Positions 1 through 64,000 of a stretch of 64,000 nucleotides of DNA are shown piece by piece. The stretch comes from Nitrospirota bacterium (GTDB lineage Bacteria; Nitrospirota; Thermodesulfovibrionia; Thermodesulfovibrionales; Dissulfurispiraceae): positions 62,001 through 126,000 of the forward strand of contig WSNO01000011.1 of NCBI GenBank assembly GCA_009773415.1, in the 5' to 3' direction. The position numbers and the translations under genes are program-made. The notes under the pieces were generated by a model, which saw only the letters and a list, made by a program, of their open reading frames with translations, made no database searches and was not told the origin of the DNA. Numbering within the stretch: position 1 is the first letter of the stretch; each line of letters opens with the position of its first letter.

Positions 1-242
1 GAAACATTGGCTTCCGCATGCTTGGACCGCTCCCAAGTCGCAACCTCTCCGCCGAAGCCCGCTTCTTTCGGGTGACAGTGCCTGCAAAAGCCCGGTGTGC
101 TGGTGAAATGCAACGCCTGAACGCTCACGACGACAAAGAATCCGATGCCTGCAAGCAGAATAAGAACGGTGAGTTTCGGATTTGCAAAAATAAAAGCGCG
201 GATGCGTTCAAAAAGCGATGTGATTCGTGACTTGATCCCCAT
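1..242 (-). CDS. NapC/NirT-type multiheme cytochrome c, N-terminal part
   Basis: Only the first 80 residues lie in the window; the rest runs off the left edge. Translation begins at an ATG at 242-240, behind a GGAGG six bases upstream. A short basic cytoplasmic start (MGIKSRITSLFERIR) is followed by one membrane helix at about residues 26-43, then a periplasmic stretch holding a CxxCH haem site (C-R-H-C-H). An uncleaved N-terminal anchor directly followed by haem motifs is the layout of NapC/NirT/NrfH quinol-oxidising cytochromes, which pass electrons from the quinone pool to periplasmic reductases. Which subfamily it is, and its haem number, cannot be seen. It reads in the same direction as cbiD upstream but is separated by 116 bases, so it is probably a separate unit. 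Confidence 0.72.
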   Translation of the reverse strand, partial: MGIKSRITSLFERIRAFIFANPKLTVLILLAGIGFFVVVSVQALHFTSTPGFCRHCHPKEAGFGGEVATWERSKHAEANV

Positions 243-358
243 GTATTCCTCCGTCGGAAACAGAACGTAATAAATATGGAAAGAAAAACCAGATACTATT
301 TTATAGGCAACGCGGCGAATTGTGAACTTAAAGTATTAAATAGCTTGATTAGGAAATC

Positions 359-1537
359 TTATTTGCTCTGCACCGTCTGCAGGATGGTTCCGTCATATCC
401 GGCCAGATGAACAGAAAACGGAATTCCTGTCGCAACAGAGACAGTATAACCGCAGGCAGCATCACAGACTTTTGCAAAGAAAGGAGCGGTGTCGGAGTGG
501 GACGCTGAAAGGGTCTCAAACATCTCTCGTGCCGTATTGTAGGAATCCTTGCGGGGGAGCGGTATCGAAAGTTCCTGAAGGAACGCGGCGGCTTTTCGAA
601 CATCCAATGCCCCGAAGCGGACATGGGTTTGAGGAGTTCCCATCGCAATCTTGAGCATCTTTGCCCACTGAGCCACGATGTGAATGCGCCAAAATCCACG
701 CGCTGCTGCTTCCAGAACGGAGAACTCTAAGCGATCCCCCATCATGATATATGCCTCCTCTGGAAAGCTGAAGCGGCGCATATGGGCTTTCTCGGACGTT
801 CGACCGGCGGAAAGAACAATCTCGGTGCATCCCGTCGCCTTCGCCACATCCATGCCGACGCTGATAGTGGCTTTCCATGCGTCAGCTGATAGCGGCGTTA
901 CAATCCCGGTAGTGCCGAGAATAGAGATGCCTCCGACAATGCCGAGTCGATAGTTCAGAGTTTTTTTTGCGAGTTCGCAGCCGTTGGCGACAGATATGGT
1001 GATGGTGATGGTGGCGTCGGCCGGCACCCGCCCGACCAACCGGAGCGCTTCGCTTGCTGCTTCGAGGATCATTGCACGGGGAACGGGATTGATAGCCGCT
1101 TCTCCGACAGCAACGGCAAGCCCCGGCTTTGTGACTGTGCCGACGCCTTCGCCGCCCCTGAGAACCATATTGAACGAATTTCTGTTGCCGTCCCGCGTCA
1201 GGGATAGCTTTGCGGCCCGATTAATCTCCTTGCCGGGAAGCGGCAACGGAACGGGAGTAGCTGAGACCGTTGCTGTAATCCTGGCGCCATTGGTGACATC
1301 GGGGTCATCTCCAGCGTCTTTTTTTACCACAGCCCGGGCAACAGGAATTCCGTCATGCAGCGAGACGGAACAGCTTTCGACGAGAAGCACCCGCCGCCAG
1401 CCATCAGGAAAGGGGATCTCGACAGGCCCCGCTCCGCATCGTTGCCCGTCAAGGCAAAGAAGGGCAGCCTTTGCCGCCGCCGCAGCGCAGGCGCCTGTTG
1501 TGAAACCGGACCGAAGGCGCCGCGTTCTGATCACCAC
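359..1537 (-). CDS. cbiD: Cobalt-precorrin-5B C1-methyltransferase CbiD
   Basis: CbiD adds the C1 methyl group to cobalt-precorrin-5B in anaerobic corrin-ring contraction, using S-adenosylmethionine. The 392-residue length fits the family (about 360-390). The hallmark start RSGFTTGACAAAAAKAA lies at residues 9-25, followed by glycine-rich segments typical of CbiD. The start overlaps the end of cobO by 7 bases, so the two are translationally coupled. It is the last gene of the minus-strand cobalamin block. It is the only C-methyltransferase of the pathway in the window: cbiL, cbiF, cbiH, cbiE/T, cbiG and cbiJ must be elsewhere. Its presence marks the oxygen-independent (early-cobalt) route. 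Confidence 0.93.
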   Translation of the reverse strand: MVIRTRRLRSGFTTGACAAAAAKAALLCLDGQRCGAGPVEIPFPDGWRRVLLVESCSVSLHDGIPVARAVVKKDAGDDPDVTNGARITATVSATPVPLPLPGKEINRAAKLSLTRDGNRNSFNMVLRGGEGVGTVTKPGLAVAVGEAAINPVPRAMILEAASEALRLVGRVPADATITITISVANGCELAKKTLNYRLGIVGGISILGTTGIVTPLSADAWKATISVGMDVAKATGCTEIVLSAGRTSEKAHMRRFSFPEEAYIMMGDRLEFSVLEAAARGFWRIHIVAQWAKMLKIAMGTPQTHVRFGALDVRKAAAFLQELSIPLPRKDSYNTAREMFETLSASHSDTAPFFAKVCDAACGYTVSVATGIPFSVHLAGYDGTILQTVQSK

Positions 1538-2049
1538 TCAATGCCTTTGCGACCCGGAACCCCGGCATCCATATAATGCTTGACCAGCTTCATCTCGGTA
1601 ACAAGATCCGCCCGGCGTATCAGCGCAGCTGGTGCATGGCGTCCTGTCAGGACTACTTCGGTTCGTGCCGGCTTCTGATCGAGCAGCAATAAAAGTTCTC
1701 TCATGTCGATCATTTTTTTATGCAACGCGATATTGATTTCGTCAAGGATGACGACATCGTACTCTTCGGAGAGAATAGCAGCCGCCGCTGCCATGAATCC
1801 TTCGACAGCCGCCGCCGCTGCTTTCTCATTCGCCCTTTCATTCCGGATAAAGCCGGTGCCAAACTGCTGCACGGTAATCAAGTCGCTGAATCGCTCGAGG
1901 GCTTTATGTTCGCCGCAGCGCCTTTTTTTAACGAACTGACCAAAGAATATTCTGTGCCCGGCTCCGGCCGCCCGGAGAGCCAGACCGATCGCGGCAGTTG
2001 TCTTCCCTTTTCCATTCCCCGTATAAACCTGCACATAGCCTTTTCTCAT
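1531..2049 (-). CDS. cobO: Cob(I)yrinic acid a,c-diamide adenosyltransferase (CobO/BtuR/CobA type)
   Basis: This enzyme transfers the adenosyl group from ATP to cob(I)alamin or cob(I)yrinic acid diamide, forming the Co-C bond. The protein has 172 residues, as usual. It begins with the P-loop YTGNGKGKTTAA (residues 9-20), the signature of the CobO/BtuR family, and carries the Walker-B-like VVILDEIN (residues 99-106) and the conserved TGRHAP segment. It lies between cbiO (4-base ATGA overlap upstream) and cbiD (7-base overlap downstream). Placing the adenosyltransferase with the cobalt transporter rather than with the assembly genes suggests it can also serve salvage. Confidence 0.93.
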   Translation of the reverse strand: MRKGYVQVYTGNGKGKTTAAIGLALRAAGAGHRIFFGQFVKKRRCGEHKALERFSDLITVQQFGTGFIRNERANEKAAAAAVEGFMAAAAAILSEEYDVVILDEINIALHKKMIDMRELLLLLDQKPARTEVVLTGRHAPAALIRRADLVTEMKLVKHYMDAGVPGRKGIEW

Positions 2050-2903
2050 TGTTTTTTGCCCTCGAGTTCCAGCATCTTGATGATTTCTCTGCGTGCTTCG
2101 CCGACAGTGAGCGGAATTCTTCCGAATTGTACCTGATCCTCATGTTTCAGTCTGTGAATCAGTTCGGCAATGTGCGGCAGGCGCAGCTTCACGGCAGCCA
2201 TTTCGTCAGGAGCGGTAAAGACTTCTTCGGGCGTTCCCCCGCGGGCGATACGGCCTCTGCTGAGAATGTAGAGCGAATCGATGAAAATCGGCACGAGGTC
2301 TACACTGTGTGTCGCCATCACGATGGTGACGCCTTTTTCCCTGTTCAGCCGCTGCAGAAGATGCATCATGCGATACTCGCCCATAGGATCAAGTCCCGCA
2401 GTAGGCTCGTCGAGAAGCAGGATTTCATGGCCCATGGCAAGAAGACCTGCAATGCAGATGCGCTTTTTCTGTCCGAAGCTCAGAGCGCCAATTGCTTTCA
2501 GCGCGGCATGCTGCATATCCACCAGTTCAAGCGCCTGAGCGACGCGCTTCCCGCTCTCCTCCTCCGAGCAGCCCATGTTGCGGGGGCCGAAGGCGACATC
2601 TTCAAAGACCGTCGGGGCAAAAAGCTGGTCGTCGGGGTTCTGGAAAACCAGCCCGACCTTGCTGTATATCTGGCGGGGAGAGAGCTTTCGGACGTCGGTC
2701 CCGTCAAGCAGTACGCTTCCGGCATAGTCTTTCAGCAGGCCGTCGAGGATGCGCAGAAGCGTTGTCTTGCCCGAGCCGTTGGACCCCAGGATTGCAGCCC
2801 ACTCCCCCCGCCGGATGGCAAGATTGACTCTGGTCAGCGCGCGCGTGCCGTCCGGATAGTCGAACGCTTCGATAGACGCTAGATACCTGACGTCATCATC
2901 CAT
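2046..2903 (-). CDS. cbiO: Cobalt ECF transporter ATPase CbiO
   Basis: This is the ATPase of the energy-coupling-factor cobalt importer, working with CbiM, a CbiN-like protein and CbiQ. Seen in sequence: Walker A GSNGSGKTT, Q-loop VFQNPDDQLF (the PDDQ form is typical of ECF ATPases), signature LSFGQKKR, Walker B LLLDEPTAGLDP and the switch His in ATHSVD. I prefer the ATG at 2903 (MDDDVRYLASIEAF) over the upstream in-frame ATG at 2957. The shorter form fits CbiO alignments, has a GGGAG-type ribosome site, and reduces the overlap with cbiQ to 25 bases. The last 60 residues form the usual extension after the ATPase core. The stop overlaps the cobO start. Confidence 0.93.
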   Translation of the reverse strand: MDDDVRYLASIEAFDYPDGTRALTRVNLAIRRGEWAAILGSNGSGKTTLLRILDGLLKDYAGSVLLDGTDVRKLSPRQIYSKVGLVFQNPDDQLFAPTVFEDVAFGPRNMGCSEEESGKRVAQALELVDMQHAALKAIGALSFGQKKRICIAGLLAMGHEILLLDEPTAGLDPMGEYRMMHLLQRLNREKGVTIVMATHSVDLVPIFIDSLYILSRGRIARGGTPEEVFTAPDEMAAVKLRLPHIAELIHRLKHEDQVQFGRIPLTVGEARREIIKMLELEGKKQ

Positions 2904-3640
2904 AATGCTCCCATCCCTGCCAGAAAGAAGATGGCTGAGCAGAAATCGCATGCGCATAATCTGCGACAGTCGGCAACCGGCAGATGTCCGTTATATCCGC
3001 GCTGCATCATGGCAAGCGCGGTCGCCTGGCTCTGGTCAAATGCCCGCAGGATAAGAGTCCCCGCCAGAATGCCGAACGAACGAAATCCATGGCGTGCGGA
3101 TGTGTAGCCAAGACGGTTGCGCTGTGCATGATACATGGTTGAAGCCTCTTCATGCAGTGCGGCAAGCGACCGGTGTGCAAACAGGAGGATCTCGACCAGT
3201 CCTCGGGGCACGCGGTACCACGACAGCGCGGTGAGCAGGTCTGTGAATGAGCAGGAGAATGCCAGAAGCAGCAGAACCGATACCGATGCCGCTATGCGCA
3301 GGGCAAGAGCGCATCCGGCCAGCATGCCGTCCTGAAATATCGTGAACTGCCATGTGCCGACCTGCCAGGTTGCAAGGGCTTCATTGCCGGCGAGCGATTT
3401 GATAACGATCACTGTCAGGCCGATTATCAGCGGCTCTGCAAGGCGAAGGAAGTACTGCCGCACGCGAATGCCGATTGCAAAGATTGCAGCGCTGCTAACG
3501 ATGAACAACACTGCGGGGAAGATCATTCCGCTCTGGCTGATGGCTAATACGATGGCAAAGACTGCGCAAAAAAGCCTCACGCGGGTATCAATCCGGGATA
3601 AAAAATGATCGGACTGCGCCTTCAAGGTCCACTGATGCAT
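2879..3640 (-). CDS. cbiQ: Cobalt ECF transporter transmembrane protein CbiQ
   Basis: CbiQ is the T-component of the cobalt ECF importer, linking the substrate-binding CbiM to the ATPase. The 253-residue protein starts MHQWTLKAQSDHFLSRIDTRVRL, where S-RIDPR-like text is the usual CbiQ opening. It has several hydrophobic helices and, near residue 180, a cytoplasmic RRLG/ARHGFRS-type segment followed by A-L-M-RGYNG. The Arg-Gly-containing coupling helices that contact the ATPase are characteristic. The start overlaps the preceding small gene by one base (TGATG), so translation is coupled. The end overlaps cbiO. Confidence 0.9.
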   Translation of the reverse strand: MHQWTLKAQSDHFLSRIDTRVRLFCAVFAIVLAISQSGMIFPAVLFIVSSAAIFAIGIRVRQYFLRLAEPLIIGLTVIVIKSLAGNEALATWQVGTWQFTIFQDGMLAGCALALRIAASVSVLLLLAFSCSFTDLLTALSWYRVPRGLVEILLFAHRSLAALHEEASTMYHAQRNRLGYTSARHGFRSFGILAGTLILRAFDQSQATALAMMQRGYNGHLPVADCRRLCACDFCSAIFFLAGMGALWMMTSGI

Positions 3641-3975
3641 CAGGCAGTTTTCTCCTTCATGTCCGGTTTGCGCTCGGTGAGCGCCCGGTATGAGTAGCCG
3701 GCAAGGAAACCGCCGACCGCCCCGGCGGACAGAAACAGAAAGAGCATCAGATCTCCCTGTTCTGTGTTGATGAGCGGTGCGCTTGGCTCTCTGCCCTGTT
3801 CTTTCGCAATTCTTTCAACGACAGCTTTGTCAACGCCCTCCCACTTTTCTGCTTTCTCAGCGGCTAACGCCGCTCCGGCAGGGAGAACCAGAAGGACGAG
3901 AAGGCACAGAGCAAGAAAGCAGCGGGGGAGTGCGGCATGCTCGGCATGTTTTCCGGGCTGTTGACGTGTATTCAT
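3640..3975 (-). CDS. CbiN-like small subunit of the cobalt ECF transporter
   Basis: The protein has 111 residues with an N-terminal hydrophobic segment (about 20-40, possibly a signal anchor), a polar loop of about 40 residues (EKWEGVDKAVVERIAKEQG), and a C-terminal helix (GDLMLFLFLSAGAVGGFLAGY). This two-helix layout and the position between cbiM and cbiQ match CbiN, the small partner that stimulates metal loading of CbiM. The sequence is not obviously CbiN by motif, so the assignment rests on topology and context. It overlaps cbiM by 4 bases and cbiQ by 1 base. It could instead be an unrelated accessory subunit specific to this lineage. Confidence 0.6.
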   Translation of the reverse strand: MNTRQQPGKHAEHAALPRCFLALCLLVLLVLPAGAALAAEKAEKWEGVDKAVVERIAKEQGREPSAPLINTEQGDLMLFLFLSAGAVGGFLAGYSYRALTERKPDMKEKTA

Positions 3976-4745
3976 GTCTTTGCCTCCTCTGCATTGAGAA
4001 GGCGCATTTTCAGGAGCAGGTCAGGACGCTTGCGCGAGAGCAGAAGAACAACACCGGCGGTCATCGCGCCCTCAAGGATGCCGATCGGCAGTTGGGTCGG
4101 CGCGAATGCAATCGCAATGGCGGCAAAGAGCGAAAGAAAGGATTCCGCGCCCTGCAGTCCGAGGGCAAGCTCTGCCGAGGTGGTAAGGTAGGTCGCCCAG
4201 TCAGCGGCAAGCCCCGCGCAGAATCCCGCCGCTCCGAGGCCGGCGCCGAAGCGTCGCACCGCCCAAAAGATGCCATAGGCTGTGAACGAACCCACAACGC
4301 CCATGGCAAGGACATTTGCGCCGAGCGTGCTCAGTCCGCCGTGAGCAAGAAAAAGCGCCTGCAAAAGCAGCGCAACGAGCGCAACCGGCACCGCAACGAG
4401 CGGACCGAGCAGCAGCGCGGCAACGGCAGTTCCGCAGGGGTGCGAACAGGTGCCGATGAAGGGTACCGGGACCGGCATGCATGAAACGATAAAGACTATG
4501 GCGGCAACAAGTCCGACAAGCGGTTTCATTGAAAGGTCTTCTGCGGCAAGGGTCTGCATGCGGCGCAGGCCGAGCCAAATAAATGGCAATGCCGCTGCAT
4601 ACCAGACGGCTGCCCAGCCGAACGGCACTATGCCGTCCGCAATGTGCATTGCGGCGGCATCGCCTGCCGGAAGAAAAGAGCAGGCCGAAACGGAGGCAAA
4701 AAGAACAAATGCTTTGCCGGTAAATATTCTCATATAATTCTTCAT
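3972..4745 (-). CDS. cbiM: Cobalt ECF transporter substrate-binding membrane protein CbiM
   Basis: CbiM binds Co2+ through its N-terminal amine and an invariant His. The 257-residue product has a cleavable leader (residues about 1-32, ending DAAA) followed by MHIADG, the metal-binding start of mature CbiM. Further on are GTCSHPCGT and multiple membrane helices. The second residue of the mature motif is the key His. Two starts are possible: ATG 4745 has an AAGGA sequence touching it, while the in-frame ATG at 4733 has that sequence 12 bases upstream. A cobalamin riboswitch ends about 20 bases upstream, so B12 probably controls access to this ribosome site. Confidence 0.92.
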   Translation of the reverse strand: MKNYMRIFTGKAFVLFASVSACSFLPAGDAAAMHIADGIVPFGWAAVWYAAALPFIWLGLRRMQTLAAEDLSMKPLVGLVAAIVFIVSCMPVPVPFIGTCSHPCGTAVAALLLGPLVAVPVALVALLLQALFLAHGGLSTLGANVLAMGVVGSFTAYGIFWAVRRFGAGLGAAGFCAGLAADWATYLTTSAELALGLQGAESFLSLFAAIAIAFAPTQLPIGILEGAMTAGVVLLLSRKRPDLLLKMRLLNAEEAKT

Positions 4746-4763
4746 TCCTTTCCGCGAAGGTGC

Positions 4764-4929
4764 AGGGTGCCGAGGTCTCCTGGCTGAGGACGTCCTACTT
4801 GCCTGCCTTCCCGTCCGCCTCCGGCGAACAGTGGCATATCAGGCGTTCGTTTCCATCACAGTTGCGCGACAGCAGAGGATTCACACCTCTTTCCGCTTCA
4901 GTTCCCTTTGTGTTGATACGTGCTTCCCT
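4764..4929 (-). ncRNA. Cobalamin riboswitch controlling cbiM operon
   Basis: Read on the minus strand, the segment has the conserved cobalamin aptamer pieces in order: AAAGAGG, GGTGTGAATCC, GCTGTCGCGCAACTGT, GCCACTG (4835-4829 on the plus strand as cagtggc), GGGAAGGC, and the B12 box GCCAGGAGACC (near 4784-4772). It begins only about 17 bases after the cbiX-cbiC stop codon and ends next to the cbiM ribosome site. No terminator-like hairpin with a T run follows, so control is probably at translation. That last point is inference. Confidence 0.92.
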
Positions 4930-4946
4930 AAAAAAACAGCGCGTTG

Positions 4947-5966
4947 CTATGTGCCGATAGTGTCACCTCCTTCTGCCATCCTGATGAGAGCATTCACAAT
5001 GGCGGCAGCGACCGGGCTGCCGCCTTTTCTGCTGAGATTTGTGATAAACGGAAAGGACTGGCTCGCAAGCTGAATTTTGGACTCCAGCGCCTTGACAAAA
5101 CCTACAGGAACCCCGATGACAAGAATCGGAGACGTCTGATCGCCGCTTGCCGGCCGCCCCCGCAGAATTTCAATGGTTTTCAGAAGCGCGGTCGGCGCGT
5201 TGCCAACGGCAATGATTCCGATATTGTTGTGCGGATTTCCCAGTGCTTCTTCAATGCCGATTTCGGCGCGGGTCTTTGCTCCTTCGGAGCCATGATCTTC
5301 TCCGTCTGCCGGGATATGGCAGAGCACGGAACCACGGAAGCTCTCAAGCGCTTTTTTATTAATGCCGGTGCGTACCATCTCGACATCGGTCAGAATGCTT
5401 TTGCCTGCGCGGACAGCAGCGATGCCGGCAGTGATCGCATCAGGGTGAAAGCGCATGGTATCGGCATACTCAAAGTCGGCGGTGGCATGAATGACGCGCT
5501 GCACAACCGGCCGGTGCTCCGCCCGGACAGTGCTGAAATCCAGCTCCCGGCTGATCAGGGCAAAACTCTCCGGCTCGATCTCCGACGGCCTGAGACGCGT
5601 GCCGTGGCCGATACGTTCTCTGACGATTTCGATCAGCTTCTCATGAATGCCGAGCGGTTCGGTGTAGACGATTTGAACCTGCGGGAATTTGCTTCTCGCT
5701 TCGTCGAGCGTTTCCGGAATATCTTTGGTAACGTGAACTCCGGCCGCAAGAAAATACGGATGCACGACGATGCGTGTCGCTCCGTCCGCCACGCACTGTT
5801 CAATGGCGCCAACGATGCTTGGCTCGCCGAACTCAAGATACGCCGCTCTTACGCATCGTCCCTGGCAGCCCGGGTGCATCGACGCGTGCACAAGCCCGCA
5901 GACCGTCTCTATGGTGTTGGCGCTCTTTTTCGGGCTTCCGTGGCCGATTATAATTATCTTTTCCAT
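4947..5966 (-). CDS. cbiX-cbiC: Fusion of sirohydrochlorin cobaltochelatase CbiX and precorrin-8X methylmutase CbiC
   Basis: Two enzymes of the early-cobalt pathway sit in one 339-residue chain. Residues 1-120 are a short CbiX-type chelatase: IIIGHGSPKKSAN carries the first catalytic His, and VVHPYFLAAGVHVTKDIP the second metal-binding site. Residues about 130-339 are CbiC/CobH: RPVVQRVIHATADFEYADTMRF holds the catalytic His of the methyl migration, followed by ILTDVEMVRTG and ILVIGVPVGFV. These catalyse Co2+ insertion into sirohydrochlorin (first committed step) and cobyrinic acid formation (last corrin-ring step). The start overlaps the cbiA end by 13 bases. No frameshift joins the halves; the linker is in frame. 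Confidence 0.9.
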   Translation of the reverse strand: MEKIIIIGHGSPKKSANTIETVCGLVHASMHPGCQGRCVRAAYLEFGEPSIVGAIEQCVADGATRIVVHPYFLAAGVHVTKDIPETLDEARSKFPQVQIVYTEPLGIHEKLIEIVRERIGHGTRLRPSEIEPESFALISRELDFSTVRAEHRPVVQRVIHATADFEYADTMRFHPDAITAGIAAVRAGKSILTDVEMVRTGINKKALESFRGSVLCHIPADGEDHGSEGAKTRAEIGIEEALGNPHNNIGIIAVGNAPTALLKTIEILRGRPASGDQTSPILVIGVPVGFVKALESKIQLASQSFPFITNLSRKGGSPVAAAIVNALIRMAEGGDTIGT

Positions 5967-7309
5967 ATCTTCTCCTTTATGTAATTGACAAAGTTGCGCG
6001 CTGTGCGCGGGTTGCTCCCAAAGTGCACATGGATATAGCTGGCAAGCAGAGCGCCGACACTGAATCCTTCCGGCGGCAGTTCGGTCTTGTGCGCGTCCGC
6101 TACTGAATACACGGTATCGAGCCCTGATATGTCCGATGCGATTTCCGAGTAATGGAACTCGTGGCCGCGCATCGTGCTTCCGGCGCGGCCGAGAATGCAG
6201 TTGCCGGTGAAGGTGATTTCGCGATAGCCAAGGCGGACGCGCCGCTGTTTCATGTTGGTCTCAAAGGGCAGTGCACCGACCATCGGAAAGAAGCGGCCTT
6301 CAGGATCATGAATGCCCTGCGACAGATACATCAGCCCCCCGCACTCAGCGTAGACCGGCCTGCCGGATGCGATGAATTCCCGTACCGCCGACAGCATGCT
6401 CCCGTTGGCCGAGAGGCGCTCCGCATGCAGTTCCGGATACCCTCCGCCGATATAGATCGCATGAACATCTGCGGGAAGCGCGCTGTCCCACAGCGGGCTG
6501 AAGGCGACAATCTCGGCCCCAGCCTCGCGCAGCAGGTCGAGATTCTCTTCGTAGTAAAAAGAGAACGCGACATCGCGGGCAATCGCGATGCGCACAGTTA
6601 TCGGTATGCGACCGCCGCGTCCCAGAATGCGCTCGCACGGCTCAATCTGCATCTCGCTCAGGTCAATGAGGCGGTCTAATGCTATATGTTTTTCCGCAAG
6701 CGCGGCGAGCGACTCGACCTGTACGCGCGTCATCGGCACTTCATCCGCAGTGACGAGACCGAGATGCCGTGATGCGATTTCCGCCACGCTGTTTCTGGGA
6801 AGGTAGCCGAGCACCTCAACGCCGGAGACGGCGTGCAGAAGTCGGCGGTAATGTTGCTCAGACCCGACGCGGTTAAAAATAACGCCCGCAATCGAAATCC
6901 CGCTGTTTGCGGCCCATGCAGTAAATCCGAGCACGAGCGCTCCCGCGCTTTCCGCCATGCCGAACGCATCGACGATAAGGATGACCGGTAATCCGATCAT
7001 GCCCGCTATCGCTGCGGATCCTTGCGCGCCGTCAAAAACCCCCATTACGCCCTCGACAACCGCGATGTCGCCCATGGAAGCATAGCGGCAGAACGAGGAA
7101 AGCACTCCATCATCGCCGCACATCCAGAGGTCGAGATTGATCGACGTGCAACCGGATGCAAGCCGGTGAAGCCCGGCATCGATGAAGTCCGGTCCTGCTT
7201 TGAATGACTGTACCGGAATTCCGCGCGCGACCAGCGCCGCCGTTACGCCGAGGGTGACGGTTGTTTTGCCGCAGCCGCTGTGGGTGCCTGCAATCATTAA
7301 TCCCTGCAT
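5954..7309 (-). CDS. cbiA: Cobyrinic acid a,c-diamide synthase CbiA
   Basis: CbiA amidates the a and c side chains of cobyrinic acid using glutamine and ATP. The 451-residue protein opens with the DTBS-like P-loop GTHSGCGKTTVT (residues 8-19) and FKAGPDFID. It carries VEGVMGVFDG and ends with a class-I glutamine amidotransferase domain: the nucleophile Cys is in VYAECGGLMY, and GHEFHYSE is the conserved His-bearing segment of this branch. The length is normal. It overlaps cobD upstream and cbiX-cbiC downstream, 13 bases each. It is distinguished from CbiP (same superfamily) by shorter length and by the GPDFID motif. Confidence 0.94.
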   Translation of the reverse strand: MQGLMIAGTHSGCGKTTVTLGVTAALVARGIPVQSFKAGPDFIDAGLHRLASGCTSINLDLWMCGDDGVLSSFCRYASMGDIAVVEGVMGVFDGAQGSAAIAGMIGLPVILIVDAFGMAESAGALVLGFTAWAANSGISIAGVIFNRVGSEQHYRRLLHAVSGVEVLGYLPRNSVAEIASRHLGLVTADEVPMTRVQVESLAALAEKHIALDRLIDLSEMQIEPCERILGRGGRIPITVRIAIARDVAFSFYYEENLDLLREAGAEIVAFSPLWDSALPADVHAIYIGGGYPELHAERLSANGSMLSAVREFIASGRPVYAECGGLMYLSQGIHDPEGRFFPMVGALPFETNMKQRRVRLGYREITFTGNCILGRAGSTMRGHEFHYSEIASDISGLDTVYSVADAHKTELPPEGFSVGALLASYIHVHFGSNPRTARNFVNYIKEKIWKR

Positions 7310-8436
7310 GCGTTGAGCTCCTTCAGAAACCTGATATTTTCAGAACGTGTGCGGACCGCCACTCTCAGATGCGAGCGGGTCAGTCCGCTAATATTTACAC
7401 AGCGGCGGAGCAGGATCCCTTTTTGCGCAAGACCGGCGGCAATCGTTTCCGCATCCCGCATCTTCAGCAGATAATAGTTGGCTTCAGACGGCAGATGTTC
7501 GATCCCGAATGTGCGAAATGCCTTTTCGAGGAACAGTTTCTCCCTCGCGAGCATCTGTGCTGTCTTCGCACGATACGATGCATCCTGCAGGGCACTTAAT
7601 CCGGCAATCTGTGCGATGGTGCTGACTGTCCACGGCTCACGGATCGACAGAATTCTGCGCACGACGGAACCCGGGAATATCCCGTAGCCGAGTCTGATTC
7701 CGGCAAGCGCATAGAACTTGGTCATCGAGCGAAGCACAATGAGACAGGGATTACCGGCTACCGCGTCGATTACCGAATGTTGCGGGCAGAAATCGACAAA
7801 CGCCTCATCAACGACCAGATAACAGCGAAGTTTTCTTGCAGCACGAGCGATTTTAAGGACATCTTCTCTTGGCGTTCCCACGCCGGTCGGATTGTTCGGA
7901 TTGCAGAGAAACGCTACCGGCAGCGCTGATTGACGAGGATGCCGCAATGGAAGCGTGGAAACCATGTTCGCCATGGCATCAATGAATCCATCGGGGTCAA
8001 TTCTGAAGCCCGTCTTCTCTTTCAGAGGGAAATAAGATATGCTGTGCTTCACACTTCTCGCATCCGACTTTCTGCATGCCGTTACAGCTCTTTCATACTC
8101 CGCAAACGTAGGCGCGGGGATAAGCGCCGCAGTCGGACGGAGCGCCTGTGCAATCAGGTAAATCAGTTCAGTGCTGCCGTTGCCGCAGAGGAGAGTTTCG
8201 GGAGGAACCGAGTGATAGTTCGCCAGCGCCGCAGTGAGTTCCGCCGCGGCGGGATCAGGATAATGCACCGCTTCCGTCAGTCCTTTGCGCAGCGCGGTCT
8301 GCACGCAGCGCGGCATGCCGAGCGGGTTGATCGATGCACTCAGATCAAGGATATCCCCGATGCCTACGCCTAGCATTCTGGCCGCAGCGTGAATGTTGCC
8401 GCCGTGTGTGAGCGCCCGGGTCACGCGAACCCCCAT
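7297..8436 (-). CDS. cobD: L-threonine-O-3-phosphate decarboxylase CobD
   Basis: This is a PLP-dependent fold-type I enzyme making (R)-1-amino-2-propanol phosphate, the linker of the nucleotide loop. The 379-residue chain begins THGGNIHAAAR, continues DILDLSASINPLG, and has the family's NPNNPTGVGTP and the PLP-lysine region SMTKFYALAGIRLGY. The HGGN/SxNxNPLG opening separates CobD from the related histidinol-phosphate aminotransferase HisC. The context, flanked by cbiB and cbiA and overlapping both, agrees: CbiB joins the product of this enzyme to adenosylcobyric acid. Confidence 0.9.
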   Translation of the reverse strand: MGVRVTRALTHGGNIHAAARMLGVGIGDILDLSASINPLGMPRCVQTALRKGLTEAVHYPDPAAAELTAALANYHSVPPETLLCGNGSTELIYLIAQALRPTAALIPAPTFAEYERAVTACRKSDARSVKHSISYFPLKEKTGFRIDPDGFIDAMANMVSTLPLRHPRQSALPVAFLCNPNNPTGVGTPREDVLKIARAARKLRCYLVVDEAFVDFCPQHSVIDAVAGNPCLIVLRSMTKFYALAGIRLGYGIFPGSVVRRILSIREPWTVSTIAQIAGLSALQDASYRAKTAQMLAREKLFLEKAFRTFGIEHLPSEANYYLLKMRDAETIAAGLAQKGILLRRCVNISGLTRSHLRVAVRTRSENIRFLKELNACRD

Positions 8437-9434
8437 CTTGCGGCGACGGCGCAGCCGATGCCGATCACTGCCGCCGTTTGCATGATGCGGACTGCCAGCC
8501 GGGCATGCGCCGTGCTGACAGAATGGTCTGCATCGCCGATGGTCGGCTTTGCAACAGAAACGCCTCCATAGGTTGATGTCCCTCCAAGCCGGATTCCGAG
8601 CGCACCGGCCATTGCTGCTTCCGGCACACCGCTGTTCGGGCTGAGATGATTTCTGCCGTCGCGCCGCATGATGCGCCAGGCATTTTTTGCAGACGCAGCC
8701 CGGCCGAGCAGGGCGCTTAGGACAATCAGACCGCCCGCAATACGCGCCGGGATGAAGTTTGCAAGGTCATCGAGACGGGCGGCAGCCCACCCGAAATGAC
8801 GATACCGGTCGTTCCGGTAACCGATCATCGAGTCGAGCGTGTTCACCGCCTTATACGCCATCGCCAGAGGAAGTCCTCCGACAGTAAAGTAAAAGAGCGG
8901 TGCGATGACGCCATCGGACAGGTTTTCCGAGACCGTTTCGATTGTCGCTTTCGCGCACGACGATTCGCTCAACCCTTCGGTATCGCGACCGACAATCATG
9001 CTGAGGTTTCGCCGCGCCCGGGCCAGATTGCCGGCTTCCAGATCGAGAATAACAAGGGCAGCAGCATCACCCAGTCCGCGAAGGGCGATAGTTGTTGCAG
9101 CAAGCAGAATTAGCACTCCAAGGCTAAGCAGCGCGGGAGCGCTGAGGAGCGTATGTCCAGCAACGATGCCGAGAATATATTCCTGCACTATAAAGGTGAG
9201 CGCTCCGGTTACAGCAACAACGACGACTGTCAGCACTCCGCCTGCGATGCGCTCCGTCAGCGGCGAACGTGCTACTCTCCGAAGCGCCGACTCTCCCCCG
9301 GCGATTGCCGCTCCGATAAGGCGAACCGGATGAGGCAGCCACCGGGGGTCGCCGATGGCATAATCCAGCAGGCAGGCGCCTGCAAGAATGAATGCTTCGA
9401 TTGGGATGACCATATTTGGCGTGCCGGGGATCAT
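8421..9434 (-). CDS. cbiB: Adenosylcobinamide-phosphate synthase CbiB
   Basis: CbiB is an integral membrane amide synthase that condenses adenosylcobyric acid with aminopropanol phosphate. The 337-residue protein has the family opening LLDYAIGDPRWLPHPVRLIG, the SMIVGRDTEGLSES segment, ETVSENLSDGVIAPLFYF, and YKAVNTLDSMIGY. These four blocks are diagnostic. About six hydrophobic segments are visible. It overlaps cbiP by 4 bases and cobD by 16 bases. Confidence 0.94.
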   Translation of the reverse strand: MIPGTPNMVIPIEAFILAGACLLDYAIGDPRWLPHPVRLIGAAIAGGESALRRVARSPLTERIAGGVLTVVVVAVTGALTFIVQEYILGIVAGHTLLSAPALLSLGVLILLAATTIALRGLGDAAALVILDLEAGNLARARRNLSMIVGRDTEGLSESSCAKATIETVSENLSDGVIAPLFYFTVGGLPLAMAYKAVNTLDSMIGYRNDRYRHFGWAAARLDDLANFIPARIAGGLIVLSALLGRAASAKNAWRIMRRDGRNHLSPNSGVPEAAMAGALGIRLGGTSTYGGVSVAKPTIGDADHSVSTAHARLAVRIMQTAAVIGIGCAVAARWGFA

Positions 9435-10948
9435 GGCGCTATCATCCTCCTGACCGCATCAAGATCACAGTTATTCCGCACCACGTCAGACAGTCGGTCA
9501 ATCGCGGCTTCACGCGCTGCATGATATGACACGCCGCTTTCCAATGAAGGCAATCCTTTGCGATGACGGACGTCATTGAGCACGGCACGGCGAAAAGCAT
9601 CGTTATCAAACAGTCCGTGCAGATATGTGCCCCAGCATGAGCCGTTTTGAGAACCCTCCGGCACCCACACAGCGCTTCCAGCCCGCCGGATTCTCAATAG
9701 ATTCATATCGCCGCTGCTGTCGCCCATGTGGATTTCATATCCACGGAGGGAGTGAACCTCGGATGTTGGAACTGAAAGGCCTCCGGTGATCCGGGAATCG
9801 AGCAATTCCGCGACTGACAGGCAAGTGGTTTTTTCTGCCTGAAACCTGGTGGTGATGTTGAGCAGTCCAAGCCCGCATACTTCACGTTCGGAACTTTCAA
9901 TGCCCTGCTCATCGAGTATCCGCTTTCCGAGCATCTGGTATCCCCCGCAGATGCCGACAACCGGCACTCCGCGCTCATGAGCAGCATGGAGTGCCGGTTC
10001 GAAGCCGCGGGTGCGGAGAATCTTCAGATCGGCAACGGTATTTTTTGAACCGGGGATGATGACGAGATCCGCGGTTTCCAGATCGGACGGACTGTGCGAG
10101 AAGATAAGCGACACATCAGGTTCCATGCGCAACGCATCAAAGTCGGTGAAGTTTGCGATTGAGCGATGGCGAATGACGACGATGCGGATGGAACCATGTT
10201 CATGATGAAGCGGTAAGTGATCGCTCAGGGAGAGACCATCTTCCTCGGGAAGCCCGATGCTCTCCAGGTAAGGCAGAACGCCGATGACGGGGCGCCCCGT
10301 TTTTGCTTCAATCATGCGGAGGCCTGGCTCAAGAATGGTCCGGTCCCCGCGGAATTTGTTGATAAGGAATCCCTTTATTGGCGTAGCCGCTTCCGCCAGC
10401 AGTCCGATTGTGCCATAAAAGGAAGCAAAAACACCGCCCTTGTCTATATCGCCGACGAGGATGACCGGCGCATCGGCGTGGCGGGCCATTGCCATGTTGA
10501 CGATATCGACATCCATCAGGTTGATTTCGGCCGGCGAACCGGCTCCCTCGATGACGATCAGTTCATGGTTTTCGGCGAGACGATCATATGAATCAGCAAC
10601 TGCTGCCCATAACATTTTTTTATGAGAATAGTACTCTCTCGCGTGCATCGTTGCATGCACCTTGCCATGAATTATGACCTGCGAGCCGTTCTCTCCGGAG
10701 GTTTTCAGCAAAATCGGATTCATGTCCGCTGTCGGCTTAATACGGGCGGCATCGGCCTGCAGGGCCTGCGCACGGCCGATTTCGGCGCCTTCGGCTGTTA
10801 TGGCAGCATTGAGAGCCATGTTCTGGGCCTTGAATGGTGCAACCGAGATGCCTTCATCCGAAAAGATGCGGCAGAAGGCGGCAGCGACAAGGCTTTTGCC
10901 GACTCCCGAGCCGGTTCCCTGAATCATGAGGGCTTGGGCTCTGTTCAT
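9431..10948 (-). CDS. cbiP: Cobyric acid synthase CbiP (CobQ)
   Basis: CbiP amidates side chains b, d, e and g of adenosylcobyrinic acid a,c-diamide. At 505 residues the length is standard. It starts ALMIQGTGSGVGKSLVAAAFCRIF (P-loop, DTBS-like domain), continues VAPFKAQNMALN and EGAGSPAEINLMDVDIVNM. It ends in a GATase domain with the nucleophile Cys in VVGICGGYQMLG and a late WGTYLHGLFDND carrying the His. It lies between cobC (63-base gap) and cbiB (4-base overlap) in the minus-strand cobalamin run. Confidence 0.95.
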   Translation of the reverse strand: MNRAQALMIQGTGSGVGKSLVAAAFCRIFSDEGISVAPFKAQNMALNAAITAEGAEIGRAQALQADAARIKPTADMNPILLKTSGENGSQVIIHGKVHATMHAREYYSHKKMLWAAVADSYDRLAENHELIVIEGAGSPAEINLMDVDIVNMAMARHADAPVILVGDIDKGGVFASFYGTIGLLAEAATPIKGFLINKFRGDRTILEPGLRMIEAKTGRPVIGVLPYLESIGLPEEDGLSLSDHLPLHHEHGSIRIVVIRHRSIANFTDFDALRMEPDVSLIFSHSPSDLETADLVIIPGSKNTVADLKILRTRGFEPALHAAHERGVPVVGICGGYQMLGKRILDEQGIESSEREVCGLGLLNITTRFQAEKTTCLSVAELLDSRITGGLSVPTSEVHSLRGYEIHMGDSSGDMNLLRIRRAGSAVWVPEGSQNGSCWGTYLHGLFDNDAFRRAVLNDVRHRKGLPSLESGVSYHAAREAAIDRLSDVVRNNCDLDAVRRMIAP

Positions 10949-11012
10949 AGCCGCGTTCCTTGTGCCGACTGAAGCATATGCTGCGGAGTGATCGTCAATC
11001 CGGGATCTGCGC

Positions 11013-11684
11013 TCATAATCGGATTTCCCCGTATTTTGCGGGTGAATAATTCAGCAACTTAATGACAGGGTATTCTTCCCAGAACTCAATGATGCTCACT
11101 GCGGCAGTGTCCTGCTCAATTCGGAAGACGTGTTCCAGGGGAACTCCCATGATATGGCAGAGCATGACGCGATTGAGCCCCCCGTGCGCGACAACAGCGA
11201 GCGAATGTCCTGCGTGGAGTTTCAGAATCAGGGAAAGCGCCGAAACAGCTCGGGCTTCAACTTCCCGGGTCGTTTCTCCGCCCACAGGGGAGTGATCAAC
11301 CGGGTTGCGTGCCCAAGCCCTGAACTCATCCGGAAATCGTTCTTGTATTTCACTGAACGACAATCCTTCCCAAATGCCGAAGTGTCGTTCCCTCAAATCA
11401 GGATGGATGACGGGGCTAAGCCCGTGCGGCTCGCAGATCTTCTCCGCAGTCTTTTGTGCGCGGCGTAACGGCGAGGAGTAAACCGCCTGAAGCTTCGATG
11501 CGGAACAGCCGTCTTTTTCCGCAGAGAGCGTTCGGCGCGCAAGTTCCTCAGCAATAAACCCGGCGGTTTTTTTCGCCTGCGCTACACCCTCATCGGAGAG
11601 CGGAACATCAATGCTGCCTTTGTAGCGGCGTTCTTCGCCGCCGACCGTTACGCCGTGGCGAACGAGATAGAGAGTCGTGACCAT
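11013..11684 (-). CDS. cobC: Alpha-ribazole-5'-phosphate phosphatase-like histidine phosphatase CobC
   Basis: This is a phosphoglycerate-mutase-superfamily phosphatase. The active-site motif LVRHGVT is at residues 7-13, ERHFGIWEGLSF holds the family's conserved Glu segment, and VVAHGGLNRVM carries the second catalytic His. The assignment to CobC (dephosphorylating alpha-ribazole phosphate or adenosylcobalamin phosphate) rests on its place between cobS and cbiP; by motif alone it could be another small-molecule phosphatase. The start lies inside the cobS end (37-base overlap), an unusually long coupling overlap. The 223-residue length is a little above the usual 200. Confidence 0.82.
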   Translation of the reverse strand: MVTTLYLVRHGVTVGGEERRYKGSIDVPLSDEGVAQAKKTAGFIAEELARRTLSAEKDGCSASKLQAVYSSPLRRAQKTAEKICEPHGLSPVIHPDLRERHFGIWEGLSFSEIQERFPDEFRAWARNPVDHSPVGGETTREVEARAVSALSLILKLHAGHSLAVVAHGGLNRVMLCHIMGVPLEHVFRIEQDTAAVSIIEFWEEYPVIKLLNYSPAKYGEIRL

Positions 11685-12469
11685 GCCAGCACCACCATGA
11701 GAAAGACAAGTTCACTGCCTTCGCTGAGCGCCCCAAAGGTGTCGCCCGTAAGACCGCCAACGCGGTTTTTGCAAAAAGAAACCCACGCCAGGGTCATCAT
11801 GTACCCGCCGGCAAGCAGCGCCGGATAAAAAAGCAGAGGATCAAGATCGCCAAATCGGCCCCATTTGAAGACAAGGAGCGAGACGGGCGCAAGAAACATG
11901 ACGGTCGCGGCAGCAAGCTGCGGCATGCGAACGCTTTCAATAAACGATCTGCCCAAGCCGTCCCGCCGGGCTGCAGTCCCGTTATACATTGCAACCACCA
12001 TGCACCACTTCGAAATCATCGGCAAGACAAAAAGTGTTGAGTAATACGTGAATGGCAGCAAGTTTGCGCAGCTGCGGATGCTCAGATATTTCAGCAAGAG
12101 GACCATGACAAGCACGGTGACCCCAATCGGGCCGGTCGCCGGGTCCTTCATCACCGTCAGTCGCCGCGCGCGGTCGGCTTCGGCGTTGCCAGCTGATTTG
12201 ACCGCAAGCGCATCTGCGGTATCGGCAAGCCCGTCAAGATGAAAGGCACCGTTACTGACGATAAGCGCCAGCACCAGCAGGGCCGCAACAATATCGGGAT
12301 GAAAGACATTCCCCATCGTGTAATCGACCGCCAGAAGCAATATGCCCTGAAGGGCGCCAACTACGACAAACCATGAAGAACTCTTTCCGAGCTCATACTC
12401 GTTCACCGTCCCGGAGATGCGCACCGGGACGATTGTGAGAAATTGCAACGCGAGAAGGAATGACCTCAT
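11648..12469 (-). CDS. cobS: Adenosylcobinamide-GDP ribazoletransferase CobS (cobalamin synthase)
   Basis: This membrane enzyme joins alpha-ribazole (phosphate) to adenosylcobinamide-GDP. The 273-residue chain has FLTIVPV near the start, then the catalytic GAFHLDGLADTADAL, followed by KDPATGPIGVTVLVM: the hallmark Asp-rich HLDGLxDxxDGL and MxDxxxGxxG blocks of CobS. Hydrophobic helices fill the rest. It starts immediately after the cobT stop with no spacing (TAA then ATG), consistent with coupled translation. Confidence 0.94.
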   Translation of the reverse strand: MRSFLLALQFLTIVPVRISGTVNEYELGKSSSWFVVVGALQGILLLAVDYTMGNVFHPDIVAALLVLALIVSNGAFHLDGLADTADALAVKSAGNAEADRARRLTVMKDPATGPIGVTVLVMVLLLKYLSIRSCANLLPFTYYSTLFVLPMISKWCMVVAMYNGTAARRDGLGRSFIESVRMPQLAAATVMFLAPVSLLVFKWGRFGDLDPLLFYPALLAGGYMMTLAWVSFCKNRVGGLTGDTFGALSEGSELVFLMVVLAWSRLSISFATA

Positions 12470-13525
12470 TTAGCTCCCGGTGGAGACCCCGGCTTCGCCG
12501 AACGTCGCCATTTCACGGTATATCTTCAAAGCACCCTCGATAATCATCATCGCAAGCGCGGCGCCGGTGCCTTCGCCGAGCCGGAGATTCAGATCCAGAA
12601 TCGGCTGAAGCCCGATTTTTTCGAGCATAGCACGGTGGCCGATTTCGACTGATGCATGTGCGGCAAACATATAATCACGAGACGTTGGCTCTATCCCGAA
12701 GGCAATCAGTGCTCCGGCGGTCGAAATGAAACCGTCAATAACAATCGGGATGCGGTTTGCCGCAGATCCGAGAATCAGTCCGGCAATGCCGCCGATTTCA
12801 GCGCCGCCGACCTTTGCCAGCACATCGATTGCGTCCAGCGGATTCGGGTTGTTCATGCGGATGCCTGCCTCGACGACGCGGATCTTGTTGTTGAGCGCGG
12901 CGTCGGAAATTCCGGTGCCCCGGCCGGTTACGGCCGCAGCGGACATGCCGGTCATAAGCGAGGCAATTGCGCTGGAAGGGGTGGTATTGCCGATTCCCAT
13001 CTCCCCGGTGCCGAACAGCGAAAACCCTTTGGCGGCGTACTCATCTGCCAACTCAATGCCGACCTCAATACAGCGGACCGCCTCCTCATGTGTCATGGCC
13101 GGGCCTTTAGTGAAGTTCCTCGTTCCGCGAAGAACCTTTCGCTGCAGCAAACCTCCGACAGTGCCAAAATCGCAATCAACCCCGATATCGACAACCTCAA
13201 CATCGGCGCCCGCATGCCGTGCGAGTACATTGATGCCGGCTCCTCCGCTGAGAAAATTGAAGACCATCTGCCGGGTCACCTCTTTTGGGAACGCCGAAAC
13301 ACCCTCTTCGGCAACTCCGTGATCTCCCGCAAAAACAAAGACGACCTTCCGGGGGAGCAATGGCATTTCATCGGCAGATACGGCAACCATCTGCCTGGCG
13401 AACTCTTCCAGGCGGCCCAGACTGCCGGGCGGTTTCGTAAGATTGTCGAGCCGTTTCCGGGCGGCGGAGAAAAAACGATCATCAAGGGGAGCAATGCGGC
13501 CGATGGTTTCTGCAATAAGGGTCAT
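12470..13525 (-). CDS. cobT: Nicotinate-nucleotide:dimethylbenzimidazole phosphoribosyltransferase CobT
   Basis: CobT activates the lower-ligand base, making alpha-ribazole phosphate from dimethylbenzimidazole (or another base) and nicotinate mononucleotide. The 351-residue product shows [13 protein letters not shown] near residue 30, [42 protein letters not shown] and a C-terminal [11 protein letters not shown] carrying the catalytic Glu; all are standard. It is separated from cobU by 10 bases. No bluB or bza genes for making the base are in the window. Confidence 0.95.
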
Positions 13526-13535
13526 AGAGTCCTCT

Positions 13536-14051
13536 TCATTTGATTTTTATCGGAATGCCGGCACTGACGAGGTAGACATGATCAGCGACTTCGGCAACTT
13601 TCTGATTCAGGAGTCCCGCAAGATCACGGAATTTACGCGCCAGTGCGTTGTCCGGAACAATCCCCATGCCAACCTCATTCGTCACGATGAAGTACTGTGT
13701 CTTGCGATGGGTTTCCATGAGTGCGTGGACAAGACCCTCGACAGCTCCGTCGACCAGTTCAGGCTCGTTCAGCAGTTTATTAGAAAGCCAGACGGTCAGG
13801 CAGTCGACGAGAATCTGGTCAAAATGGCTGCATATCTCGCGCAGCAGAGAGGCGAGGCCGAAGGGTTCCTCAAACGTTATCCAGTCCTCCGACCGCTCGT
13901 CTTTGTGGCGACTGATGCGATCGGACATCTCTTCATCGAGCGCCTGCGCGGTTGCAACATACGCCTTTGCCTTGCCGGCCCCGCCGGATGCAAGGTTCAG
14001 GGCATATCCTGACTTGCCGCTCCGTGTTCCTCCGATAATCAGTGTTATCAT
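13536..14051 (-). CDS. cobU: Adenosylcobinamide kinase / guanylyltransferase CobU
   Basis: This bifunctional enzyme phosphorylates adenosylcobinamide and transfers GMP to it. At 171 residues the length is standard. The P-loop [11 protein letters not shown] is at residues 7-17, [13 protein letters not shown] and [10 protein letters not shown] (with the His that becomes guanylylated) follow, then [10 protein letters not shown] and [10 protein letters not shown]. It is the first gene of the riboswitch-led cobalamin block, with an AAGGA ribosome site 5 bases before ATG and an intrinsic terminator hairpin 25 bases further up. Confidence 0.95.
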
Positions 14052-14073
14052 TTTTCCTTATTTTTCCCCGGAA

Positions 14074-14110
14074 AACAAAAAATCCTCAAGGCATAACCGC
14101 CCTGAGGATT
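14074..14110 (-). terminator. Intrinsic terminator, probable expression platform of the upstream cobalamin riboswitch
   Basis: On the minus strand the arms AATCCTCAGGG and (C)CTTGAGGATT form a stable stem with one mismatch, followed by a run of six T (read from 14081 down to 14076). It lies between the aptamer and cobU, so it can abort transcription when B12 is bound. The hairpin is seen directly; the switching role is inferred from position. Confidence 0.8.
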
Positions 14111-14255
14111 GCACCCTGCTTCCTTCATCCTCTGCAAACGCCTCTTCTTCCGCGAGAAGGCGAAACGCAGAATTCAGCTGTCGGAATCAAGGCGGGAGGA
14201 ACGACAAAAACATCAGCTCCTGTGCCCTGAATCCTGCATGCTCAACCCTGATTTT

Positions 14256-14424
14256 GTCGGCAGGTCTTCTGGCTCCCGGTTCATCCTGCCCGCCGGCCTT
14301 CCCGGGCATAATCCCAGTGGCATAGTCGACGTTCGTCCCCGGTTACAGCGGCGGGACCGCTCCCGGTTTCGGCAGTGCTGCCGGCACGGGATTCCCTATT
14401 AAGCCTCTCGGCGCCTGACAAGAG
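14256..14424 (-). ncRNA. Cobalamin riboswitch controlling the cobU operon
   Basis: Minus-strand sequence contains the aptamer elements AATAGGGAA, CCGGGAGCGGTCCCGCC(GCTGTAA), GCCACTGGG, CCCGGGAAGGC, and the B12 box GAGCCAGAAGACCTGCC (near 14275-14258). About 145 bases separate it from the terminator hairpin at 14110-14074. It has its own likely promoter directly upstream. Confidence 0.93.
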
Positions 14425-14425
14425 T

Positions 14426-14455
14426 ATTGTACTGGATTAAGATCGGAGACGGCAA
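14426..14455 (-). promoter_or_regulatory. Probable sigma-70 promoter for the cobU operon
   Basis: Read on the minus strand: TTGCCG (14455-14450), an 18-base spacer, then TACAAT (14431-14426), just upstream of the cobalamin riboswitch. The -10 matches the consensus at 5 of 6 bases and the -35 at 4 of 6. The start of transcription would fall at about 14419, at the edge of the aptamer. Confidence 0.55.
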
Positions 14456-14658
14456 GGAGATAATTATCCTAATGCTATCAGCTAGTTGCATCAGGAGCCT
14501 GGTCCGCGCACACGCATTTTCCTCCCAAAGCCGGCGGAGCACGGAGAGTCCGTTTCCCGCAGAAAACCGGATTATGTCATTGAATGCCGAGGCATCGGAG
14601 CCTTCCGGAATGTTTTTCCGATGCTGTCATCTGCGGCAGCAGAGCGGGCTTGCAGCGT
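14456..14658. other. Intergenic stretch with no recognisable element
   Basis: This lies between the divergent cobU riboswitch promoter and the ytxH promoter. No open frame, RNA fold or repeat stood out on either strand. Open frames that cross it on the minus strand continue antisense into ytxH and lack family features. Confidence 0.5.
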
Positions 14659-14687
14659 TTGACACCCCCCTGCTTTCCTGCTAAAGT
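14659..14687 (+). promoter_or_regulatory. Sigma-70 promoter for ytxH-mutS2
   Basis: A perfect TTGACA (14659-14664), a 17-base spacer and TAAAGT (14682-14687), 33 bases before the ytxH start codon. The same TTGACA-N17-TAAAGT arrangement recurs before the TPP riboswitch at 62581. Confidence 0.65.
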
Positions 14688-14720
14688 TAAGACAGAAACA
14701 GCCAATACAGGAGGGGACAT

Positions 14721-15065
14721 ATGAGATCTGATGATGCTGCAAAAGTTGCCGGAGCGTTCTTGCTTGGTGGTATGGTAGGAGCAGTTATTGCGTTGCTGTA
14801 TGCGCCGCAGTCGGGCCGAGACACCCGCAAGGATATCGCAAAAACCGCTCGTCGGGTCAAAAAAGATGCTCTTGAGCTTGTTGACGAGACAATCGACACC
14901 ATCAACAATTTTGCCGAAGAGACGAAGGACAGAGTGTCCGAACTGATTGAGCAGGGCGCGGAACTCTCCACCAAGGCGAAGGAGGATGTTGTCAAGACGC
15001 TGGAGCAGGGGCAGAAGGCCATTGAAAAGCAGAAGAAGCGGGTAGTAGAAGGGCTCGGACTGTAA
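14721..15065 (+). CDS. YtxH-family small membrane-anchored protein
   Basis: The protein has 114 residues. A single hydrophobic segment at about residues 8-27 (VAGAFLLGGMVGAVIALLYAP) is followed by QSGRDTRKDI, the usual YtxH-domain border, then an 80-residue Lys/Glu-rich helix with coiled-coil character (apolipoprotein- or late-embryogenesis-like). YtxH proteins are often general-stress proteins, but their biochemical role is not known. A strong ribosome site (AGGAGGGG) precedes the ATG by 5 bases. mutS2 follows 10 to 20 bases later and is probably cotranscribed. Confidence 0.8.
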   Translation: MRSDDAAKVAGAFLLGGMVGAVIALLYAPQSGRDTRKDIAKTARRVKKDALELVDETIDTINNFAEETKDRVSELIEQGAELSTKAKEDVVKTLEQGQKAIEKQKKRVVEGLGL

Positions 15066-15084
15066 TCCGGTCGTTTTGCGCCGG

Positions 15085-17445
15085 ATGATTGCCCCGACCT
15101 CGCTCGACCTGCTCGAGTTTCCCAAGCTTCTTCGCTGCATAGCTGAATACACACATAGTGATGCGACGCGCACAGCCGTGCTGGATATCAGGCCGCTCCC
15201 GGCAGCGGCCGGTATCCGGCAGCGTTTTGTGCAGGTTTCCGAAATTCGCCTGCTGAGTCAGACCGGAGTCCGCCTTGAGCTTTCACCGTTTGAAAATATT
15301 CTCCCGCTTCTGGGCACGGTGCGTCCGGAAGGTGCCGTGCTTGATGCACAGGAGCTTGCCCGTTTTATCCCGGTCTTCGGCATAGCCGTCTCGATTGCTG
15401 GCCAGGCAACAGGGCGGGAAAACATTCCTCACATAAAATCCCTTATGGATCGGCTTACCGGCTTTCCTTCGTTGCTGAAAGCGCTTCGCACGTCTGTTGA
15501 CGCCGAAGGGAATATCCTTGATACTGCATCGCCCGCTCTCGCGCACATTCGGCGCGAGGTAAAGACGGTCGAGCGGCGAATCCGGAAAAAACTCGAAGAC
15601 ATTGTTCGCGACGAATCAGTAGCCGTATTCCTTCAGGATGATTTCATTACACAACGCTCAGGCCGATGGGTCGTGCCGGTGCGCATGGACTCCAAGGGGC
15701 AGGTCGCCGGTGTCGTGCATGATGTTTCGCGTTCAGGGGAAACGGCTTTTGTTGAGCCGCTTGCGATTATTCATTATTCAAATGAACTGGAAAACCTCAT
15801 TGCGGATCAGAAGGCCGAAGAGATTCGCATTCTCCGAACGCTTTCCTCCCTTATTCGTCAGGAAGCCGACCGAATCGAGGAAGAGTTTCAGACGCTCGTC
15901 CAGCTCGATCTGCTGAACGCCCTTGCGTCATTCTCCGACTCCATAAGCGCAGAGGTGCCGGAGTTGAATGACCGGGGCGTCATTTCAGTTGTTTCCGCCC
16001 GACATCCCTTGCTGCAGCGGGCGTTCAAGCGGAGCGGACGGGGGCAGGTGGTGCCTCTTTCCGTGAAGCTCGGCGGAGAGCAGACTGTTATGGTCATTAC
16101 CGGTTCTAACGCCGGCGGCAAAACCATTGCGATTAAAACCATCGGGCTTCTGCTCGCCATGGCGCTCTCAGGCATGCCGGTGCCGGCTGATTCGGGATCC
16201 AGTTTCCCGTTGTTCGGGGAACTGTTGATAGATATCGGCGATGAGCAATCCATTGAGACGAGCCTCTCGACCTTTTCTGCGCATATCGCAAACATTTCGC
16301 GCATTCTTGACCAGGCGGGAACAGGCTCCCTCGTGCTCCTTGATGAGCTTGGCACCGGCACGGATCCCGACGAAGGAGCTGCTCTCGCTTGCGCCATTCT
16401 GCAGGATCTGCAGAAAAAGGGCGCTATGGTCTTTGCAACAACTCACCTTGCCGATATAAAAGGCTTTGTTCACCGTACCGAAGGCATGGTGAATGCCTCG
16501 ATGGAGTTTGACCGGAAGACGATGGTGCCGCTCTATCGTCTTAGGTTCGGCGAGCCGGGGCAGTCATATGCACTTGAAACAGCGGTGCGCTATGGCCTTC
16601 CCGTCCACATCGTCGACGCAGCCCGGGCGATGCTCGGCACCATGAAAGCCGAGTTTGATCTGCTCATTGCTGAACTGAACGAGAAGCGTGCAATGTATGA
16701 GCGTTTACTGGCTGACGCGGAGCTTGAGCGAACAGAGCTTGCGGTAAAAGAAAAGGCTGCCGATGCGCTTATTGCCGAGACCCGGCAGAAGCAGAAGGAA
16801 GCGCTTGCGGCTGCGTATCAGGAGGCGTCTGATCTTGTGCTTCGCGCGAAGCGCGAGGTCCATGCGCTGCTCGATGAAGCGAAGCGGGAAGAAAAAAACC
16901 GACGGGAAGCGCTCCATCAGCTTGACCGGCAGCATGAAGAGTTTGTCCGCAAGCAGAGAGAACATGCGCCGCAGCCCGACGTTCTTGCCATTGATGACAT
17001 CGAGGCAGGGGATACGGTTTTTATCTTATCCTTGGGCTATGACGCCCGTGTGCTTGAGGTCAATCTTCGCCAGAACCGCGTCAGGGTGCAGGCCGGGGCG
17101 GTTGAAGTTGAAGTTCCGGCCGGGGATATTTTGGCCCGGAAAGGATATTTCGCAGACGAGAAGCGGAGATCCTCCGAACCGGAGCCGGCATCAGATGATG
17201 CAGTTGAACTGAAGTTGTACATCATAGGGAGAAGGGTTGATGACGCGCTCTCGGAGCTTGAGCCTTTTTTAAACAGGGCTTCGCTGCACGGGGTTTTGAG
17301 TGTCACGATTGTGCACGGGGTGGGAACCGGCGCGCTGGCGAAGGCAGTTCGGGAACACCTGACGCGCCATCCTCTGGTGAAGAGCTTCCGCAAAGGCGGG
17401 CAGTCTGAAGGCGGCGCCGGAGTGACTATTGTTGAGCTGGCATGA
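15085..17445 (+). CDS. mutS2: MutS2-family ATPase with C-terminal Smr domain
   Basis: MutS2 proteins suppress homologous recombination and/or rescue collided ribosomes; they lack the mismatch-recognition domain of MutS. This one has 786 residues from the ATG at 15085 (a TTG at 15076 is an alternative). Order: core/lever domain to about residue 310, ATPase with Walker A TGSNAGGKTIA near residue 340 and Walker B LLDELGTGTDPDEG near 415, the MutS2 block GEPGQSYALETA, a long Glu/Lys/Arg coiled coil (about 520-635), a beta-rich KOW-like region, and the Smr domain (about 710-786). In the Smr domain HGVGTG is intact, but the usual LDLRG is YIIGRR. Confidence 0.93.
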   Translation: MIAPTSLDLLEFPKLLRCIAEYTHSDATRTAVLDIRPLPAAAGIRQRFVQVSEIRLLSQTGVRLELSPFENILPLLGTVRPEGAVLDAQELARFIPVFGIAVSIAGQATGRENIPHIKSLMDRLTGFPSLLKALRTSVDAEGNILDTASPALAHIRREVKTVERRIRKKLEDIVRDESVAVFLQDDFITQRSGRWVVPVRMDSKGQVAGVVHDVSRSGETAFVEPLAIIHYSNELENLIADQKAEEIRILRTLSSLIRQEADRIEEEFQTLVQLDLLNALASFSDSISAEVPELNDRGVISVVSARHPLLQRAFKRSGRGQVVPLSVKLGGEQTVMVITGSNAGGKTIAIKTIGLLLAMALSGMPVPADSGSSFPLFGELLIDIGDEQSIETSLSTFSAHIANISRILDQAGTGSLVLLDELGTGTDPDEGAALACAILQDLQKKGAMVFATTHLADIKGFVHRTEGMVNASMEFDRKTMVPLYRLRFGEPGQSYALETAVRYGLPVHIVDAARAMLGTMKAEFDLLIAELNEKRAMYERLLADAELERTELAVKEKAADALIAETRQKQKEALAAAYQEASDLVLRAKREVHALLDEAKREEKNRREALHQLDRQHEEFVRKQREHAPQPDVLAIDDIEAGDTVFILSLGYDARVLEVNLRQNRVRVQAGAVEVEVPAGDILARKGYFADEKRRSSEPEPASDDAVELKLYIIGRRVDDALSELEPFLNRASLHGVLSVTIVHGVGTGALAKAVREHLTRHPLVKSFRKGGQSEGGAGVTIVELA

Positions 17446-17617
17446 ACCCGCGATTGTCTTTATCATTTGCATGATTTTTGTCACTGCCACTTGTCGTGAG
17501 TCTTTCCGGATGTTTCGTGCCGGAAGGATTCCGAACATTCTTTGCAGGACAAGCGCAGGAATGAAAAAAAGTTGTAGTGCTGACAAGCTTTCCAATGACA
17601 ATTTCTGGTTTGAGCAA

Positions 17618-20125
17618 TCAGCCCGCAGATGCGGGATGGTCATCCTGCTGCCTGATCGACTGCTGGATTTTTTTCGACAGATCCTGCAGGTTGAATGGTT
17701 TCTGGATGAATCCTCTGCATCCCTTGTTCAGAATGTCTGAAGCTTGACCGTTGATGCTGTATCCGCTGGAGAGGATGACCTGCACCCCGGGATCTATCTG
17801 CTTCAGCCTGTCAAAAGTTTCCGAGCCGCTCATTCCCGGCATGATCATGTCGAGAATAACGAGCAGAATGCGGTCTCTGTTCTCAGCGTATAGGGCTATA
17901 GCTTCCTCGCCGCTTCCGGCAATCAGGGGGTCATAGCCGAGTATCGAGAGCATTTCGCGTCCGACCTCGCTGACAATGCCCTGATCATCAACCAGCAGAA
18001 TTGTTCCCACCCCGGCGACAAGACCTTTTGAGACGGGCTCAGCCCTTGCGGGCGTCTTTCTTGATGCGGGCAGGTAGAAGGTAAATGTTGTTCCCTTCCC
18101 GAGCTCGCTGTAGACATTGATGGTTCCGCCGTGGTTTCTGATAATTCCATATGCTGAAGCGAGTCCGAGCCCCGTCCCGACCCCCGTCCCCTTTGTCGTA
18201 AAAAAAGGCTCAAAGACCCGGCTCTGTGTTTCTTCATCCATCCCCGTTCCCGTATCGCTGACAGACACCTTCACATAGGCTCCCTGCTCTATTCCGTGAT
18301 GGCGGCAGTACCGATCGTCAAGGACGACATTCTCAGTCGAAAGGAACAGTGAACCCCCGTGCGGCATTGCCTGCCAGGCATTAACGTACAAGTTCATCAA
18401 AACCTGTTCAATCTGGACGCTGTCGACTTCCGCAGAGTGAAGACCCGCCCCAAGCCGACGGGTGACGGAGATTTCCTTTTTTGTGCGGCTGAACATCTCC
18501 GAAGATGCACTGACCAATTCGTTCAGATCGGTCGGCTTCACTTCGTATTTGCCGCCGCGCGCGAAGCCGAGCAGCCGCTTGGTGAGTTCTGTCGCACTCG
18601 CGATCTGCGTTTCAATATTTTTCAGTCTGCGATAGTGAGGATGATTATTCTGAGTCTCATGGAGAAGCAGTGATGTGTATCCCAGAATGTTCGTCAGCAG
18701 ATTATTGAAGTCGTGCGCGATACCTCCCGCGAGAGTCCCGATAGCCTCCATTTTCTGTGCGCGGAGAAGCTGAGTCTGCAGCTTTTTTTGTTCGGTAACG
18801 TCAACGGCAACCCCGATAACACCTTTCCGCAGCCCCGCAGAATCGGAATAGGGAGCATAGATCGTATCAAAGATGATTTCGTTAATATGATTTATTGAGC
18901 GGACGATTTCCCCGTTTAATGCCACCCTGATGCTGGAAGCGATTGACGGATTGTCCCTGTATATTTCAAGTGCCGACATTCCGACGACCTGCCCGGGTGC
19001 GAGCCCGATTCGGGAGAGAGCCTGGCCTTCGGACAGAAGAAAGATTCCGTCGTCGTCGAGCATGAAAAATACGGCAGGAGCGTTCTCAACCAGAAAGCGG
19101 AACTTGCGCTCACTCTCCTGCAGAGCCGCTTCTGACAATTTGCGTTCGGTAATGTCGACGTGAGTGCCGCTCATGCGCACGGCTCTGCCTCCGGCATCGG
19201 TCTGCACAACTTTTCCGCGGCTGAGGATCCATTTCCAGCCGCCATCTTTTGTCTTCATGCGGAACTCTGCTTGAAATTTGGGGATGCGGGCTTCCATGCA
19301 GTCGATGTTCTTCCGCAGAGCTTCCTCACGGTCATCCGGATGTATGCGCTCAAGCCATGACGATCCCGTCATCGGGAACTCGTCCGTTTTATACCCGAGC
19401 ATCCGGTAATACGCCGGGCTGAAGTATGTGCGGTCGGTGACAGGATTCCAGTCCCACAAGCCGTCGCTGGTGGCGTCCATTACGAGGCGCAGACGCTCCT
19501 CATTTCTTGCAAGCTCGCTCTGCAGATGGTTTCTGTCGCTGATGAGCGAATGTTCTTTCACAAGCTGCGACTGAAGCTGACGGAACAGGATCGCGTTTCT
19601 CAGACACAGCGCAAGATGGCCGCTCAGAGTCTCGAGAAAGTCGTGTTGTTGCCCGAAGTCTCGCGACGACCGTGACGCCAGAACAAGCACTCCTAATATT
19701 TCCGCACGGTCCCGCAAAGGAAGAGTCGCAGCAGAGCGCATGCCCATGTTTCTGCATTCATGCCAGGTGCAGCGCGGATCGTTCAGAATGTCAATCGAAT
19801 AGATCTCCTCGCCTGCTGAGACTGCCAGTCCGCAGAGACATTCGCCAATTCTGTGGCGCGGAATATCGGCATTCCCCTGTTCTCTTCCGGCATGAACAGT
19901 TCCGACGGGAACGAGGTCGCTGCCTTCTGCGAGGAAGACCATTGAAAGATCAGGATTGATAAGATGCAGAACCTCTGCAAGAGCGGCATTGACTATTTCG
20001 TGCGGGTCAAGACTATCGGATGTGGCATGGACAATCTTGTTCAGAGCGGTAAGTTCATCGATTTTTCGCTGCAGATCAACGTCGTCATCTACGGTTGCGT
20101 TACGGCGAGGATTCATGTCGCTCAT
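17618..20125 (-). CDS. Hybrid histidine kinase: GAF-PAS-PAS-HisKA-HATPase-receiver
   Basis: This is a soluble sensor kinase of 835 residues. GAF domain at about 38-180, PAS/PAC at about 210-330 (ends THVDITERK), second PAS at about 338-448 (VDVTEQKK), dimerisation/phosphoacceptor box GGIAHDFNN with His 471, ATPase with GTGVGTGLGL, and a C-terminal receiver (ILLVDDQG, phospho-Asp in VILDMIMPG, conserved Lys in FIQKPF). No membrane helix or DNA-binding domain is present. A receiver fused to a kinase implies phosphorelay or self-regulation. The partner is not adjacent: it is convergent with mutS2 and separate from arsS. AAGGAG lies 7 bases before the ATG. Confidence 0.9.
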   Translation of the reverse strand: MSDMNPRRNATVDDDVDLQRKIDELTALNKIVHATSDSLDPHEIVNAALAEVLHLINPDLSMVFLAEGSDLVPVGTVHAGREQGNADIPRHRIGECLCGLAVSAGEEIYSIDILNDPRCTWHECRNMGMRSAATLPLRDRAEILGVLVLASRSSRDFGQQHDFLETLSGHLALCLRNAILFRQLQSQLVKEHSLISDRNHLQSELARNEERLRLVMDATSDGLWDWNPVTDRTYFSPAYYRMLGYKTDEFPMTGSSWLERIHPDDREEALRKNIDCMEARIPKFQAEFRMKTKDGGWKWILSRGKVVQTDAGGRAVRMSGTHVDITERKLSEAALQESERKFRFLVENAPAVFFMLDDDGIFLLSEGQALSRIGLAPGQVVGMSALEIYRDNPSIASSIRVALNGEIVRSINHINEIIFDTIYAPYSDSAGLRKGVIGVAVDVTEQKKLQTQLLRAQKMEAIGTLAGGIAHDFNNLLTNILGYTSLLLHETQNNHPHYRRLKNIETQIASATELTKRLLGFARGGKYEVKPTDLNELVSASSEMFSRTKKEISVTRRLGAGLHSAEVDSVQIEQVLMNLYVNAWQAMPHGGSLFLSTENVVLDDRYCRHHGIEQGAYVKVSVSDTGTGMDEETQSRVFEPFFTTKGTGVGTGLGLASAYGIIRNHGGTINVYSELGKGTTFTFYLPASRKTPARAEPVSKGLVAGVGTILLVDDQGIVSEVGREMLSILGYDPLIAGSGEEAIALYAENRDRILLVILDMIMPGMSGSETFDRLKQIDPGVQVILSSGYSINGQASDILNKGCRGFIQKPFNLQDLSKKIQQSIRQQDDHPASAG

Positions 20126-20271
20126 GCGATACTCCTTAAAAGGTTCGGCATGGCTGAGAACTCAGATGAGCACACGCTGTCACTCATGCCCATATAGTAT
20201 CATATTGCTGTCATAAGGATAGTCAAAGCCGGCCCGGCAGAGAACAAGCAGGAATGCCGGCAGCGCGCTCC

Positions 20272-21225
20272 CTATCGTTCGATTGCGCCTCCGCAGCTTG
20301 ACCCCTGCCCCGCCGTGCAGCCGAAACAGTGGTCGCCGACCGCGATTGCACGGTTCTTCAGGCAGTCATAATCAAACTCGGCAATGTGGCGCGGGCAGTC
20401 GCCTTCAAGGGGCAGGCAGAGCACCTGGTTGAAATCGCAGTCATAGAGCGTGCCGTCCCATTTTACGCTTATAAGACGGCGGCACATGACGCCTTCCAGC
20501 GTATCGGGATTGAATGCGGCAGCCAGTTTCTGAACATAGCTCGCATAGTTGTTTGAGCTGCGCAGGAAATCTCCGAATCTGCCGATGGGCATATTGGCAA
20601 GCGTCAACAAGCGATCGAACGTAATATCGTACCTTTCCCGCAGCATGCGCTTGTACTCTGCTTCAAGGGAACATTGAGCAGGTGGGAGATACGCTCCTCT
20701 GGGGTTGTAAACAAGATGCAGCGGTCTATCAGAGCCGCCGCTTCCATAGCCGAGATCATTCAGGCGGCGAAGTGCTTCGATGCTTTTTGCAAAGGCGCCG
20801 TCGCCGCGAACGCGGTCAACGTCGGGACCGAGACAGGCAGGGAGCGAAGCGATGATTTCAAGCTGTTCTTGTCTGTAAAAACCCGGCAGCCATTCCATCC
20901 CCGTCTCAAATAAAATGGTCAGGTTGCAGCGGACCATGACATGCTTGCCGAGAGATCGCGCAGAAACGATAAGATGCCGGAACCCAGGGTTAAGTTCCGG
21001 CGCTCCCCCGGTAATGTCAAGAGTTGTTATCGGACTTGCAGCGAGGGCGGAAAGAACATGGTCAACAGTCTCGCTGCTCATCATTTCGGTCCGGTCCGGT
21101 CCGGCGCTGACATGGCAATGCTTGCACGCCATATTGCAGCGATAGCCGACATTGACTTGCAGGATATCAAGCCCTGTCGAGACGATCTCCGCGCCGGTTG
21201 CCGCAAATGAAGGAGCTGATCGCAT
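20272..21225 (-). CDS. arsS: Arsenosugar-biosynthesis type radical SAM protein ArsS
   Basis: ArsS family enzymes are proposed to join the deoxyadenosyl moiety to methylated arsenic, the first step to arsenosugars. The radical SAM cluster motif CNMACKHC starts at residue 29 (CxxxCxxC). Diagnostic later blocks are YNPRGAYLPPAQ, LANMPIGRFGDFL, MCRRLISVKWDGTLYDCDFNQ and a Cys-rich end (HCFGCTAGQGSSCGG), matching the ArsS/DUF3641 C-terminal domain. Length 317 is normal. Its ATG overlaps the stop of the preceding peroxidase-like gene by one base (TGATG). No arsM arsenite methyltransferase is in the window, so the substrate is uncertain. Confidence 0.87.
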   Translation of the reverse strand: MRSAPSFAATGAEIVSTGLDILQVNVGYRCNMACKHCHVSAGPDRTEMMSSETVDHVLSALAASPITTLDITGGAPELNPGFRHLIVSARSLGKHVMVRCNLTILFETGMEWLPGFYRQEQLEIIASLPACLGPDVDRVRGDGAFAKSIEALRRLNDLGYGSGGSDRPLHLVYNPRGAYLPPAQCSLEAEYKRMLRERYDITFDRLLTLANMPIGRFGDFLRSSNNYASYVQKLAAAFNPDTLEGVMCRRLISVKWDGTLYDCDFNQVLCLPLEGDCPRHIAEFDYDCLKNRAIAVGDHCFGCTAGQGSSCGGAIER

Positions 21226-21557
21226 CAGAGGGATATTTTGTCCGCTGCGTTCTTTGCCTGCAGCGCATGGATAAGCGTTGCTCCGCCCCTGATGGCAGAG
21301 GCGACATGGACCGCTTCGGTCATGTGCTCCATGCCCATGCCTTCCTCAAGGCACGACTTCGTATATGCATCAATGCAATATGGGCATTGTACGCTGTGCG
21401 CGACTGCCAGACCGATGAGTACTTTTTCCCGCTTTGTCAGCAGGCCCGGCTCAAGCGCAGCCTGATACCACGCCATGAATTTTTTAAAGAGTTCGGGGCC
21501 GTTCTCTCCCACCTCGGCAAATCGAGCCAGATCCTCTGATTTATAGTAATCGCTCAT
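21225..21557 (-). CDS. Arsenosugar-associated CMD/AhpD-like peroxidase-type protein
   Basis: A 110-residue member of the carboxymuconolactone-decarboxylase fold with the AhpD-type CxxC (VQCPYCIDAYT, about residues 57-67). The subfamily that is paired with ArsS has this opening (YYxxEDLxRFxxxGxxxPEL) and this length. It is cotranscribed ahead of arsS with a one-base overlap. It is likely a thiol peroxidase or disulfide reductase protecting or supporting the radical SAM step; the reaction is not established. Some relatives have selenocysteine in the motif; here both positions are Cys. Confidence 0.8.
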   Translation of the reverse strand: MSDYYKSEDLARFAEVGENGPELFKKFMAWYQAALEPGLLTKREKVLIGLAVAHSVQCPYCIDAYTKSCLEEGMGMEHMTEAVHVASAIRGGATLIHALQAKNAADKISL

Positions 21558-21682
21558 CGTTCCTCCATTGCGGGTTTCCTGTGTTCAATATGTTCATTAT
21601 AGCATCCATCAGGAGTTCCGCAATCGGCCTGGCCGTGGTAAAATAATCAGCAAGGCAGCTAAGCAGATCGAACTCCAAAACC

Positions 21683-22483
21683 ATGCTATCCGAATATGAC
21701 CAACTGGCTCTGCTCCGCTCAGGTGCTTTCTGGGCGGGACTGCTTTTTTTTCTTATGCTCGAGCTTGTGCGGGCCTACCGGCATCCGACCGTATCGAAGG
21801 CGGCGAGGTGGCAGACAAATCTGACCCTGATTCTTGTAAACGGTGTTCTCACAGGCCTCATGTTCGCCTCTGCAACGGCTGCCATCTCCTATGAGGGATC
21901 GCTTCACGACAGCGGTCTGCTGAACACACTTCAGCTTCCTCTCTGGCTTCGCGTCGCAATAACGGTTGTAGTGATGGACTTTGTGATTTATTTCTGGCAC
22001 TACGTCAATCATATCAACCCGTTTCTCTGGCGCTTCCACCGGGTGCATCACAGCGACATGAATATGGATGTTTCCACGGCAAGCCGCTTCCATATCGGAG
22101 AGTTGACCGGTGGAGCTCTTATCAAGCTAAGCATGATCAAGCTGCTTGGAATCGATCTGGTAAGCCTTGCTGTTTTTGAAATTCTGCTGGTCGCCTCTGC
22201 ACAATTCCACCACAGCAGTTTCCGCATTTCGCCGGCATTTGAAAAGGTATTCATTGCCGTCGGTGTTCCGCCTTCAATGCACCGCATTCATCATTCGGTG
22301 GTTATCACAGAGCGGAATTCCAACTACGGAACCATTTTATCGTGCTGGGATCGGCTGTTCGGAACGTTTCGATTCGACGTTCCTCAGGAGCGCATAGTCA
22401 CCGGCATGGGGGCTTACCGGAAGCCGGAAGCGCTCTCCTTCTTCCAGCTGATCCTGATGCCGTTCAGGAAAGCGGTGCGATGA
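21683..22483 (+). CDS. Sterol desaturase / fatty acid hydroxylase superfamily membrane protein
   Basis: A 266-residue integral membrane di-iron enzyme family member. The His clusters are HYVNH (HxxxH), HRVHH (HxxHH) and HRIHH (HxxHH), with a further His-rich stretch, and four or so hydrophobic segments lie before and between. Such proteins hydroxylate or desaturate lipids using O2, which is odd for a genome with strict-anaerobe traits; tolerance to traces of oxygen or another chemistry is possible. It is divergent from the arsS pair and shares a 4-base ATGA overlap with the TIGR04282 transferase, so it belongs to the same neighbourhood. Confidence 0.85.
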   Translation: MLSEYDQLALLRSGAFWAGLLFFLMLELVRAYRHPTVSKAARWQTNLTLILVNGVLTGLMFASATAAISYEGSLHDSGLLNTLQLPLWLRVAITVVVMDFVIYFWHYVNHINPFLWRFHRVHHSDMNMDVSTASRFHIGELTGGALIKLSMIKLLGIDLVSLAVFEILLVASAQFHHSSFRISPAFEKVFIAVGVPPSMHRIHHSVVITERNSNYGTILSCWDRLFGTFRFDVPQERIVTGMGAYRKPEALSFFQLILMPFRKAVR

Positions 22484-23133
22484 CCGGGGCGCTTCAGAAT
22501 GAGAACCGGAACATGCTCGGCGTGTTTCTGAAGTATCCCGCTCCCGGGCAGGTAAAGACCCGCCTTGCAGCGTCAATCGGTTCTGAAAAAGCAGCGGAAT
22601 TTTACCGGGAGCTGACCGAGCTCGTGCTCGAACGGACAATCTCTCCGGAGCAGTATCGGAGGATATTGTTCATTAGTCCGGAAGAACGGATTCTCGATTT
22701 TGTCCGGTGGCTGCCGGACGAGACGTTCCTGCCGCAGCGTGGTGATACCCTCGGCGAGCGGATGGCAGCGGCCGTTAAAATGCTGCTGGCTAGGGGGCCC
22801 CGTGCAGTGCTGATCGGCACGGATATTCCCGATCTGCACGCGCCGCTTGTGGCAGAGGCATTTGCGGCTCTGGAAGATCATGATCTTGTCATCGGCCCCG
22901 CCCGGGACGGCGGGTATTACCTGATCGGCATGAAGCACGACTATCAGCTGCTTTTTGAAGGCATTGCCTGGAGTACGCCAACAGTGTTGACGGAAACAGT
23001 GAGAAAAGCCGGAATGCTCGGACTGTCATGCCGGTTGTTGCCTGAGCTCAGCGACATTGATACAGTCGAAGATTACACGCAGTGGCAAGGCAGAATTCAG
23101 CACTCAGAAATCAGAAGGCAGGAGTCAGAATAA
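22480..23133 (+). CDS. TIGR04282-type glycosyltransferase-like protein (rSAM/selenodomain-associated transferase 1)
   Basis: The start is the ATG at 22480, inside the preceding stop (ATGA). The 217-residue product has the GT-A/CofC-like opening GVFLKYPAPGQVKTRLA, the acidic site LIGTDIPDL, and GPARDGGYYLIG, which together define TIGR04282 (DUF2064). This family occurs with ArsS-like radical SAM proteins and is thought to be a sugar or nucleotidyl transferase. The last 14 residues are encoded by a degenerate 7-base repeat (see separate entry) and probably do not belong to the ancestral protein. Confidence 0.85.
   Translation: MTGALQNENRNMLGVFLKYPAPGQVKTRLAASIGSEKAAEFYRELTELVLERTISPEQYRRILFISPEERILDFVRWLPDETFLPQRGDTLGERMAAAVKMLLARGPRAVLIGTDIPDLHAPLVAEAFAALEDHDLVIGPARDGGYYLIGMKHDYQLLFEGIAWSTPTVLTETVRKAGMLGLSCRLLPELSDIDTVEDYTQWQGRIQHSEIRRQESE
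23091..23132 (+). repeat. Degenerate heptanucleotide tandem repeat, six CAGNNNN units
   Basis: Six consecutive 7-base units all begin with CAG: CAGAATT, CAGCACT, CAGAAAT, CAGAAGG, CAGGAGT, CAGAATA. They cover the last codons of the glycosyltransferase gene and its stop. Short heptameric tandem repeats of this kind are known as dispersed elements in several bacterial genomes; whether other copies exist here cannot be told from this window. Confidence 0.6.
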
Positions 23134-23200
23134 AAGCAGCAGCAAAGAAATTGCTGTCGGAGTTGCTCTCTATAATGTTTCCTTTTGAGCTCTGCCTTTA

Positions 23201-24643
23201 TTATCCGCAGGCCCGTCCACGCAGGTTGAAGAAAAATTTGAGAGCGCTTTTCACCCGATCGGAAAAAATCTTTTCCGCAAAGACATTCCCTGCTATTTTG
23301 CGGTTGATCTCCGCAAGTGTCGGATAGGGATGCACCGCCCCCGCCAATGATGACAGTTTCCCTCCGCCGTTCATGATCCCGATCCATGGAGCGAGAAGCT
23401 CTCCGGCGTGAGGACCGGCTATCTGAATGCCGAGCGGCTTTCCGTTTTTGGCAAGCAGCAGTTTGACCGCGCCGACGGTTGCGCCTTCCGCAAGGGCTCG
23501 ATCGTTTGCAGAAAAAGATTCCTGCCATGCCGTATAGTCAGTACCGGCTTCCCGAGCGCGATGCTCGTTCATTCCTATACTCGCCAGTTCCGGGTCAGTA
23601 TAGGTGCACCACGGCATGAGCTGATAATTGACTTTGCGCGGGAGCTTCAGTATGGCGTTGGTTACTGCAAGGCCTCCCTCGTATCCTGCTGCATGCGTAA
23701 ACTGATATGCGCCGGTGACATCGCCTGCTCCGTAAATATGGGCATGACGTGTTCTGAGGCGGGTGTCCAGCACAAGGCCGCCGTCTTTGATCTCAATTCC
23801 GATCCGTTCCAATCCCATGCCGTCGAGATTCGGCCTTCTGCCGAGAGCAACAAGCAGGGCATCGCCGACAACCCGCTCTGTCGAATCGCCCTTCCGGATG
23901 GTGACAACTGTCTGTCCGTTCTCTTTCCCGACTTTGAGCGCCCGGGCATGCAGGTGAAGCATGACGCCATCGGCTGCAAGGGAGTCCATGACGACGTCTG
24001 CCATATCCTTGTCTTCCCGGGTGAGAATCTGGCCGCCGCGCTGAATAACGCTAACCGTGCTGCCCAGACGCGCAAAGGCCTGAGCCATTTCGATACCGAC
24101 CGGCCCGCCGCCCAGGATGATGAGTGAAGCGGGGAGCGAGTCGAGATAAAAAAGCTCCCTGTTCGTGAGATAGGGAACGTCGGAAAGACCTGCAATCGCC
24201 GGGATTGCGGGAGACGAGCCGGTCGCAATAACCCAGCTCCGGGCGGTGAAGGAGGCACTTCCGAGTCGAACCGTATGTTCATCGACAAACTCCGGGGAAC
24301 CGAACTCTACGCGCACCCCGAGTGAGCAGAATCGCTCGGGGGAATCATGGCGCTGGATAGTGCTGACGACCGATAAAATACGCTCCCTAACGCTGCGGAA
24401 ATCAACCGGCGGCAGTTCGATTCGCGGCAGTCCATAGGCTTCAGCATTCCGCAACAAGTGGCGTGCCCTTGCGATATGAATCAGGGCCTTGCTTGGAACG
24501 CAGCCGTAGTGCAAGCAGTCTCCGCCCATCTTCTCGCGTTCAATCAACAGGGTTTTTGCTCCGAACTTTGCCGCGCCTGAAGCGGCGGTGAGTCCTGCCG
24601 ACCCGGCTCCGAGAATGCCGATATCGAAATCAAACGCTGCCAC
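23201..24643 (-). CDS. MerA-like FAD-dependent pyridine nucleotide-disulfide oxidoreductase
   Basis: A 480-residue flavoprotein: FAD-binding GAGSAGLTAA at residues 12-21, redox-active disulfide GGDCLHYGCVPSK (40-52), NAD(P)-binding LGGGPVGIEMAQ, FAD GAGDVTG, and a dimerisation domain with the catalytic HPYPTLAE (HxxxxxE). It resembles mercuric reductase in the disulfide spacing but lacks both the N-terminal metal-binding domain and the C-terminal Cys pair that MerA needs, so mercury is unlikely to be the substrate. It is cotranscribed with the TVP38 gene upstream (14-base overlap), a common pair in arsenosugar/rSAM neighbourhoods. The real disulfide or quinone substrate is unknown. Confidence 0.85.
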   Translation of the reverse strand: MAAFDFDIGILGAGSAGLTAASGAAKFGAKTLLIEREKMGGDCLHYGCVPSKALIHIARARHLLRNAEAYGLPRIELPPVDFRSVRERILSVVSTIQRHDSPERFCSLGVRVEFGSPEFVDEHTVRLGSASFTARSWVIATGSSPAIPAIAGLSDVPYLTNRELFYLDSLPASLIILGGGPVGIEMAQAFARLGSTVSVIQRGGQILTREDKDMADVVMDSLAADGVMLHLHARALKVGKENGQTVVTIRKGDSTERVVGDALLVALGRRPNLDGMGLERIGIEIKDGGLVLDTRLRTRHAHIYGAGDVTGAYQFTHAAGYEGGLAVTNAILKLPRKVNYQLMPWCTYTDPELASIGMNEHRAREAGTDYTAWQESFSANDRALAEGATVGAVKLLLAKNGKPLGIQIAGPHAGELLAPWIGIMNGGGKLSSLAGAVHPYPTLAEINRKIAGNVFAEKIFSDRVKSALKFFFNLRGRACG

Positions 24644-25343
24644 TGCTGCCTCCTTGCCCCCTCGTATTCTGCCGAAAGGTGAGCATTTTTCTGATAATGA
24701 TCGGGAATATGCTTAATAGTACAAATGAAAGTATGAGCGTTGGCGATGCAATGTCCCTGAGCGATTCAATCATGGCGATTTCGCGTCCGGCATTTACGTA
24801 TACCATTGTGCCAGGCAGCATGCCGATCTGTGAAGCAAGATAAAATGTGCGCAGCGGCATCTTCGTGAGTCCCATGCCGAGGTTGATGGCAGAGAACGGG
24901 AAGAGGGGATTGAGGCGCATTGAAAGGAGATAGAACGCACCTTCGCGTCTGATTCCGTCATTCAGGGTCCCGAGCTTGTCTTCAAATTTTTTCTGCACCC
25001 AGTCACGCAGCAAGTAACGCGAAACAGTGCAGGCCAGAGTGGCGCCGATGGTGCTCGCAAAGGATACCACCACAGTTCCTGAGAGAAAGCCGAAGAGGGC
25101 GCCTCCGGCCAGCGTCATCGGAACAGCGCCGGGAATGGAGAGCGAGACGACGGCGATGTACATGCCCATGTAGACGGTAATCACAAAAAACGGCGCCTCC
25201 GCATACAGAGCGGCAAATCGGGACTGCGAGGCTTTTACATATTCAAGGGTAAGGTAGTGTTCGAGATTGTATGCTTTTACGACCACTACGGCTGCTGCAA
25301 GCAGGATGAGAAGAAAAATCTTCTGCATATGAGATCGATTCAT
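24630..25343 (-). CDS. TVP38/TMEM64 (SNARE-associated/DedA-like) family membrane protein
   Basis: The start ATG at 25343 (MNRSHMQK) has AAAGGAG 7 bases upstream; the longer frame from 25400 lacks a good site. The 237-residue product has about five hydrophobic segments and the family core: GALFGFLSGTVVVSFASTIGAT followed by SRYLLRDWV, then LRLNPLFPFSAINLGMG and GMLPGTMVYVNAG. TVP38 proteins are polytopic, probably lipid- or solute-translocating. It precedes the MerA-like gene and overlaps it. Confidence 0.86.
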   Translation of the reverse strand: MNRSHMQKIFLLILLAAAVVVVKAYNLEHYLTLEYVKASQSRFAALYAEAPFFVITVYMGMYIAVVSLSIPGAVPMTLAGGALFGFLSGTVVVSFASTIGATLACTVSRYLLRDWVQKKFEDKLGTLNDGIRREGAFYLLSMRLNPLFPFSAINLGMGLTKMPLRTFYLASQIGMLPGTMVYVNAGREIAMIESLRDIASPTLILSFVLLSIFPIIIRKMLTFRQNTRGQGGSSGSV

Positions 25344-25502
25344 GCGCAGCTCCTTTTTTCTCCGGACGATCCTCCCGGAGCGATAGCGTTTGTTAAGCAT
25401 ACCTGCCGTCGCTGCCCCGGATCAATCGCATCAGGCATCCGGAATCGATGATTATTTGTCGTAGTAGGCGCTATTGTGTCGGAAACAGCGCGGGAGGACG
25501 GA

Positions 25503-25787
25503 ATGAGCGGAGAGAAAGAACTTTGTATTATCTGCGCGTGGCGCGCGACCTGCCAGAAGCAGTTTTCTTTGAAGGCGGGACAACGCTGCCCTGAGTTTTC
25601 CCGAGATTTTCTGGTTAAAGATAGAGCGATATGGCGGAAGATGCGAAGAAGGATGATCAGGCAAAAGAACAGCGCTAACCCATGCGGTCTTCCACCGCGG
25701 AGAGTACTTTTCCGAACACACCCTCCGGGTCAAACAATCCTGTTATGTCGATCCATGTTATGTCAGACTCCTGCCGGAACCAGGTGA
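25503..25787 (+). CDS. Small Cys-rich protein (CxxCxWRxxC), possibly extended or frameshifted at its end
   Basis: ATG at 25503 with GGAGG 7 bases upstream. The first 40 residues look real: LCIICAWRATC, then a basic stretch and a CPEFSRD block, giving four Cys suited to a metal or Fe-S site. I have a general recollection of similar short proteins in anaerobic Gram-negatives but no function. After about residue 45 the frame turns Arg-rich and runs antisense into the miaA stub to 25787. Two frames over, 25631-25678 encodes a short acidic/basic tail ending in a stop (MAEDAKKDDQAKEQR), so a frameshift may have replaced the original end. Confidence 0.5.
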   Translation: MSGEKELCIICAWRATCQKQFSLKAGQRCPEFSRDFLVKDRAIWRKMRRRMIRQKNSANPCGLPPRRVLFRTHPPGQTILLCRSMLCQTPAGTR

Positions 25788-25980
25788 ACTGGCGTTTTGC
25801 GTAATTACGGGAGCGCTGCTTTATGAAAGAAACCGATTCTTCAAGCCTGCACGTGCCGTCAAAAAAGCTGACAAGTTCCTTGTAGCCGATTGCCTGCATG
25901 GAAGAAAGCGCGGAAGAGCGATGAGCAATGATCAGCATCGATGCCTCGCCAAGCGCCTCGGCGAAGCGGGCTTGGTCCTC
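25675..25980 (-). pseudogene. miaA: C-terminal stub of tRNA dimethylallyltransferase MiaA
   Basis: Only the last third of MiaA is present. MQAIGYKELVSFFDG, then LEESVSFIKQRSRNYAKRQFTWFR, are the conserved MiaA C-terminal blocks (substrate tRNA contact), ending in a plausible natural stop at 25675. The upstream part has no P-loop GPTAxGKT, nor the DSxQ(V/I)Y block; homology starts abruptly near 25915, and upstream the sequence becomes helicase-like in another frame. The gene is therefore broken. A complete miaA elsewhere in the genome is to be expected, because the modification is widespread, but this is not shown. Confidence 0.78.
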
Positions 25981-26350
25981 ACCCTTGGTCATGATACTTG
26001 TATTTCTGGACCTCCCTGATCTTGAGAATTGGACGGTTAAGCTCAAAAAATACCGAGCGGGTTACCACGCCGTTTCTGTTCTTCAGTATGACCATCTCCA
26101 GCTCGACGACGCTTTCAACAACTCGCTCCTCCCTCATCGCAGCGCTTTCGGTTGCCTCATTCCAAATGCCGATAACCAGGTTCGCATCATTCTCTATGTC
26201 GCCAGCCTCACGGAGGTTGTCGAGCCTGACATTGTCTTTGTCGTCCTTGCTTCTGCCGAGCTGTGCGCCCAGGACTATGGCGATAATCAGTCTTTTGGCA
26301 AGTTCCAGCAGGCGCGACGGATTCAGGATGTCCTTGTTTTCAGCGCAAGC
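25979..26350 (-). pseudogene. Fragment of a DnaB-like helicase C-terminal (RecA-fold) domain
   Basis: Read on the minus strand, a stop-terminated frame ending at 25979 gives about 120 residues. They carry AIVLGAQLGR, LREAGDIENDANLVIGIWNE and EMVILKNRNG in that order, which matches motifs H3/H4 and the KNRNG end of DnaB-family replicative helicases (phage- and plasmid-type as well as cellular). The Walker A and B parts and the N-terminal domain are missing, and no start codon with a ribosome site is evident. It abuts the miaA stub on the same strand, so it is a recombination relic rather than a working gene. Confidence 0.65.
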
Positions 26351-26505
26351 ATGATTTTTACGACAGACCGCCAGTCGACGGATCCCCGCACGCTCTTCTT
26401 TTGCAGCGCATTAAAAAAATTAATAAAGAAAAAAATCTCTATTAAAATGAAGGAGTTATTAAGGCTGTATTTTATAACTTATTGAATTTAAACGATTATA
26501 ATGCT

Positions 26506-26545
26506 ATTGACTTGCTTTATTTCTGAGAATTACTCTATATATAGA
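26506..26545 (+). promoter_or_regulatory. Putative promoter and palindromic operator upstream of rex
   Basis: In an AT-rich leader, TTGACT (26506-26511) is followed after 18 bases by TACTCT, and a perfect palindrome CTCTATATATAGAG (26532-26545) covers the presumed -10 region. A palindrome on the core promoter of a repressor gene suggests self-regulation. It does not closely match the usual Rex operator (TTGTGAAA-type arms), so the binding protein is uncertain. Confidence 0.35.
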
Positions 26546-26596
26546 GAAAAGTTTCTCGATTCGCTATCTCGAAATGGAACTTGGGGAGAAGGCACC

Positions 26597-27292
26597 ATGG
26601 AGAACGCTGCTGACAGTAAAGGGTTGACGACAATCCCGGAACCAACGCTCCGGCGTCTGCCGATATATTATCAGTATCTGAGGAATCTCGAAAGCGCCGG
26701 CAAAAAAGTCATTTCCTGTACGACCATAGGAAATGATTTGAGTCTGGACCCCACGCAGGTGCGGAAGGACCTTGCGCACACCGGCGTTGAAGGGAAGCCC
26801 AAGGTCGGGTATATGGTTTCCGATCTTGTCCGAAAGATAGAAGAATTCCTCGGCTGGAACAAGATCAACGCCGCATTTCTTGCCGGAGCGGGCAACCTCG
26901 GCTCGGCGCTTCTCGGCTATCCCCAGTTCAGGGAGCATGGCCTGTCCATTGTGGCTGCGTTTGACCGTGACCCGGCCAAGGTCGGATCCCTCATTCACGG
27001 CAAGCGTGTGCTTCCGCTGGAAACACTGCCGGGGCTTGCCCGGCGAATGGGCATCCGGCTCGGCATTATAACCGTTCCTCCCGCAGCGGCACAGGAAGTT
27101 GCCGATTTCATGGTGCAGGGCGGTATTCAGGCAATCTGGAATTTTGCGCCCGTTATGCTCAAAGTTCCTTCCTCTATTGTTGTACGCAACGAGGAGCTTT
27201 ATTACTCTCTGGCAGCGCTTTCCCATACGCTCGCCAAAAAACTGAATGTTGAGATAAAGAAAGGAGAAGAGGGTTATGCAAGCAGCAACTGA
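26597..27292 (+). CDS. rex: Redox-sensing transcriptional repressor Rex
   Basis: Rex represses fermentative and hydrogenase genes and lets go when NADH binds. The start is the ATG at 26597 (GGGGAGAAGG 5-14 bases upstream); an open frame extends further upstream without features. The 231-residue product has an N-terminal winged helix (IPEPTLRRLPIYYQYL, then IGNDLSLDPTQVRKDL, the DNA-recognition region), the NAD-binding GAGNLGSALLGY, AAFDRDPAKVG, and a C-terminal domain-swap helix (YYSLAALSHTL). Its end overlaps hydC by 17 bases, placing the regulator in the operon it presumably controls. Confidence 0.93.
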   Translation: MENAADSKGLTTIPEPTLRRLPIYYQYLRNLESAGKKVISCTTIGNDLSLDPTQVRKDLAHTGVEGKPKVGYMVSDLVRKIEEFLGWNKINAAFLAGAGNLGSALLGYPQFREHGLSIVAAFDRDPAKVGSLIHGKRVLPLETLPGLARRMGIRLGIITVPPAAAQEVADFMVQGGIQAIWNFAPVMLKVPSSIVVRNEELYYSLAALSHTLAKKLNVEIKKGEEGYASSN

Positions 27293-27782
27293 AACGCACG
27301 CTACACCTGCTGAAAAGTTTGCAAACGTATGCTCGATTCTGGAAAAGCACGGCCGCCATCCGGCCCGGCTTATCCCGATTCTTCAGGCTGTGCAGGAGGA
27401 GTACGGATATCTTCCTGAGGAGGTGCTGGCGTACGTTGGTGTGGCGCTGGATGTTCCGGCAGCGCGGGTGTACGGCGTTGCAACATTTTACGCCCATTTT
27501 GCGCTGGAGCCCCGGGGCAAATATATTGTTCGGCTGTGCAACGGAACGGCATGCCATGTTAAAAAATCGATTCCTATTCTGGATGCGCTCTACCGCGCGC
27601 TCGGCGTTACCGAAAAGAAGCCGAAGCATGAGCTGATTACGATAGAAATTGTCGCCTGTCTCGGCGCCTGCGGCCTTGCGCCGGTTCTGGTTATTAACGA
27701 AGACGTCTACGGCCAGATGACGCCGGCTCGTGCAGCGAAACTGATTGACGAAATTCTTGAGAAGGAGGCTGCCCTGGTATGA
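27276..27782 (+). CDS. hydC: NAD-linked [FeFe]-hydrogenase gamma subunit (NuoE-like, HydC)
   Basis: The thioredoxin-like [2Fe-2S] subunit of the trimeric, probably electron-bifurcating hydrogenase. 168 residues: helical N-terminal domain (LIPILQAVQEEYGYLPEEVL), VYGVATFYAHF, then the cluster ligands CNGTACH (Cys-x4-Cys) and ACLGACGLAP (Cys-x3-Cys), the standard NuoE/HndA set. The start lies within the end of rex (AAAGGAG upstream), and the stop overlaps the hydB start (ATGA). It mediates electron transfer with the flavin subunit. Confidence 0.92.
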   Translation: MQAATETHATPAEKFANVCSILEKHGRHPARLIPILQAVQEEYGYLPEEVLAYVGVALDVPAARVYGVATFYAHFALEPRGKYIVRLCNGTACHVKKSIPILDALYRALGVTEKKPKHELITIEIVACLGACGLAPVLVINEDVYGQMTPARAAKLIDEILEKEAALV

Positions 27783-29665
27783 GCAAGGCCACCGCAGCAA
27801 CAAAAAAAGGCGACGGAGCCGCCCCGGCAGTTGCGGGCAAGCGGCGCGTCATAATCTGTGCCGGCACGGGGTGCGTTTCCACCGGCGCCCTGAAAGTATA
27901 TGATGCCTTCATGCGCGAATTGAAGAAAAGGGCTCTCAACTTTGATGTCATTCTCAAGCCGGAAAGCGAGAATCTGCATCTTTCCAAGAGCGGCTGCCAG
28001 GGCTTCTGCCAGATGGGGCCTTTGGTAACAATCGTTCCCGACGACATTTTCTACACGAAAGTTAGTGCTGATGATGTGGAAGAGATTGTGGAGAAGACCC
28101 TGCTGAAGGGCGAGGTCGTTGAGTGGCTCCTCTATAATGACCCCGGTACAAAGCAGTTCTGCAGGGGAACCCAGGATATCCCGTTTTACCAGCGCCAGAT
28201 GCGCTATGTCCTAAAGGAATGCGGCCTGATTGACCCGGAAGACCTGAATGAATATATCTCTCACAAGGGCTATGAAGCCGCTAAAAAAGCGTTTCTCTCG
28301 ATGACCCCTGAAGCCGTCTGCAACGAAATCACGGCGTCCGGCCTTCGCGGTCGCGGCGGCGGCGGTTTCCCGACCGGACGCAAGTGGGACGCTGCCCGCA
28401 TTCAGCCGGCCGCGAAAAAATATGTCATCTGCAACGGCGACGAAGGCGACCCGGGCGCATTCATGGACAGAAGCGTTATGGAAGGCAACCCGCATTCCGT
28501 AATCGAAGGAGTCATGATCGCAGCCCGCGCAATCGGCGCTGACGAAGCATATATGTACGTCCGCGCTGAGTACCCGCTGGCGGTAAAGCGCATGTACAAG
28601 GCGGTTGCGGACGCGGAAGCGGCAGGAATCCTCGGTCACAACGCCTTTGAGAGCGGCATGAAAATGAAGTGCATTGTCATGGAAGGCGCCGGAGCATTCG
28701 TCTGCGGCGAAGAGACGGCGCTCATCGCCTCTATCGAAGGCATGCGCGGGATGCCGGTGCCGAAGCCCCCGTTTCCGGCGCAGAGCGGATTGTGGGGCAA
28801 GCCGACGGTTATCAACAACGTAGAGACTCTTGCGCAGGTGCCCCGCATTCTCCTTGATGGCGCGGAGGAATACCGGAAAATCGGCACAGCGACATCGCCG
28901 GGAACAAAGACGTTTGCGCTGACCGGTCATGTGGTGAACACCGGCCTCATCGAGGTGCCGTTCGGCACGACGCTGGGAGAGATCGTCCTGAACATCGGCG
29001 GCGGCGTTACCGATGATCAGGGCAAAAAGACGAAGGACATCTTCAAGGCTGTCCAGATAGGCGGCCCGTCGGGCGGCTGTCTTACCCCCGAGATGCTTGA
29101 TCTGCCGCTCGATTTCGATTCGCTTCGCACTGTCGGCGCGATGGTCGGCTCAGGCGGGCTTGTCGTCATGAATCAGAAAACCTGCATGGTGAGTGTCGCG
29201 CGCTTCTTCATGGAGTTCACCCAGCGCGAGTCCTGCGGCAAGTGCGTTCTCTGCCGCGAAGGAACCAGGCAGCTTCTGTCGCTGCTGGATGACGTCATTG
29301 AGGGACGCGCCACGCCGGCAACCCTTTCGCTGATGGAGCAGCTCGGCAGAGCCGTGCAGAAGGGTTCTCTCTGCGGACTCGGCAAGACGGCGCCGAACCC
29401 GGTTCTCTCGACGCTCAAATATTTCCGGCATGAGTATGAGTCTCATGTGAATGATAAACACTGTTTGACCGGCCGGTGCAAGGTGCTGGCAAAACCGCTG
29501 ATTAATGCGGTGAAGTGCAAGGGCTGTGCGATGTGCGTTACCGTCTGTCCGGTCGGCGCCATTACGGGCGCCAAGAAACTGCCGCACAAGCTGAATCAGG
29601 AAGCCTGCATCAAGTGCGGAGCATGCACGGCTAAGTGCAAGTTCAATGCGATTGAGGGGATTTAA
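27779..29665 (+). CDS. hydB: NAD-linked [FeFe]-hydrogenase beta subunit (NuoF-like flavoprotein, HydB)
   Basis: This subunit carries FMN, binds NAD(H) and exchanges electrons with ferredoxin. 628 residues: N-terminal thioredoxin-like [2Fe-2S] domain (about 20-125: CAGTGC, CQGFCQMGP), NuoF core with SGLRGRGGGGFPTGRKW (NADH loop) and CNGDEGDPGAFMDR (FMN site), SLBB-like region, the [4Fe-4S] site ESCGKCVLCREG, and two C-terminal [4Fe-4S] ferredoxin motifs (CKGCAMCVTVCP, CIKCGACTAKC). This is the arrangement of HydB/HndC of bifurcating HydABC complexes. It overlaps hydC by 4 bases; hydA follows after 3 bases. Confidence 0.93.
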   Translation: MSKATAATKKGDGAAPAVAGKRRVIICAGTGCVSTGALKVYDAFMRELKKRALNFDVILKPESENLHLSKSGCQGFCQMGPLVTIVPDDIFYTKVSADDVEEIVEKTLLKGEVVEWLLYNDPGTKQFCRGTQDIPFYQRQMRYVLKECGLIDPEDLNEYISHKGYEAAKKAFLSMTPEAVCNEITASGLRGRGGGGFPTGRKWDAARIQPAAKKYVICNGDEGDPGAFMDRSVMEGNPHSVIEGVMIAARAIGADEAYMYVRAEYPLAVKRMYKAVADAEAAGILGHNAFESGMKMKCIVMEGAGAFVCGEETALIASIEGMRGMPVPKPPFPAQSGLWGKPTVINNVETLAQVPRILLDGAEEYRKIGTATSPGTKTFALTGHVVNTGLIEVPFGTTLGEIVLNIGGGVTDDQGKKTKDIFKAVQIGGPSGGCLTPEMLDLPLDFDSLRTVGAMVGSGGLVVMNQKTCMVSVARFFMEFTQRESCGKCVLCREGTRQLLSLLDDVIEGRATPATLSLMEQLGRAVQKGSLCGLGKTAPNPVLSTLKYFRHEYESHVNDKHCLTGRCKVLAKPLINAVKCKGCAMCVTVCPVGAITGAKKLPHKLNQEACIKCGACTAKCKFNAIEGI

Positions 29666-29668
29666 ACA

Positions 29669-31738
29669 ATGACCAAGAAACCTGTTGAGAACACTGTTTC
29701 CATAAACGGCCGCCCGGTTGCGATTGAGGGCGAGCGCAATCTGCTCGAGATTATCCGCAAGGCGGGAATTGACCTGCCGACGTTCTGCTATCATTCCGAC
29801 CTGAGCGTATACGGCGCCTGCCGGCTCTGTCTGGTTGAGATTGAAGGGCGCGGCATTGTCGGTTCCTGCTCCACTCCTCCTGAGCCGGGAATGAAAATTA
29901 AGACGCACACTGAGGAAATCCGTGAAATCCGCAAGATTTCGGTCGAACTACTTCTGGCCAACCACGACAATAACTGTCCGACCTGCTACAAGAGCAACAA
30001 CTGCCAGCTCCAGAGAATCGCGCGGCAGCTCGGTGTCGAAAGCATCAGGTTCGGGCAGGTGCTCGACCGGAAGCCGGTTGACACTTCATCCCCCTCGGTT
30101 ACCCGCGACCCGAACAAATGTGTGCTCTGCGGAGATTGCGTTCGCGTCTGCTCGGAAATCCAGGAGGTCGGAGCGATCGACTTCGCGCATCGCGGACATC
30201 AGGCCTCTGTGTTGCCGGCATTCGGCAAGGATCTGGGGGAGGTCGAATGCGTCAACTGCGGACAGTGTACGGTCGTCTGCCCGACCGGAGCGCTTACCCC
30301 GCGGTCGGAAATGGAAGAGGTCTGGAAAGATCTCATGAACCCGGATCTGTGCGTGGTAGTCTGTGTAGCCCCTGCGGTTCGTGTCGGCCTCGGCGAGTCG
30401 TTCGAAATGGACCCCGGAACCATCACGACCGGGCAGATGGCCGCATCGCTCAAGATGCTCGGGTTCGATCAGGTCTATGACACTTCATTTGCCGCCGACC
30501 TGACGATTTTTGAAGAGGGAAGTGAATTCCTGCAGCGCAAGGCGAAAGGGGAGAAGCTTCCGCAGTTCACCTCATGCTGTCCCGGATGGGTCAAGTTTAC
30601 TGAGCAGTATTATCCGGAGCTGCTTGAGAAACTGTCGACCTGCAAATCCCCCCAGCAGATGTTCGGGGCCCTGCTGAAGGACAGGCTTCCGGAGATGCTC
30701 GGCATTGCAAAAGAGAAAATCCGCATTGTCTCGGTCATGCCCTGCACGGCGAAGAAGTATGAAGCGAAGCGGCCCGAGTTCATTCACGACGGAATCGCCG
30801 ATGTCGATCACGTCATTACAACGCAGGAGCTTGCGCGTATGATCAAGGCGGCCGGCATTCTCTTCAGCGATCTCACCCCCGAGTCGTTCGACATGCCGTT
30901 TGGTTTTGCGACCGGCGCGGGCGTACTTTTCGGCAACTCCGGCGGCGTTACCGAAGCGGTGCTCCGTTTTGCTGCGGAAAAGGTGACCGGAAAGCAGCTT
31001 CAGTCGTTTGAATTCAAGCAGGTACGGGGCGAGTCCGGCCTGCGGGAGGCCGCGATAACCATTGATGGAGTCCAGCTGAAGCTGGCAGTTGTTTCAGGAC
31101 TGAAAAACGCCAAAACTGTAGCCGAACAGGTACGCAAGGGCACCTGCGAGTACGATATCGTCGAGGTCATGGCCTGCCCGCAGGGATGCATCGGCGGGGC
31201 CGGACAGCCGGTAAGCCGCAATCCGCACGCAAAGAAAATGCGTACAAAGGGCATTTACGATGCCGATAAGATGATGCCGCTCCACAAGTCGCAGGAAAAT
31301 ATTTTTGTTGCGGACTGTTATGCAAAGTTCCTTGGCGATGTCGGGGGAGACAAGGCGCATCATCTTCTGCATACGCACTACCAGAGCCGGCGGAGGCTGC
31401 CCGATGAGGGCATAGCGTTTTTCAGCGGCAACGGGGGGCAGCGCCTGAAAGTCGATGTCTGCCTCGGCACGAACTGCTTTATCAAGGGTGCGCAGGATGT
31501 TCTGAACGGTCTTCTCGGTCATGCCGAGGAACACAAGTATGAAAACATGGTCGACATCCGGGCATCGTTCTGCTTTGAGCAGTGCGAGGAAGGCCCGACG
31601 GTTAAGATCGGCGCGGTGACGCTGAATCATGCCACGGTCGACACAGCAGTGCAGGCGCTGAGCCGAGAGCTTGAGCATCAGCTTTCCGGTGAATCAGCGG
31701 CAAAAGACGAATGCACGAGCTGCTCAGGCTGCAAGTAG
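29669..31738 (+). CDS. hydA: [FeFe]-hydrogenase catalytic alpha subunit (HydA)
   Basis: This subunit forms or oxidises H2 at the H-cluster. 689 residues: plant-type [2Fe-2S] domain (Cys 40, 51, 54, 67), His-ligated [4Fe-4S] (HDNNCPTC, about 99-112), two [4Fe-4S] (CVLCGDCVRVC; CVNCGQCTVVC), then the H domain with L1 TSCCPGW (301-307), L2 MPCTAKKYE (357-365) and L3 EVMACPQGCIGGAGQP (499-514). All four H-cluster Cys and the proton-relay Cys 303 are present. After the H domain comes a thioredoxin-like [2Fe-2S] domain (about 593-675: CLGTNC, CFEQC) and a CTSCSGC end, giving the long M3-type form. GAGGGG precedes the ATG. Confidence 0.96.
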   Translation: MTKKPVENTVSINGRPVAIEGERNLLEIIRKAGIDLPTFCYHSDLSVYGACRLCLVEIEGRGIVGSCSTPPEPGMKIKTHTEEIREIRKISVELLLANHDNNCPTCYKSNNCQLQRIARQLGVESIRFGQVLDRKPVDTSSPSVTRDPNKCVLCGDCVRVCSEIQEVGAIDFAHRGHQASVLPAFGKDLGEVECVNCGQCTVVCPTGALTPRSEMEEVWKDLMNPDLCVVVCVAPAVRVGLGESFEMDPGTITTGQMAASLKMLGFDQVYDTSFAADLTIFEEGSEFLQRKAKGEKLPQFTSCCPGWVKFTEQYYPELLEKLSTCKSPQQMFGALLKDRLPEMLGIAKEKIRIVSVMPCTAKKYEAKRPEFIHDGIADVDHVITTQELARMIKAAGILFSDLTPESFDMPFGFATGAGVLFGNSGGVTEAVLRFAAEKVTGKQLQSFEFKQVRGESGLREAAITIDGVQLKLAVVSGLKNAKTVAEQVRKGTCEYDIVEVMACPQGCIGGAGQPVSRNPHAKKMRTKGIYDADKMMPLHKSQENIFVADCYAKFLGDVGGDKAHHLLHTHYQSRRRLPDEGIAFFSGNGGQRLKVDVCLGTNCFIKGAQDVLNGLLGHAEEHKYENMVDIRASFCFEQCEEGPTVKIGAVTLNHATVDTAVQALSRELEHQLSGESAAKDECTSCSGCK

Positions 31739-31828
31739 AAGACGGGCAGTTGTGCGCTCCGGTTCTTTTCGCTGCTGAACCGCCTGCGTGACGCACGGCA
31801 TGGCGCTCCGTTCACATACGCAACCACG

Positions 31829-31850
31829 GGGGCGGGCTTTCGCCCGCCCC
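31829..31850 (+). other. GC hairpin between hydA and hydG
   Basis: A perfect 9-bp stem (GGGGCGGGC / GCCCGCCCC) with a TTTC loop lies 14 bases before the hydG start and directly ahead of its ribosome site. There is no T run, so it is not a standard intrinsic terminator. It could act as an mRNA processing or stability element, lowering maturase relative to structural-subunit expression; that role is inference. Confidence 0.5.
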
Positions 31851-31864
31851 GAAAGGAATGAAGC

Positions 31865-33280
31865 ATGACGACGCACCTGGAAGACAGAAAAACACAGGAA
31901 GCAACAGCATCGTGGCTTGACGAAGCGAATATTCGCGCATGTCTTGCGGCGGCAGAGCCTTGCGCGGAGCAGGCCGCCGGGATTCTGCAAAAGGCGGAAG
32001 GCATGCAGGGGCTGACGGCTGATGATGTCTCGGTTCTGATGAATCTGGAAGATCCCGGGTTGCTGCAAGCGCTCTTCAGGACAGCTGAGAAGGTTAAGGA
32101 GCAGATCTACGGTCCGCGCATCGTTCTGTTTGCGCCGCTCTACGTTTCCAATCGCTGTGTGAATGAATGCGCGTATTGCGCGTTCCGGGCCGGCAACCCT
32201 ATTGAGAGACATTCCCTCACACGCGCGCAGGTTGTCCGTGAGGCCGAGGAGCTTGTCAGGCAGGGCCACAAGCGCGTGCTGCTGGTTGCCGGCGAGGACC
32301 CATCTGCCGAAGGATTTCAGCATGTGCTCGACTCTATTGCCGCTGTTTATGCCGCACGGGTGTGCAACGGCGAAATTCGCCGCGTCAATGTAAACATCGC
32401 GCCGCTGACGGTTGAGCAGTTCCGCCGCCTGAAGCAGGCCGGCATAGGGACGTACCAGCTCTTCCAGGAGACGTACCATCGGGAAACCTATGAAAAGTAT
32501 CATACCGCCGGGCCGAAAAAAGATTTCCTCTGGCGCGTGACGGCATGTGACCGAGCCATGGAGGCGGGTATCGACGACGTCGGCATCGGGGTGCTGTTCG
32601 GTCTGTACGACTGGAAATTCGAGGTGCTTGCGCTGCTTCAGCATATCCGTCATCTGGAGGAGCGCTTCGGCGTCGGACCTCACACCATCAGCGTTCCCCG
32701 GCTTGAACCGGCCGACGGCTCCGAGTTTGCGGCAGTGCCGCCGCACGCTGTGCCGGATGCCGATTTCAGGAAAATGGTTGCGATACTGCGCCTTGCGGTC
32801 CCATACACAGGAATCATCATGTCAACCCGTGAAAATGCCGAAATGCGGCGTGAGACGCTCCGGCTCGGGGTCTCTCAGATATCGGCCGGAAGCCGCACTG
32901 ATGTCGGAGGCTATGCCGAAGGGTGCGATGAGGCACCCGGACAGTTCGAGCTCGGCGACCACCGTTCACTGGAAGAAGTAGCGCGGGATTTGGCGGCCAT
33001 GGGCTATGTGCCCTCATTCTGCACCGCCTGCTATCGGATGGGCCGAACGGGCATGGACTTCATGGATCTTGCGAAGCCCGGCGACATAAAAACTCACTGC
33101 GATCCGAACGCCTTGTCCACATTTATGGAGTATTTGCTCGATTATGCGGCTCCTGACACACGCGCCGCCGGAATGTTGCTGATCAGGCAGCGTCTTTCAG
33201 CAATGGATCCGCAGACGCGGGCATTTACCGAGGGGCAGATTGCCGAAGTCGAGCACGGCAAGCGCGATGTGTTCGTATAG
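31865..33280 (+). CDS. hydG: [FeFe]-hydrogenase maturase HydG (radical SAM, tyrosine lyase)
   Basis: HydG cleaves tyrosine to give the CO and CN- ligands and builds an Fe(CO)2(CN)-cysteine synthon for the H-cluster. 471 residues, the usual length. The radical SAM cluster is CVNECAYCAFRAGNP near residue 98 (CxxxCxxC; NPIERHSL typical of HydG). The C-terminal auxiliary cluster is CTACYRMGRTG (CxxC, with one further Cys, about 385-395). ThiH is the nearest relative, but the C-terminal motif and the operon identify HydG. The ribosome site is AAAGGA. Confidence 0.95.
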   Translation: MTTHLEDRKTQEATASWLDEANIRACLAAAEPCAEQAAGILQKAEGMQGLTADDVSVLMNLEDPGLLQALFRTAEKVKEQIYGPRIVLFAPLYVSNRCVNECAYCAFRAGNPIERHSLTRAQVVREAEELVRQGHKRVLLVAGEDPSAEGFQHVLDSIAAVYAARVCNGEIRRVNVNIAPLTVEQFRRLKQAGIGTYQLFQETYHRETYEKYHTAGPKKDFLWRVTACDRAMEAGIDDVGIGVLFGLYDWKFEVLALLQHIRHLEERFGVGPHTISVPRLEPADGSEFAAVPPHAVPDADFRKMVAILRLAVPYTGIIMSTRENAEMRRETLRLGVSQISAGSRTDVGGYAEGCDEAPGQFELGDHRSLEEVARDLAAMGYVPSFCTACYRMGRTGMDFMDLAKPGDIKTHCDPNALSTFMEYLLDYAAPDTRAAGMLLIRQRLSAMDPQTRAFTEGQIAEVEHGKRDVFV

Positions 33281-33371
33281 AGAAGAAGGCGCAAGCGCAG
33301 AAACCCGGAAGGACAGGTGATAGCAAGCATTCACACTCTCCGTTTTCCGGACACTGCAAAGGAGCATCACA

Positions 33372-34796
33372 ATGGCAGGCGACGCACTGAGAACGGAACA
33401 TGACCTATTAGGATATAAAGAGCTTCCGGCCCACCTCCTTTATGGGATCCATACCCTGCGGGCCCTGGATAACTTCCCCTTATCCGGGCGCCCGCTTCCG
33501 GAAGGAATGGTCCGGGCTTTCGGCATGGTGAAGTGGGCTTGTGCCGCAACGAATCTGGATCTGGGCGTCTGGAAAGAAAATTCCGGCAAGGCTGCGGCGG
33601 TTCTTGATGCCTGCCGAGAGATGGCGGAAGGCAAGCTCACGAAGTACGTGGTGGTCGATGCGCTTCAGGGCGGGGCCGGCACCAGCACGAACATGAATGT
33701 CAATGAAGTGATCGCGAACCGGGCGCTTGAACTGCTCAGCCTGCCGCCCGGCCGCTATGACGTTGTGTCTCCGACAGACGATATCAATCTCCACCAGTCT
33801 ACCAATGACACGTATCCGACCGCGCTCAGGCTGGCCGCCATCTGGGCTCTCCGCCGCCTTGAAGACGAGGTGGTAAGGCTGCAGGAAGCATTTCAGGACG
33901 CTGAAAAGCGATTTGCCCATGTTGTGAAGATTGGCCGCACCGAGATGCAGGACGCAGTGCTGATCACGCTCGGCCGGGAAATGGGGGCATATGCGGAGGC
34001 ATTCAGCCGCGACCGCTGGCGGCTCTTCAAGTGCGAAGAGCGTCTCCGCGTGGTGAATCTGGGAGGCACGGCAATCGGCACCGGTCTGACCGCGCCGCGC
34101 CGGTATGTTTTCCGCGTGACTGACAAGCTCAGAGATATTACCGGCATCGGCTTTGCCCGCGCAGAAAACCTTGTCGAAGCGACACAGAATGCTGATGTTT
34201 TTGCGGAAGTCATGGGAATGGTGAAGGCGCTGGCGGTTTCCCTGCACAAAGTATGCGGCGATCTTCGCCTTCTTTCATCAGGCCCCGACGCCGGTCTCGG
34301 TGAGATTCGCCTGCCTGCGCGCCAGGCGGGATCTTCCGTCATGCCGGCAAAGGTGAACCCGGTCATCCCCGAAGCGGTCAGCCAGTCGGCAATGCTGGTG
34401 TTCGGCTATGACGCAAGCCTCACGTTTGCCTGCTCATCCGGCAGCCTTGAGCTGAACCCGTTCATGCCGCTCATAGCGCATTGCCTGCTCGACAGCCTGT
34501 CGCTCATGGAGCGGAGCTGCCGCATCTTGCGCGAATTGTGCATTGACGGCATCGAGGCCGACGAAGAGCACTGCAGAAAACAGCTTGAGCGCTCGACAGC
34601 CGTCGCAACCGCGCTGATTCCGCACGTCGGCTATGAGAAGGTGTGTGATGTGCTGCGACAAGCGGAAACTGAGGGGAAATCCATACGGCAGACAGTCGTG
34701 GAACGGGGCCTGCTGACCGAAGCAGCATTTGACCGCGCGATAAGTCCTGAGGCAGTATGCAAATTGGGGCACGACAAAAGGTGGCTGGAAAAATGA
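33372..34796 (+). CDS. aspA: Aspartate ammonia-lyase (AspA) within the hydrogenase maturation operon
   Basis: Aspartase/fumarase superfamily, 474 residues, catalysing aspartate to fumarate plus ammonia. Seen: YGIHTLRALDNFPLSG near the start, STNMNVNEVIANRA, SPTDDINLHQSTNDTYPTA (substrate-binding block of aspartases), and the catalytic Ser loop GSSVMPAKVNPVIPE. Aspartase rather than fumarase is suggested by STNMNVNEVI and the HQSTNDTYPTA form. It sits between hydG and hydF with gaps of 91 and 73 bases and its own AAAGGAG. The same placement is known in other [FeFe] gene sets; a role in supplying ammonia for the bridging amine of the H-cluster is possible but is inference. Confidence 0.88.
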   Translation: MAGDALRTEHDLLGYKELPAHLLYGIHTLRALDNFPLSGRPLPEGMVRAFGMVKWACAATNLDLGVWKENSGKAAAVLDACREMAEGKLTKYVVVDALQGGAGTSTNMNVNEVIANRALELLSLPPGRYDVVSPTDDINLHQSTNDTYPTALRLAAIWALRRLEDEVVRLQEAFQDAEKRFAHVVKIGRTEMQDAVLITLGREMGAYAEAFSRDRWRLFKCEERLRVVNLGGTAIGTGLTAPRRYVFRVTDKLRDITGIGFARAENLVEATQNADVFAEVMGMVKALAVSLHKVCGDLRLLSSGPDAGLGEIRLPARQAGSSVMPAKVNPVIPEAVSQSAMLVFGYDASLTFACSSGSLELNPFMPLIAHCLLDSLSLMERSCRILRELCIDGIEADEEHCRKQLERSTAVATALIPHVGYEKVCDVLRQAETEGKSIRQTVVERGLLTEAAFDRAISPEAVCKLGHDKRWLEK

Positions 34797-34869
34797 AGTG
34801 CTACGGATTCTTGATGCGCTGTTTTGGTGTTGCGGTCCTTTGGCCGTTATGCGCGGATAGGGAGGAATA

Positions 34870-36096
34870 ATGCAGCCGACGTCAAAAGGAATGCGGACTC
34901 AGATCGGGCTTTTCGGCCGCCGTAATGTCGGCAAGTCGAGCCTGCTGAATGCTTTGACGCGGCAGGAGGTCTCGATAGTATCCGACGTTGCCGGAACGAC
35001 GACCGACCCGGTTGAAAAACCGATGGAGCTTTTGCCGCTCGGACCGGTTCTTTTTATCGACACCGCGGGAGTTGACGATATCGGTGCGCTTGGCGCGCTG
35101 CGCATTGCAAAGACGCGGCAGGTATTTGACCGCGCCGACCTTGCCGTGCTGGTGACGGAAGCCGGAACCTGGGGCGACTTCGAAGAAATGCTTGTGAATG
35201 AGTTGTCGCATAGAGGAACCCCTGTCGTTACTGTTGTGAACAAGGCGGATCTGTTCGACGGAGATGACCCGCGCCTGGCACTCCCCGAAAAGCTGAGGAG
35301 TCACGCCGTTGTTGTGTCGGCAGCAACGCGGTCAGGTCTTGATGCGCTTCGGGAATCGCTGCTGGCGAGCGTTCCCCCGGAGTGCCTGCGGCCGCCTATG
35401 ATTGCCGGGGATCTCGTCGGTCCGGGTGATCTTGCGCTCCTTGTCGTTCCGATCGACAAGGAGGCGCCGAAGGGCCGCCTTATTCTTCCGCAGGTGCAGA
35501 CGATTCGCGATCTGCTCGACAGCGATGCCTGTTGCATGGTGGTGAAGGAGCGGGAACTGCGCGCCGCGCTGGATCGGCTGAAGACACCGCCGAAGCTTGT
35601 GATCACCGACTCGCAGGCATTCCTGAAGGTTGCGGCGGATGTGCCCGGGGAGATTCCGCTGACGAGCTTCTCGATCCTTTTTTCGCGCTACAAGGGGGAT
35701 CTCATCAGGCAGGTCGAAGGCGCCACCGCGATCGATTCGCTCAAGCCCGGAGACAAGGTGCTTATTGCGGAGGCATGTTCGCATCATCCTATCGGAGAAG
35801 ATATCGGACGGGTCAAAATACCGCGCTGGCTGACGCAGTATGTCGGCGGCTCGCTTGAGTTCGTGCATTATCAGGGACATGACTTCCCGGATGATCTGCC
35901 GTCGTATAAGCTTGTGATTCACTGCGGAGCCTGCACCATGAACCGCCGTGAAATGCAGACCCGCATTCGCAGATGCGCGGAGGCAGGGGTGCCGGTTACG
36001 AACTATGGGCTGGTTATTGCTTACAGCCTCGGCATTTTTGAACGCGCGCTCGGGCCGTTCCCTGCGGCGCTGGAAGCATATAGGGGCAAACAGTGA
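34870..36096 (+). CDS. hydF: [FeFe]-hydrogenase maturation GTPase HydF
   Basis: HydF is the scaffold on which the diiron subcluster is completed before transfer to HydA. 408 residues: N-terminal Era-like GTPase with P-loop GRRNVGKSSLLNAL, AGTTTDPVEKPMEL, DTAGVDD and NKAD; a dimerisation domain; and a C-terminal cluster domain with EACSHHPIGEDIGRVKIP and HCGACTMNRREM, supplying the three conserved Cys and nearby His for the [4Fe-4S] site. The stop is overlapped by hydE (GTGA). GGAGG sits 5 bases before the ATG. Confidence 0.95.
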   Translation: MQPTSKGMRTQIGLFGRRNVGKSSLLNALTRQEVSIVSDVAGTTTDPVEKPMELLPLGPVLFIDTAGVDDIGALGALRIAKTRQVFDRADLAVLVTEAGTWGDFEEMLVNELSHRGTPVVTVVNKADLFDGDDPRLALPEKLRSHAVVVSAATRSGLDALRESLLASVPPECLRPPMIAGDLVGPGDLALLVVPIDKEAPKGRLILPQVQTIRDLLDSDACCMVVKERELRAALDRLKTPPKLVITDSQAFLKVAADVPGEIPLTSFSILFSRYKGDLIRQVEGATAIDSLKPGDKVLIAEACSHHPIGEDIGRVKIPRWLTQYVGGSLEFVHYQGHDFPDDLPSYKLVIHCGACTMNRREMQTRIRRCAEAGVPVTNYGLVIAYSLGIFERALGPFPAALEAYRGKQ

Positions 36097-37193
36097 GAAG
36101 CAGTAGGGATCTGTTCAGCTTGATGAGCCGTGAAGAAGTGCGAAAATGGCTGCATGAGAACGATCCGCTGCGGCTTGCCGAGTTGTATTCTCAGGCTGAC
36201 ACCGTGCGGAAAAACTACGTCGGAGACGAAATACACCTGCGCGGCCTCGTTGAAATATCGAACCATTGCCTCCAGAATTGCGCGTATTGCGGGCTGAGGC
36301 GGGACAATGTCGTTGTTGAACGGTATCGCATGAGCGACAGCGAGATCCTGGAGTGCGCTTACGCCGCGGTGAGCCGCGGCTACGGGACGATTGTGCTACA
36401 GTCCGGGGAGGACTATGGCCTGGAACCTGACCGGATCTCATGTCTGGTCAGCCGGATAAAGGAAGAAACCCCCCTGGCGGTGACGCTGAGCCTTGGGGAG
36501 CGCTTTCCCGAGGAGCTTGCTTCCTGGCGCGAAGCAGGTGCAGACCGCTATCTCCTGAAGTTTGAGACGTCTGACGATGAGCTGTATGAGAGGATTCACC
36601 CGGCACTGCCGAACAGGGTATACTCAAGGAAGGGGCTGCTCCGCGTCATCAAGGACCTCGGATACGAGGTCGGCAGCGGAATCATGATCGGCCTGCCGGG
36701 TCAGAGCTATGACGCGCTGATAAATGATTTGTTTCTGTTTTGCGAGATGGGGCTGGACATGATTGGAGCAGGCCCTTTTCTGCCGCATCCGGAAACCCCG
36801 CTCGGACAGGACGCGACGTATGCACGTCTGCCGGAGGGAGAGCAGGTCCCGGGTACTGAGGAGATGGCATATAAAGTTATAGCCCTGACGCGCATACTCT
36901 GCCCGGACGCAAACATACCGGGCACGACCGCTCTCGCATCGCTCAATCGTGAAGAGGGTCGCAAGCTGGCCCTGCAGCGCGGAGCAAATGTAGTCATGCC
37001 GAATCTGACGCCGGGAACCTACCGGCGCTGTTATGAGATTTATCCTGAGAAGCTCTGCTTTCATGAAGATGCTGAATGGGAACATGCACAACTTATGCAG
37101 ATGCTTGCCGATCTTGGACGTCCCCCGGGGAAGGGATCCGGAGGACGTCGCGGAGGATCCTGCACGTGTGCGGCCAAGGAGATGCTTTTATGA
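36093..37193 (+). CDS. hydE: [FeFe]-hydrogenase maturase HydE (radical SAM)
   Basis: HydE acts on the HydG-derived Fe synthon to make the diiron precursor. 366 residues from a GTG start inside the hydF stop codon. The radical SAM motif CLQNCAYCGLR is near residue 60 (CxxxCxxC), followed by VLQSGEDYG, a HydE hallmark, and a TIM-barrel with GSGIMIGLPGQ and GPFLPHPETPLG. The radical SAM loop and GEDYG-type block separate it from biotin synthase relatives. All three hyd maturases are present here, unlike in genomes where they are scattered. Confidence 0.94.
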   Translation: MRSSRDLFSLMSREEVRKWLHENDPLRLAELYSQADTVRKNYVGDEIHLRGLVEISNHCLQNCAYCGLRRDNVVVERYRMSDSEILECAYAAVSRGYGTIVLQSGEDYGLEPDRISCLVSRIKEETPLAVTLSLGERFPEELASWREAGADRYLLKFETSDDELYERIHPALPNRVYSRKGLLRVIKDLGYEVGSGIMIGLPGQSYDALINDLFLFCEMGLDMIGAGPFLPHPETPLGQDATYARLPEGEQVPGTEEMAYKVIALTRILCPDANIPGTTALASLNREEGRKLALQRGANVVMPNLTPGTYRRCYEIYPEKLCFHEDAEWEHAQLMQMLADLGRPPGKGSGGRRGGSCTCAAKEMLL

Positions 37194-37516
37194 GCGAAGA
37201 TGCCGACAAAAAAGTGAAAAAAGTTGCGATATCTATGTGTATGGGGAGTTCTTGCTACCCGCGCGGCAACGATCAGAACATGGGGCTTATACGGCACTAT
37301 CTCAAGGTGCATAACCTAGAGGCCTGCATTGAGCTGAAGGGCCATCGCTGCCAGGACAACTGCCATCTCGGGCCGAATATTATTTTTAACGACAAGCCGT
37401 ATCATCAGGTGAATCCGGGCATGTTTCCCGCAACGCTTCGGGAGCTTCTTCCGTACCTTGAACAAGCGTGCCGCGAGTCCTCATCGGGCAAGGACGATGC
37501 AGATCCTGCATCATGA
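37190..37516 (+). CDS. Thioredoxin-like [2Fe-2S] ferredoxin of the sensory hydrogenase module
   Basis: The chosen start, ATG at 37190, sits inside the hydE stop (ATGA) with AAGGAG 9 bases upstream; a longer frame exists but is out of place. The 108-residue product has two Cys pairs of the NuoE/Aae-Fd1 type: CMGSSC and CQDNCHLGPNI, and no N-terminal helical domain. It probably ferries electrons to or from the sensory hydrogenase encoded next, whose ATG overlaps its stop. A free-standing paralogue of the [2Fe-2S] domains in HydC, HydB and HydA. Confidence 0.85.
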   Translation: MSEDADKKVKKVAISMCMGSSCYPRGNDQNMGLIRHYLKVHNLEACIELKGHRCQDNCHLGPNIIFNDKPYHQVNPGMFPATLRELLPYLEQACRESSSGKDDADPAS

Positions 37517-39282
37517 GCACAGACATGGATAAACCGGCAGTCAGAACGGAGCCTTTCATGGACAAAAGTTATCCTATTTATACAAAAAAGACCGAATGCC
37601 AGGACTGTTACAAGTGCGTCCGGGAGTGTCCTGTCAAGGCCATCAAGATAGAAGACGCATATGCATCCATCATCGACGATCTGTGCATTCTCTGCGGGCA
37701 CTGTGTGGACATCTGTCCGAGCGGCGCGAAGCAGGTTCGCGATGATGTCCCTGCGGCAAAGCGGCTGCTGGCAGAGCGGGAGAAGGTCATTATTTCTCTC
37801 GCCCCTTCGTTTGTCAGTGAGTTTCCGGAGCTGCGTCCGGGGCAACTCATAGCAGCCCTCAGGAAGCTCGGATTCTCCGGAGTTTCAGAGACAGCTATGG
37901 GCGCCGAACAGGTGAGTGCGCATGTTGGCGGCCTGCTGGAACGTTCAAGCGGCGAGGTGTTCATTTCATCAGCCTGTCCGACAGCGGTCGAATACCTTCG
38001 CAAGTTTGAGCCCCGCTATGCACCCTATCTGACGGACTTCCTGTCGCCCCTTCTCGCGCATGCCCTGCTGTTGCGCAAGGAGTTCGGGCCTGAAATCGGC
38101 GTCGTCTTTGTCGGGCCCTGTGTTGCAAAAAAGCTCGAGTCCGATACCCATCCTGAACTGGTTGAGGTGGCGCTGACATTTGAGGATCTTCGCCGATGGC
38201 TTGAAGAAGCGCAGATTGATGTGGAGGCTATCCGTGAAAAGGGCGATGATTTATTCATCCCCCGGAGATCGCGGGAAGGAGCGCTCTATCCGATCGAGGG
38301 TGGAATGATTGCGAGCATTCAGGGGCAGAAGCAGGGCAGGCTGCCGACGCACTTTATCCAGTTTTCAGGCATCCGGCGGTTCAGCAAGGCCCTGAGCGGC
38401 ATTGAAGACCTGCGGCCGAAGGAAAATCTTTTTCTGGAGCTCCTGGCATGCTTCGGAGGATGCGTCAACGGCCCGAAGAGCCAGAGCCGCGTGTCAACCG
38501 TTTGCAAGCATTACAAGATTGCTCATTACGCTGAAGCCGCGGCTGAAGTGTCCGAATCGGAGCTTGATATCACTGAGGTCTATGTCCCCGATCCTGTTGT
38601 CCATGAGGACATTTCCGACGACCGCATCAGAGATGCTTTGCGTCAGATCGGGAAGTTGTCGGAAACGGACGAGTTGAATTGCGGCGGCTGCGGGTATGAC
38701 ACATGCCGCGACTTTGCCCGGGCATTTATCGAGGGGAAAGCGGAGCTGTCGATGTGCGTATCATACATGCGTGTGCTTGCGCAGAAGAAGGCGCATATCC
38801 TGATCCAGAAGATGCCCTCCGCGGTCGTTATCGTTGATCAGAATATTAAGGTGCTTGAGTGCAATCCGGTTTTTGCGAGGCTGTTCGGTTCCGGCGGCGC
38901 TTCCGATCAGAGCCCGAGTCCGCTGCATCTGGAGGGAGAGATGCTCGAGTCGATCATGCCGTTTCACAGGCTCTTCCAGAGCGTTATCAGGAGCGGTGAA
39001 GACCTTATCGAAAAAGATCTGCGCTTCAAGGGGCGCATCTTGCATGCCATGGTTTTTACCATCGAAAAGCATGCTCTGGTCGGCGCTTTGTTTGAGGACA
39101 TTACGAATCCTGCCATGCAGCGGGAGCAGGTCATCAAGCGTGCCCGGCATGTCATCCAGCAGAATCTGACGACGGTGCAGAAGATTGCCTATCTTATCGG
39201 GGAAAACGCTGCCGAGTCGGAGATTATTCTCAACTCCATTGTAGAATCGTTTACTCCTGTTGATGACGAGAGTCTCAGTTGA
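37513..39282 (+). CDS. Sensory-type [FeFe]-hydrogenase with PAS domain (HydS-like)
   Basis: The ATG at 37513 overlaps the upstream stop. 589 residues: two [4Fe-4S] motifs (CQDCYKCVRECP, CILCGHCVDICP), H domain with L1 SACP (Cys 155), L2 GPCVAKKLE (Cys 203) and L3 LACFGGCVNGP (Cys 313, 317), an extra Fe-S motif CGGCGYDTC plus a later Cys (390-415), then a PAS-like domain (about 430-550). All four H-cluster Cys are kept, but the proton-relay Cys of TSCCP is Ala 154 and the Met of MPC is Gly 201. Both changes are known from group-C sensory hydrogenases (HydS), which turn over slowly and act in signalling. It is followed by a phosphatase with a TTGA overlap. Confidence 0.9.
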   Translation: MSTDMDKPAVRTEPFMDKSYPIYTKKTECQDCYKCVRECPVKAIKIEDAYASIIDDLCILCGHCVDICPSGAKQVRDDVPAAKRLLAEREKVIISLAPSFVSEFPELRPGQLIAALRKLGFSGVSETAMGAEQVSAHVGGLLERSSGEVFISSACPTAVEYLRKFEPRYAPYLTDFLSPLLAHALLLRKEFGPEIGVVFVGPCVAKKLESDTHPELVEVALTFEDLRRWLEEAQIDVEAIREKGDDLFIPRRSREGALYPIEGGMIASIQGQKQGRLPTHFIQFSGIRRFSKALSGIEDLRPKENLFLELLACFGGCVNGPKSQSRVSTVCKHYKIAHYAEAAAEVSESELDITEVYVPDPVVHEDISDDRIRDALRQIGKLSETDELNCGGCGYDTCRDFARAFIEGKAELSMCVSYMRVLAQKKAHILIQKMPSAVVIVDQNIKVLECNPVFARLFGSGGASDQSPSPLHLEGEMLESIMPFHRLFQSVIRSGEDLIEKDLRFKGRILHAMVFTIEKHALVGALFEDITNPAMQREQVIKRARHVIQQNLTTVQKIAYLIGENAAESEIILNSIVESFTPVDDESLS

Positions 39283-40463
39283 TCAGCATTCAGCAGAAAA
39301 ATGTCATAGAGGTCGATCATTATCAGACGGCCAAGCGGAAGCAGTTTGTGTCCGGAGATGTTTTCTTGTCGCAGCGGCTCAAGGATGAAGACCGGGTTAT
39401 CTCGGTGCTTGCCGACGGGCTCGGCAGCGGGGTGAAGGCGAGCGTTCTGGCAACGCTTACTGCAACGATGGCGCTTAAATATACTGCAAGCTCCAAGGAT
39501 GTTCGTACCTCTGCTGAAATCATCATGAACACGCTGCCGATTTGCAGCGTGAGGAAGATAAGCTATTCGACGTTCACCGTCGTCGATATCGACTCTGCGG
39601 GGCGGACGCGCATCATAGAGCACGGCAATCCCCCGTTCATTTTTTTGCGGGACGGCGCCGAGGTGACGGTCGAAAAGCAGGAAGTGCTGCTCAAGAAGTG
39701 GAACGACCGCATCATTCTTTTTTCGGAATTCGATGTGCGGCTCGGCGACAGAATAGTCTTTTTTTCAGACGGAGTTTCTCAGGCGGGGATGGGCAGCCCG
39801 GCAACGCCGCTCGGCTGGGGTGACGGAGTCAAGTCCTTCATCGAACGAAGTCTGGGCATCGAAAAGAACATCTCCGCGCACATGCTGGCGCGGCGCATCG
39901 TGCGGCGTGCGGTCCAGATGGACGGTCGCGGGGCGCTTGACGATGTCACCTGCAGTGTCATCTATTTCCGCAAGCCGCGGCAGATGCTGCTGGTTACGGG
40001 CCCGCCGTTTGCGCGGGATCGTGATGCCGACCTGGCGCGCCTGATCGATACCTTCCCCGGGAAGCGGGTTATCAGCGGGGGGACGACCGCAAATATCGTA
40101 GCCCGCCATCTGGACCGTGAAATTGAGACGAACATCGATTTCTGCGCTCCCGGCGTTCCCCCGGGAGCGACCATGGATGGGGCGGATCTCATCACGGAAG
40201 GCACATTGACGTTGAACCGGGTGGCGGGAATGCTGGAGTCCGGCGCTCTCCCGGAAGACGACCCGAAGGATCCGGCATCGGCTCTTTTTTCGATGATGCT
40301 GGACAGCGATATCGTTTATTTTATTGTCGGTACGCGCATCAACGAGGCGCATCAGGATCCGAATATTCCGGTAGAGCTTGATCTGCGGAGAAACATCATC
40401 CGCCGCATTGTTGAGCAGTTGGAGAAACAGCACTGTAAAGAAACCCATGTCAAGTTTATATAA
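39279..40463 (+). CDS. SpoIIE/PP2C-type serine phosphatase with extra C-terminal domain
   Basis: TTG start (39279) inside the stop of the sensory hydrogenase. 394 residues: residues about 1-225 are a SpoIIE/PP2C fold with VLADGLGSGVKAS (metal-binding Asp-Gly), EHGNPPFIF, VFFSDGVSQAG and LDDVTCSVIYF. Residues about 230-394 form a second, conserved-looking domain (ISGGTTANIVAR, DGADLITEGTLTLNRV) that I cannot name. Such phosphatases accompany PAS-containing [FeFe]-hydrogenases in clostridia. The substrate, perhaps an anti-sigma-factor antagonist or a receiver-like protein, is not in the window. This looks like the output arm of the H2/redox sensor. Confidence 0.87.
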   Translation: MISIQQKNVIEVDHYQTAKRKQFVSGDVFLSQRLKDEDRVISVLADGLGSGVKASVLATLTATMALKYTASSKDVRTSAEIIMNTLPICSVRKISYSTFTVVDIDSAGRTRIIEHGNPPFIFLRDGAEVTVEKQEVLLKKWNDRIILFSEFDVRLGDRIVFFSDGVSQAGMGSPATPLGWGDGVKSFIERSLGIEKNISAHMLARRIVRRAVQMDGRGALDDVTCSVIYFRKPRQMLLVTGPPFARDRDADLARLIDTFPGKRVISGGTTANIVARHLDREIETNIDFCAPGVPPGATMDGADLITEGTLTLNRVAGMLESGALPEDDPKDPASALFSMMLDSDIVYFIVGTRINEAHQDPNIPVELDLRRNIIRRIVEQLEKQHCKETHVKFI

Positions 40464-40595
40464 TACATGCGATTGCGTGCATTGTCTGTATCTGCTAAAC
40501 TCTGTCAGTAGTGCTGCTTTCTTTCCTTGTTCTGCTCAAAGCGCTTGGGGTGCTTTGGTTGCAGACTGGTTCGAGCACTTTGCGCAGGGGATACA

Positions 40596-43500
40596 ATGGC
40601 ATTTCACAAAAGAAAAATAGCACTCAGTTTGTCCAAGCCCGCGATCCGAAAAAAGATCATTGACTGCCTGTTCGATTCCGCTTATGACGTTACAGAGTAC
40701 GACAAAGACGAAAGCTCGCAGCCAGACCTTTTTATTCTTGACGCCTCCTCAGCGGGCCGCGTCAGCCGGCAGGTGCTCGCCCTGAAAAAGGCATCGGGCG
40801 TTTTTTTACCCGTGATCGTCGCGCTGGACGCGGATGAGCCCATCGATCCCTGGCTTGCGGATGGATTTGACGACTGCCTGCAGGAGCCGTTTTCCAAAGC
40901 GCAGCTCGAAGTTCGGGCGTCTGTTCTTTTGCGTCTGCGCGCGTGGTCAGAGAAGCTGATCCGCAGAAACGAAACCAAGTATGAAGCTATCTTTGAGGCT
41001 ACCGGCGCGGCCACCCTGCTGGTTGATGAGGATTGCACGATCGTAATGGCGAACAGAACATGCCTGCCGGTTACCGGATACCATCCTGAAGAACTCATCG
41101 GCACAAAGTGGATCAACTATGTTGCGCCTGAGAGCCTTGATGACATGATGAAACACCACAGGGCGCGGCGCGGAGTCGAAGCGATAGCGCCGGATCGCTA
41201 TGAAGCAAAGCTGGTCAACAAGTCAGGCGAGGCGCGTGACACTATTCTCGAGGTGCGGATGGTGTCAGGCACTGCGCAAAGCGTTGTTTCCCTTCTGGAC
41301 GTTACCGAACGCCGGCGGGCGGAGGCTGTCGTCCTAAAAGCTGAGCAGCGCTACCGCGTGCTCTTCGAGCGGGCGCCGGTGATGGCTGTCATCACACGCA
41401 ATGAGGGAGGGGTGCCGCTCATTACCGAGTGCAATGAAATGTTTTTGGACACTTTGGGCTACATGCGGTCGGAGGTGGTTGGCCGGCATTTGGCGGATCT
41501 GTATACGCACGAGTCGCGCCGTGCACTGCTGTCAGGCGGCTATCATCGGGCGATGGACGGCAGCTTCGTGGCAGAAGAGCGGCAACTGGTTGCCCGCGAT
41601 GGGCGTGTCGTAGATGCCCTGGTGCGCGCAGTGCCGGAAACAGACTATCAGGGCAGGATTTCCGGCACGCTGGCTATGTTTGTCGACCTGACGGATTTGC
41701 GTGCCAGCGAAGCCCGGTACAAGGCGCTCTTTGATAACGAGCACACGGTTATGCTCGTCATCGATCCCGAAAGCGCCGCCATCGTGGACGCAAACCAGGC
41801 GGCAACGCTCTTTTACGGATGGAGCCATGAAGAGCTGATGCGCAAGATGCTTTTTGACATCAACACCCTTCCGCCGCCCAAAGTTTTTGACCGACTAGAG
41901 CAGGCGTGCAGCATGAAGCGCCATGAGTTCGAGTTTCAGCACCGGCTGGCGGACGGCAGCGTGCGGGACGTGAATGTTTTCAATGGCCCCATTTGGATTG
42001 GGTCAAAAAAATTCGTGTTGTCTGTAATCCATGACATCTCCTGGCGCAAGCATGCGGAAGCTCAAAACAGACTCCTGTTGCAGGCAATAGCGCAGGCGGG
42101 GGAGGCCGTTATGGTCGCAGACAGGGACGGCATAATCCTCTATGTGAACCCGGCTTTCGAGAAGGTCACGGGCTATGCGAACAATGAAGCGGTTGGCCAG
42201 AACCCGCGTTTTCTCAAAAGCGGAAATCGTGACGATGCGTTTTACCGCGAGATGTGGGCAACCATATCAAGCGGCAAGACCTGGCGGGGCAGGTTTGAAA
42301 ATAAGCGCAAAAACGGCGTGCTTTATACTGAAGATGCGACAATCTCACCCATCTGCGATGACCGCGGAGACGTTGTCAGTTATGTGGCAGTCAAGCGCGA
42401 CATCACAGATATGCTCAGCCTTCAGAATGAGAAGGATCGGCTGGAAGGGCAGCTGCGGCATGCGCAAAAGATGGAAGCTGTCGGCAGGCTTGCCGGGGGG
42501 ATTGCCCATGATTTCAACAATATGCTGCACGTCATTCTCGGATACGGAGAGATTATTCTCCAAAAGCTGCATCAAGAAGACCCCTTGCGGGAAGACATCG
42601 AGGAAATCGTCAAGGCTGGACAACGCTCAGCCGCGCTTACCCGTCAGCTCCTGGCATTCAGCCGGAAGCAGCCACTCCAGCCAGAAGTGCTGGATGCCAA
42701 CGTCCTGCTGAGGAATCTTGAAATGATGCTGCGCCGGCTTATCGGTGAGGACATTGATCTGCAGCTGGTGTCCTCGGCGGAGCCTGCTTATATAAACGCA
42801 GACCCGAGGCAGATTGAGCAGGTCATACTAGACCTGGCGGTCAACTCTCGTGATGCCATGCCTCACGGCGGAACGCTGACCATTGAAACCGCACTTGTGG
42901 AGCTTGACGATCAGTATGCTCAAGCCAATGTGGAATTTGTGCCGGACTGGTATGTAATAATTTCGGTGACCGACACTGGCTGCGGTATGGACAAGGAGAC
43001 GATCGCCAAGATATTCGAGCCGTTTTTTACGACCAAGGAGAAAGGAAAAGGAACCGGCCTCGGGCTTTCCACGGCATTCGGCATTGTGAAGCAGTCCGGG
43101 GGGAACATATTGGTTTACTCGGAGCCCGGAAAAGGAACCACGTTCAAAATATACATTCCCGGCTCGCGCACCGCGCCGGAACTGAAAACGGAGCGGGGCG
43201 ATGAGCATTCGCGCCCAGGCGTCAGCCTGCAGATTCTTCTGGTTGAGGACGAAGACTTGTTGCGGGGCTTGTTCGCCGCTATACTTACGAACTTGGGGCA
43301 TCATGTGGCGGCGGCGGCAGAAGGCGGCGAAGCGCTGCTTCTGGTGAAAGAGAAAGGATTGAAGCCCGACCTCGTCATCACGGACGTCGTCATGCCCGGC
43401 ATGAGCGGTTCAGCTCTGGCAGAGCGTCTTCAAAGATGCATCCCAAGCATTAAGATGTTGTTCATGTCCGGCTATCCGGAAAACAACATCACATGCCGAG

Positions 43501-43613
43501 AAGCACTCGCTTCCAGATCGCACATTCACTTTATTCAGAAACCGTTCGCAATCAAAGATCTTGCCGCAAAAATCGAGCAGGTGATGTGTGCGACTGAAAA
43601 AAACTCTTCGTAA
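40596..43613 (+). CDS. Hybrid histidine kinase with degenerate N-terminal receiver and multiple PAS domains
   Basis: I take the ATG at 40596 (AGGGG 6 bases upstream), giving 1005 residues. Order: receiver-like domain (about 5-115; LFILDA present but acidic pocket reduced), four PAS/PAC units (about 125-240, 250-370, 372-490, 492-610), phosphoacceptor GGIAHDFNN with His 638, ATPase with [10 protein letters not shown], and a C-terminal receiver (ILLVEDED, phospho-Asp in [10 protein letters not shown], Lys in FIQKPF). It is soluble, with no membrane helix. It follows the hydrogenase run after 132 bases, so it may be read through. The shared C-terminal layout with the kinase at 17618-20125 suggests paralogy. 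Confidence 0.9.
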
Positions 43614-43730
43614 GCGGAGAAGTTGCCCGGTGGCGAAAAAATAAATCTGGAAGGAATCTGTGCAAAGTGCGGCGGGAAGATCGTGAGGTGCGTTGAGACT
43701 GAGAACTGACCCCTTGGGTTATACTAGTGC

Positions 43731-44731
<1,001 letters not shown>

Positions 44732-44732
<1 letters not shown>

Positions 44733-45712
44733 TGGATATGTCTTTTCTTGACGTGCAGAATCTGAAAAAGCACTATCAGGCCAGAAGCGGACTGGGAGAG
44801 ACGAAGCGATTTGTCAAAGCGGTAGACGGAGTCAGCTTCTCCGTAAAGCGCGACAAGGTATTTGCGCTCGTCGGCGAAAGCGGATGCGGTAAATCCACTG
44901 TGGCGCGGCTGATTCTGAAGCTTATAGATCCTACGGGCGGCAGGGTTCTTTTCAAGGAACAAGACATAACCGCACTCAAGGGAGACAGTCTCAGGGCGTT
45001 TCGCCGGTCGGTTCAGATTGTGTTTCAGGATCCTTTTGCATCGCTCAATCCGCGCATGCGCGTAATCGACACGCTCGGCGAGCCGTTTATTATTCACAAA
45101 CTTGTTCCGAGGAAGCAGATCAGAGAGCATGTCGTTGTGCTGCTCGAAAAGGTGGGTCTTGGTCCCGAGGCGCTCATGAAGTATCCGCACGAGTTCAGCG
45201 GCGGGCAGCGCCAGAGGATCTGCATTGCACGGGCACTGACCGTATCGCCTGAGCTGATTGTGGCTGATGAGCCGCTCTCCGCGCTCGATGTTTCGATACA
45301 GGCGCAGATTCTGAACCTGTTTCAACAGATCCGGCGCGACTCCGGTATTGCACTTGTGTTCATCAGCCATGATCTGAATGTCGTGCGGTACCTGAGCGAT
45401 GAGGTCGGCGTGATGTATCTCGGCGGCATTGTCGAACTGGCTGGCACCGAAGAGCTTTTCAGTGCGCCGAAGCATCCGTATACTGAGTTGCTGCTGAGTT
45501 CAGTCCCAAAGATAACAACGGACCGAACAGCCGACCAATCACCGCGCATATTCCTGACCGGCGTGCAAGCGGACATTCCGAGTCCGATTGATGTGCCGCC
45601 CGGCTGTCCGTTTCATCCGAGGTGTCAAAAGCGCTTTGAACTGTGTGATAAAGACGTGCCTGCCCTGAAGGAATCGGGCGGCAGGCAGGTCGCGTGCCAT
45701 CTGTATAAGTAA
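44732..45712 (+). CDS. dppF: Peptide/nickel-type ABC transporter ATPase, DppF/OppF family
   Basis: The ATG at 44732 shares a base with the dppD stop (TGATG). The open frame extends 700 bases further upstream but only as dppD antisense-phase sequence. 326 residues: Walker A GESGCGKSTVA, VFQDPFASLNPRM, signature FSGGQRQRICIARAL, Walker B IVADEPLSALDVS, ISHDLNVV, and the C-terminal PPGCPFHPRC. It pairs with DppD as the second ATPase of a heterodimer. No permease (dppB/C) or binding protein gene lies in the window, so the rest of the transporter is elsewhere. Confidence 0.9.
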
Positions 45713-45732
45713 GAAGCAGGAAGGGAACTGCT

Positions 45733-46059
45733 ATGTGTCACTCTTCAAAAAGATTTACCGCGCGGATCAGGTTGTTGGTGTTCAGCCTGTTGTTGTTTCT
45801 TGCCGCGTCAGACTTAGCCTATGCTGCCGGCGTACCGGATGCCGACAGCATGATGATGGTTGCCGTTGTTGCCGGTCTGGTTCTATTGATTTTTGTGATT
45901 AACGCAATATTTGGCGCATGGGTCTACAAGGATGCAAAGCACCGCGGCATGAAAAATCCGACGGGATGGACAGTCGTTGTCCTGATAACCGGGGTGCCGG
46001 GACTGATCGGCTATATGATTACACGTCCGAAGGGAAATCCGGAAGTATCCCGGCAATAG
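45733..46059 (+). CDS. Small two-helix membrane protein of unknown function
   Basis: 108 residues: N-terminal hydrophobic signal-like segment (LLVFSLLLFLAASDLAYA), a second helix VAVVAGLVLLIFVINAIFGAWVY, a basic turn (KDAKHRGMKNPTGW), and a third helix ending IGYMITRP. The second half is like the membrane part of PLD-nuclease-N or cardiolipin-synthase N-terminal domains, whose function is unclear. It lies 20 bases after dppF in the same direction and is convergent with the radical SAM gene downstream. Confidence 0.6.
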   Translation: MCHSSKRFTARIRLLVFSLLLFLAASDLAYAAGVPDADSMMMVAVVAGLVLLIFVINAIFGAWVYKDAKHRGMKNPTGWTVVVLITGVPGLIGYMITRPKGNPEVSRQ

Positions 46060-46086
46060 CCCGGCAGAATAGTGTCGTATGTCAAA

Positions 46087-47010
46087 CTATTGTGAAAGGC
46101 ACCGCGGGTCCGCTGCCGCAATGTCTCCCGCAGCCAGCAGACTTACCGCAGGACACCCTCCGCGGCATCTGGAGAGGAATTCACAGGAGCTTTTTCTGCA
46201 CGGATTCCCCCGGAACGTTCGAAAGAAATCGAGCTTCGGACTATTCAGCATTGACGAAAGCGAAGCGCTCAGGATATTGCCAAGCCGGAATTCAGGGTTT
46301 CTGAAGAGCAGATAGCACGGATACACCGAGCCGTCCGGCATGACCGACAGCTTGGTGGTGCCCGCGGGGCAGCGGACACCGGCGAGTTCAGGATACAGGC
46401 CGACATCCGGAAGAAAACCGGAACAGACCACTTCGCGCACGTTCGGGTGGCGTTGCTTTAATGCCGCGAGTCGCCGGCGGTATTCGGGGTAGGAAATTGT
46501 ATAAGACAGGTCATCTTTTCTCACGGAGTCCGTGAAGATGAGATAGAACTCTGTGTGCAGCAGCTCCAAATACTGTTCAGGCAAATCCGGCATCGTGCGC
46601 GTGCAGACGGCTTTCAGTATGGGGCGGTACTCATTGATGAATGCAGCCAGGCCGTCGGCCACAAAATGTTCATTCAGCGAGATGCCTATGCGAAGCCGTT
46701 CGCGGGGGAACCTGCCTGCCAGGCTCTTCAGCAGGGGGAGATTGCTGCCGTTGGTGCTTATATTGACCTTTATATCCTGAGAGACAGCCCTGGCAATACG
46801 CTCGGAAAGATGTGAGAGCAGTGTCGGCTCACCGCCGAGAATGTCGAGTTCCGGGATTCCGCAGTCCGACATAGCATCGAGTAATCGAGTGAACCTCTCC
46901 GCATCACAATCTTCGGTGGCTGCCAGACCGCGATTAAAGCAGAACCCGCACTTCTGATTGCAGCGAAAGGTCGGGAAGAACTGCAGGTAGCGCAGTCTAT
47001 GAGGCGGCAC
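46087..47010 (-). CDS. Radical SAM/SPASM-domain protein of a cytochrome operon
   Basis: 307 residues. Radical SAM motif CNQKCGFC (CxxxCxxC) at residues 17-24, GGEPTLL, and TNGSN are in the N-terminal half. The C-terminal SPASM-like region has Cys spread as CPAGTTKLSV...YPC..C..C..C..GGCP, enough for auxiliary clusters. SPASM enzymes modify peptides or proteins. It is the last of four minus-strand genes (octaheme cytochrome, flavoprotein, CMD protein, this), spaced 5 bases from the CMD gene. No short peptide substrate gene was found. It could act on a member of the operon. Confidence 0.8.
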   Translation of the reverse strand: MPPHRLRYLQFFPTFRCNQKCGFCFNRGLAATEDCDAERFTRLLDAMSDCGIPELDILGGEPTLLSHLSERIARAVSQDIKVNISTNGSNLPLLKSLAGRFPRERLRIGISLNEHFVADGLAAFINEYRPILKAVCTRTMPDLPEQYLELLHTEFYLIFTDSVRKDDLSYTISYPEYRRRLAALKQRHPNVREVVCSGFLPDVGLYPELAGVRCPAGTTKLSVMPDGSVYPCYLLFRNPEFRLGNILSASLSSMLNSPKLDFFRTFRGNPCRKSSCEFLSRCRGGCPAVSLLAAGDIAAADPRCLSQ

Positions 47011-47015
47011 TCAGT

Positions 47016-47333
47016 CTATTTTCTTCCCTGAATTACATCCTCCGCCCAACTCAGCGCGGCGGAGACGGTCGGAAATCCGATGGTGCTCGCACACAGAATG
47101 AGCGCGTGATAAACTTCTTCGGGTGTTGCGCCGGCTTCGACCGCTCGCCGAGTATGGGAGTGAACCGACCCTTGAGAACGGATGGCGGCAGCGGCGGCAA
47201 GCTGAATAAGCTGCGCTGTTTTTTCATCGAGCGGACCGGAAGCTTTTGCTGCCTTGCCGAGGCTCTCGGCCGCCTTGAAGTAAGTCTTGAAGCGTTTTCT
47301 AATGGTTTCATACTGCTTCGGGTATCCGGGCAT
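47016..47333 (-). CDS. Carboxymuconolactone decarboxylase (AhpD-like) family protein lacking CxxC
   Basis: 105 residues with the CMD helical fold pattern: AAAAAIRSQGSVHSHTRRAVEAGATPEEVYHAL, where the AhpD redox CxxC position reads S-V-H-S. Without these Cys a peroxiredoxin-reductase role is unlikely; the conserved His could mark a decarboxylase-type or a different active site. It sits in the operon between the flavoprotein (12 bases) and the radical SAM gene (5 bases). Confidence 0.78.
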   Translation of the reverse strand: MPGYPKQYETIRKRFKTYFKAAESLGKAAKASGPLDEKTAQLIQLAAAAAIRSQGSVHSHTRRAVEAGATPEEVYHALILCASTIGFPTVSAALSWAEDVIQGRK

Positions 47334-47345
47334 TGTTTTCTCCTC

Positions 47346-47921
47346 CTAAATAATAGTGATCAGATTTTTCCCTGCTTCGGCTGCATCATGCAGCGCCGTT
47401 GGATGCTCGAGTATTGCGCCTTTTGCATCTACCCCGAGAAACGATATCGTTTTGTGCTCCGGGACGCTGACCGTGCGGAAGAACGCCTTTGCGCACGCCT
47501 CGGCGCACTGGACGCCGATATCCTTCTTCATGCCGCCGACCAGCATAAGCAATCCTTTCCGTCCGTGCGGACCGGGCGCGATCGGGCGTTTCATCAGATA
47601 CTTTTCGCACCAGAACGCCTGGCATCGGTCGATCATGATCTTTGCCTGCGCGCTCAACGAAAAGAAAAAAATCGGCGACGCCAGGATAATGCGATCCGCC
47701 CGCCGGATCGCATTATAAATATCGGTCACGTCGTCATCGATAATGCATTTGCCGCTTGTGTCGCACCCGCCGCAGTCCTGACACGGCTTGAGCCGCATAT
47801 GATTCAGCCGAAACAGCGTTAATTCATGCCCGGCCTCAGCAACCGGCTTCAGCGCCGCTTCGAGCAGCACTTCCGTATTGCCGCTCGGGCGCGGGCTGGC
47901 ATTGAAGGCGGCAATCCTCAC
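47346..47921 (-). CDS. Iron-sulfur-type flavodoxin-fold NAD(P)H-dependent oxidoreductase
   Basis: The start is a GTG at 47921 inside the octaheme gene's stop (GTGA), with GGCAGGA 3 bases upstream. 191 residues: FMN-binding NASPRPSGNTEVLL near residue 8, then PCQDCGGCDTSGKC, a compact Cys cluster like the [4Fe-4S] site of iron-sulfur flavoproteins (Isf), and ASPIFFFSLSAQAKIMIDR, the family's flavin/dimer block. It likely moves electrons between reduced carriers and the periplasmic or membrane chain; its physical link to a secreted cytochrome is only by operon. Its true donor is unknown. Confidence 0.8.
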   Translation of the reverse strand: MRIAAFNASPRPSGNTEVLLEAALKPVAEAGHELTLFRLNHMRLKPCQDCGGCDTSGKCIIDDDVTDIYNAIRRADRIILASPIFFFSLSAQAKIMIDRCQAFWCEKYLMKRPIAPGPHGRKGLLMLVGGMKKDIGVQCAEACAKAFFRTVSVPEHKTISFLGVDAKGAILEHPTALHDAAEAGKNLITII

Positions 47922-49435
47922 TTCCTGCCCTTTTTGAGCATTGTCTTGTAATCGAGCGTGTCCTTCATGGCCGTGGTATTCAGCAGCAGCTCCCACCAGC
48001 CGTTCTTGAATGCTGCATAGTCAGGAGCCCCGCTCATAGCCGACGCATAGCGGATCGAGTTGCCGTAAAAGAGCCAGTGGCGAAGCCAAAGCTGCTCTAT
48101 CGTTTCGTCAAACGGGTTCTTCTTGTCCTCTACGCCGCGTTTCCATGCTTCGACAAGAATCTGCGTAGCGGTCAGAGTCATTGCATTTGTTTCCTGAATC
48201 GTGTTGTCGAGCTTTGCAAAATGACCCATGGTCCACGCGGTCGTATGGCAGGACGTGCAGACCCCTTTCATTTTTGCAAAGCGCTTATCCTGCTCGGCCT
48301 TGTCGATAAGATACGATGAGGCCGGGATGTTCGTAAATGTCGTCGGCAACGGCAGTCCGTCGGCATTCCTGATGATTGTGGTATTGCCCGATTTTGGCTG
48401 CGGATGCGCATAGGGCAGGCCAAAGATGCGAACCCAGAGGCGGTCGCTGAAATTATGGGTGCGCTCGGCAATGACTTCGCCCGACGGGGAGGTCACAAGG
48501 CTGTTGTGGCAGGTTGCACAGGTCGGCGCAGAGAAGTCTTTTCCAACGACCCACGGAACACTTGAGAAGTTCCACGTATGCTTTTTGGATTCGTAAATGT
48601 TGCCGTGCTTGCTTTCCTTGTAAACGTTGTATGCCGGCACGTCGGGTTCAAGGTGGCACTGACCGCACGTGTGAGGCTTTCTGGCGATTTCAATCGAAAA
48701 ACTGTGGCGCGGATGACAGGCTGAGCAGGCGCCGATTGAGCCGTCAGGGTTCATGCGGCCGACTCCCTGATTGGGCCAGTTGGTCAATTTTGGCACTTCA
48801 AGTTCGCCCATTGCAGTGTTTACCTTCCGCAATCCCTTAGCCTCCACAAGCGTGCCGTGACAGCCGAGACAGGTCTCATGCAGGGTTTTGTCGGAGGGCG
48901 CCTGCGATGATATTTTTCCCTTCTCGAACTTCTTGATGCCGGTAATCGTGCTGACGAGCGTATGGTAGACCGGGTTGTCCATCAGGTTCTTGATAGCATG
49001 GGCTTTCTTTGTGTCGCCGTATTGCGTTGCTTCAACCGGGTGGCAGGTGCTGCAGTCGTTAGGGCTGACCACGACCTGAATCCTGAAACCGTTATGGTCA
49101 AAAGCATCTTTATGCCTGGCGAGATTCAGGCTGTGGCATTCATAGCAACCAACCACAACACCGCCGAGTTGCGGCGGAACGGATTGAGCCGATACCCGCC
49201 TCTGCAATGCCGGTTTCCTGAGTGCGTCGGCGGGGAGTGTCACCGCATGGCGGCTCTTGCGCCAGTCGGCGACAATTCCGGGAGTGAACTGCTCGTGACA
49301 GCCGATGCACGACTCGGTTTCAGGGCTGATTTTGGCGAGCGCTTGTGATGGTTTCTGGTCTGCTGAACCGGCAAAACCGGCCAGCGCCAAGACAGCAGCG
49401 ATGCTGCAGACAGCAAGAAATGCACGGAGCTTCAT
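47918..49435 (-). CDS. Secreted octaheme cytochrome c related to hydroxylamine oxidoreductase
   Basis: ATG at 49435 (GGAGGG 5 bases upstream) starts a signal peptide (MKLRAFLAVCSIAAVLALAGFAGSA). 505 residues carry exactly eight CxxCH: 43, 97, 128, 189, 237, 257, 306 and 393. The late segment YGNSIRYAS...GAPDYAAFKNGWW (about 457-481) resembles the HAO region that in true HAO holds the Tyr cross-linked to the catalytic haem; Tyr 473 is a candidate. Reactions in this family include hydroxylamine oxidation or nitrite/hydroxylamine reduction; direction cannot be told. It leads an operon with a flavoprotein, CMD protein and SPASM radical SAM enzyme. Confidence 0.83.
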   Translation of the reverse strand: MKLRAFLAVCSIAAVLALAGFAGSADQKPSQALAKISPETESCIGCHEQFTPGIVADWRKSRHAVTLPADALRKPALQRRVSAQSVPPQLGGVVVGCYECHSLNLARHKDAFDHNGFRIQVVVSPNDCSTCHPVEATQYGDTKKAHAIKNLMDNPVYHTLVSTITGIKKFEKGKISSQAPSDKTLHETCLGCHGTLVEAKGLRKVNTAMGELEVPKLTNWPNQGVGRMNPDGSIGACSACHPRHSFSIEIARKPHTCGQCHLEPDVPAYNVYKESKHGNIYESKKHTWNFSSVPWVVGKDFSAPTCATCHNSLVTSPSGEVIAERTHNFSDRLWVRIFGLPYAHPQPKSGNTTIIRNADGLPLPTTFTNIPASSYLIDKAEQDKRFAKMKGVCTSCHTTAWTMGHFAKLDNTIQETNAMTLTATQILVEAWKRGVEDKKNPFDETIEQLWLRHWLFYGNSIRYASAMSGAPDYAAFKNGWWELLLNTTAMKDTLDYKTMLKKGRK

Positions 49436-49550
49436 GTTTTTCCCTCCATCACGAAAAGTGGTGCCGGCATGCGGCGAAGGATACGACAAAGCGCATTGCG
49501 CTCATTACGCTAAGCTTAGCAGAATCGGCGGGCCAGTTCAAACGAAAAGC

Positions 49551-49573
49551 GGCCCGGAAACATATTCCGGGCC
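49551..49573 (-). terminator. Probable terminator after the dienelactone hydrolase gene
   Basis: The arms GGCCCGGAA and TTCCGGGCC form a perfect 9-bp stem with a 5-base loop, 16 bases past the stop codon on the minus strand, followed by GCTTTTCGTTTG. The T run is interrupted, so efficiency is uncertain. Confidence 0.55.
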
Positions 49574-49588
49574 GGTGATGATGAGGCA

Positions 49589-50404
49589 TTACTTTGAAGA
49601 GAAGACGGACTTCAGGAATCGCCGCAGCTCATACCATGATTTCTGGTCGGCGCTTTTGTTATAGGCAATATCCATATTGAACTCCTTCGCATATCTGTCC
49701 GCTTCAGGGTTGGTGAAGCTGTGTTTTGTGCGGGGGTAGTTGATGAAGGTGAAGTCAGCTCCGGCGTCTGTCATCTCCTGCTTGAATGCTTCGATCTGTT
49801 CGGGCTTAATCATCACATCGTCCGCACCGTTAAAAACGATTATGCGGGCTTTGACAGCACCTTTCTCCGCAGGTTTGGCAGGTGCGAGACTGCCGTGGAA
49901 GCTTGCGACTCCCCTCAGATCAGCTCCCTGCCGCGCCATATTCAGCACGACGCCGCCGCCGAAACAATACCCGATGGCGGCAATCCGTCCGGCATCGACC
50001 TGCGGCTGCTGCCTTACGAAATCAAGGGCCGCGAGGAAGCGGGCACTGGCGACGTCGAAGTTCTTTGTTGCCTCGGCGGCAAATTTCTTGGCATCGTCGG
50101 GATGCGCGGCCTGTTTTCCTTCGCCGAACATATCGACCGCTAGCGCTACATAGCCCAGCTTTGCGAGCTGCTTTGCCCGGGTTCTGGCGTACTCATTGTG
50201 TCCCCACCATTCGTGTACGACCAGAACAGCGGGCAGTTTCGTCTGTTTTCTGATTTCCGGATACGCCAGAAAGCCTTTCATTTTCAAATCGCCGTCGGCA
50301 TATTCAACCTCATGCGCGGCAACTTTTACGGCGGCGGCATCGGCTGAAGTCAAGCCGGTTGAGAATGCGAGAACCAGGGCAATAAGGCAAAAAAGCTTTT
50401 TCAC
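49589..50404 (-). CDS. Secreted dienelactone hydrolase family protein
   Basis: 271 residues with a signal peptide (about 1-24, cleavage after ADAAA or nearby). The alpha/beta-hydrolase fold has HEWWGHNEYARTRA, AVDMFGEG, the nucleophile GYCFGGG (Cys rather than Ser, as in dienelactone hydrolase), D in FNGADDVMI, and a late His in TKHSFTNPEAD, giving a Cys-Asp-His triad. The periplasmic substrate is unknown; many relatives are of unassigned function. It is upstream of and apparently independent of the cytochrome operon. Confidence 0.85.
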   Translation of the reverse strand: MKKLFCLIALVLAFSTGLTSADAAAVKVAAHEVEYADGDLKMKGFLAYPEIRKQTKLPAVLVVHEWWGHNEYARTRAKQLAKLGYVALAVDMFGEGKQAAHPDDAKKFAAEATKNFDVASARFLAALDFVRQQPQVDAGRIAAIGYCFGGGVVLNMARQGADLRGVASFHGSLAPAKPAEKGAVKARIIVFNGADDVMIKPEQIEAFKQEMTDAGADFTFINYPRTKHSFTNPEADRYAKEFNMDIAYNKSADQKSWYELRRFLKSVFSSK

Positions 50405-50490
50405 GAAGGCCTCCGGTGAGAGAAAGAATTAAAAAGGGTTTATACAATGTTAATACAATTCAGAGATGTCCGTGGAACTGATGAGGGGAA

Positions 50491-50515
50491 GGGCGCTCCG
50501 CGATGCGGAACGCCC
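50491..50515 (-). terminator. Probable hairpin terminator after rubrerythrin
   Basis: On the minus strand, GGGCGTTCCGC and GCGGAGCGCCC form an 11-bp stem (one mismatch) with a 3-base loop, directly after the rubrerythrin stop (50523). A short CTTCCCC follows, so termination may not be intrinsic in the strict sense. Confidence 0.5.
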
Positions 50516-50522
50516 TCATGAA

Positions 50523-51017
50523 CTAATCGATTTTCTTGAATGCCTGCTTCTTCGCGCCGCAAATCGGGCACTCATCCGGCGCCTCGTTTTCGACCGTGTT
50601 GCCGCAGACCTGACAGACATAATACTCGACAGCTTCGTTCTTGCCGAGATTCTCCAGGGCTTTCTTGTAGAGATCCGCGTGAATTTTTTCAACGGCATTT
50701 GCGTACATGAAGCTCCGGAGAGCGCCCTGATTCGCTTCAGCCTTTGCATGCTCAATCATCGCCGGGTACATTGACTCAAACTCGTGCGTCTCGCCGCCGA
50801 TTGCTTCAGCAAGGTTCTCCTTCGTGGTTCTGATGCCGCCCATTTCGCGGAGATGCGCATGGGCATGCACGGTTTCTGCTTCTGCCGCGGCACGGAACAG
50901 CTTTGCTGCCTGAGGGAATCCGTCCTGCTCAGCCTTTTTCGCGAATGCGAGGTATTTCCGGTTTGCCTGCGACTCGCCGGCAAATGCTTCTGCCAAATCG
51001 TTCATTGTCTTGCTCAT
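50523..51017 (-). CDS. rbr: Rubrerythrin
   Basis: An NADH-linked peroxidase of anaerobes. ATG at 51017 with GAGGAG 8 bases upstream (a longer frame via TTG lacks support). 164 residues: ferritin-like di-iron domain (AFAGESQANRKYLAFAKKAEQDGFPQAAKLF..., then EAETVHAHAHL and EHAKAEANQGALRSFM, with the carboxylate/His metal ligands), followed by a C-terminal rubredoxin-like knuckle (CQVCGNTV...CPICGA). The whole is the classical Rbr order. It follows the flavoprotein by 11 bases and is probably cotranscribed. Confidence 0.93.
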   Translation of the reverse strand: MSKTMNDLAEAFAGESQANRKYLAFAKKAEQDGFPQAAKLFRAAAEAETVHAHAHLREMGGIRTTKENLAEAIGGETHEFESMYPAMIEHAKAEANQGALRSFMYANAVEKIHADLYKKALENLGKNEAVEYYVCQVCGNTVENEAPDECPICGAKKQAFKKID

Positions 51018-51028
51018 AAATATTCTCC

Positions 51029-52246
51029 TCAATTAAATTTAGCGTGGTGCTCTTTTACTTTGCGGGCGAACTCAGCGCCGAATTCAAAAATCTTCTTTTC
51101 GTCAGCCTCACTTGGCTTATAGTTCACTTCCACTCCCGGCTCGACCACGTCGAGGCCCATTTTTTTGAACATTTCATAGGCTTCCTTAACGGCCCCGCCG
51201 CCCCATCCGTAGCTGCCGAATGCGCCGGCCACACGGTTTTTCGGACGGAGCCCGCGCACATGCGTGAGGAAGTTGGCGACCGATGGAAACATAATGTTAT
51301 TCAGGGTCGGCGTTCCGATGAGGCAGCCGCGCGCCTTCCAGAGTTCCTTGACGGCGATGCTCATGGGCGTGGCCCGAAGCTTGATAATCTTGCAGCCAAC
51401 CCCCTCGCTCCTGACGCCTTCCAGAAGCGGGACCGTCATTTTTTCAGTGCTGTGCCACATCGTGTCATAAATGATCGCCACGCTGCAGTCAGCCTTCCCG
51501 CTTGCGAGGTCAAGGTACATCTGGAGCACCTTGCCGGGATTCTGGCGCCAGATGATGCCATGATCGGGAGCGATAATCTCAATTTGGAGGCCGAGCTTCT
51601 GGACATCGGCAATCTTGTTTTTGATAAGCTGACCGAACGGCATAAGGATATTTGCATAGTAATCGACCACTGCGTCATCAAGCTCAGCCATCGACTGGCA
51701 GGTGACATACTCATCATCGAAGCGCGCTGCGGAAGCAATATGCTGACCGAACGCGTCCTGGCTGATAAGCACCTTGTCTTCCTTAACATACGTCATCATC
51801 GAATCGGGCCAGTGCAGCATCGGTGTTTCAAGAAACAGGAGTGTCTTTTTGCCGGTACAGAGCGTGTCTCCGGTCTTTACCACCTTGAGATTCCATTTCG
51901 AAATATCGAAGAATCGCTCGATGCCTTTTTTGCCCTTTTCAGTGATATACACGGCAGCGTTCGGCGTCAACGCCATGATGTCGCCGATGCCGGTCATGTG
52001 GTCGTTTTCAATATGGTTGATAACGATGTTCTTAATCTTTCCCGGATCAACAAGGCTCTTGATGTTCCTGATCATCAATTCGGAAAAGTCGCATTTCACG
52101 GTATCGACGAGGGTAATGTCATCGTCCATTATGAGATAGTTGTTATACGAAGTGCCGCGCGGCGTTTCGTAGCCGTGAAAGTCGCGCACTTCCCAATCGA
52201 CCGCGCCAACCCAGAAAATTCCGTTTTTTACTTCAACCGCCTTCAT
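51029..52246 (-). CDS. A-type flavoprotein (FprA/flavodiiron) oxygen or NO reductase
   Basis: ATG at 52246 with GGGAGG 7 bases upstream. 405 residues: beta-lactamase-like di-iron domain with NHIENDHMTG (HxExDH), MLHWPDSM, SQDAFGQH and APDHG as metal ligands, then a flavodoxin domain (IYDTMWHSTEKM, GTPTLNN, GSYGWGGGAVK). Flavodiiron proteins reduce O2 to water or NO to N2O with rubredoxin as donor. The rubredoxin-fusion gene 162 bases upstream and the rubrerythrin 11 bases downstream give a full oxygen-defence set. No C-terminal rubredoxin domain is fused, so the donor must be separate. Confidence 0.92.
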   Translation of the reverse strand: MKAVEVKNGIFWVGAVDWEVRDFHGYETPRGTSYNNYLIMDDDITLVDTVKCDFSELMIRNIKSLVDPGKIKNIVINHIENDHMTGIGDIMALTPNAAVYITEKGKKGIERFFDISKWNLKVVKTGDTLCTGKKTLLFLETPMLHWPDSMMTYVKEDKVLISQDAFGQHIASAARFDDEYVTCQSMAELDDAVVDYYANILMPFGQLIKNKIADVQKLGLQIEIIAPDHGIIWRQNPGKVLQMYLDLASGKADCSVAIIYDTMWHSTEKMTVPLLEGVRSEGVGCKIIKLRATPMSIAVKELWKARGCLIGTPTLNNIMFPSVANFLTHVRGLRPKNRVAGAFGSYGWGGGAVKEAYEMFKKMGLDVVEPGVEVNYKPSEADEKKIFEFGAEFARKVKEHHAKFN

Positions 52247-52367
52247 TGATCCTCCCTGTAATAGTTCAAAATAAGTTTCTCGATCGCAACAGAAAATGTG
52301 CGACGTTGCGTATATATTATTGTGCAATTCTGTGCAGGTCAAGTCGCCGAACAGGAAGCTTGAAGGT

Positions 52368-52388
52368 GCCGGAACGCGGCATTCCGGC
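52368..52388 (-). terminator. Hairpin after the rubredoxin-fusion gene
   Basis: A 7-bp stem GCCGGAA / TTCCGGC with a 7-base loop, 20 bases past the stop on the minus strand. No clear T run follows. Confidence 0.4.
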
Positions 52389-52408
52389 CCCCTCTTCTTC
52401 TTTGATGT

Positions 52409-52888
52409 TCAGCCTATTTTCTCAAAAACGTCCTTCCCTGCCTTGCAGACCGGGCATTTCCAGTCAACCGGCAGGCTTTCAAAATCGGTTCCTTCGGCGT
52501 CTTCCTTGTAGAGCCACTTGCAGGCCGCACAGCGCCAGAGCGAGCCGTCGGCACGGGTTCCGTTTTGAGCAGTAATTTCCCATCCCTTGCCGGCGAGATC
52601 TTCAATGCGCGGAGGATACCAGCCCGAAAAAATTATTTTATCACGGGCATCCTCAAAGCTCACTTCTATTGTGTACTCACCCTTCTTCGCGGTATAGCCC
52701 CAGCTGAAATTCTCTTTAGTATCCGGCGTGTCGGCTTTGGCAGAGTAGATAAATACATTGCCGCTGCGCTTCACCTTTGCCCAGCTGAAACAGCACTTCA
52801 GCACCGATGTGCAGCCGCACTTGCCTCCTCTGAGTTCAAGACCGTCAACCAGAAAACCGCCGGGAGCTTTTTCGACAGATACTTCCAT
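52409..52888 (-). CDS. C-terminal rubredoxin fused to an unrecognised 100-residue N-terminal domain
   Basis: ATG at 52888 with GAGGAGG 6 bases upstream. 159 residues: the C-terminal 50 are a rubredoxin (LWRCAACKWLYKE, DWKCPVCKAGKDVF), with two CxxC pairs for one Fe. The N-terminal part has GGKCGCTSVLKCC near residue 22-35 and a beta-rich Lys-rich pattern I cannot assign. It might be a metal-binding or electron-relay domain. The natural partner is the A-type flavoprotein downstream; the operon-like order is peroxiredoxin remnant, this gene, flavoprotein, rubrerythrin. Confidence 0.75.
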   Translation of the reverse strand: MEVSVEKAPGGFLVDGLELRGGKCGCTSVLKCCFSWAKVKRSGNVFIYSAKADTPDTKENFSWGYTAKKGEYTIEVSFEDARDKIIFSGWYPPRIEDLAGKGWEITAQNGTRADGSLWRCAACKWLYKEDAEGTDFESLPVDWKCPVCKAGKDVFEKIG

Positions 52889-52943
52889 GAGAACCTCCTC
52901 AAACAGTGAATTCATTTATTAATCAACCGGCTGTCTGATACAG

Positions 52944-53102
52944 TCAGTCCGCCGGATAAAAGACTAAAACAGTCCATTTTTTGGCCTTCTTTGCCTTGGC
53001 AATGCTGAAGGTTCCGAATTTACCGTCTACAGGTTCGAACGTCTCCATCTCAAAATCAGATACTTTCTGGCCTACTTTCAGACCACTGCAGCAGTCACTC
53101 AT
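52944..53102 (-). pseudogene. Peroxiredoxin truncated immediately before its active-site cysteine
   Basis: ATG at 53102 (GGAGG 8 bases upstream) begins a typical AhpC/TSA opening: MSDCCSGLKVGQKVSDFEME, then WTVLVFYPAD. The next residues in full-length peroxiredoxins are FTFVCPTE, holding the peroxidatic Cys. Here a stop falls right after PAD (52 residues), and no such motif follows in any frame; the sequence goes on as intergenic. The gene is therefore a stub. Either it decayed, or a large deletion removed the rest; the upstream Fur/PerR-like gene, 14 bases away, is intact. Confidence 0.78.
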
Positions 53103-53116
53103 TATTATGCCTCCAT

Positions 53117-53545
53117 CTACTGGTTTTTCTGAGGAGCCAAGGGCTCCGAGTCTGTTTTTTTACACTCAGGACATACGCCGTAAAACTCTATATGGCTGCC
53201 CGTAATCTCAAAATCGCGCACAGCTTCGCGCGGCAATTCGATTTTGTAATCAATATGGATGTCGATAATCTTCCTGCATTTCGTACAGATAAGATGGTTA
53301 TGCGGCTGCGGGTTCGGGTCAAACCTCTTCCGGTTCGGGTCTATTGAAAGCTCCGCAACCTCGCCACGCTGCCGGAGAGCCTCAAGCGTGTTGTATACCG
53401 TTGCAAACGACATAGTTGGAAACCGGGCAGAAACAGCACGGTAAACATCTTCGGCAGACGGATGTTCAAAATTGTTCTCGAGATACTCCAGTACCGCAAG
53501 CCTTTGAGGAGTAAGCTTCATGCCTGTGGATTGATATTGATTCAT
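53117..53545 (-). CDS. Fur/PerR-family transcriptional regulator
   Basis: 142 residues. N-terminal winged helix (MKLTPQRLAVLEYLE, HPSAEDVYRAVSARFPTMSFATVYNTLEALR), then the metal-sensing part with PHNHLICTKCRKIIDIH, and a second CxxC in YGVCPECKK for the structural Zn. The His/Asp set (about 85-105) fits PerR or Fur. In anaerobes PerR represses rubrerythrin and peroxide genes, so its place at the head of this cluster fits PerR, but Fur cannot be excluded. AAAGGA-like sites are weak; ATG is the first in frame. Confidence 0.88.
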   Translation of the reverse strand: MNQYQSTGMKLTPQRLAVLEYLENNFEHPSAEDVYRAVSARFPTMSFATVYNTLEALRQRGEVAELSIDPNRKRFDPNPQPHNHLICTKCRKIIDIHIDYKIELPREAVRDFEITGSHIEFYGVCPECKKTDSEPLAPQKNQ

Positions 53546-53574
53546 CTTTCATCCTATTTAGAATTAATCTTATT

Positions 53575-53589
53575 TGATAAATATTATCA
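53575..53589. promoter_or_regulatory. Putative Fur/PerR operator upstream of the regulator gene
   Basis: A perfect AT-rich inverted repeat TGATAA-ATA-TTATCA sits 30-44 bases before the regulator's start, in a 70-base AT-rich leader with other TTAGAAT-like half-sites. The 15-base palindrome fits the size of a Fur/PerR box, suggesting autoregulation. Binding is inferred, not shown. Confidence 0.45.
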
Positions 53590-53742
53590 GATTAGAAATC
53601 TTATTGTCAATAATTTTTTTCACTTTTTTTCAGGATGAAAACGGGAATCGGGCAGGTTCAATTTTTTCATTCTGTCTGTCTGCGCCTGCCGCTAAAGAGA
53701 TCTTCCCGCAACAGAACCAATATTACATGGTAAACTAGCTTC

Positions 53743-55272
53743 ATGCGCCAAAAACATGAATCAATTCTGATTCGCGGGGTGAACTGGATAGGGGACGCCG
53801 TCATGACACTTCCGGCCATTCGCGCAGTGCGCCGGGCATATCCCGAAGCGCGCATCAGTGTTCTGGCAAAACCGTCGGTCGCTCCTGTTTATGAACACCT
53901 TCGCGGGATAGACGAAGTTATTGTCCAGCATGATCATCATGAAGGCATCCTCGGCAGGTTCAAAATGGCAATGGAGTTGCGGCGGAAGAAATTTACCAAA
54001 GCGATTCTGCTCCAGAACGCCTTCGGCGCGGCGCTTACCGCGTTTCTTGCCCGCATTCCCGAGCGCATCGGCTACGATCGCGACGGCCGGGGCTTCCTGC
54101 TTACAAAGGCAATACCCTACAAGAATGAAGATCTTGTGATGCATCACATTAACTATTATCTGCATCTGCTGAAACAGGCAGGCATTGCGGCAGAATATGA
54201 AAGGCCTGCTCTCGTCATTACGCTGCAGGAGCGGCTTTGGGCGCGCAGGCGACTCGCCGATCTGCCGAAGCCGATTCTCGGCATCAATCCGGGCGCAACC
54301 TATGGGTCTGCCAAGCGCTGGCATCCGGACCGCTTTGCGGAGGTTGCCAACTGGTTTATACGAACAACGGGCGGCGGAGTCATTCTGTTCGGCAGCAAAA
54401 GGGAAGAAGACATTGCCCGTGAAATAGAGGAAGACATACCACATAATAACAAGCTCTGCGTTGCCGGACATACCACGCTTCGCGATTTGATGGCACTGAT
54501 AGCGGAGTGTGATGTCTTTGTGACGAATGACTCCGGTCCGATGCATCTGGCAAACGCCATCGGAACACCGCTGGTTGCCATCTTCGGGTCGACGTCTCCG
54601 GCCCTGAGCGGTCCGCTGGGTGACGGAGTTCGCGTACTGAACGCCGGCGTGCCCTGCAGCCCCTGCTTTGAACGTACCTGTCCTCGAAAAGATCTGAAGT
54701 GCATGGCAACCATTACGGCCGATGAAGCATCCCATGAACTGGCTCAGATCGTCCCCCGGCAGCGTGCGGTGTTTTTCGACAGGGATGGAACCCTCTGCCG
54801 TGATGCCGACTACCTGAGCGACTGGAAGGATTTCGAGCTTTTCCCGGACATAGAACAGGTGCTGCGACTGAAGGAGAAGGGATATCTTCTCATCGGGGTT
54901 TCGAATCAGTCGGGAATCGGGCGCGGCCGGGTTATGGAATCATTTGCGAAAGAGGTCAATCAGGTGTTTATCGACAAGTACGGTTTCGACGATTTCTTTT
55001 ATTGTCCGCACCGGCCTGACGAGCACTGCTCATGCCGCAAGCCGGAGCTGGCAATGATTCAGGAAGCCCGGCTCAAATACCGTATCGATCTGTCCAGGTC
55101 ATATGTTGTCGGCGACAAGGATGCCGACATGCTGCTTGCCCGGATGGTCGGCGCCCGCGCCATTCTTGTGCAGACCGGTCAGCAGGCATCATCCGAACAT
55201 GCGCACCGTATCGTGCAGTCTCTGTCAGACGCCGTGGCAGCAATTCTTGCTGATGAAAACAAAGATACTTAA
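53743..55272 (+). CDS. Fusion of ADP-heptose:LPS heptosyltransferase and GmhB-type phosphatase
   Basis: 509 residues. Residues 1-340 are a GT9 heptosyltransferase: VNWIGDAVMTLPA near the start, GINPGATYGSAKRW, then TNDSGPMHLANAIGTPLVAIFG, typical of WaaF. Residues about 345-509 are a HAD phosphatase: FFDRDGTLCRD (motif I), VSNQSGIGRG, the Zn-binding CPHRPDEHCSCRKP, and VVGDKDADMLLA, matching D-glycero-beta-D-manno-heptose-1,7-bisphosphate 7-phosphatase (GmhB). The chain joins one step of ADP-heptose synthesis with a heptose transfer step. The next gene, waaC-like, starts 20 bases inside the end. Confidence 0.9.
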   Translation: MRQKHESILIRGVNWIGDAVMTLPAIRAVRRAYPEARISVLAKPSVAPVYEHLRGIDEVIVQHDHHEGILGRFKMAMELRRKKFTKAILLQNAFGAALTAFLARIPERIGYDRDGRGFLLTKAIPYKNEDLVMHHINYYLHLLKQAGIAAEYERPALVITLQERLWARRRLADLPKPILGINPGATYGSAKRWHPDRFAEVANWFIRTTGGGVILFGSKREEDIAREIEEDIPHNNKLCVAGHTTLRDLMALIAECDVFVTNDSGPMHLANAIGTPLVAIFGSTSPALSGPLGDGVRVLNAGVPCSPCFERTCPRKDLKCMATITADEASHELAQIVPRQRAVFFDRDGTLCRDADYLSDWKDFELFPDIEQVLRLKEKGYLLIGVSNQSGIGRGRVMESFAKEVNQVFIDKYGFDDFFYCPHRPDEHCSCRKPELAMIQEARLKYRIDLSRSYVVGDKDADMLLARMVGARAILVQTGQQASSEHAHRIVQSLSDAVAAILADENKDT

Positions 55273-56305
55273 TCGCGAGCCGAAGAAGATTCTCATTGTC
55301 AAGCCGAGCTCTCTCGGCGACATAGTTCATAGTCTTGCGTTTCTCTCGGCTATCCATGATCAGTTTCCCCAGTCAACTATCGACTGGGTCGTCGCGCGCG
55401 GATTTGAGGGATTGCTCGAACACCATCCCATCCTGCGCCGGCTCTGGATCATCAGAAAGGATCAGTGGAAAGACGTCAGGAAACTGCCTGCAACAGCACG
55501 CGAGATGCGGGAGCTTTTTGTGTCTCTGCGCAATGAGCAGTACGATCTCGTTGTTGATCTGCAAGGGTTATTGAGAAGCGGACTCATAACGCACGCCACG
55601 AAAGCGCCGGTGCGCATCGGCTTCAAAGAGGCGCGCGAAGGAAGCCGCCTTTTTTATACGCACACCGTTGCGGGGGGGCGCGATACTCATGCGGTCGACC
55701 GTTGCCTGCAGATTGCCGCGGCGCTCGGATGTGAAATCGCCAATGTCACATTTCCCCTTCCCCTTGTGAAAGAATCAAGGGAAATAGCGGCACTGAAACA
55801 AGAACTCGGAAACTATGCCGCTGTCGTGCCGGGAGCGCGCAAGCCTGCGAACAGGTGGCCGGCGGAGCGCTACGGAGCGCTGTCATCGCTTCTGCCGTTC
55901 AGGACGGTTGTCCTCGGCAGCAAGGCTGATGCAGCCCTTGCAGAGTCGGTCGTCCGGGCATCGGGCGGCTCGGCGGTCTCTCTTGCCGGGGAAACAGATC
56001 TTACCGGGCTTGTGCAGATCATCCGCGGCGCGCAGCTCATGGTCTGCAATGACACCGGCCCAATGCATATTGCAGCAGCGCTTCATGTGCCGGTTGTCGC
56101 TCTTTTTGGTCCTGCGAATCCGAAGAGGACCGGACCATACGGGCAGCTCGACCGGGTCATCAATCCGAATCTTCCGTGCGCCCCCTGTTACAAAAAGGAG
56201 TGCAAAAGGCCGGTATGCATGGAAGCCATATCAGTTGAGGAAGTGGAAAAAGCAGCGAAAAACGTAATAATCGGCAAAAAAAATTCACCAGACGGAGGAT
56301 TGTGA
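55253..56305 (+). CDS. waaC: ADP-heptose:LPS heptosyltransferase (WaaC-like, GT9)
   Basis: ATG at 55253 overlaps the upstream fusion gene by 20 bases. 350 residues: LIVKPSSLGDIVHSLAFLSAI at residues 14-34 (WaaC opening), VPGARKPANRWPAERY, and CNDTGPMHIAAALHVPVVALFG, the nucleotide-sugar-binding region. WaaC adds the first heptose to the Kdo of the LPS core; PSSLGDIVHxL is closer to WaaC than to WaaF. Together with the preceding gene it shows an outer membrane with an inner core of heptoses. The stop overlaps the DUF296 gene start. Confidence 0.88.
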   Translation: MKTKILNREPKKILIVKPSSLGDIVHSLAFLSAIHDQFPQSTIDWVVARGFEGLLEHHPILRRLWIIRKDQWKDVRKLPATAREMRELFVSLRNEQYDLVVDLQGLLRSGLITHATKAPVRIGFKEAREGSRLFYTHTVAGGRDTHAVDRCLQIAAALGCEIANVTFPLPLVKESREIAALKQELGNYAAVVPGARKPANRWPAERYGALSSLLPFRTVVLGSKADAALAESVVRASGGSAVSLAGETDLTGLVQIIRGAQLMVCNDTGPMHIAAALHVPVVALFGPANPKRTGPYGQLDRVINPNLPCAPCYKKECKRPVCMEAISVEEVEKAAKNVIIGKKNSPDGGL

Positions 56306-56739
56306 TGAAGTATCAGATAGGACAAACAGGTCGCGTTGTTGTCGCGAAGTTCGAAGACGGTGACAACCTTCTTCAGGGGCTGATCGAGATTGCGAAAAAA
56401 GAGAACATAAGGGCGGGCGCTTTCCATATTATCGGAGCTCTCAAGGCAGGACGCTTTGTGGTCGGTCCGAAAACCGACGAAATGCCGCCGGTGCCGGAGT
56501 GGCGTGAACTGACGGAGAGCCACGAGACATACGGGTTCGGCACTATTTTCTGGTATGGCGAAGAGCCGCGAATACACTTTCACGGATCATACGGAAAGTT
56601 CGATTCCGTCAGGGTAGGCTGCCTTCGTGAGGCATCTGAAACCTTCATGCTGCTTGAAGTGATTGTTTATGAAATCACGGGGGTGACTGCCCGGCGTGAA
56701 CTGGATGAAGTCACAAAAATGGTCTTGCTGAAGGTGTAG
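56305..56739 (+). CDS. DUF296/PPC-domain protein
   Basis: 144 residues from the ATG at 56305, which sits inside the waaC stop (TGATG). The single PPC/DUF296 domain begins YQIGQTGRVVVAKFEDGDNL, continues AGAFHIIGALKAG, and includes IHFHGSYGK with metal-binding-type His. Bacterial single-domain members form trimers and their role is unclear; in plants the fold is part of AT-hook proteins. It is translationally coupled to waaC but has no evident link to LPS. Confidence 0.85.
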   Translation: MKYQIGQTGRVVVAKFEDGDNLLQGLIEIAKKENIRAGAFHIIGALKAGRFVVGPKTDEMPPVPEWRELTESHETYGFGTIFWYGEEPRIHFHGSYGKFDSVRVGCLREASETFMLLEVIVYEITGVTARRELDEVTKMVLLKV

Positions 56740-56803
56740 TTGCCGGAAAAAAGGGGAGGAGTCGCCTGCTCCGGCGCTCCTCTGTCGATGCAAGCTTGCG
56801 AAA

Positions 56804-57160
56804 CTAAGGTTTCACATAGGCAAACCCGTTCTGTTGGGTCCTGATTATGAACGTAATGCCAGCCGGCACGACCTTCACAAAATACGGCAGCGATTCCGGC
56901 CGCATGCACACAGCCCCCTGGCTGCACATCATTTTAAGGGAGTTGCTGCAGGCGAGGAATTGAATTCCCTGTTCAGCAAGTTTGGTCATTTCAGCTACTT
57001 TTTCTCCGTCTGCATAGGCATTGACTCCCTGCCCGTTTGCAATCAGGACAACATCAACAGCGTCTATGCCAACATCCATAATCAGATTGGTGATATTTCC
57101 GAGCGCGGCACTCCATTTTTCGATCTCATTCACATGAAACAGCACTTTCAGTTTATCCAT
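56804..57160 (-). CDS. DsrE/DsrF-like small protein
   Basis: ATG at 57160 with GGAGG 6 bases upstream. 118 residues, DsrE fold: KVLFHVNEIEKWSAALGNITNLIMD, VDVVLIANGQGVNAY, LAEQGIQFLACSNSLKMM. The Cys in FLACSNSL is in the position used for sulfur transfer by DsrE/TusD. The C-terminal Cys cluster (CSQGAVC) could form a second site. No dsr sulfite-reductase genes are nearby. It is convergent with the DUF296 gene and head-to-head with tRNA-Ser. Confidence 0.72.
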   Translation of the reverse strand: MDKLKVLFHVNEIEKWSAALGNITNLIMDVGIDAVDVVLIANGQGVNAYADGEKVAEMTKLAEQGIQFLACSNSLKMMCSQGAVCMRPESLPYFVKVVPAGITFIIRTQQNGFAYVKP

Positions 57161-57292
57161 AAAAATTCCTCCAGAATACGATAATGAATAAATTATACCA
57201 AAGCGCCGCATGGAGCCTCAGCAGGTGGGTCTCGAATGCCGATAGTCTTGGTTTTTTCCAGAATGCTCTGGTAACATATCCGTCTACCGGCC

Positions 57293-57382
57293 GGAGGGGT
57301 GGCTGAGCGGTTGAAAGCGGCGGTCTTGAAAACCGTTGTAGGGGTGACTCTACCGTGGGTTCGAATCCCACCTCCTCCGCCA
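57293..57382 (+). tRNA. tRNA-Ser(UGA)
   Basis: The sequence folds as a class-II tRNA: 7-bp acceptor GGAGGGG / CTCCTCC (one G-U), D arm GGCTGAGC, anticodon arm with loop CTTGAAAA (anticodon TGA), an extra arm of 10+ bases (GTAGGGGTGACTCTAC), T arm GTGGGTTCGAATCCCAC, discriminator G and encoded CCA (57380-57382). The long variable arm and UGA anticodon identify serine. Confidence 0.95.
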
Positions 57383-57413
57383 TTATTCTTCTTCAAAATC
57401 AATCAGAAACAAG

Positions 57414-57444
57414 AAGGGCGGGATGCCTCTGGCATCCCGCCCTT
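57414..57444. terminator. Strong hairpin between tRNA-Ser and the Tim44-like gene
   Basis: Perfect 14-bp inverted repeat AAGGGCGGGATGCC / GGCATCCCGCCCTT with a TCT loop. It lies between two converging units (tRNA, plus; Tim44-like gene, minus) and could stop both. On the minus side it is followed by TTCTTGTTTC; on the plus side no T run is visible. Confidence 0.65.
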
Positions 57445-57507
57445 CTAAAACCGGAAGCGCTAACGATTGTCTGTTGCTCTCTCAGAAACCGTTTTCAGTC
57501 AAACATG

Positions 57508-58488
57508 CTATGCCTGATTGATTGCGCTCAGCTTCCAGGGATTGTTGCCGACAGGACGCGTCACCGTCCAGAACTCCTCAAACTTTACCGGGTCGGTCTT
57601 GTTGCCGGCGACAACCGCTCCCGATGCCTCATCAACGGTATAGTCGAGCACATTGGCGGTAAAGAGCACGGTAATAAAGTCCGCGCCGCTTTCCTGCCAC
57701 GCTTCGGTAATCTCGACGTTTCTGACCGCGATATTTTCTATGCGGTTAATCTGCCTTTTGCTTCTCATTTCATCAACATCAGTCTGCAGTGCGCGGCGCA
57801 TTTCGTCCGTCAGCACACCGGAAGCAATGGAGAGGTCACGGTTGCCCCATGCCGACTGAATCTTGAAAAAGAGGTCGGTTGCCTGCTCCTTGAAGCGTCC
57901 TTCATCAAATGAGCCGTCCATCTGCCTGATATACTGCAGTCCCTGGTCAGTATCAGTCGGCTGGTTGGATGCCTGAGACTCCACTGCCCGCGGGATGTCG
58001 TAGGATACGGGAGCAGCCTGCTGAGCGCCCCCTGTTCCCGAACGCTGGTACGCATAATTCTCCTGCTCTTTTTTCTTTTTGAACATCCTGTATACGAAAA
58101 ACAGAATCCCGCCGATGAGCAGTATCTCGATAAGACCAATGCCGCTTCCGCCGAAGCCGCCCATCCCGCCCATTGCATGAGCGATGCCGCCGAAGAGCAT
58201 TGCGCCGAGGAGGCCGCCCGCCACTGCGGTCATCATTGTTCTGGCAAAGCTCGGTTTCTGCGCTGCCGCCGCAGGCGGAGTAACGGCCGACTGATTGCGC
58301 TGTTGCTGCTGCTGCATGGCCGGCCGCGACGAGTCGGTCTTTGCCGGCTCAGACATGCTGCGCGAGCCGCGGCTGCCTGAAGACTTGCCGCCGCCCGCGC
58401 GGGCCCATGCTTCCATCTCAAATACGGTGCAGCTCAGAAACACGGCCACAAGGGCAATTGATAACAACTTGAGCATCTTTGCTTTCAT
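57508..58488 (-). CDS. Tim44-like domain membrane protein
   Basis: ATG at 58488 with GGAGGAAAAG upstream. 326 residues: N-terminal signal or anchor (LLSIALVAVFLSCTVF), a Ser/Gln-rich low-complexity spacer, a Gly-rich stretch with FARTMMTAVAGGLLGAMLFGG, a hydrophobic helix (LIEILLIGGILFFVYRMF), and a Tim44-like domain in the last 140 residues (YIRQMDGSFDEGRFKEQATDLFFKIQSAWGNRDL, DVDEMRSKRQINRIEN). In bacteria such proteins have unknown roles at the membrane. No neighbour hints at one. Confidence 0.82.
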   Translation of the reverse strand: MKAKMLKLLSIALVAVFLSCTVFEMEAWARAGGGKSSGSRGSRSMSEPAKTDSSRPAMQQQQQRNQSAVTPPAAAAQKPSFARTMMTAVAGGLLGAMLFGGIAHAMGGMGGFGGSGIGLIEILLIGGILFFVYRMFKKKKEQENYAYQRSGTGGAQQAAPVSYDIPRAVESQASNQPTDTDQGLQYIRQMDGSFDEGRFKEQATDLFFKIQSAWGNRDLSIASGVLTDEMRRALQTDVDEMRSKRQINRIENIAVRNVEITEAWQESGADFITVLFTANVLDYTVDEASGAVVAGNKTDPVKFEEFWTVTRPVGNNPWKLSAINQA

Positions 58489-58640
58489 TCTTTTCCTCCA
58501 GTATTGGGTGCTATTAGGGGATACTTTCATTATTATATCAGAGATATCTTTATTCAGATACAGCGTTAGTGCGATTTCGACAAAGCGCGGTATAATGTGT
58601 CAAAGAAGAATTTCTCTCTATTTCTATTAAGGAGCGTGTG

Positions 58641-60470
58641 ATGGAGCGACAAGAACTGGAACAGCTTGCGAAAACAATACGCTACTGGATTATTCGTTCG
58701 ACAACCGAGGCAGGCTCAGGCCACCCCACCTCTTCCCTCTCGGCGACGGATCTCATGACATGCCTGATGTTCGGCGGTTTTTTCCGCTTTGATGTCGCCA
58801 ATCCGGAACATCCCAACAACGACCGGCTCATCTTTTCAAAAGGCCATGCGGCGCCGCTGCTCTATGCGCTGTGGGCGGCGGCAGGCGCGGTTTCCGAGGA
58901 CGAGCTCATGACGCTCAGGAAATTCGGCGGCAGGCTTGAAGGGCACCCGACCATGTATTTCCCCTATGCTGAAGCCGCGACCGGTTCGCTCGGCCAGGGA
59001 CTTTCAATCGGGGTCGGCATGGCTCTGAATGCCAAATATATCGACAAGCTTCCGTACCGTACTTTTGTGCTGCTGGGCGACAGCGAAATGGCCGAAGGGT
59101 CCCAATGGGAAGCAATTCAGCTGGCTGCGCACTATAAGCTTGATAATCTGATAGGCATCATCGATGTAAACCGCCTCGGACAGCGGGGCGAGACGATGTA
59201 CGGCCATGAAATCGCCGCATATGAGCGCCGGGTTATGGCATTCGGCTGGAATACCGTTGTCATCCATGGCCACAGTGTGCATCAGATTATGACAGCGTAC
59301 GATCAGATTGATTCCAACTCAGGCGCTCCGCTGATGGTAATCGCACAAACCTATAAGGGGGGCGGTATCTCGGCGGTGCAGGACAAGGAAGGCCGGCACG
59401 GGACTCCGCTCACCGGTGAAGAGTGCGAGCAGGCCATTGCGGAGCTCGGCGAGGTTGACACAGCGCTACGCGGCGCACCTGCCATGCCCGGGAATCTGCA
59501 GGCGCCGAAGCAGACAGAGCAGAGCCCGGCGGATCTCTCTTATCCGAAGGACAAGCCGGTCGCAACGCGCAGAGCATACGGCAATGCCCTCGCGCGCCTC
59601 TATCCTCTGTATCCAGACATGGTCGTGCTCGACGCTGAAGTGAGCAATTCGACTTATGCCGATATCTTCAAAAAGGCGTATCCTGAACGGTTCTTTGAAA
59701 TGTACGTTGCGGAGCAGAATATGGCCGGAGCGGCGCTTGGTCTGGCGCGCCGCGGCAAGATCCCGTTTGTTTCTTCCTTTGCGGCGTTTCTGACGCGCGC
59801 GTTCGACCAGTTCCGAATGGCGCGCTACTCTGAAGGCAATATCAAAGTCTGCGGCTCCCATGCGGGGGTGTCCATCGGGGAGGACGGCACATCGCAGATG
59901 GGGCTGGAAGATATCGCAATGTTCCGTTCCGTGCTGGACAGCGTCGTCCTCTACCCGTCCGATGCGGTGTCGACCGAAAAGCTTGTCGAAGAAGCCATTC
60001 ATCACAAGGGAATGGTTTACCTCCGCACCACGCGCAAGGAAACACCGGTTCTTTACGACGCAGACGAAGCGTTTCCGATTGGGGGCAGCAAGACGGTGCG
60101 AAGCAGCGCACACGATGTCCTGACAGTTATCGGAGCCGGCATTACAGTGCATGAAGCCATTGCTGCCCGCGATAAGCTGAGGCTCGAAGGCATCAATGTC
60201 CGGGTTGTGGACCTGTACAGCGTTAAGCCGATAGACAAGGAAATGCTGCGCGAGGCGGCGCTTGAGACACAGGCTATCATCACGGTCGAGGACCACTATC
60301 CCGAAGGCGGAATCGGCGAAGCGGTCCGGAGCGCGCTTTTTGATTGTCCGGTGCCTGTCTATTCGCTGGCGGTCACGAAGATGCCGCGCAGCGGCAAGCC
60401 CGCGGAGCTGATGGAATATGAGGGCATTTCCTGCGATGCCATTATCAGGAAGGTAAAAGAGGTTTTATAG
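58641..60470 (+). CDS. tkt: Transketolase (single-chain)
   Basis: 609 residues from the ATG at 58641 (AAGGAG 6 bases upstream). It holds both halves in one chain: the ThDP-binding N-terminal part (GSGHPTSSLS, FSKGHAAPLLYA, GSLGQGLSIGVGMALN, GDSEMAEGSQWE) and the C-terminal pyrimidine/Tkt-C part (EQNMAGAALGLA, ITVEDHYPEGGIGEAV). The GDSEMAEGSQW form and about 610-residue length are those of the human-like/archaeal-like class rather than the 660-residue E. coli class. It provides sugar phosphates for nucleotides, aromatic amino acids and LPS heptoses. A bidirectional terminator follows. Confidence 0.92.
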   Translation: MERQELEQLAKTIRYWIIRSTTEAGSGHPTSSLSATDLMTCLMFGGFFRFDVANPEHPNNDRLIFSKGHAAPLLYALWAAAGAVSEDELMTLRKFGGRLEGHPTMYFPYAEAATGSLGQGLSIGVGMALNAKYIDKLPYRTFVLLGDSEMAEGSQWEAIQLAAHYKLDNLIGIIDVNRLGQRGETMYGHEIAAYERRVMAFGWNTVVIHGHSVHQIMTAYDQIDSNSGAPLMVIAQTYKGGGISAVQDKEGRHGTPLTGEECEQAIAELGEVDTALRGAPAMPGNLQAPKQTEQSPADLSYPKDKPVATRRAYGNALARLYPLYPDMVVLDAEVSNSTYADIFKKAYPERFFEMYVAEQNMAGAALGLARRGKIPFVSSFAAFLTRAFDQFRMARYSEGNIKVCGSHAGVSIGEDGTSQMGLEDIAMFRSVLDSVVLYPSDAVSTEKLVEEAIHHKGMVYLRTTRKETPVLYDADEAFPIGGSKTVRSSAHDVLTVIGAGITVHEAIAARDKLRLEGINVRVVDLYSVKPIDKEMLREAALETQAIITVEDHYPEGGIGEAVRSALFDCPVPVYSLAVTKMPRSGKPAELMEYEGISCDAIIRKVKEVL

Positions 60471-60497
60471 GAAGCGGGCGTAGCTTTTCAGGTGCAC

Positions 60498-60531
60498 AAA
60501 AAAGGCGGAGACCCCTGTCTCCGCCTTTTTT
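60498..60531. terminator. Bidirectional intrinsic terminator between transketolase and htpG
   Basis: The inverted repeat AAAAAAGGCGGAGAC / GTCTCCGCCTTTTTT with a 4-base loop has T runs on both sides when read from either strand. It ends transketolase (plus) and htpG (minus) transcription. Confidence 0.9.
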
Positions 60532-60547
60532 GTGTTTGGAACAGTCG

Positions 60548-62446
60548 CTATTTGTTCAGTTGTTCCGTCATCAGCCGCGCGACTGCCTTTGCAAACGCGG
60601 TCGGATCTTTCGGCTTCGCGCCTGAAAGCAGCAACGCCTGATCCATCAGCAGAGCGATGTTCTCCTTTAGCGCCGGATCGGCACTGTTCTTCTCGAACGC
60701 TGCATTCAGGGCCTCGATAACCGGATGATGCGGGTTCATCTCAAGAATCCGCTTGCTTTGGGGAACCTCCTGCCCCATCGCCTTGAAGATGCGCTCCATG
60801 GAGGGGTCCATCTGGTTTTCGTCCGTCACAAGGCAGCATGGAGAATCGGTCAGGCGACCTGAGAAACGGACATCCTTCACATCGTCCTTCAATTGTTCTT
60901 TCATGAGGTCAAGCAGTCTCGCGAATTTTTGATCCGCCTCTTTTTTCTCTTTTTCCTCTTCCTTGTCGAGCGCAAGGTCGCCTCGGGTGATGGACTTCAG
61001 TTTTTTTCCCTTGAATTCCCCCAGATCCCTCATGATTATCGGATCAACCTCGTCCGTCATGATCAGAACTTCGAGGTCCTTTTTCGCGAATGCCTCAAGA
61101 TAGGGGGAGCGCATCGCTTCATCATACGAAGGCGCTGTGATGTAATATACATCCTGCTGGTCTGGCTTCATGCGATCAAGGTATTCCGGCAGCGTAACAG
61201 TCTTGCCCGGCTCGGTTTTCGTGGACGGGAACAGGAGCAGTTCGGCAATCGCCTCGCGACGGGAATGGTCGAAGTGGATGCCTTCCTTCAGGATGCGGCC
61301 GAAGCCCGCATGGAATTTTTCGTATTTTTCACGCTCGTCGCGCTTCATCTCGCCAAGGGTGTCGAGCACTTTTTTCGTGATGCTTTTCTTCATCACCTCG
61401 ACCTGCCGGTTGTTCTGCAGAATCTCGCGCGACACATTCAGCGGCAAATCTGATGAGTCGACGACGCCCTTCACAAAACGAAGCCAGGCCGGAATCAGCT
61501 CTTCGCAATGATCCATAATCTGGACGCGCTTCACATAGAGCGCAGGACCGATCTTGAACTCCTTGTAAAAAATATCGAACGGCACGCGCTCCGGCAGGTA
61601 AAGCAGGGCTGTGAACTCGGTCGTGCCCTCTGCCTTATAGTGGATGACTTTTGCGGGATCGCTGAAATCGTGGCCGATATGCTTGTAAAACTCGTTATAG
61701 TCCGAATCACTGATATCCGCCTTGTCCCGCAGCCATATCGCTTTTTGGGAGTTCAGCGTTTCATCCTTGCGTATCTTGACCGTTTTGTCCTTGTCTATTT
61801 CGCTCTTTTCTTCGCGCTCAACTTCCATCACGACCGGATAATCAATGTAGTCCGAATATTTCCGGACTATCCCACGGATTTCCCACTCGTCAAGGTACTT
61901 TTTGTCCTCCTCGCGAAGATGGAGAACAACATCGGTCCCCGCCGAAGATCGTTCAGCATCGACAATGGTGAATGTGCCGTCAGCGGCAGACTCCCACCGC
62001 ACCGCCGTCTGACCAGAACCTGCCTTCCGGGAAACGACCGTCACTTTGTCGGCAACCATGAATGACGAATAGAAGCCGACCCCAAACTGCCCGATCAATT
62101 CCGGATGCTCCTGCACATCGCGGCTCTTCAGGAGAGCCAGAAATTCAGTGGTGCCCGAGTGAGCAATCGTTCCCAGGTGACGAACGGCATCCTCATGCGT
62201 CATGCCGATACCGTTGTCGCTGATGGTCAGCGTGCCCGCCGCCTTGTCAGGCGTTATTCTGATGGTCCACGCGGTCTCGGAAATCTCCCTGTTTGTCAAC
62301 GCTTCGTAGCGTGCCTTGTCGATTGCGTCGGACGCGTTTGAGATAAGCTCGCGCAGGAATATCTCCTTGTGCGAATACAGCGAGTGGATCATGAGGTTCA
62401 GGAGTTCCTTCACCTCGGTTTTGAATTCATGTTTCTGCAGCGACAT
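60548..62446 (-). CDS. htpG: Molecular chaperone HtpG (Hsp90)
   Basis: ATG at 62446 with AAAGGAG 9 bases upstream. 632 residues, the usual bacterial Hsp90 length. N-terminal ATPase: FKTEVKELLNLMIHSLYSHKEIFLRELISNASDAIDK, SDNGIGMT, GTIAHSGTTEF, IGQFGVGFYSSFMVAD. Middle domain: GVVDSSDLPLNVSRE and QNNRQVEVMKKSI. C-terminal dimerisation: NPHHPVIEAL. A sigma-70 promoter lies upstream; no heat-shock operator was recognised. It is divergent from thiG. Confidence 0.96.
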   Translation of the reverse strand: MSLQKHEFKTEVKELLNLMIHSLYSHKEIFLRELISNASDAIDKARYEALTNREISETAWTIRITPDKAAGTLTISDNGIGMTHEDAVRHLGTIAHSGTTEFLALLKSRDVQEHPELIGQFGVGFYSSFMVADKVTVVSRKAGSGQTAVRWESAADGTFTIVDAERSSAGTDVVLHLREEDKKYLDEWEIRGIVRKYSDYIDYPVVMEVEREEKSEIDKDKTVKIRKDETLNSQKAIWLRDKADISDSDYNEFYKHIGHDFSDPAKVIHYKAEGTTEFTALLYLPERVPFDIFYKEFKIGPALYVKRVQIMDHCEELIPAWLRFVKGVVDSSDLPLNVSREILQNNRQVEVMKKSITKKVLDTLGEMKRDEREKYEKFHAGFGRILKEGIHFDHSRREAIAELLLFPSTKTEPGKTVTLPEYLDRMKPDQQDVYYITAPSYDEAMRSPYLEAFAKKDLEVLIMTDEVDPIIMRDLGEFKGKKLKSITRGDLALDKEEEKEKKEADQKFARLLDLMKEQLKDDVKDVRFSGRLTDSPCCLVTDENQMDPSMERIFKAMGQEVPQSKRILEMNPHHPVIEALNAAFEKNSADPALKENIALLMDQALLLSGAKPKDPTAFAKAVARLMTEQLNK

Positions 62447-62500
62447 CTTCAATTCTCCTTTCAGATGAAAACTCTCTGTATTATTCAGACTAACCTTTTT

Positions 62501-62529
62501 ATATAAAAGAGTTCCGGTCTTTCTGTCAA
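62501..62529 (-). promoter_or_regulatory. Probable sigma-70 promoter for htpG
   Basis: On the minus strand, TTGACA (62529-62524), 17-base spacer, TTATAT (62506-62501), about 55 bases upstream of the htpG start. The match suggests vegetative rather than heat-shock-sigma expression. Confidence 0.6.
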
Positions 62530-62580
62530 CCCGCCGAGCGGCAATTGGTGCGCAGGACGGGATATCCGGCCCGTTTTTCG

Positions 62581-62609
62581 TTGACAAATCAGGGAGCGTG
62601 TTTTAAAGT
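62581..62609 (+). promoter_or_regulatory. Sigma-70 promoter for the TPP riboswitch and thiG
   Basis: TTGACA (62581-62586), 17-base spacer, TAAAGT (62604-62609). The start of transcription would fall at about 62616, at the edge of the riboswitch. The same two hexamers with the same spacing precede ytxH. Confidence 0.7.
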
Positions 62610-62615
62610 ACATCT

Positions 62616-62704
62616 ACCTGGGGGTGGCCGCAGGCCTGAGAGATTCCTGCAGAGCAGGAGCGACCCTTTGAACCTGATCCGGGTAATGCCGGCGAAGGGA
62701 ATGG
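62616..62704 (+). ncRNA. TPP (THI-box) riboswitch
   Basis: Contains the conserved thi-box pieces: GGGGTGG near the 5' end, CTGAGAG, ACCCTTTGAACCTGATCCGGGTAATGCCGGCGAAGGGA. Directly follows a good promoter and precedes thiG, so thiamine pyrophosphate represses thiG. Confidence 0.95.
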
Positions 62705-62713
62705 GCAATTATC

Positions 62714-62757
62714 AACGCAGCGCCCTTGTTCCCCCGGGATAGGGGCGTTCTCTTTTT
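62714..62757 (+). terminator. Putative attenuator terminator of the TPP riboswitch
   Basis: AACGC...CCCT pairs with AGGGGCGTT over a GC-rich loop, then CTCTTTTT follows. Position between aptamer and the thiG ribosome site (GGAGGGAG) suits a transcription-attenuation platform. The stem has an internal bulge, so the fold is less certain than the aptamer. Confidence 0.55.
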
Positions 62758-62768
62758 GGAGGGAGACT

Positions 62769-63542
62769 ATGGAAGACAAATTGATTATCCGAGGCATCGA
62801 GTTCCAGTCCCGCCTCTGGGTGGGTACCGGCAAGTACAAGGATTTTGACGAAACCGCTCGGGCCATCGAAGCATCAGGCGCCGACATGGTCACGGTTGCG
62901 GTCCGTCGCGTCAACATCACCGACCGCAACTCGCCGAACCTGCTCGACTACCTTGACCCGAAGAAGTACAAAATCCTGCCGAATACCGCGGGCTGTTACA
63001 CTGTTGAAGACGCCCTGCGCTACTCACGCCTTGCCCGCGAAGCAGGCGTTTCGGACCTCATCAAGCTGGAGGTCATTGCGGATGAAAAGACGCTCTTCCC
63101 CGATGTCATCGGGCTGTTGCAGGCAACAGAAATTCTGGCAAAAGAGGGCTTTGTCGTTTTCCCCTATACCAATGACGACCCGGTTATGTGCAGACGTCTC
63201 GAAGATGCAGGCGCTGCCGCGGTCATGCCGCTCGGCGCGCCCATCGGCTCCGGCCTGGGCCTCCGCAACCCGTACAACATCAAAATCATCCTTGAGCACT
63301 CAAAAGTGCCGGTCATCGTCGATGCCGGTGTCGGCACCGCTTCCGATGCGACCATTGCCATGGAGCTCGGCTGCGATGCCGTACTGATCAACACCGCAAT
63401 CGCCGGAGCACAAGACCCGATTGCGATGGCGGCCGCGATGAAGCATGCCACTATCGCAGGCCGGCTTGCGTTCAGGGCAGGCCGTATCGGCAAAAAACTC
63501 TATGCAACGGCAAGCAGCCCGCTGGACGGGATGCTTCTTTAA
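62769..63542 (+). CDS. thiG: Thiazole synthase ThiG
   Basis: ThiG makes the thiazole phosphate carboxylate of thiamine from deoxyxylulose phosphate, ThiS-thiocarboxylate and dehydroglycine. 257 residues, normal length: [48 protein letters not shown] (catalytic Lys), [13 protein letters not shown], and [13 protein letters not shown]. The ribosome site GGAGGGAG is 3 bases before the ATG. thiS, thiH, thiF and thiE are not adjacent, unlike in most thi operons. Confidence 0.95.
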
Positions 63543-64000
63543 AAAACCGGAAACGAAAAAAACTTGCCACAAAAAAGGGAGAGGCCGGACCTCTCCCTTT
63601 TTTGTGGCGGGGTTCCGGCGCCTCCCGAACGCGGGAAAAGAGCATGACGACGGAGCGGGGCTGAACAGTATATGCATACCCCGCAATGAACGTCGCCGTC
63701 CCCGAGGGAACGATATCATCCGGAGACGGCAGCGACGTATCCATAACCCGCTGCCAGCCTGTCCCTGCTTCATTGCGGGGCAGCTCAAAGTCAAGCGGCT
63801 CCCAGTAGGCGTTCATCATGCAGTGGAACGTGAAGCTGCGCATCAGGCTCCGGACCGAAAACGCTATGCTGTGCGAGTGGTCGCTCCAGTCGGGCCGGTT
63901 GAGACGCACTCCGTGCCACTGCACTTCGGCATGCCGGATAAGCTCATTGAGACTGAAGCCGAGGTCGATCCTTGCAGTATCGCTTTCCTGCCGTTGTGCA
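63472..64000 (-). CDS. glgX: Glycogen debranching enzyme GlgX, C-terminal part
   Basis: The gene runs in from the right edge, so only the C-terminal 175 or so codons are here. [50 protein letters not shown] and the final [12 protein letters not shown]...[14 protein letters not shown] match GlgX-type isoamylases, which debranch phosphorylase-trimmed glycogen. Typical GlgX ends a few residues after PRSVVxL. Here the frame goes on for about 45 more residues, through the terminator hairpin and 71 bases into thiG antisense, to a stop at 63472. Either this is a real extension or the stop was lost. Confidence 0.78.
63566..63608. terminator. Strong bidirectional terminator between thiG and glgX
   Basis: A perfect inverted repeat GCCACAAAAAAGGGAGAGG / CCTCTCCCTTTTTTGTGGC around a CCGGA loop, with T runs on each side. 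It separates thiG (plus) from the converging glgX end (minus). The glgX frame reads through it. Confidence 0.88.

Follow-up and report, generated by a model that had tools for sequence, protein, structure and literature searches.

Genes of the hydrogenase run

The window (the whole stretch of 64,000 nucleotides that was analysed) carries on its forward strand a run of genes for a catalytic [FeFe]-hydrogenase (HydABC), the maturases HydE, HydF and HydG, and a second H-cluster protein, HydS (Table 1). The genes surrounding hydS overlap consecutively. hydE and the thioredoxin-like [2Fe-2S] protein gene overlap in ATGA, as do the [2Fe-2S] gene and hydS, and the overlap of hydS with the phosphatase gene is TTGA.

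Table 1. Features of the hydrogenase run, with positions in the window.
Feature	Position	Strand	Evidence
rex (redox-sensing transcriptional repressor), opens the run	26594..27292	+	NCBIfam Rex equivalog, 285.6 bits
hydC, NuoE-like subunit of HydABC	27276..27782	+	Position and sequence; query for homologous hydC
hydB, NuoF-like subunit	27779..29665	+	Position and sequence
hydA, group A catalytic [FeFe]-hydrogenase, TSCCPGW and MPC motifs	29669..31738	+	TIGR02512, 497.5 bits (cut-off 405.95)
hydG, maturase	31865..33280	+	TIGR03955, 536.7 bits
aspA, aspartate ammonia-lyase family	33372..34796	+	NF008909, 620.9 bits
hydF, maturase	34870..36096	+	TIGR03918, 561.1 bits
hydE, maturase	36093..37193	+	TIGR03956, 298.2 bits
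Thioredoxin-like [2Fe-2S] protein gene	37190..37516	+	PF01257, 30.8 bits
hydS, sensory [FeFe]-hydrogenase, very probably group C3, 589 aa	37513..39282	+	Translation, Pfam, 80 homologues, AlphaFold2 model
HydS N-terminal 2x[4Fe-4S] ferredoxin motifs (C29 C32 C35 C39; C58 C61 C64 C68)	37597..37716	+	Pfam Fer4 family
HydS H-cluster domain, residues 90–321	37780..38475	+	PF02906 (Fe_hyd_lg_C), 146.6 bits
Ala154, at the proton-relay Cys299 position	37972..37974	+	Ala in 74/80 homologues
Gly201, at the Met353 position	38113..38115	+	Gly in 78/80 homologues
Tyr259, at the Phe417 position (TmHydS Y223)	38287..38289	+	Tyr in 79/80 homologues
Met265, at the group A Val423 position	38305..38307	+	Met in 80/80 homologues
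Leu311, at the Met497 position (TmHydS S267)	38443..38445	+	Leu in 76/80 homologues
HydS C-terminal [4Fe-4S] motif CX2CX4CX16C (C390 C393 C398 C415)	38680..38757	+	PF04060
HydS PAS domain, ~residues 430–530	38800..39102	+	PAS_8; strands and helices of the model
HydS C-terminal helix, residues 537–580	39121..39252	+	Model secondary structure; conservation
SpoIIE-type protein phosphatase gene	39279..40463	+	PF07228, 48.6 bits; fold match SpoIIE 5mqh
Phosphatase C-terminal domain, 162 residues, conserved	39975..40460	+	21 invariant columns in 38 sequences

Against the model for NADH-dependent A6 enzymes HydA scores 763.3 bits (cut-off 765). The position of aspA between hydG and hydF is an association that is already known, and AspA is able to supply the nitrogen of the bridging ligand of the H-cluster (PMC11736057). 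A search for the Rex operator TTGTTAA-N4-TTAACAA with up to three mismatches gave no match in the window. Control of the operon by Rex is thus unsupported by this pattern. Promoter-like sites were found 14 times (7.6 expected) and terminator-like sites at chance level; both were left out when the limits of the operon were set. In a genome of the same genus, the module is directly followed by a group B hydrogenase encoded on the other strand (L008 11960–13372; G015 contig 38), and hydG lies outside the operon. The HydG at contig 19:2710–4122 of that genome scores 917 bits versus 536.7 bits for HydG of the window. The genome of the window contains no group B hydrogenase.

Neighbouring genes were compared for 80 HydS homologues from 14 phyla, which are the best matches to the query, and the counts given here describe the near family, not all of group C. 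The [2Fe-2S] gene is located directly upstream of HydS in 73 of these loci and the phosphatase gene directly downstream in 78, and the three genes form a conserved trio. A second H-cluster gene with the size and score of group B lies at most 3 kb downstream in at least 37 loci. A Rex gene is present upstream in at least 30, a group A HydA nearby in at least 20 and maturase genes nearby in at least 9; these neighbour counts are minima because many contigs are short. The initial annotation had drawn attention to a catalyst and a sensor that share one HydEFG set in one operon. This is correct and makes a fair system for comparison, but the arrangement is common, and sensor-plus-catalyst operons of groups C and D have been published (PMC8163306). 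Since the fast enzyme, the sensor, the likely phosphatase and the maturation set are all in one gene run, the two H-cluster proteins can be put through the same maturation and comparison.

Other arrangements occur as well. Genome G010 has HydS and the phosphatase (L009 648–3558) but no catalytic [FeFe]-hydrogenase, HydF or HydG. The assembly is 97% complete but fragmented; the sensor is either a true orphan or seems to be one because of a gap in the assembly. In Riflebacteria, a second, divergent PAS-bearing HydS is located behind a group B hydrogenase (L046 11052–12824 and L083 13664–15436) and is followed by a second phosphatase-like gene.

Architecture of HydS and residues around the H-cluster

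Translation of hydS gives an intact chain of 589 residues with no internal stop. The AlphaFold2 model has a mean pLDDT of 87.5 and is confident apart from both ends and one loop. It has the hydrogenase fold and its top matches in the PDB are [FeFe]-hydrogenases. The eight cysteines of the N-terminal ferredoxin motifs are invariant in 56 sequences. As stated in the initial annotation, all four ligands of the H-cluster are retained (Cys155, Cys203, Cys313 and Cys317). The first motif reads FISSACPTAV (residues 150–159), the second VFVGPCVAKK (198–207) and the third LLACFGGCVNG (310–320), with the HydA counterparts FTSCCPGW, VMPCTAKK and VMACPQGCIGG, respectively. Translation and alignment thus confirm SACP and GPC in HydS versus TSCCPGW and MPC in HydA.

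The C-terminal [4Fe-4S] motif (PF04060, 44.7 bits, residues 388–416) had been described as an extra cluster in front of the PAS domain. The cluster is present, but it is a family standard: CX2CX4CX16C is found in 80 of 80 relatives and is the published motif of the M2e and M2f subclasses (PMC8163306). The PAS domain, also reported before, was recovered with a PAS_8 score of 22.6 bits, which is barely above the cut-off (21.8), and the secondary structure of the model agrees with it. The C-terminal helix is conserved and, as far as the model can be trusted (confidence is low past residue 555), is possibly a signalling helix.

Residue positions around the H-cluster are given in CpI numbering and were derived from an alignment with HydA of the same operon and the 80 homologues. 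HydA has Cys, Met, Phe, Val and Met at positions 299, 353, 417, 423 and 497. All five are substituted in HydS; the replacements of Phe417 by Tyr, Val423 by Met and Met497 by Leu had not been noted initially. The substitutions are found in 74–80 of the 80 homologues and thus typify the family rather than reflecting chance. Met265 is probably equivalent to Glu252 of TamHydS, the group D (M2e) enzyme of Thermoanaerobacter mathranii; this equivalence is based on a published comment, according to which group A enzymes carry Val at the Glu252 position (PMC10407848).

The relay residues E279 and E282 of group A are absent from HydS and the aligned positions are variable in the family. Judged by conservation, Glu262, Glu309 and His183 are candidate positions of a proton route: of 53 sequences, 51 have Asp or Glu at the position of Glu262, and the other two residues are present in all. 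Together with the near-invariant Ala154, Gly201, Tyr259, Met265 and Leu311, these residues sharpen mutational tests.

Ala299 and Gly353 had been taken as marks of a sensor and as a match to very low activity. Both residues are real. Gly353, however, is also present in 38 of the 43 other H-cluster proteins of the homologous loci, which mostly keep Cys299. Four of these proteins were tested by NCBIfam and all are group B monomeric hydrogenases. CpIII also carries Gly at this position (PMC10055695). Because it is common in group B catalytic enzymes and occurs in CpIII, Gly353 is not diagnostic of sensors. The published frequencies for the replacement of Cys299 and Met353 are ~43% Ala and ~51% Gly, respectively (PMC10055695).

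The link to low activity is not a simple one, as variants of the group C (M2f) enzyme of Thermotoga maritima, TmHydS, show. A131C is less active than the wild type, G177M hardly differs from it in activity per [2Fe] site and H2 oxidation by Y223F is slightly increased; only S267M has a large effect (PMC10055695). Thus, Ala299 and Gly353 alone do not explain low turnover. By analogy, HydS of the window would have a low activity.

Six of the 80 homologues deviate at position 299, five with Cys and one with Ile. The Cys299 carriers are phosphatase-linked relatives from Cloacimonadota (L024, L028, L060 and L070) and Bacteroidota (L072). They offer naturally occurring variants with which the function of this residue can be probed.

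Class and distribution of HydS

HydS is almost certainly a sensory [FeFe]-hydrogenase of group C (M2f), in agreement with the initial annotation. The architecture, the CX2CX4CX16C motif and the residue signature support this assignment: HydS has the four Cys ligands, two N-terminal and one C-terminal [4Fe-4S] clusters, the PAS domain and replacements of Cys299 and Met353. In the phylogenetic tree the HydS clade is set apart from the group A and group B sequences, with SH-aLRT support from a quick search and long branches at some joins. TmHydS, TamHydS and HfsB are not among the taxa, and the choice of group C over group D is therefore based on the PAS domain and the diagnostic residues. Members of group D (M2e) have no PAS domain, carry Ser or Thr at Met353 and possess a proton relay of the Glu252 type. 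Group D was rejected because of the PAS domain, Gly353 and Met265 at the inferred Glu252 position.

TmHydS shares with HydS of the window the N-terminal clusters, the C-terminal cluster and the PAS domain as well as Ala at Cys299, Gly at Met353 and Tyr at Phe417 (PMC10055695, PMC8163306). At Met497 TmHydS has Ser and HydS has Leu; the comparison with TmHydS was made by published residue positions only. TamHydS shares Ala at Cys299, Leu at Met497 and the CX2CX4CX16C cluster, and its operon likewise includes a group A enzyme. Unlike HydS, it lacks a PAS domain and carries Ser at Met353 and Glu at the position presumably occupied by Met265.

In HydDB, subgroup C3 is phosphatase-linked and C1 is kinase-linked (PMC5037454). 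The overlapping SpoIIE-type phosphatase gene, with its conserved linkage, therefore places HydS very probably in C3. Subgroup C1 was rejected: HydS contains no kinase domain, and linkage to the kinase gene downstream is not conserved. HydS is a complete and typical representative of a sensor family that is already known, and not a new kind of system.

HydS was found in only 3 of 396 Nitrospirota genomes, and this rarity suggests that it was probably acquired. Any [FeFe]-hydrogenase domain (E ≤ 1e-15) is present in only 9 of these genomes. The Nitrospiraceae MAG AS27yjCOA_151 belongs to the same genus as the host (HydS identity 83–84%). The closest homologue beyond the phylum (58%) comes from a Spirochaetes MAG. 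It joins the three Nitrospirota sequences in the tree (SH-aLRT 97), and aspA, hydF and hydE are likewise found around it. Transfer between phyla is the simplest reading; its direction is not proven.

The phosphatase and the proposed signalling route

The overlapping phosphatase gene, a signalling partner beyond the initial annotation, codes for a two-part protein. Residues 1–230 match SpoIIE/RsbU-type structures, the best being 5mqh, and the Asp residues are invariant. The C-terminal 162 residues are confidently predicted to form an α/β domain. For this domain, no Pfam family scored over its cut-off and no significant sequence match was found in the PDB; a fold search with the whole protein listed phosphatases only. 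The domain is present in 3 of the 396 Nitrospirota genomes, exactly the three with HydS, a full co-occurrence within Nitrospirota that rests on very few independent events. It is conceivable, although doubtful, that the domain is an undescribed receiver or effector specific to hydrogenase-sensor modules and that the HydS route differs from the SpoIIE/RsbU anti-sigma switch. Of the new leads, this conserved domain is the most useful one, as a candidate contact or output point. No target of the phosphatase was found near the operon. As a possible anti-sigma target, the genome offers a single STAS gene over the cut-off; it is far from the operon, and its neighbour encodes a large ATPase that has a HATPase domain at the C-terminus.

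Overall, the observations are probably best explained by a group C3 sensor of H2 (or redox state) that signals through the phosphatase. We infer the reaction with H2, the electron partner, the phosphatase coupling, the target and the direction of control as follows. HydS would be a cytoplasmic sensor of the phosphatase-linked C3 kind, and its H-cluster would be matured by HydEFG and AspA of the same operon. The H-cluster would react with H2 and exchange electrons via the N-terminal [4Fe-4S] clusters; the thioredoxin-like [2Fe-2S] protein of the operon may be the partner in this exchange. The Ala/Gly/Tyr/Met/Leu set may tune the H-cluster for sensing over fast turnover. The state of HydS would be passed through the region of the C-terminal [4Fe-4S] cluster, the PAS domain and the helix to the SpoIIE-type phosphatase, a route that appears reasonably likely. 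The phosphatase would then dephosphorylate some target, and hydrogenase or fermentation genes would be adjusted alongside Rex. Passage via the C-terminal cluster is uncertain, since the redox state of its counterpart in TamHydS is unchanged by H2 (PMC13104023). The operon is relevant to the question of how sensors of this type relay their signal.

HydS might instead sense redox poise, i.e. reduced ferredoxin or the [2Fe-2S] protein, with the slow H-cluster serving as an outlet or store of electrons. The two ferredoxin clusters, the conserved [2Fe-2S] partner gene and the Rex gene (an NADH sensor) upstream in 30 of the 80 loci are consistent with this, and HfsB of Thermoanaerobacterium has been described as possibly responsive to redox potential (PMC11837493). 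However, the ligands of the H-cluster and the maturation genes are kept throughout, which would be costly unless H2 is the input, and TmHydS does react with H2 (PMC10055695). Redox poise as the sole input is therefore regarded as unlikely. That HydS is mainly a low-rate catalyst, e.g. an uptake enzyme whose PAS domain controls its own activity, is highly improbable in view of the catalytic HydA in the same operon, the missing E279 and E282 and the conserved phosphatase linkage, even though the H-cluster site is complete, electron-transfer clusters are present and TmHydS both oxidizes and produces H2 (PMC10055695). The loss of residues that are critical in group A enzymes could also point to a decaying duplicate. 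This can practically be dismissed: the same residues are substituted family-wide, which rules out a degenerate copy, the reading frame is intact and identity to HydS of a same-genus genome is 84%.

A different output has to be considered as well. A hybrid histidine kinase (40590–43613 of the window) lies directly after the sensor module. It contains several PAS domains together with HisKA, HATPase and receiver domains and could make this a kinase-linked, C1-like system. Among the 80 relatives, conservation next to HydS is seen for the phosphatase but not for this kinase, and a true kinase-fused relative is built differently; output through the kinase is thus very unlikely. In that relative, from a Lentisphaerae MAG (L016 5562–7697, minus strand), the H-cluster protein is fused to HisKA and HATPase, and it is located near a phosphatase-linked sensor.

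The preferred reading, signalling through the phosphatase, also draws on hfsABCD of Thermoanaerobacterium, an operon with a similar layout. As in the window, the PAS-bearing [FeFe]-hydrogenase HfsB is followed by a serine phosphatase (HfsC), and a catalytic hydrogenase (HfsD) is present, an arrangement shared by 35 of the relatives; HfsD is a group B enzyme, whereas the window has the group A HydABC with maturases. Deletion of hfsB increases hydrogenase activity, adhE expression and ethanol yield (PMC5707799, PMC11837493). This published phenotype is the best in vivo evidence for a regulatory role of the family. HydS of Ruminococcus albus is also a proposed H2-sensing [FeFe]-hydrogenase with a PAS domain (cited in PMC5707799, PMC11837493), but those papers give a Ser/Thr kinase as its partner. 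The regulatory [NiFe]-hydrogenase with HoxJ (HoxABCJ) is alike in principle, as it combines a slow hydrogenase with a PAS signalling part. Unlike HydS, it belongs to an unrelated protein family and its output is a histidine kinase.
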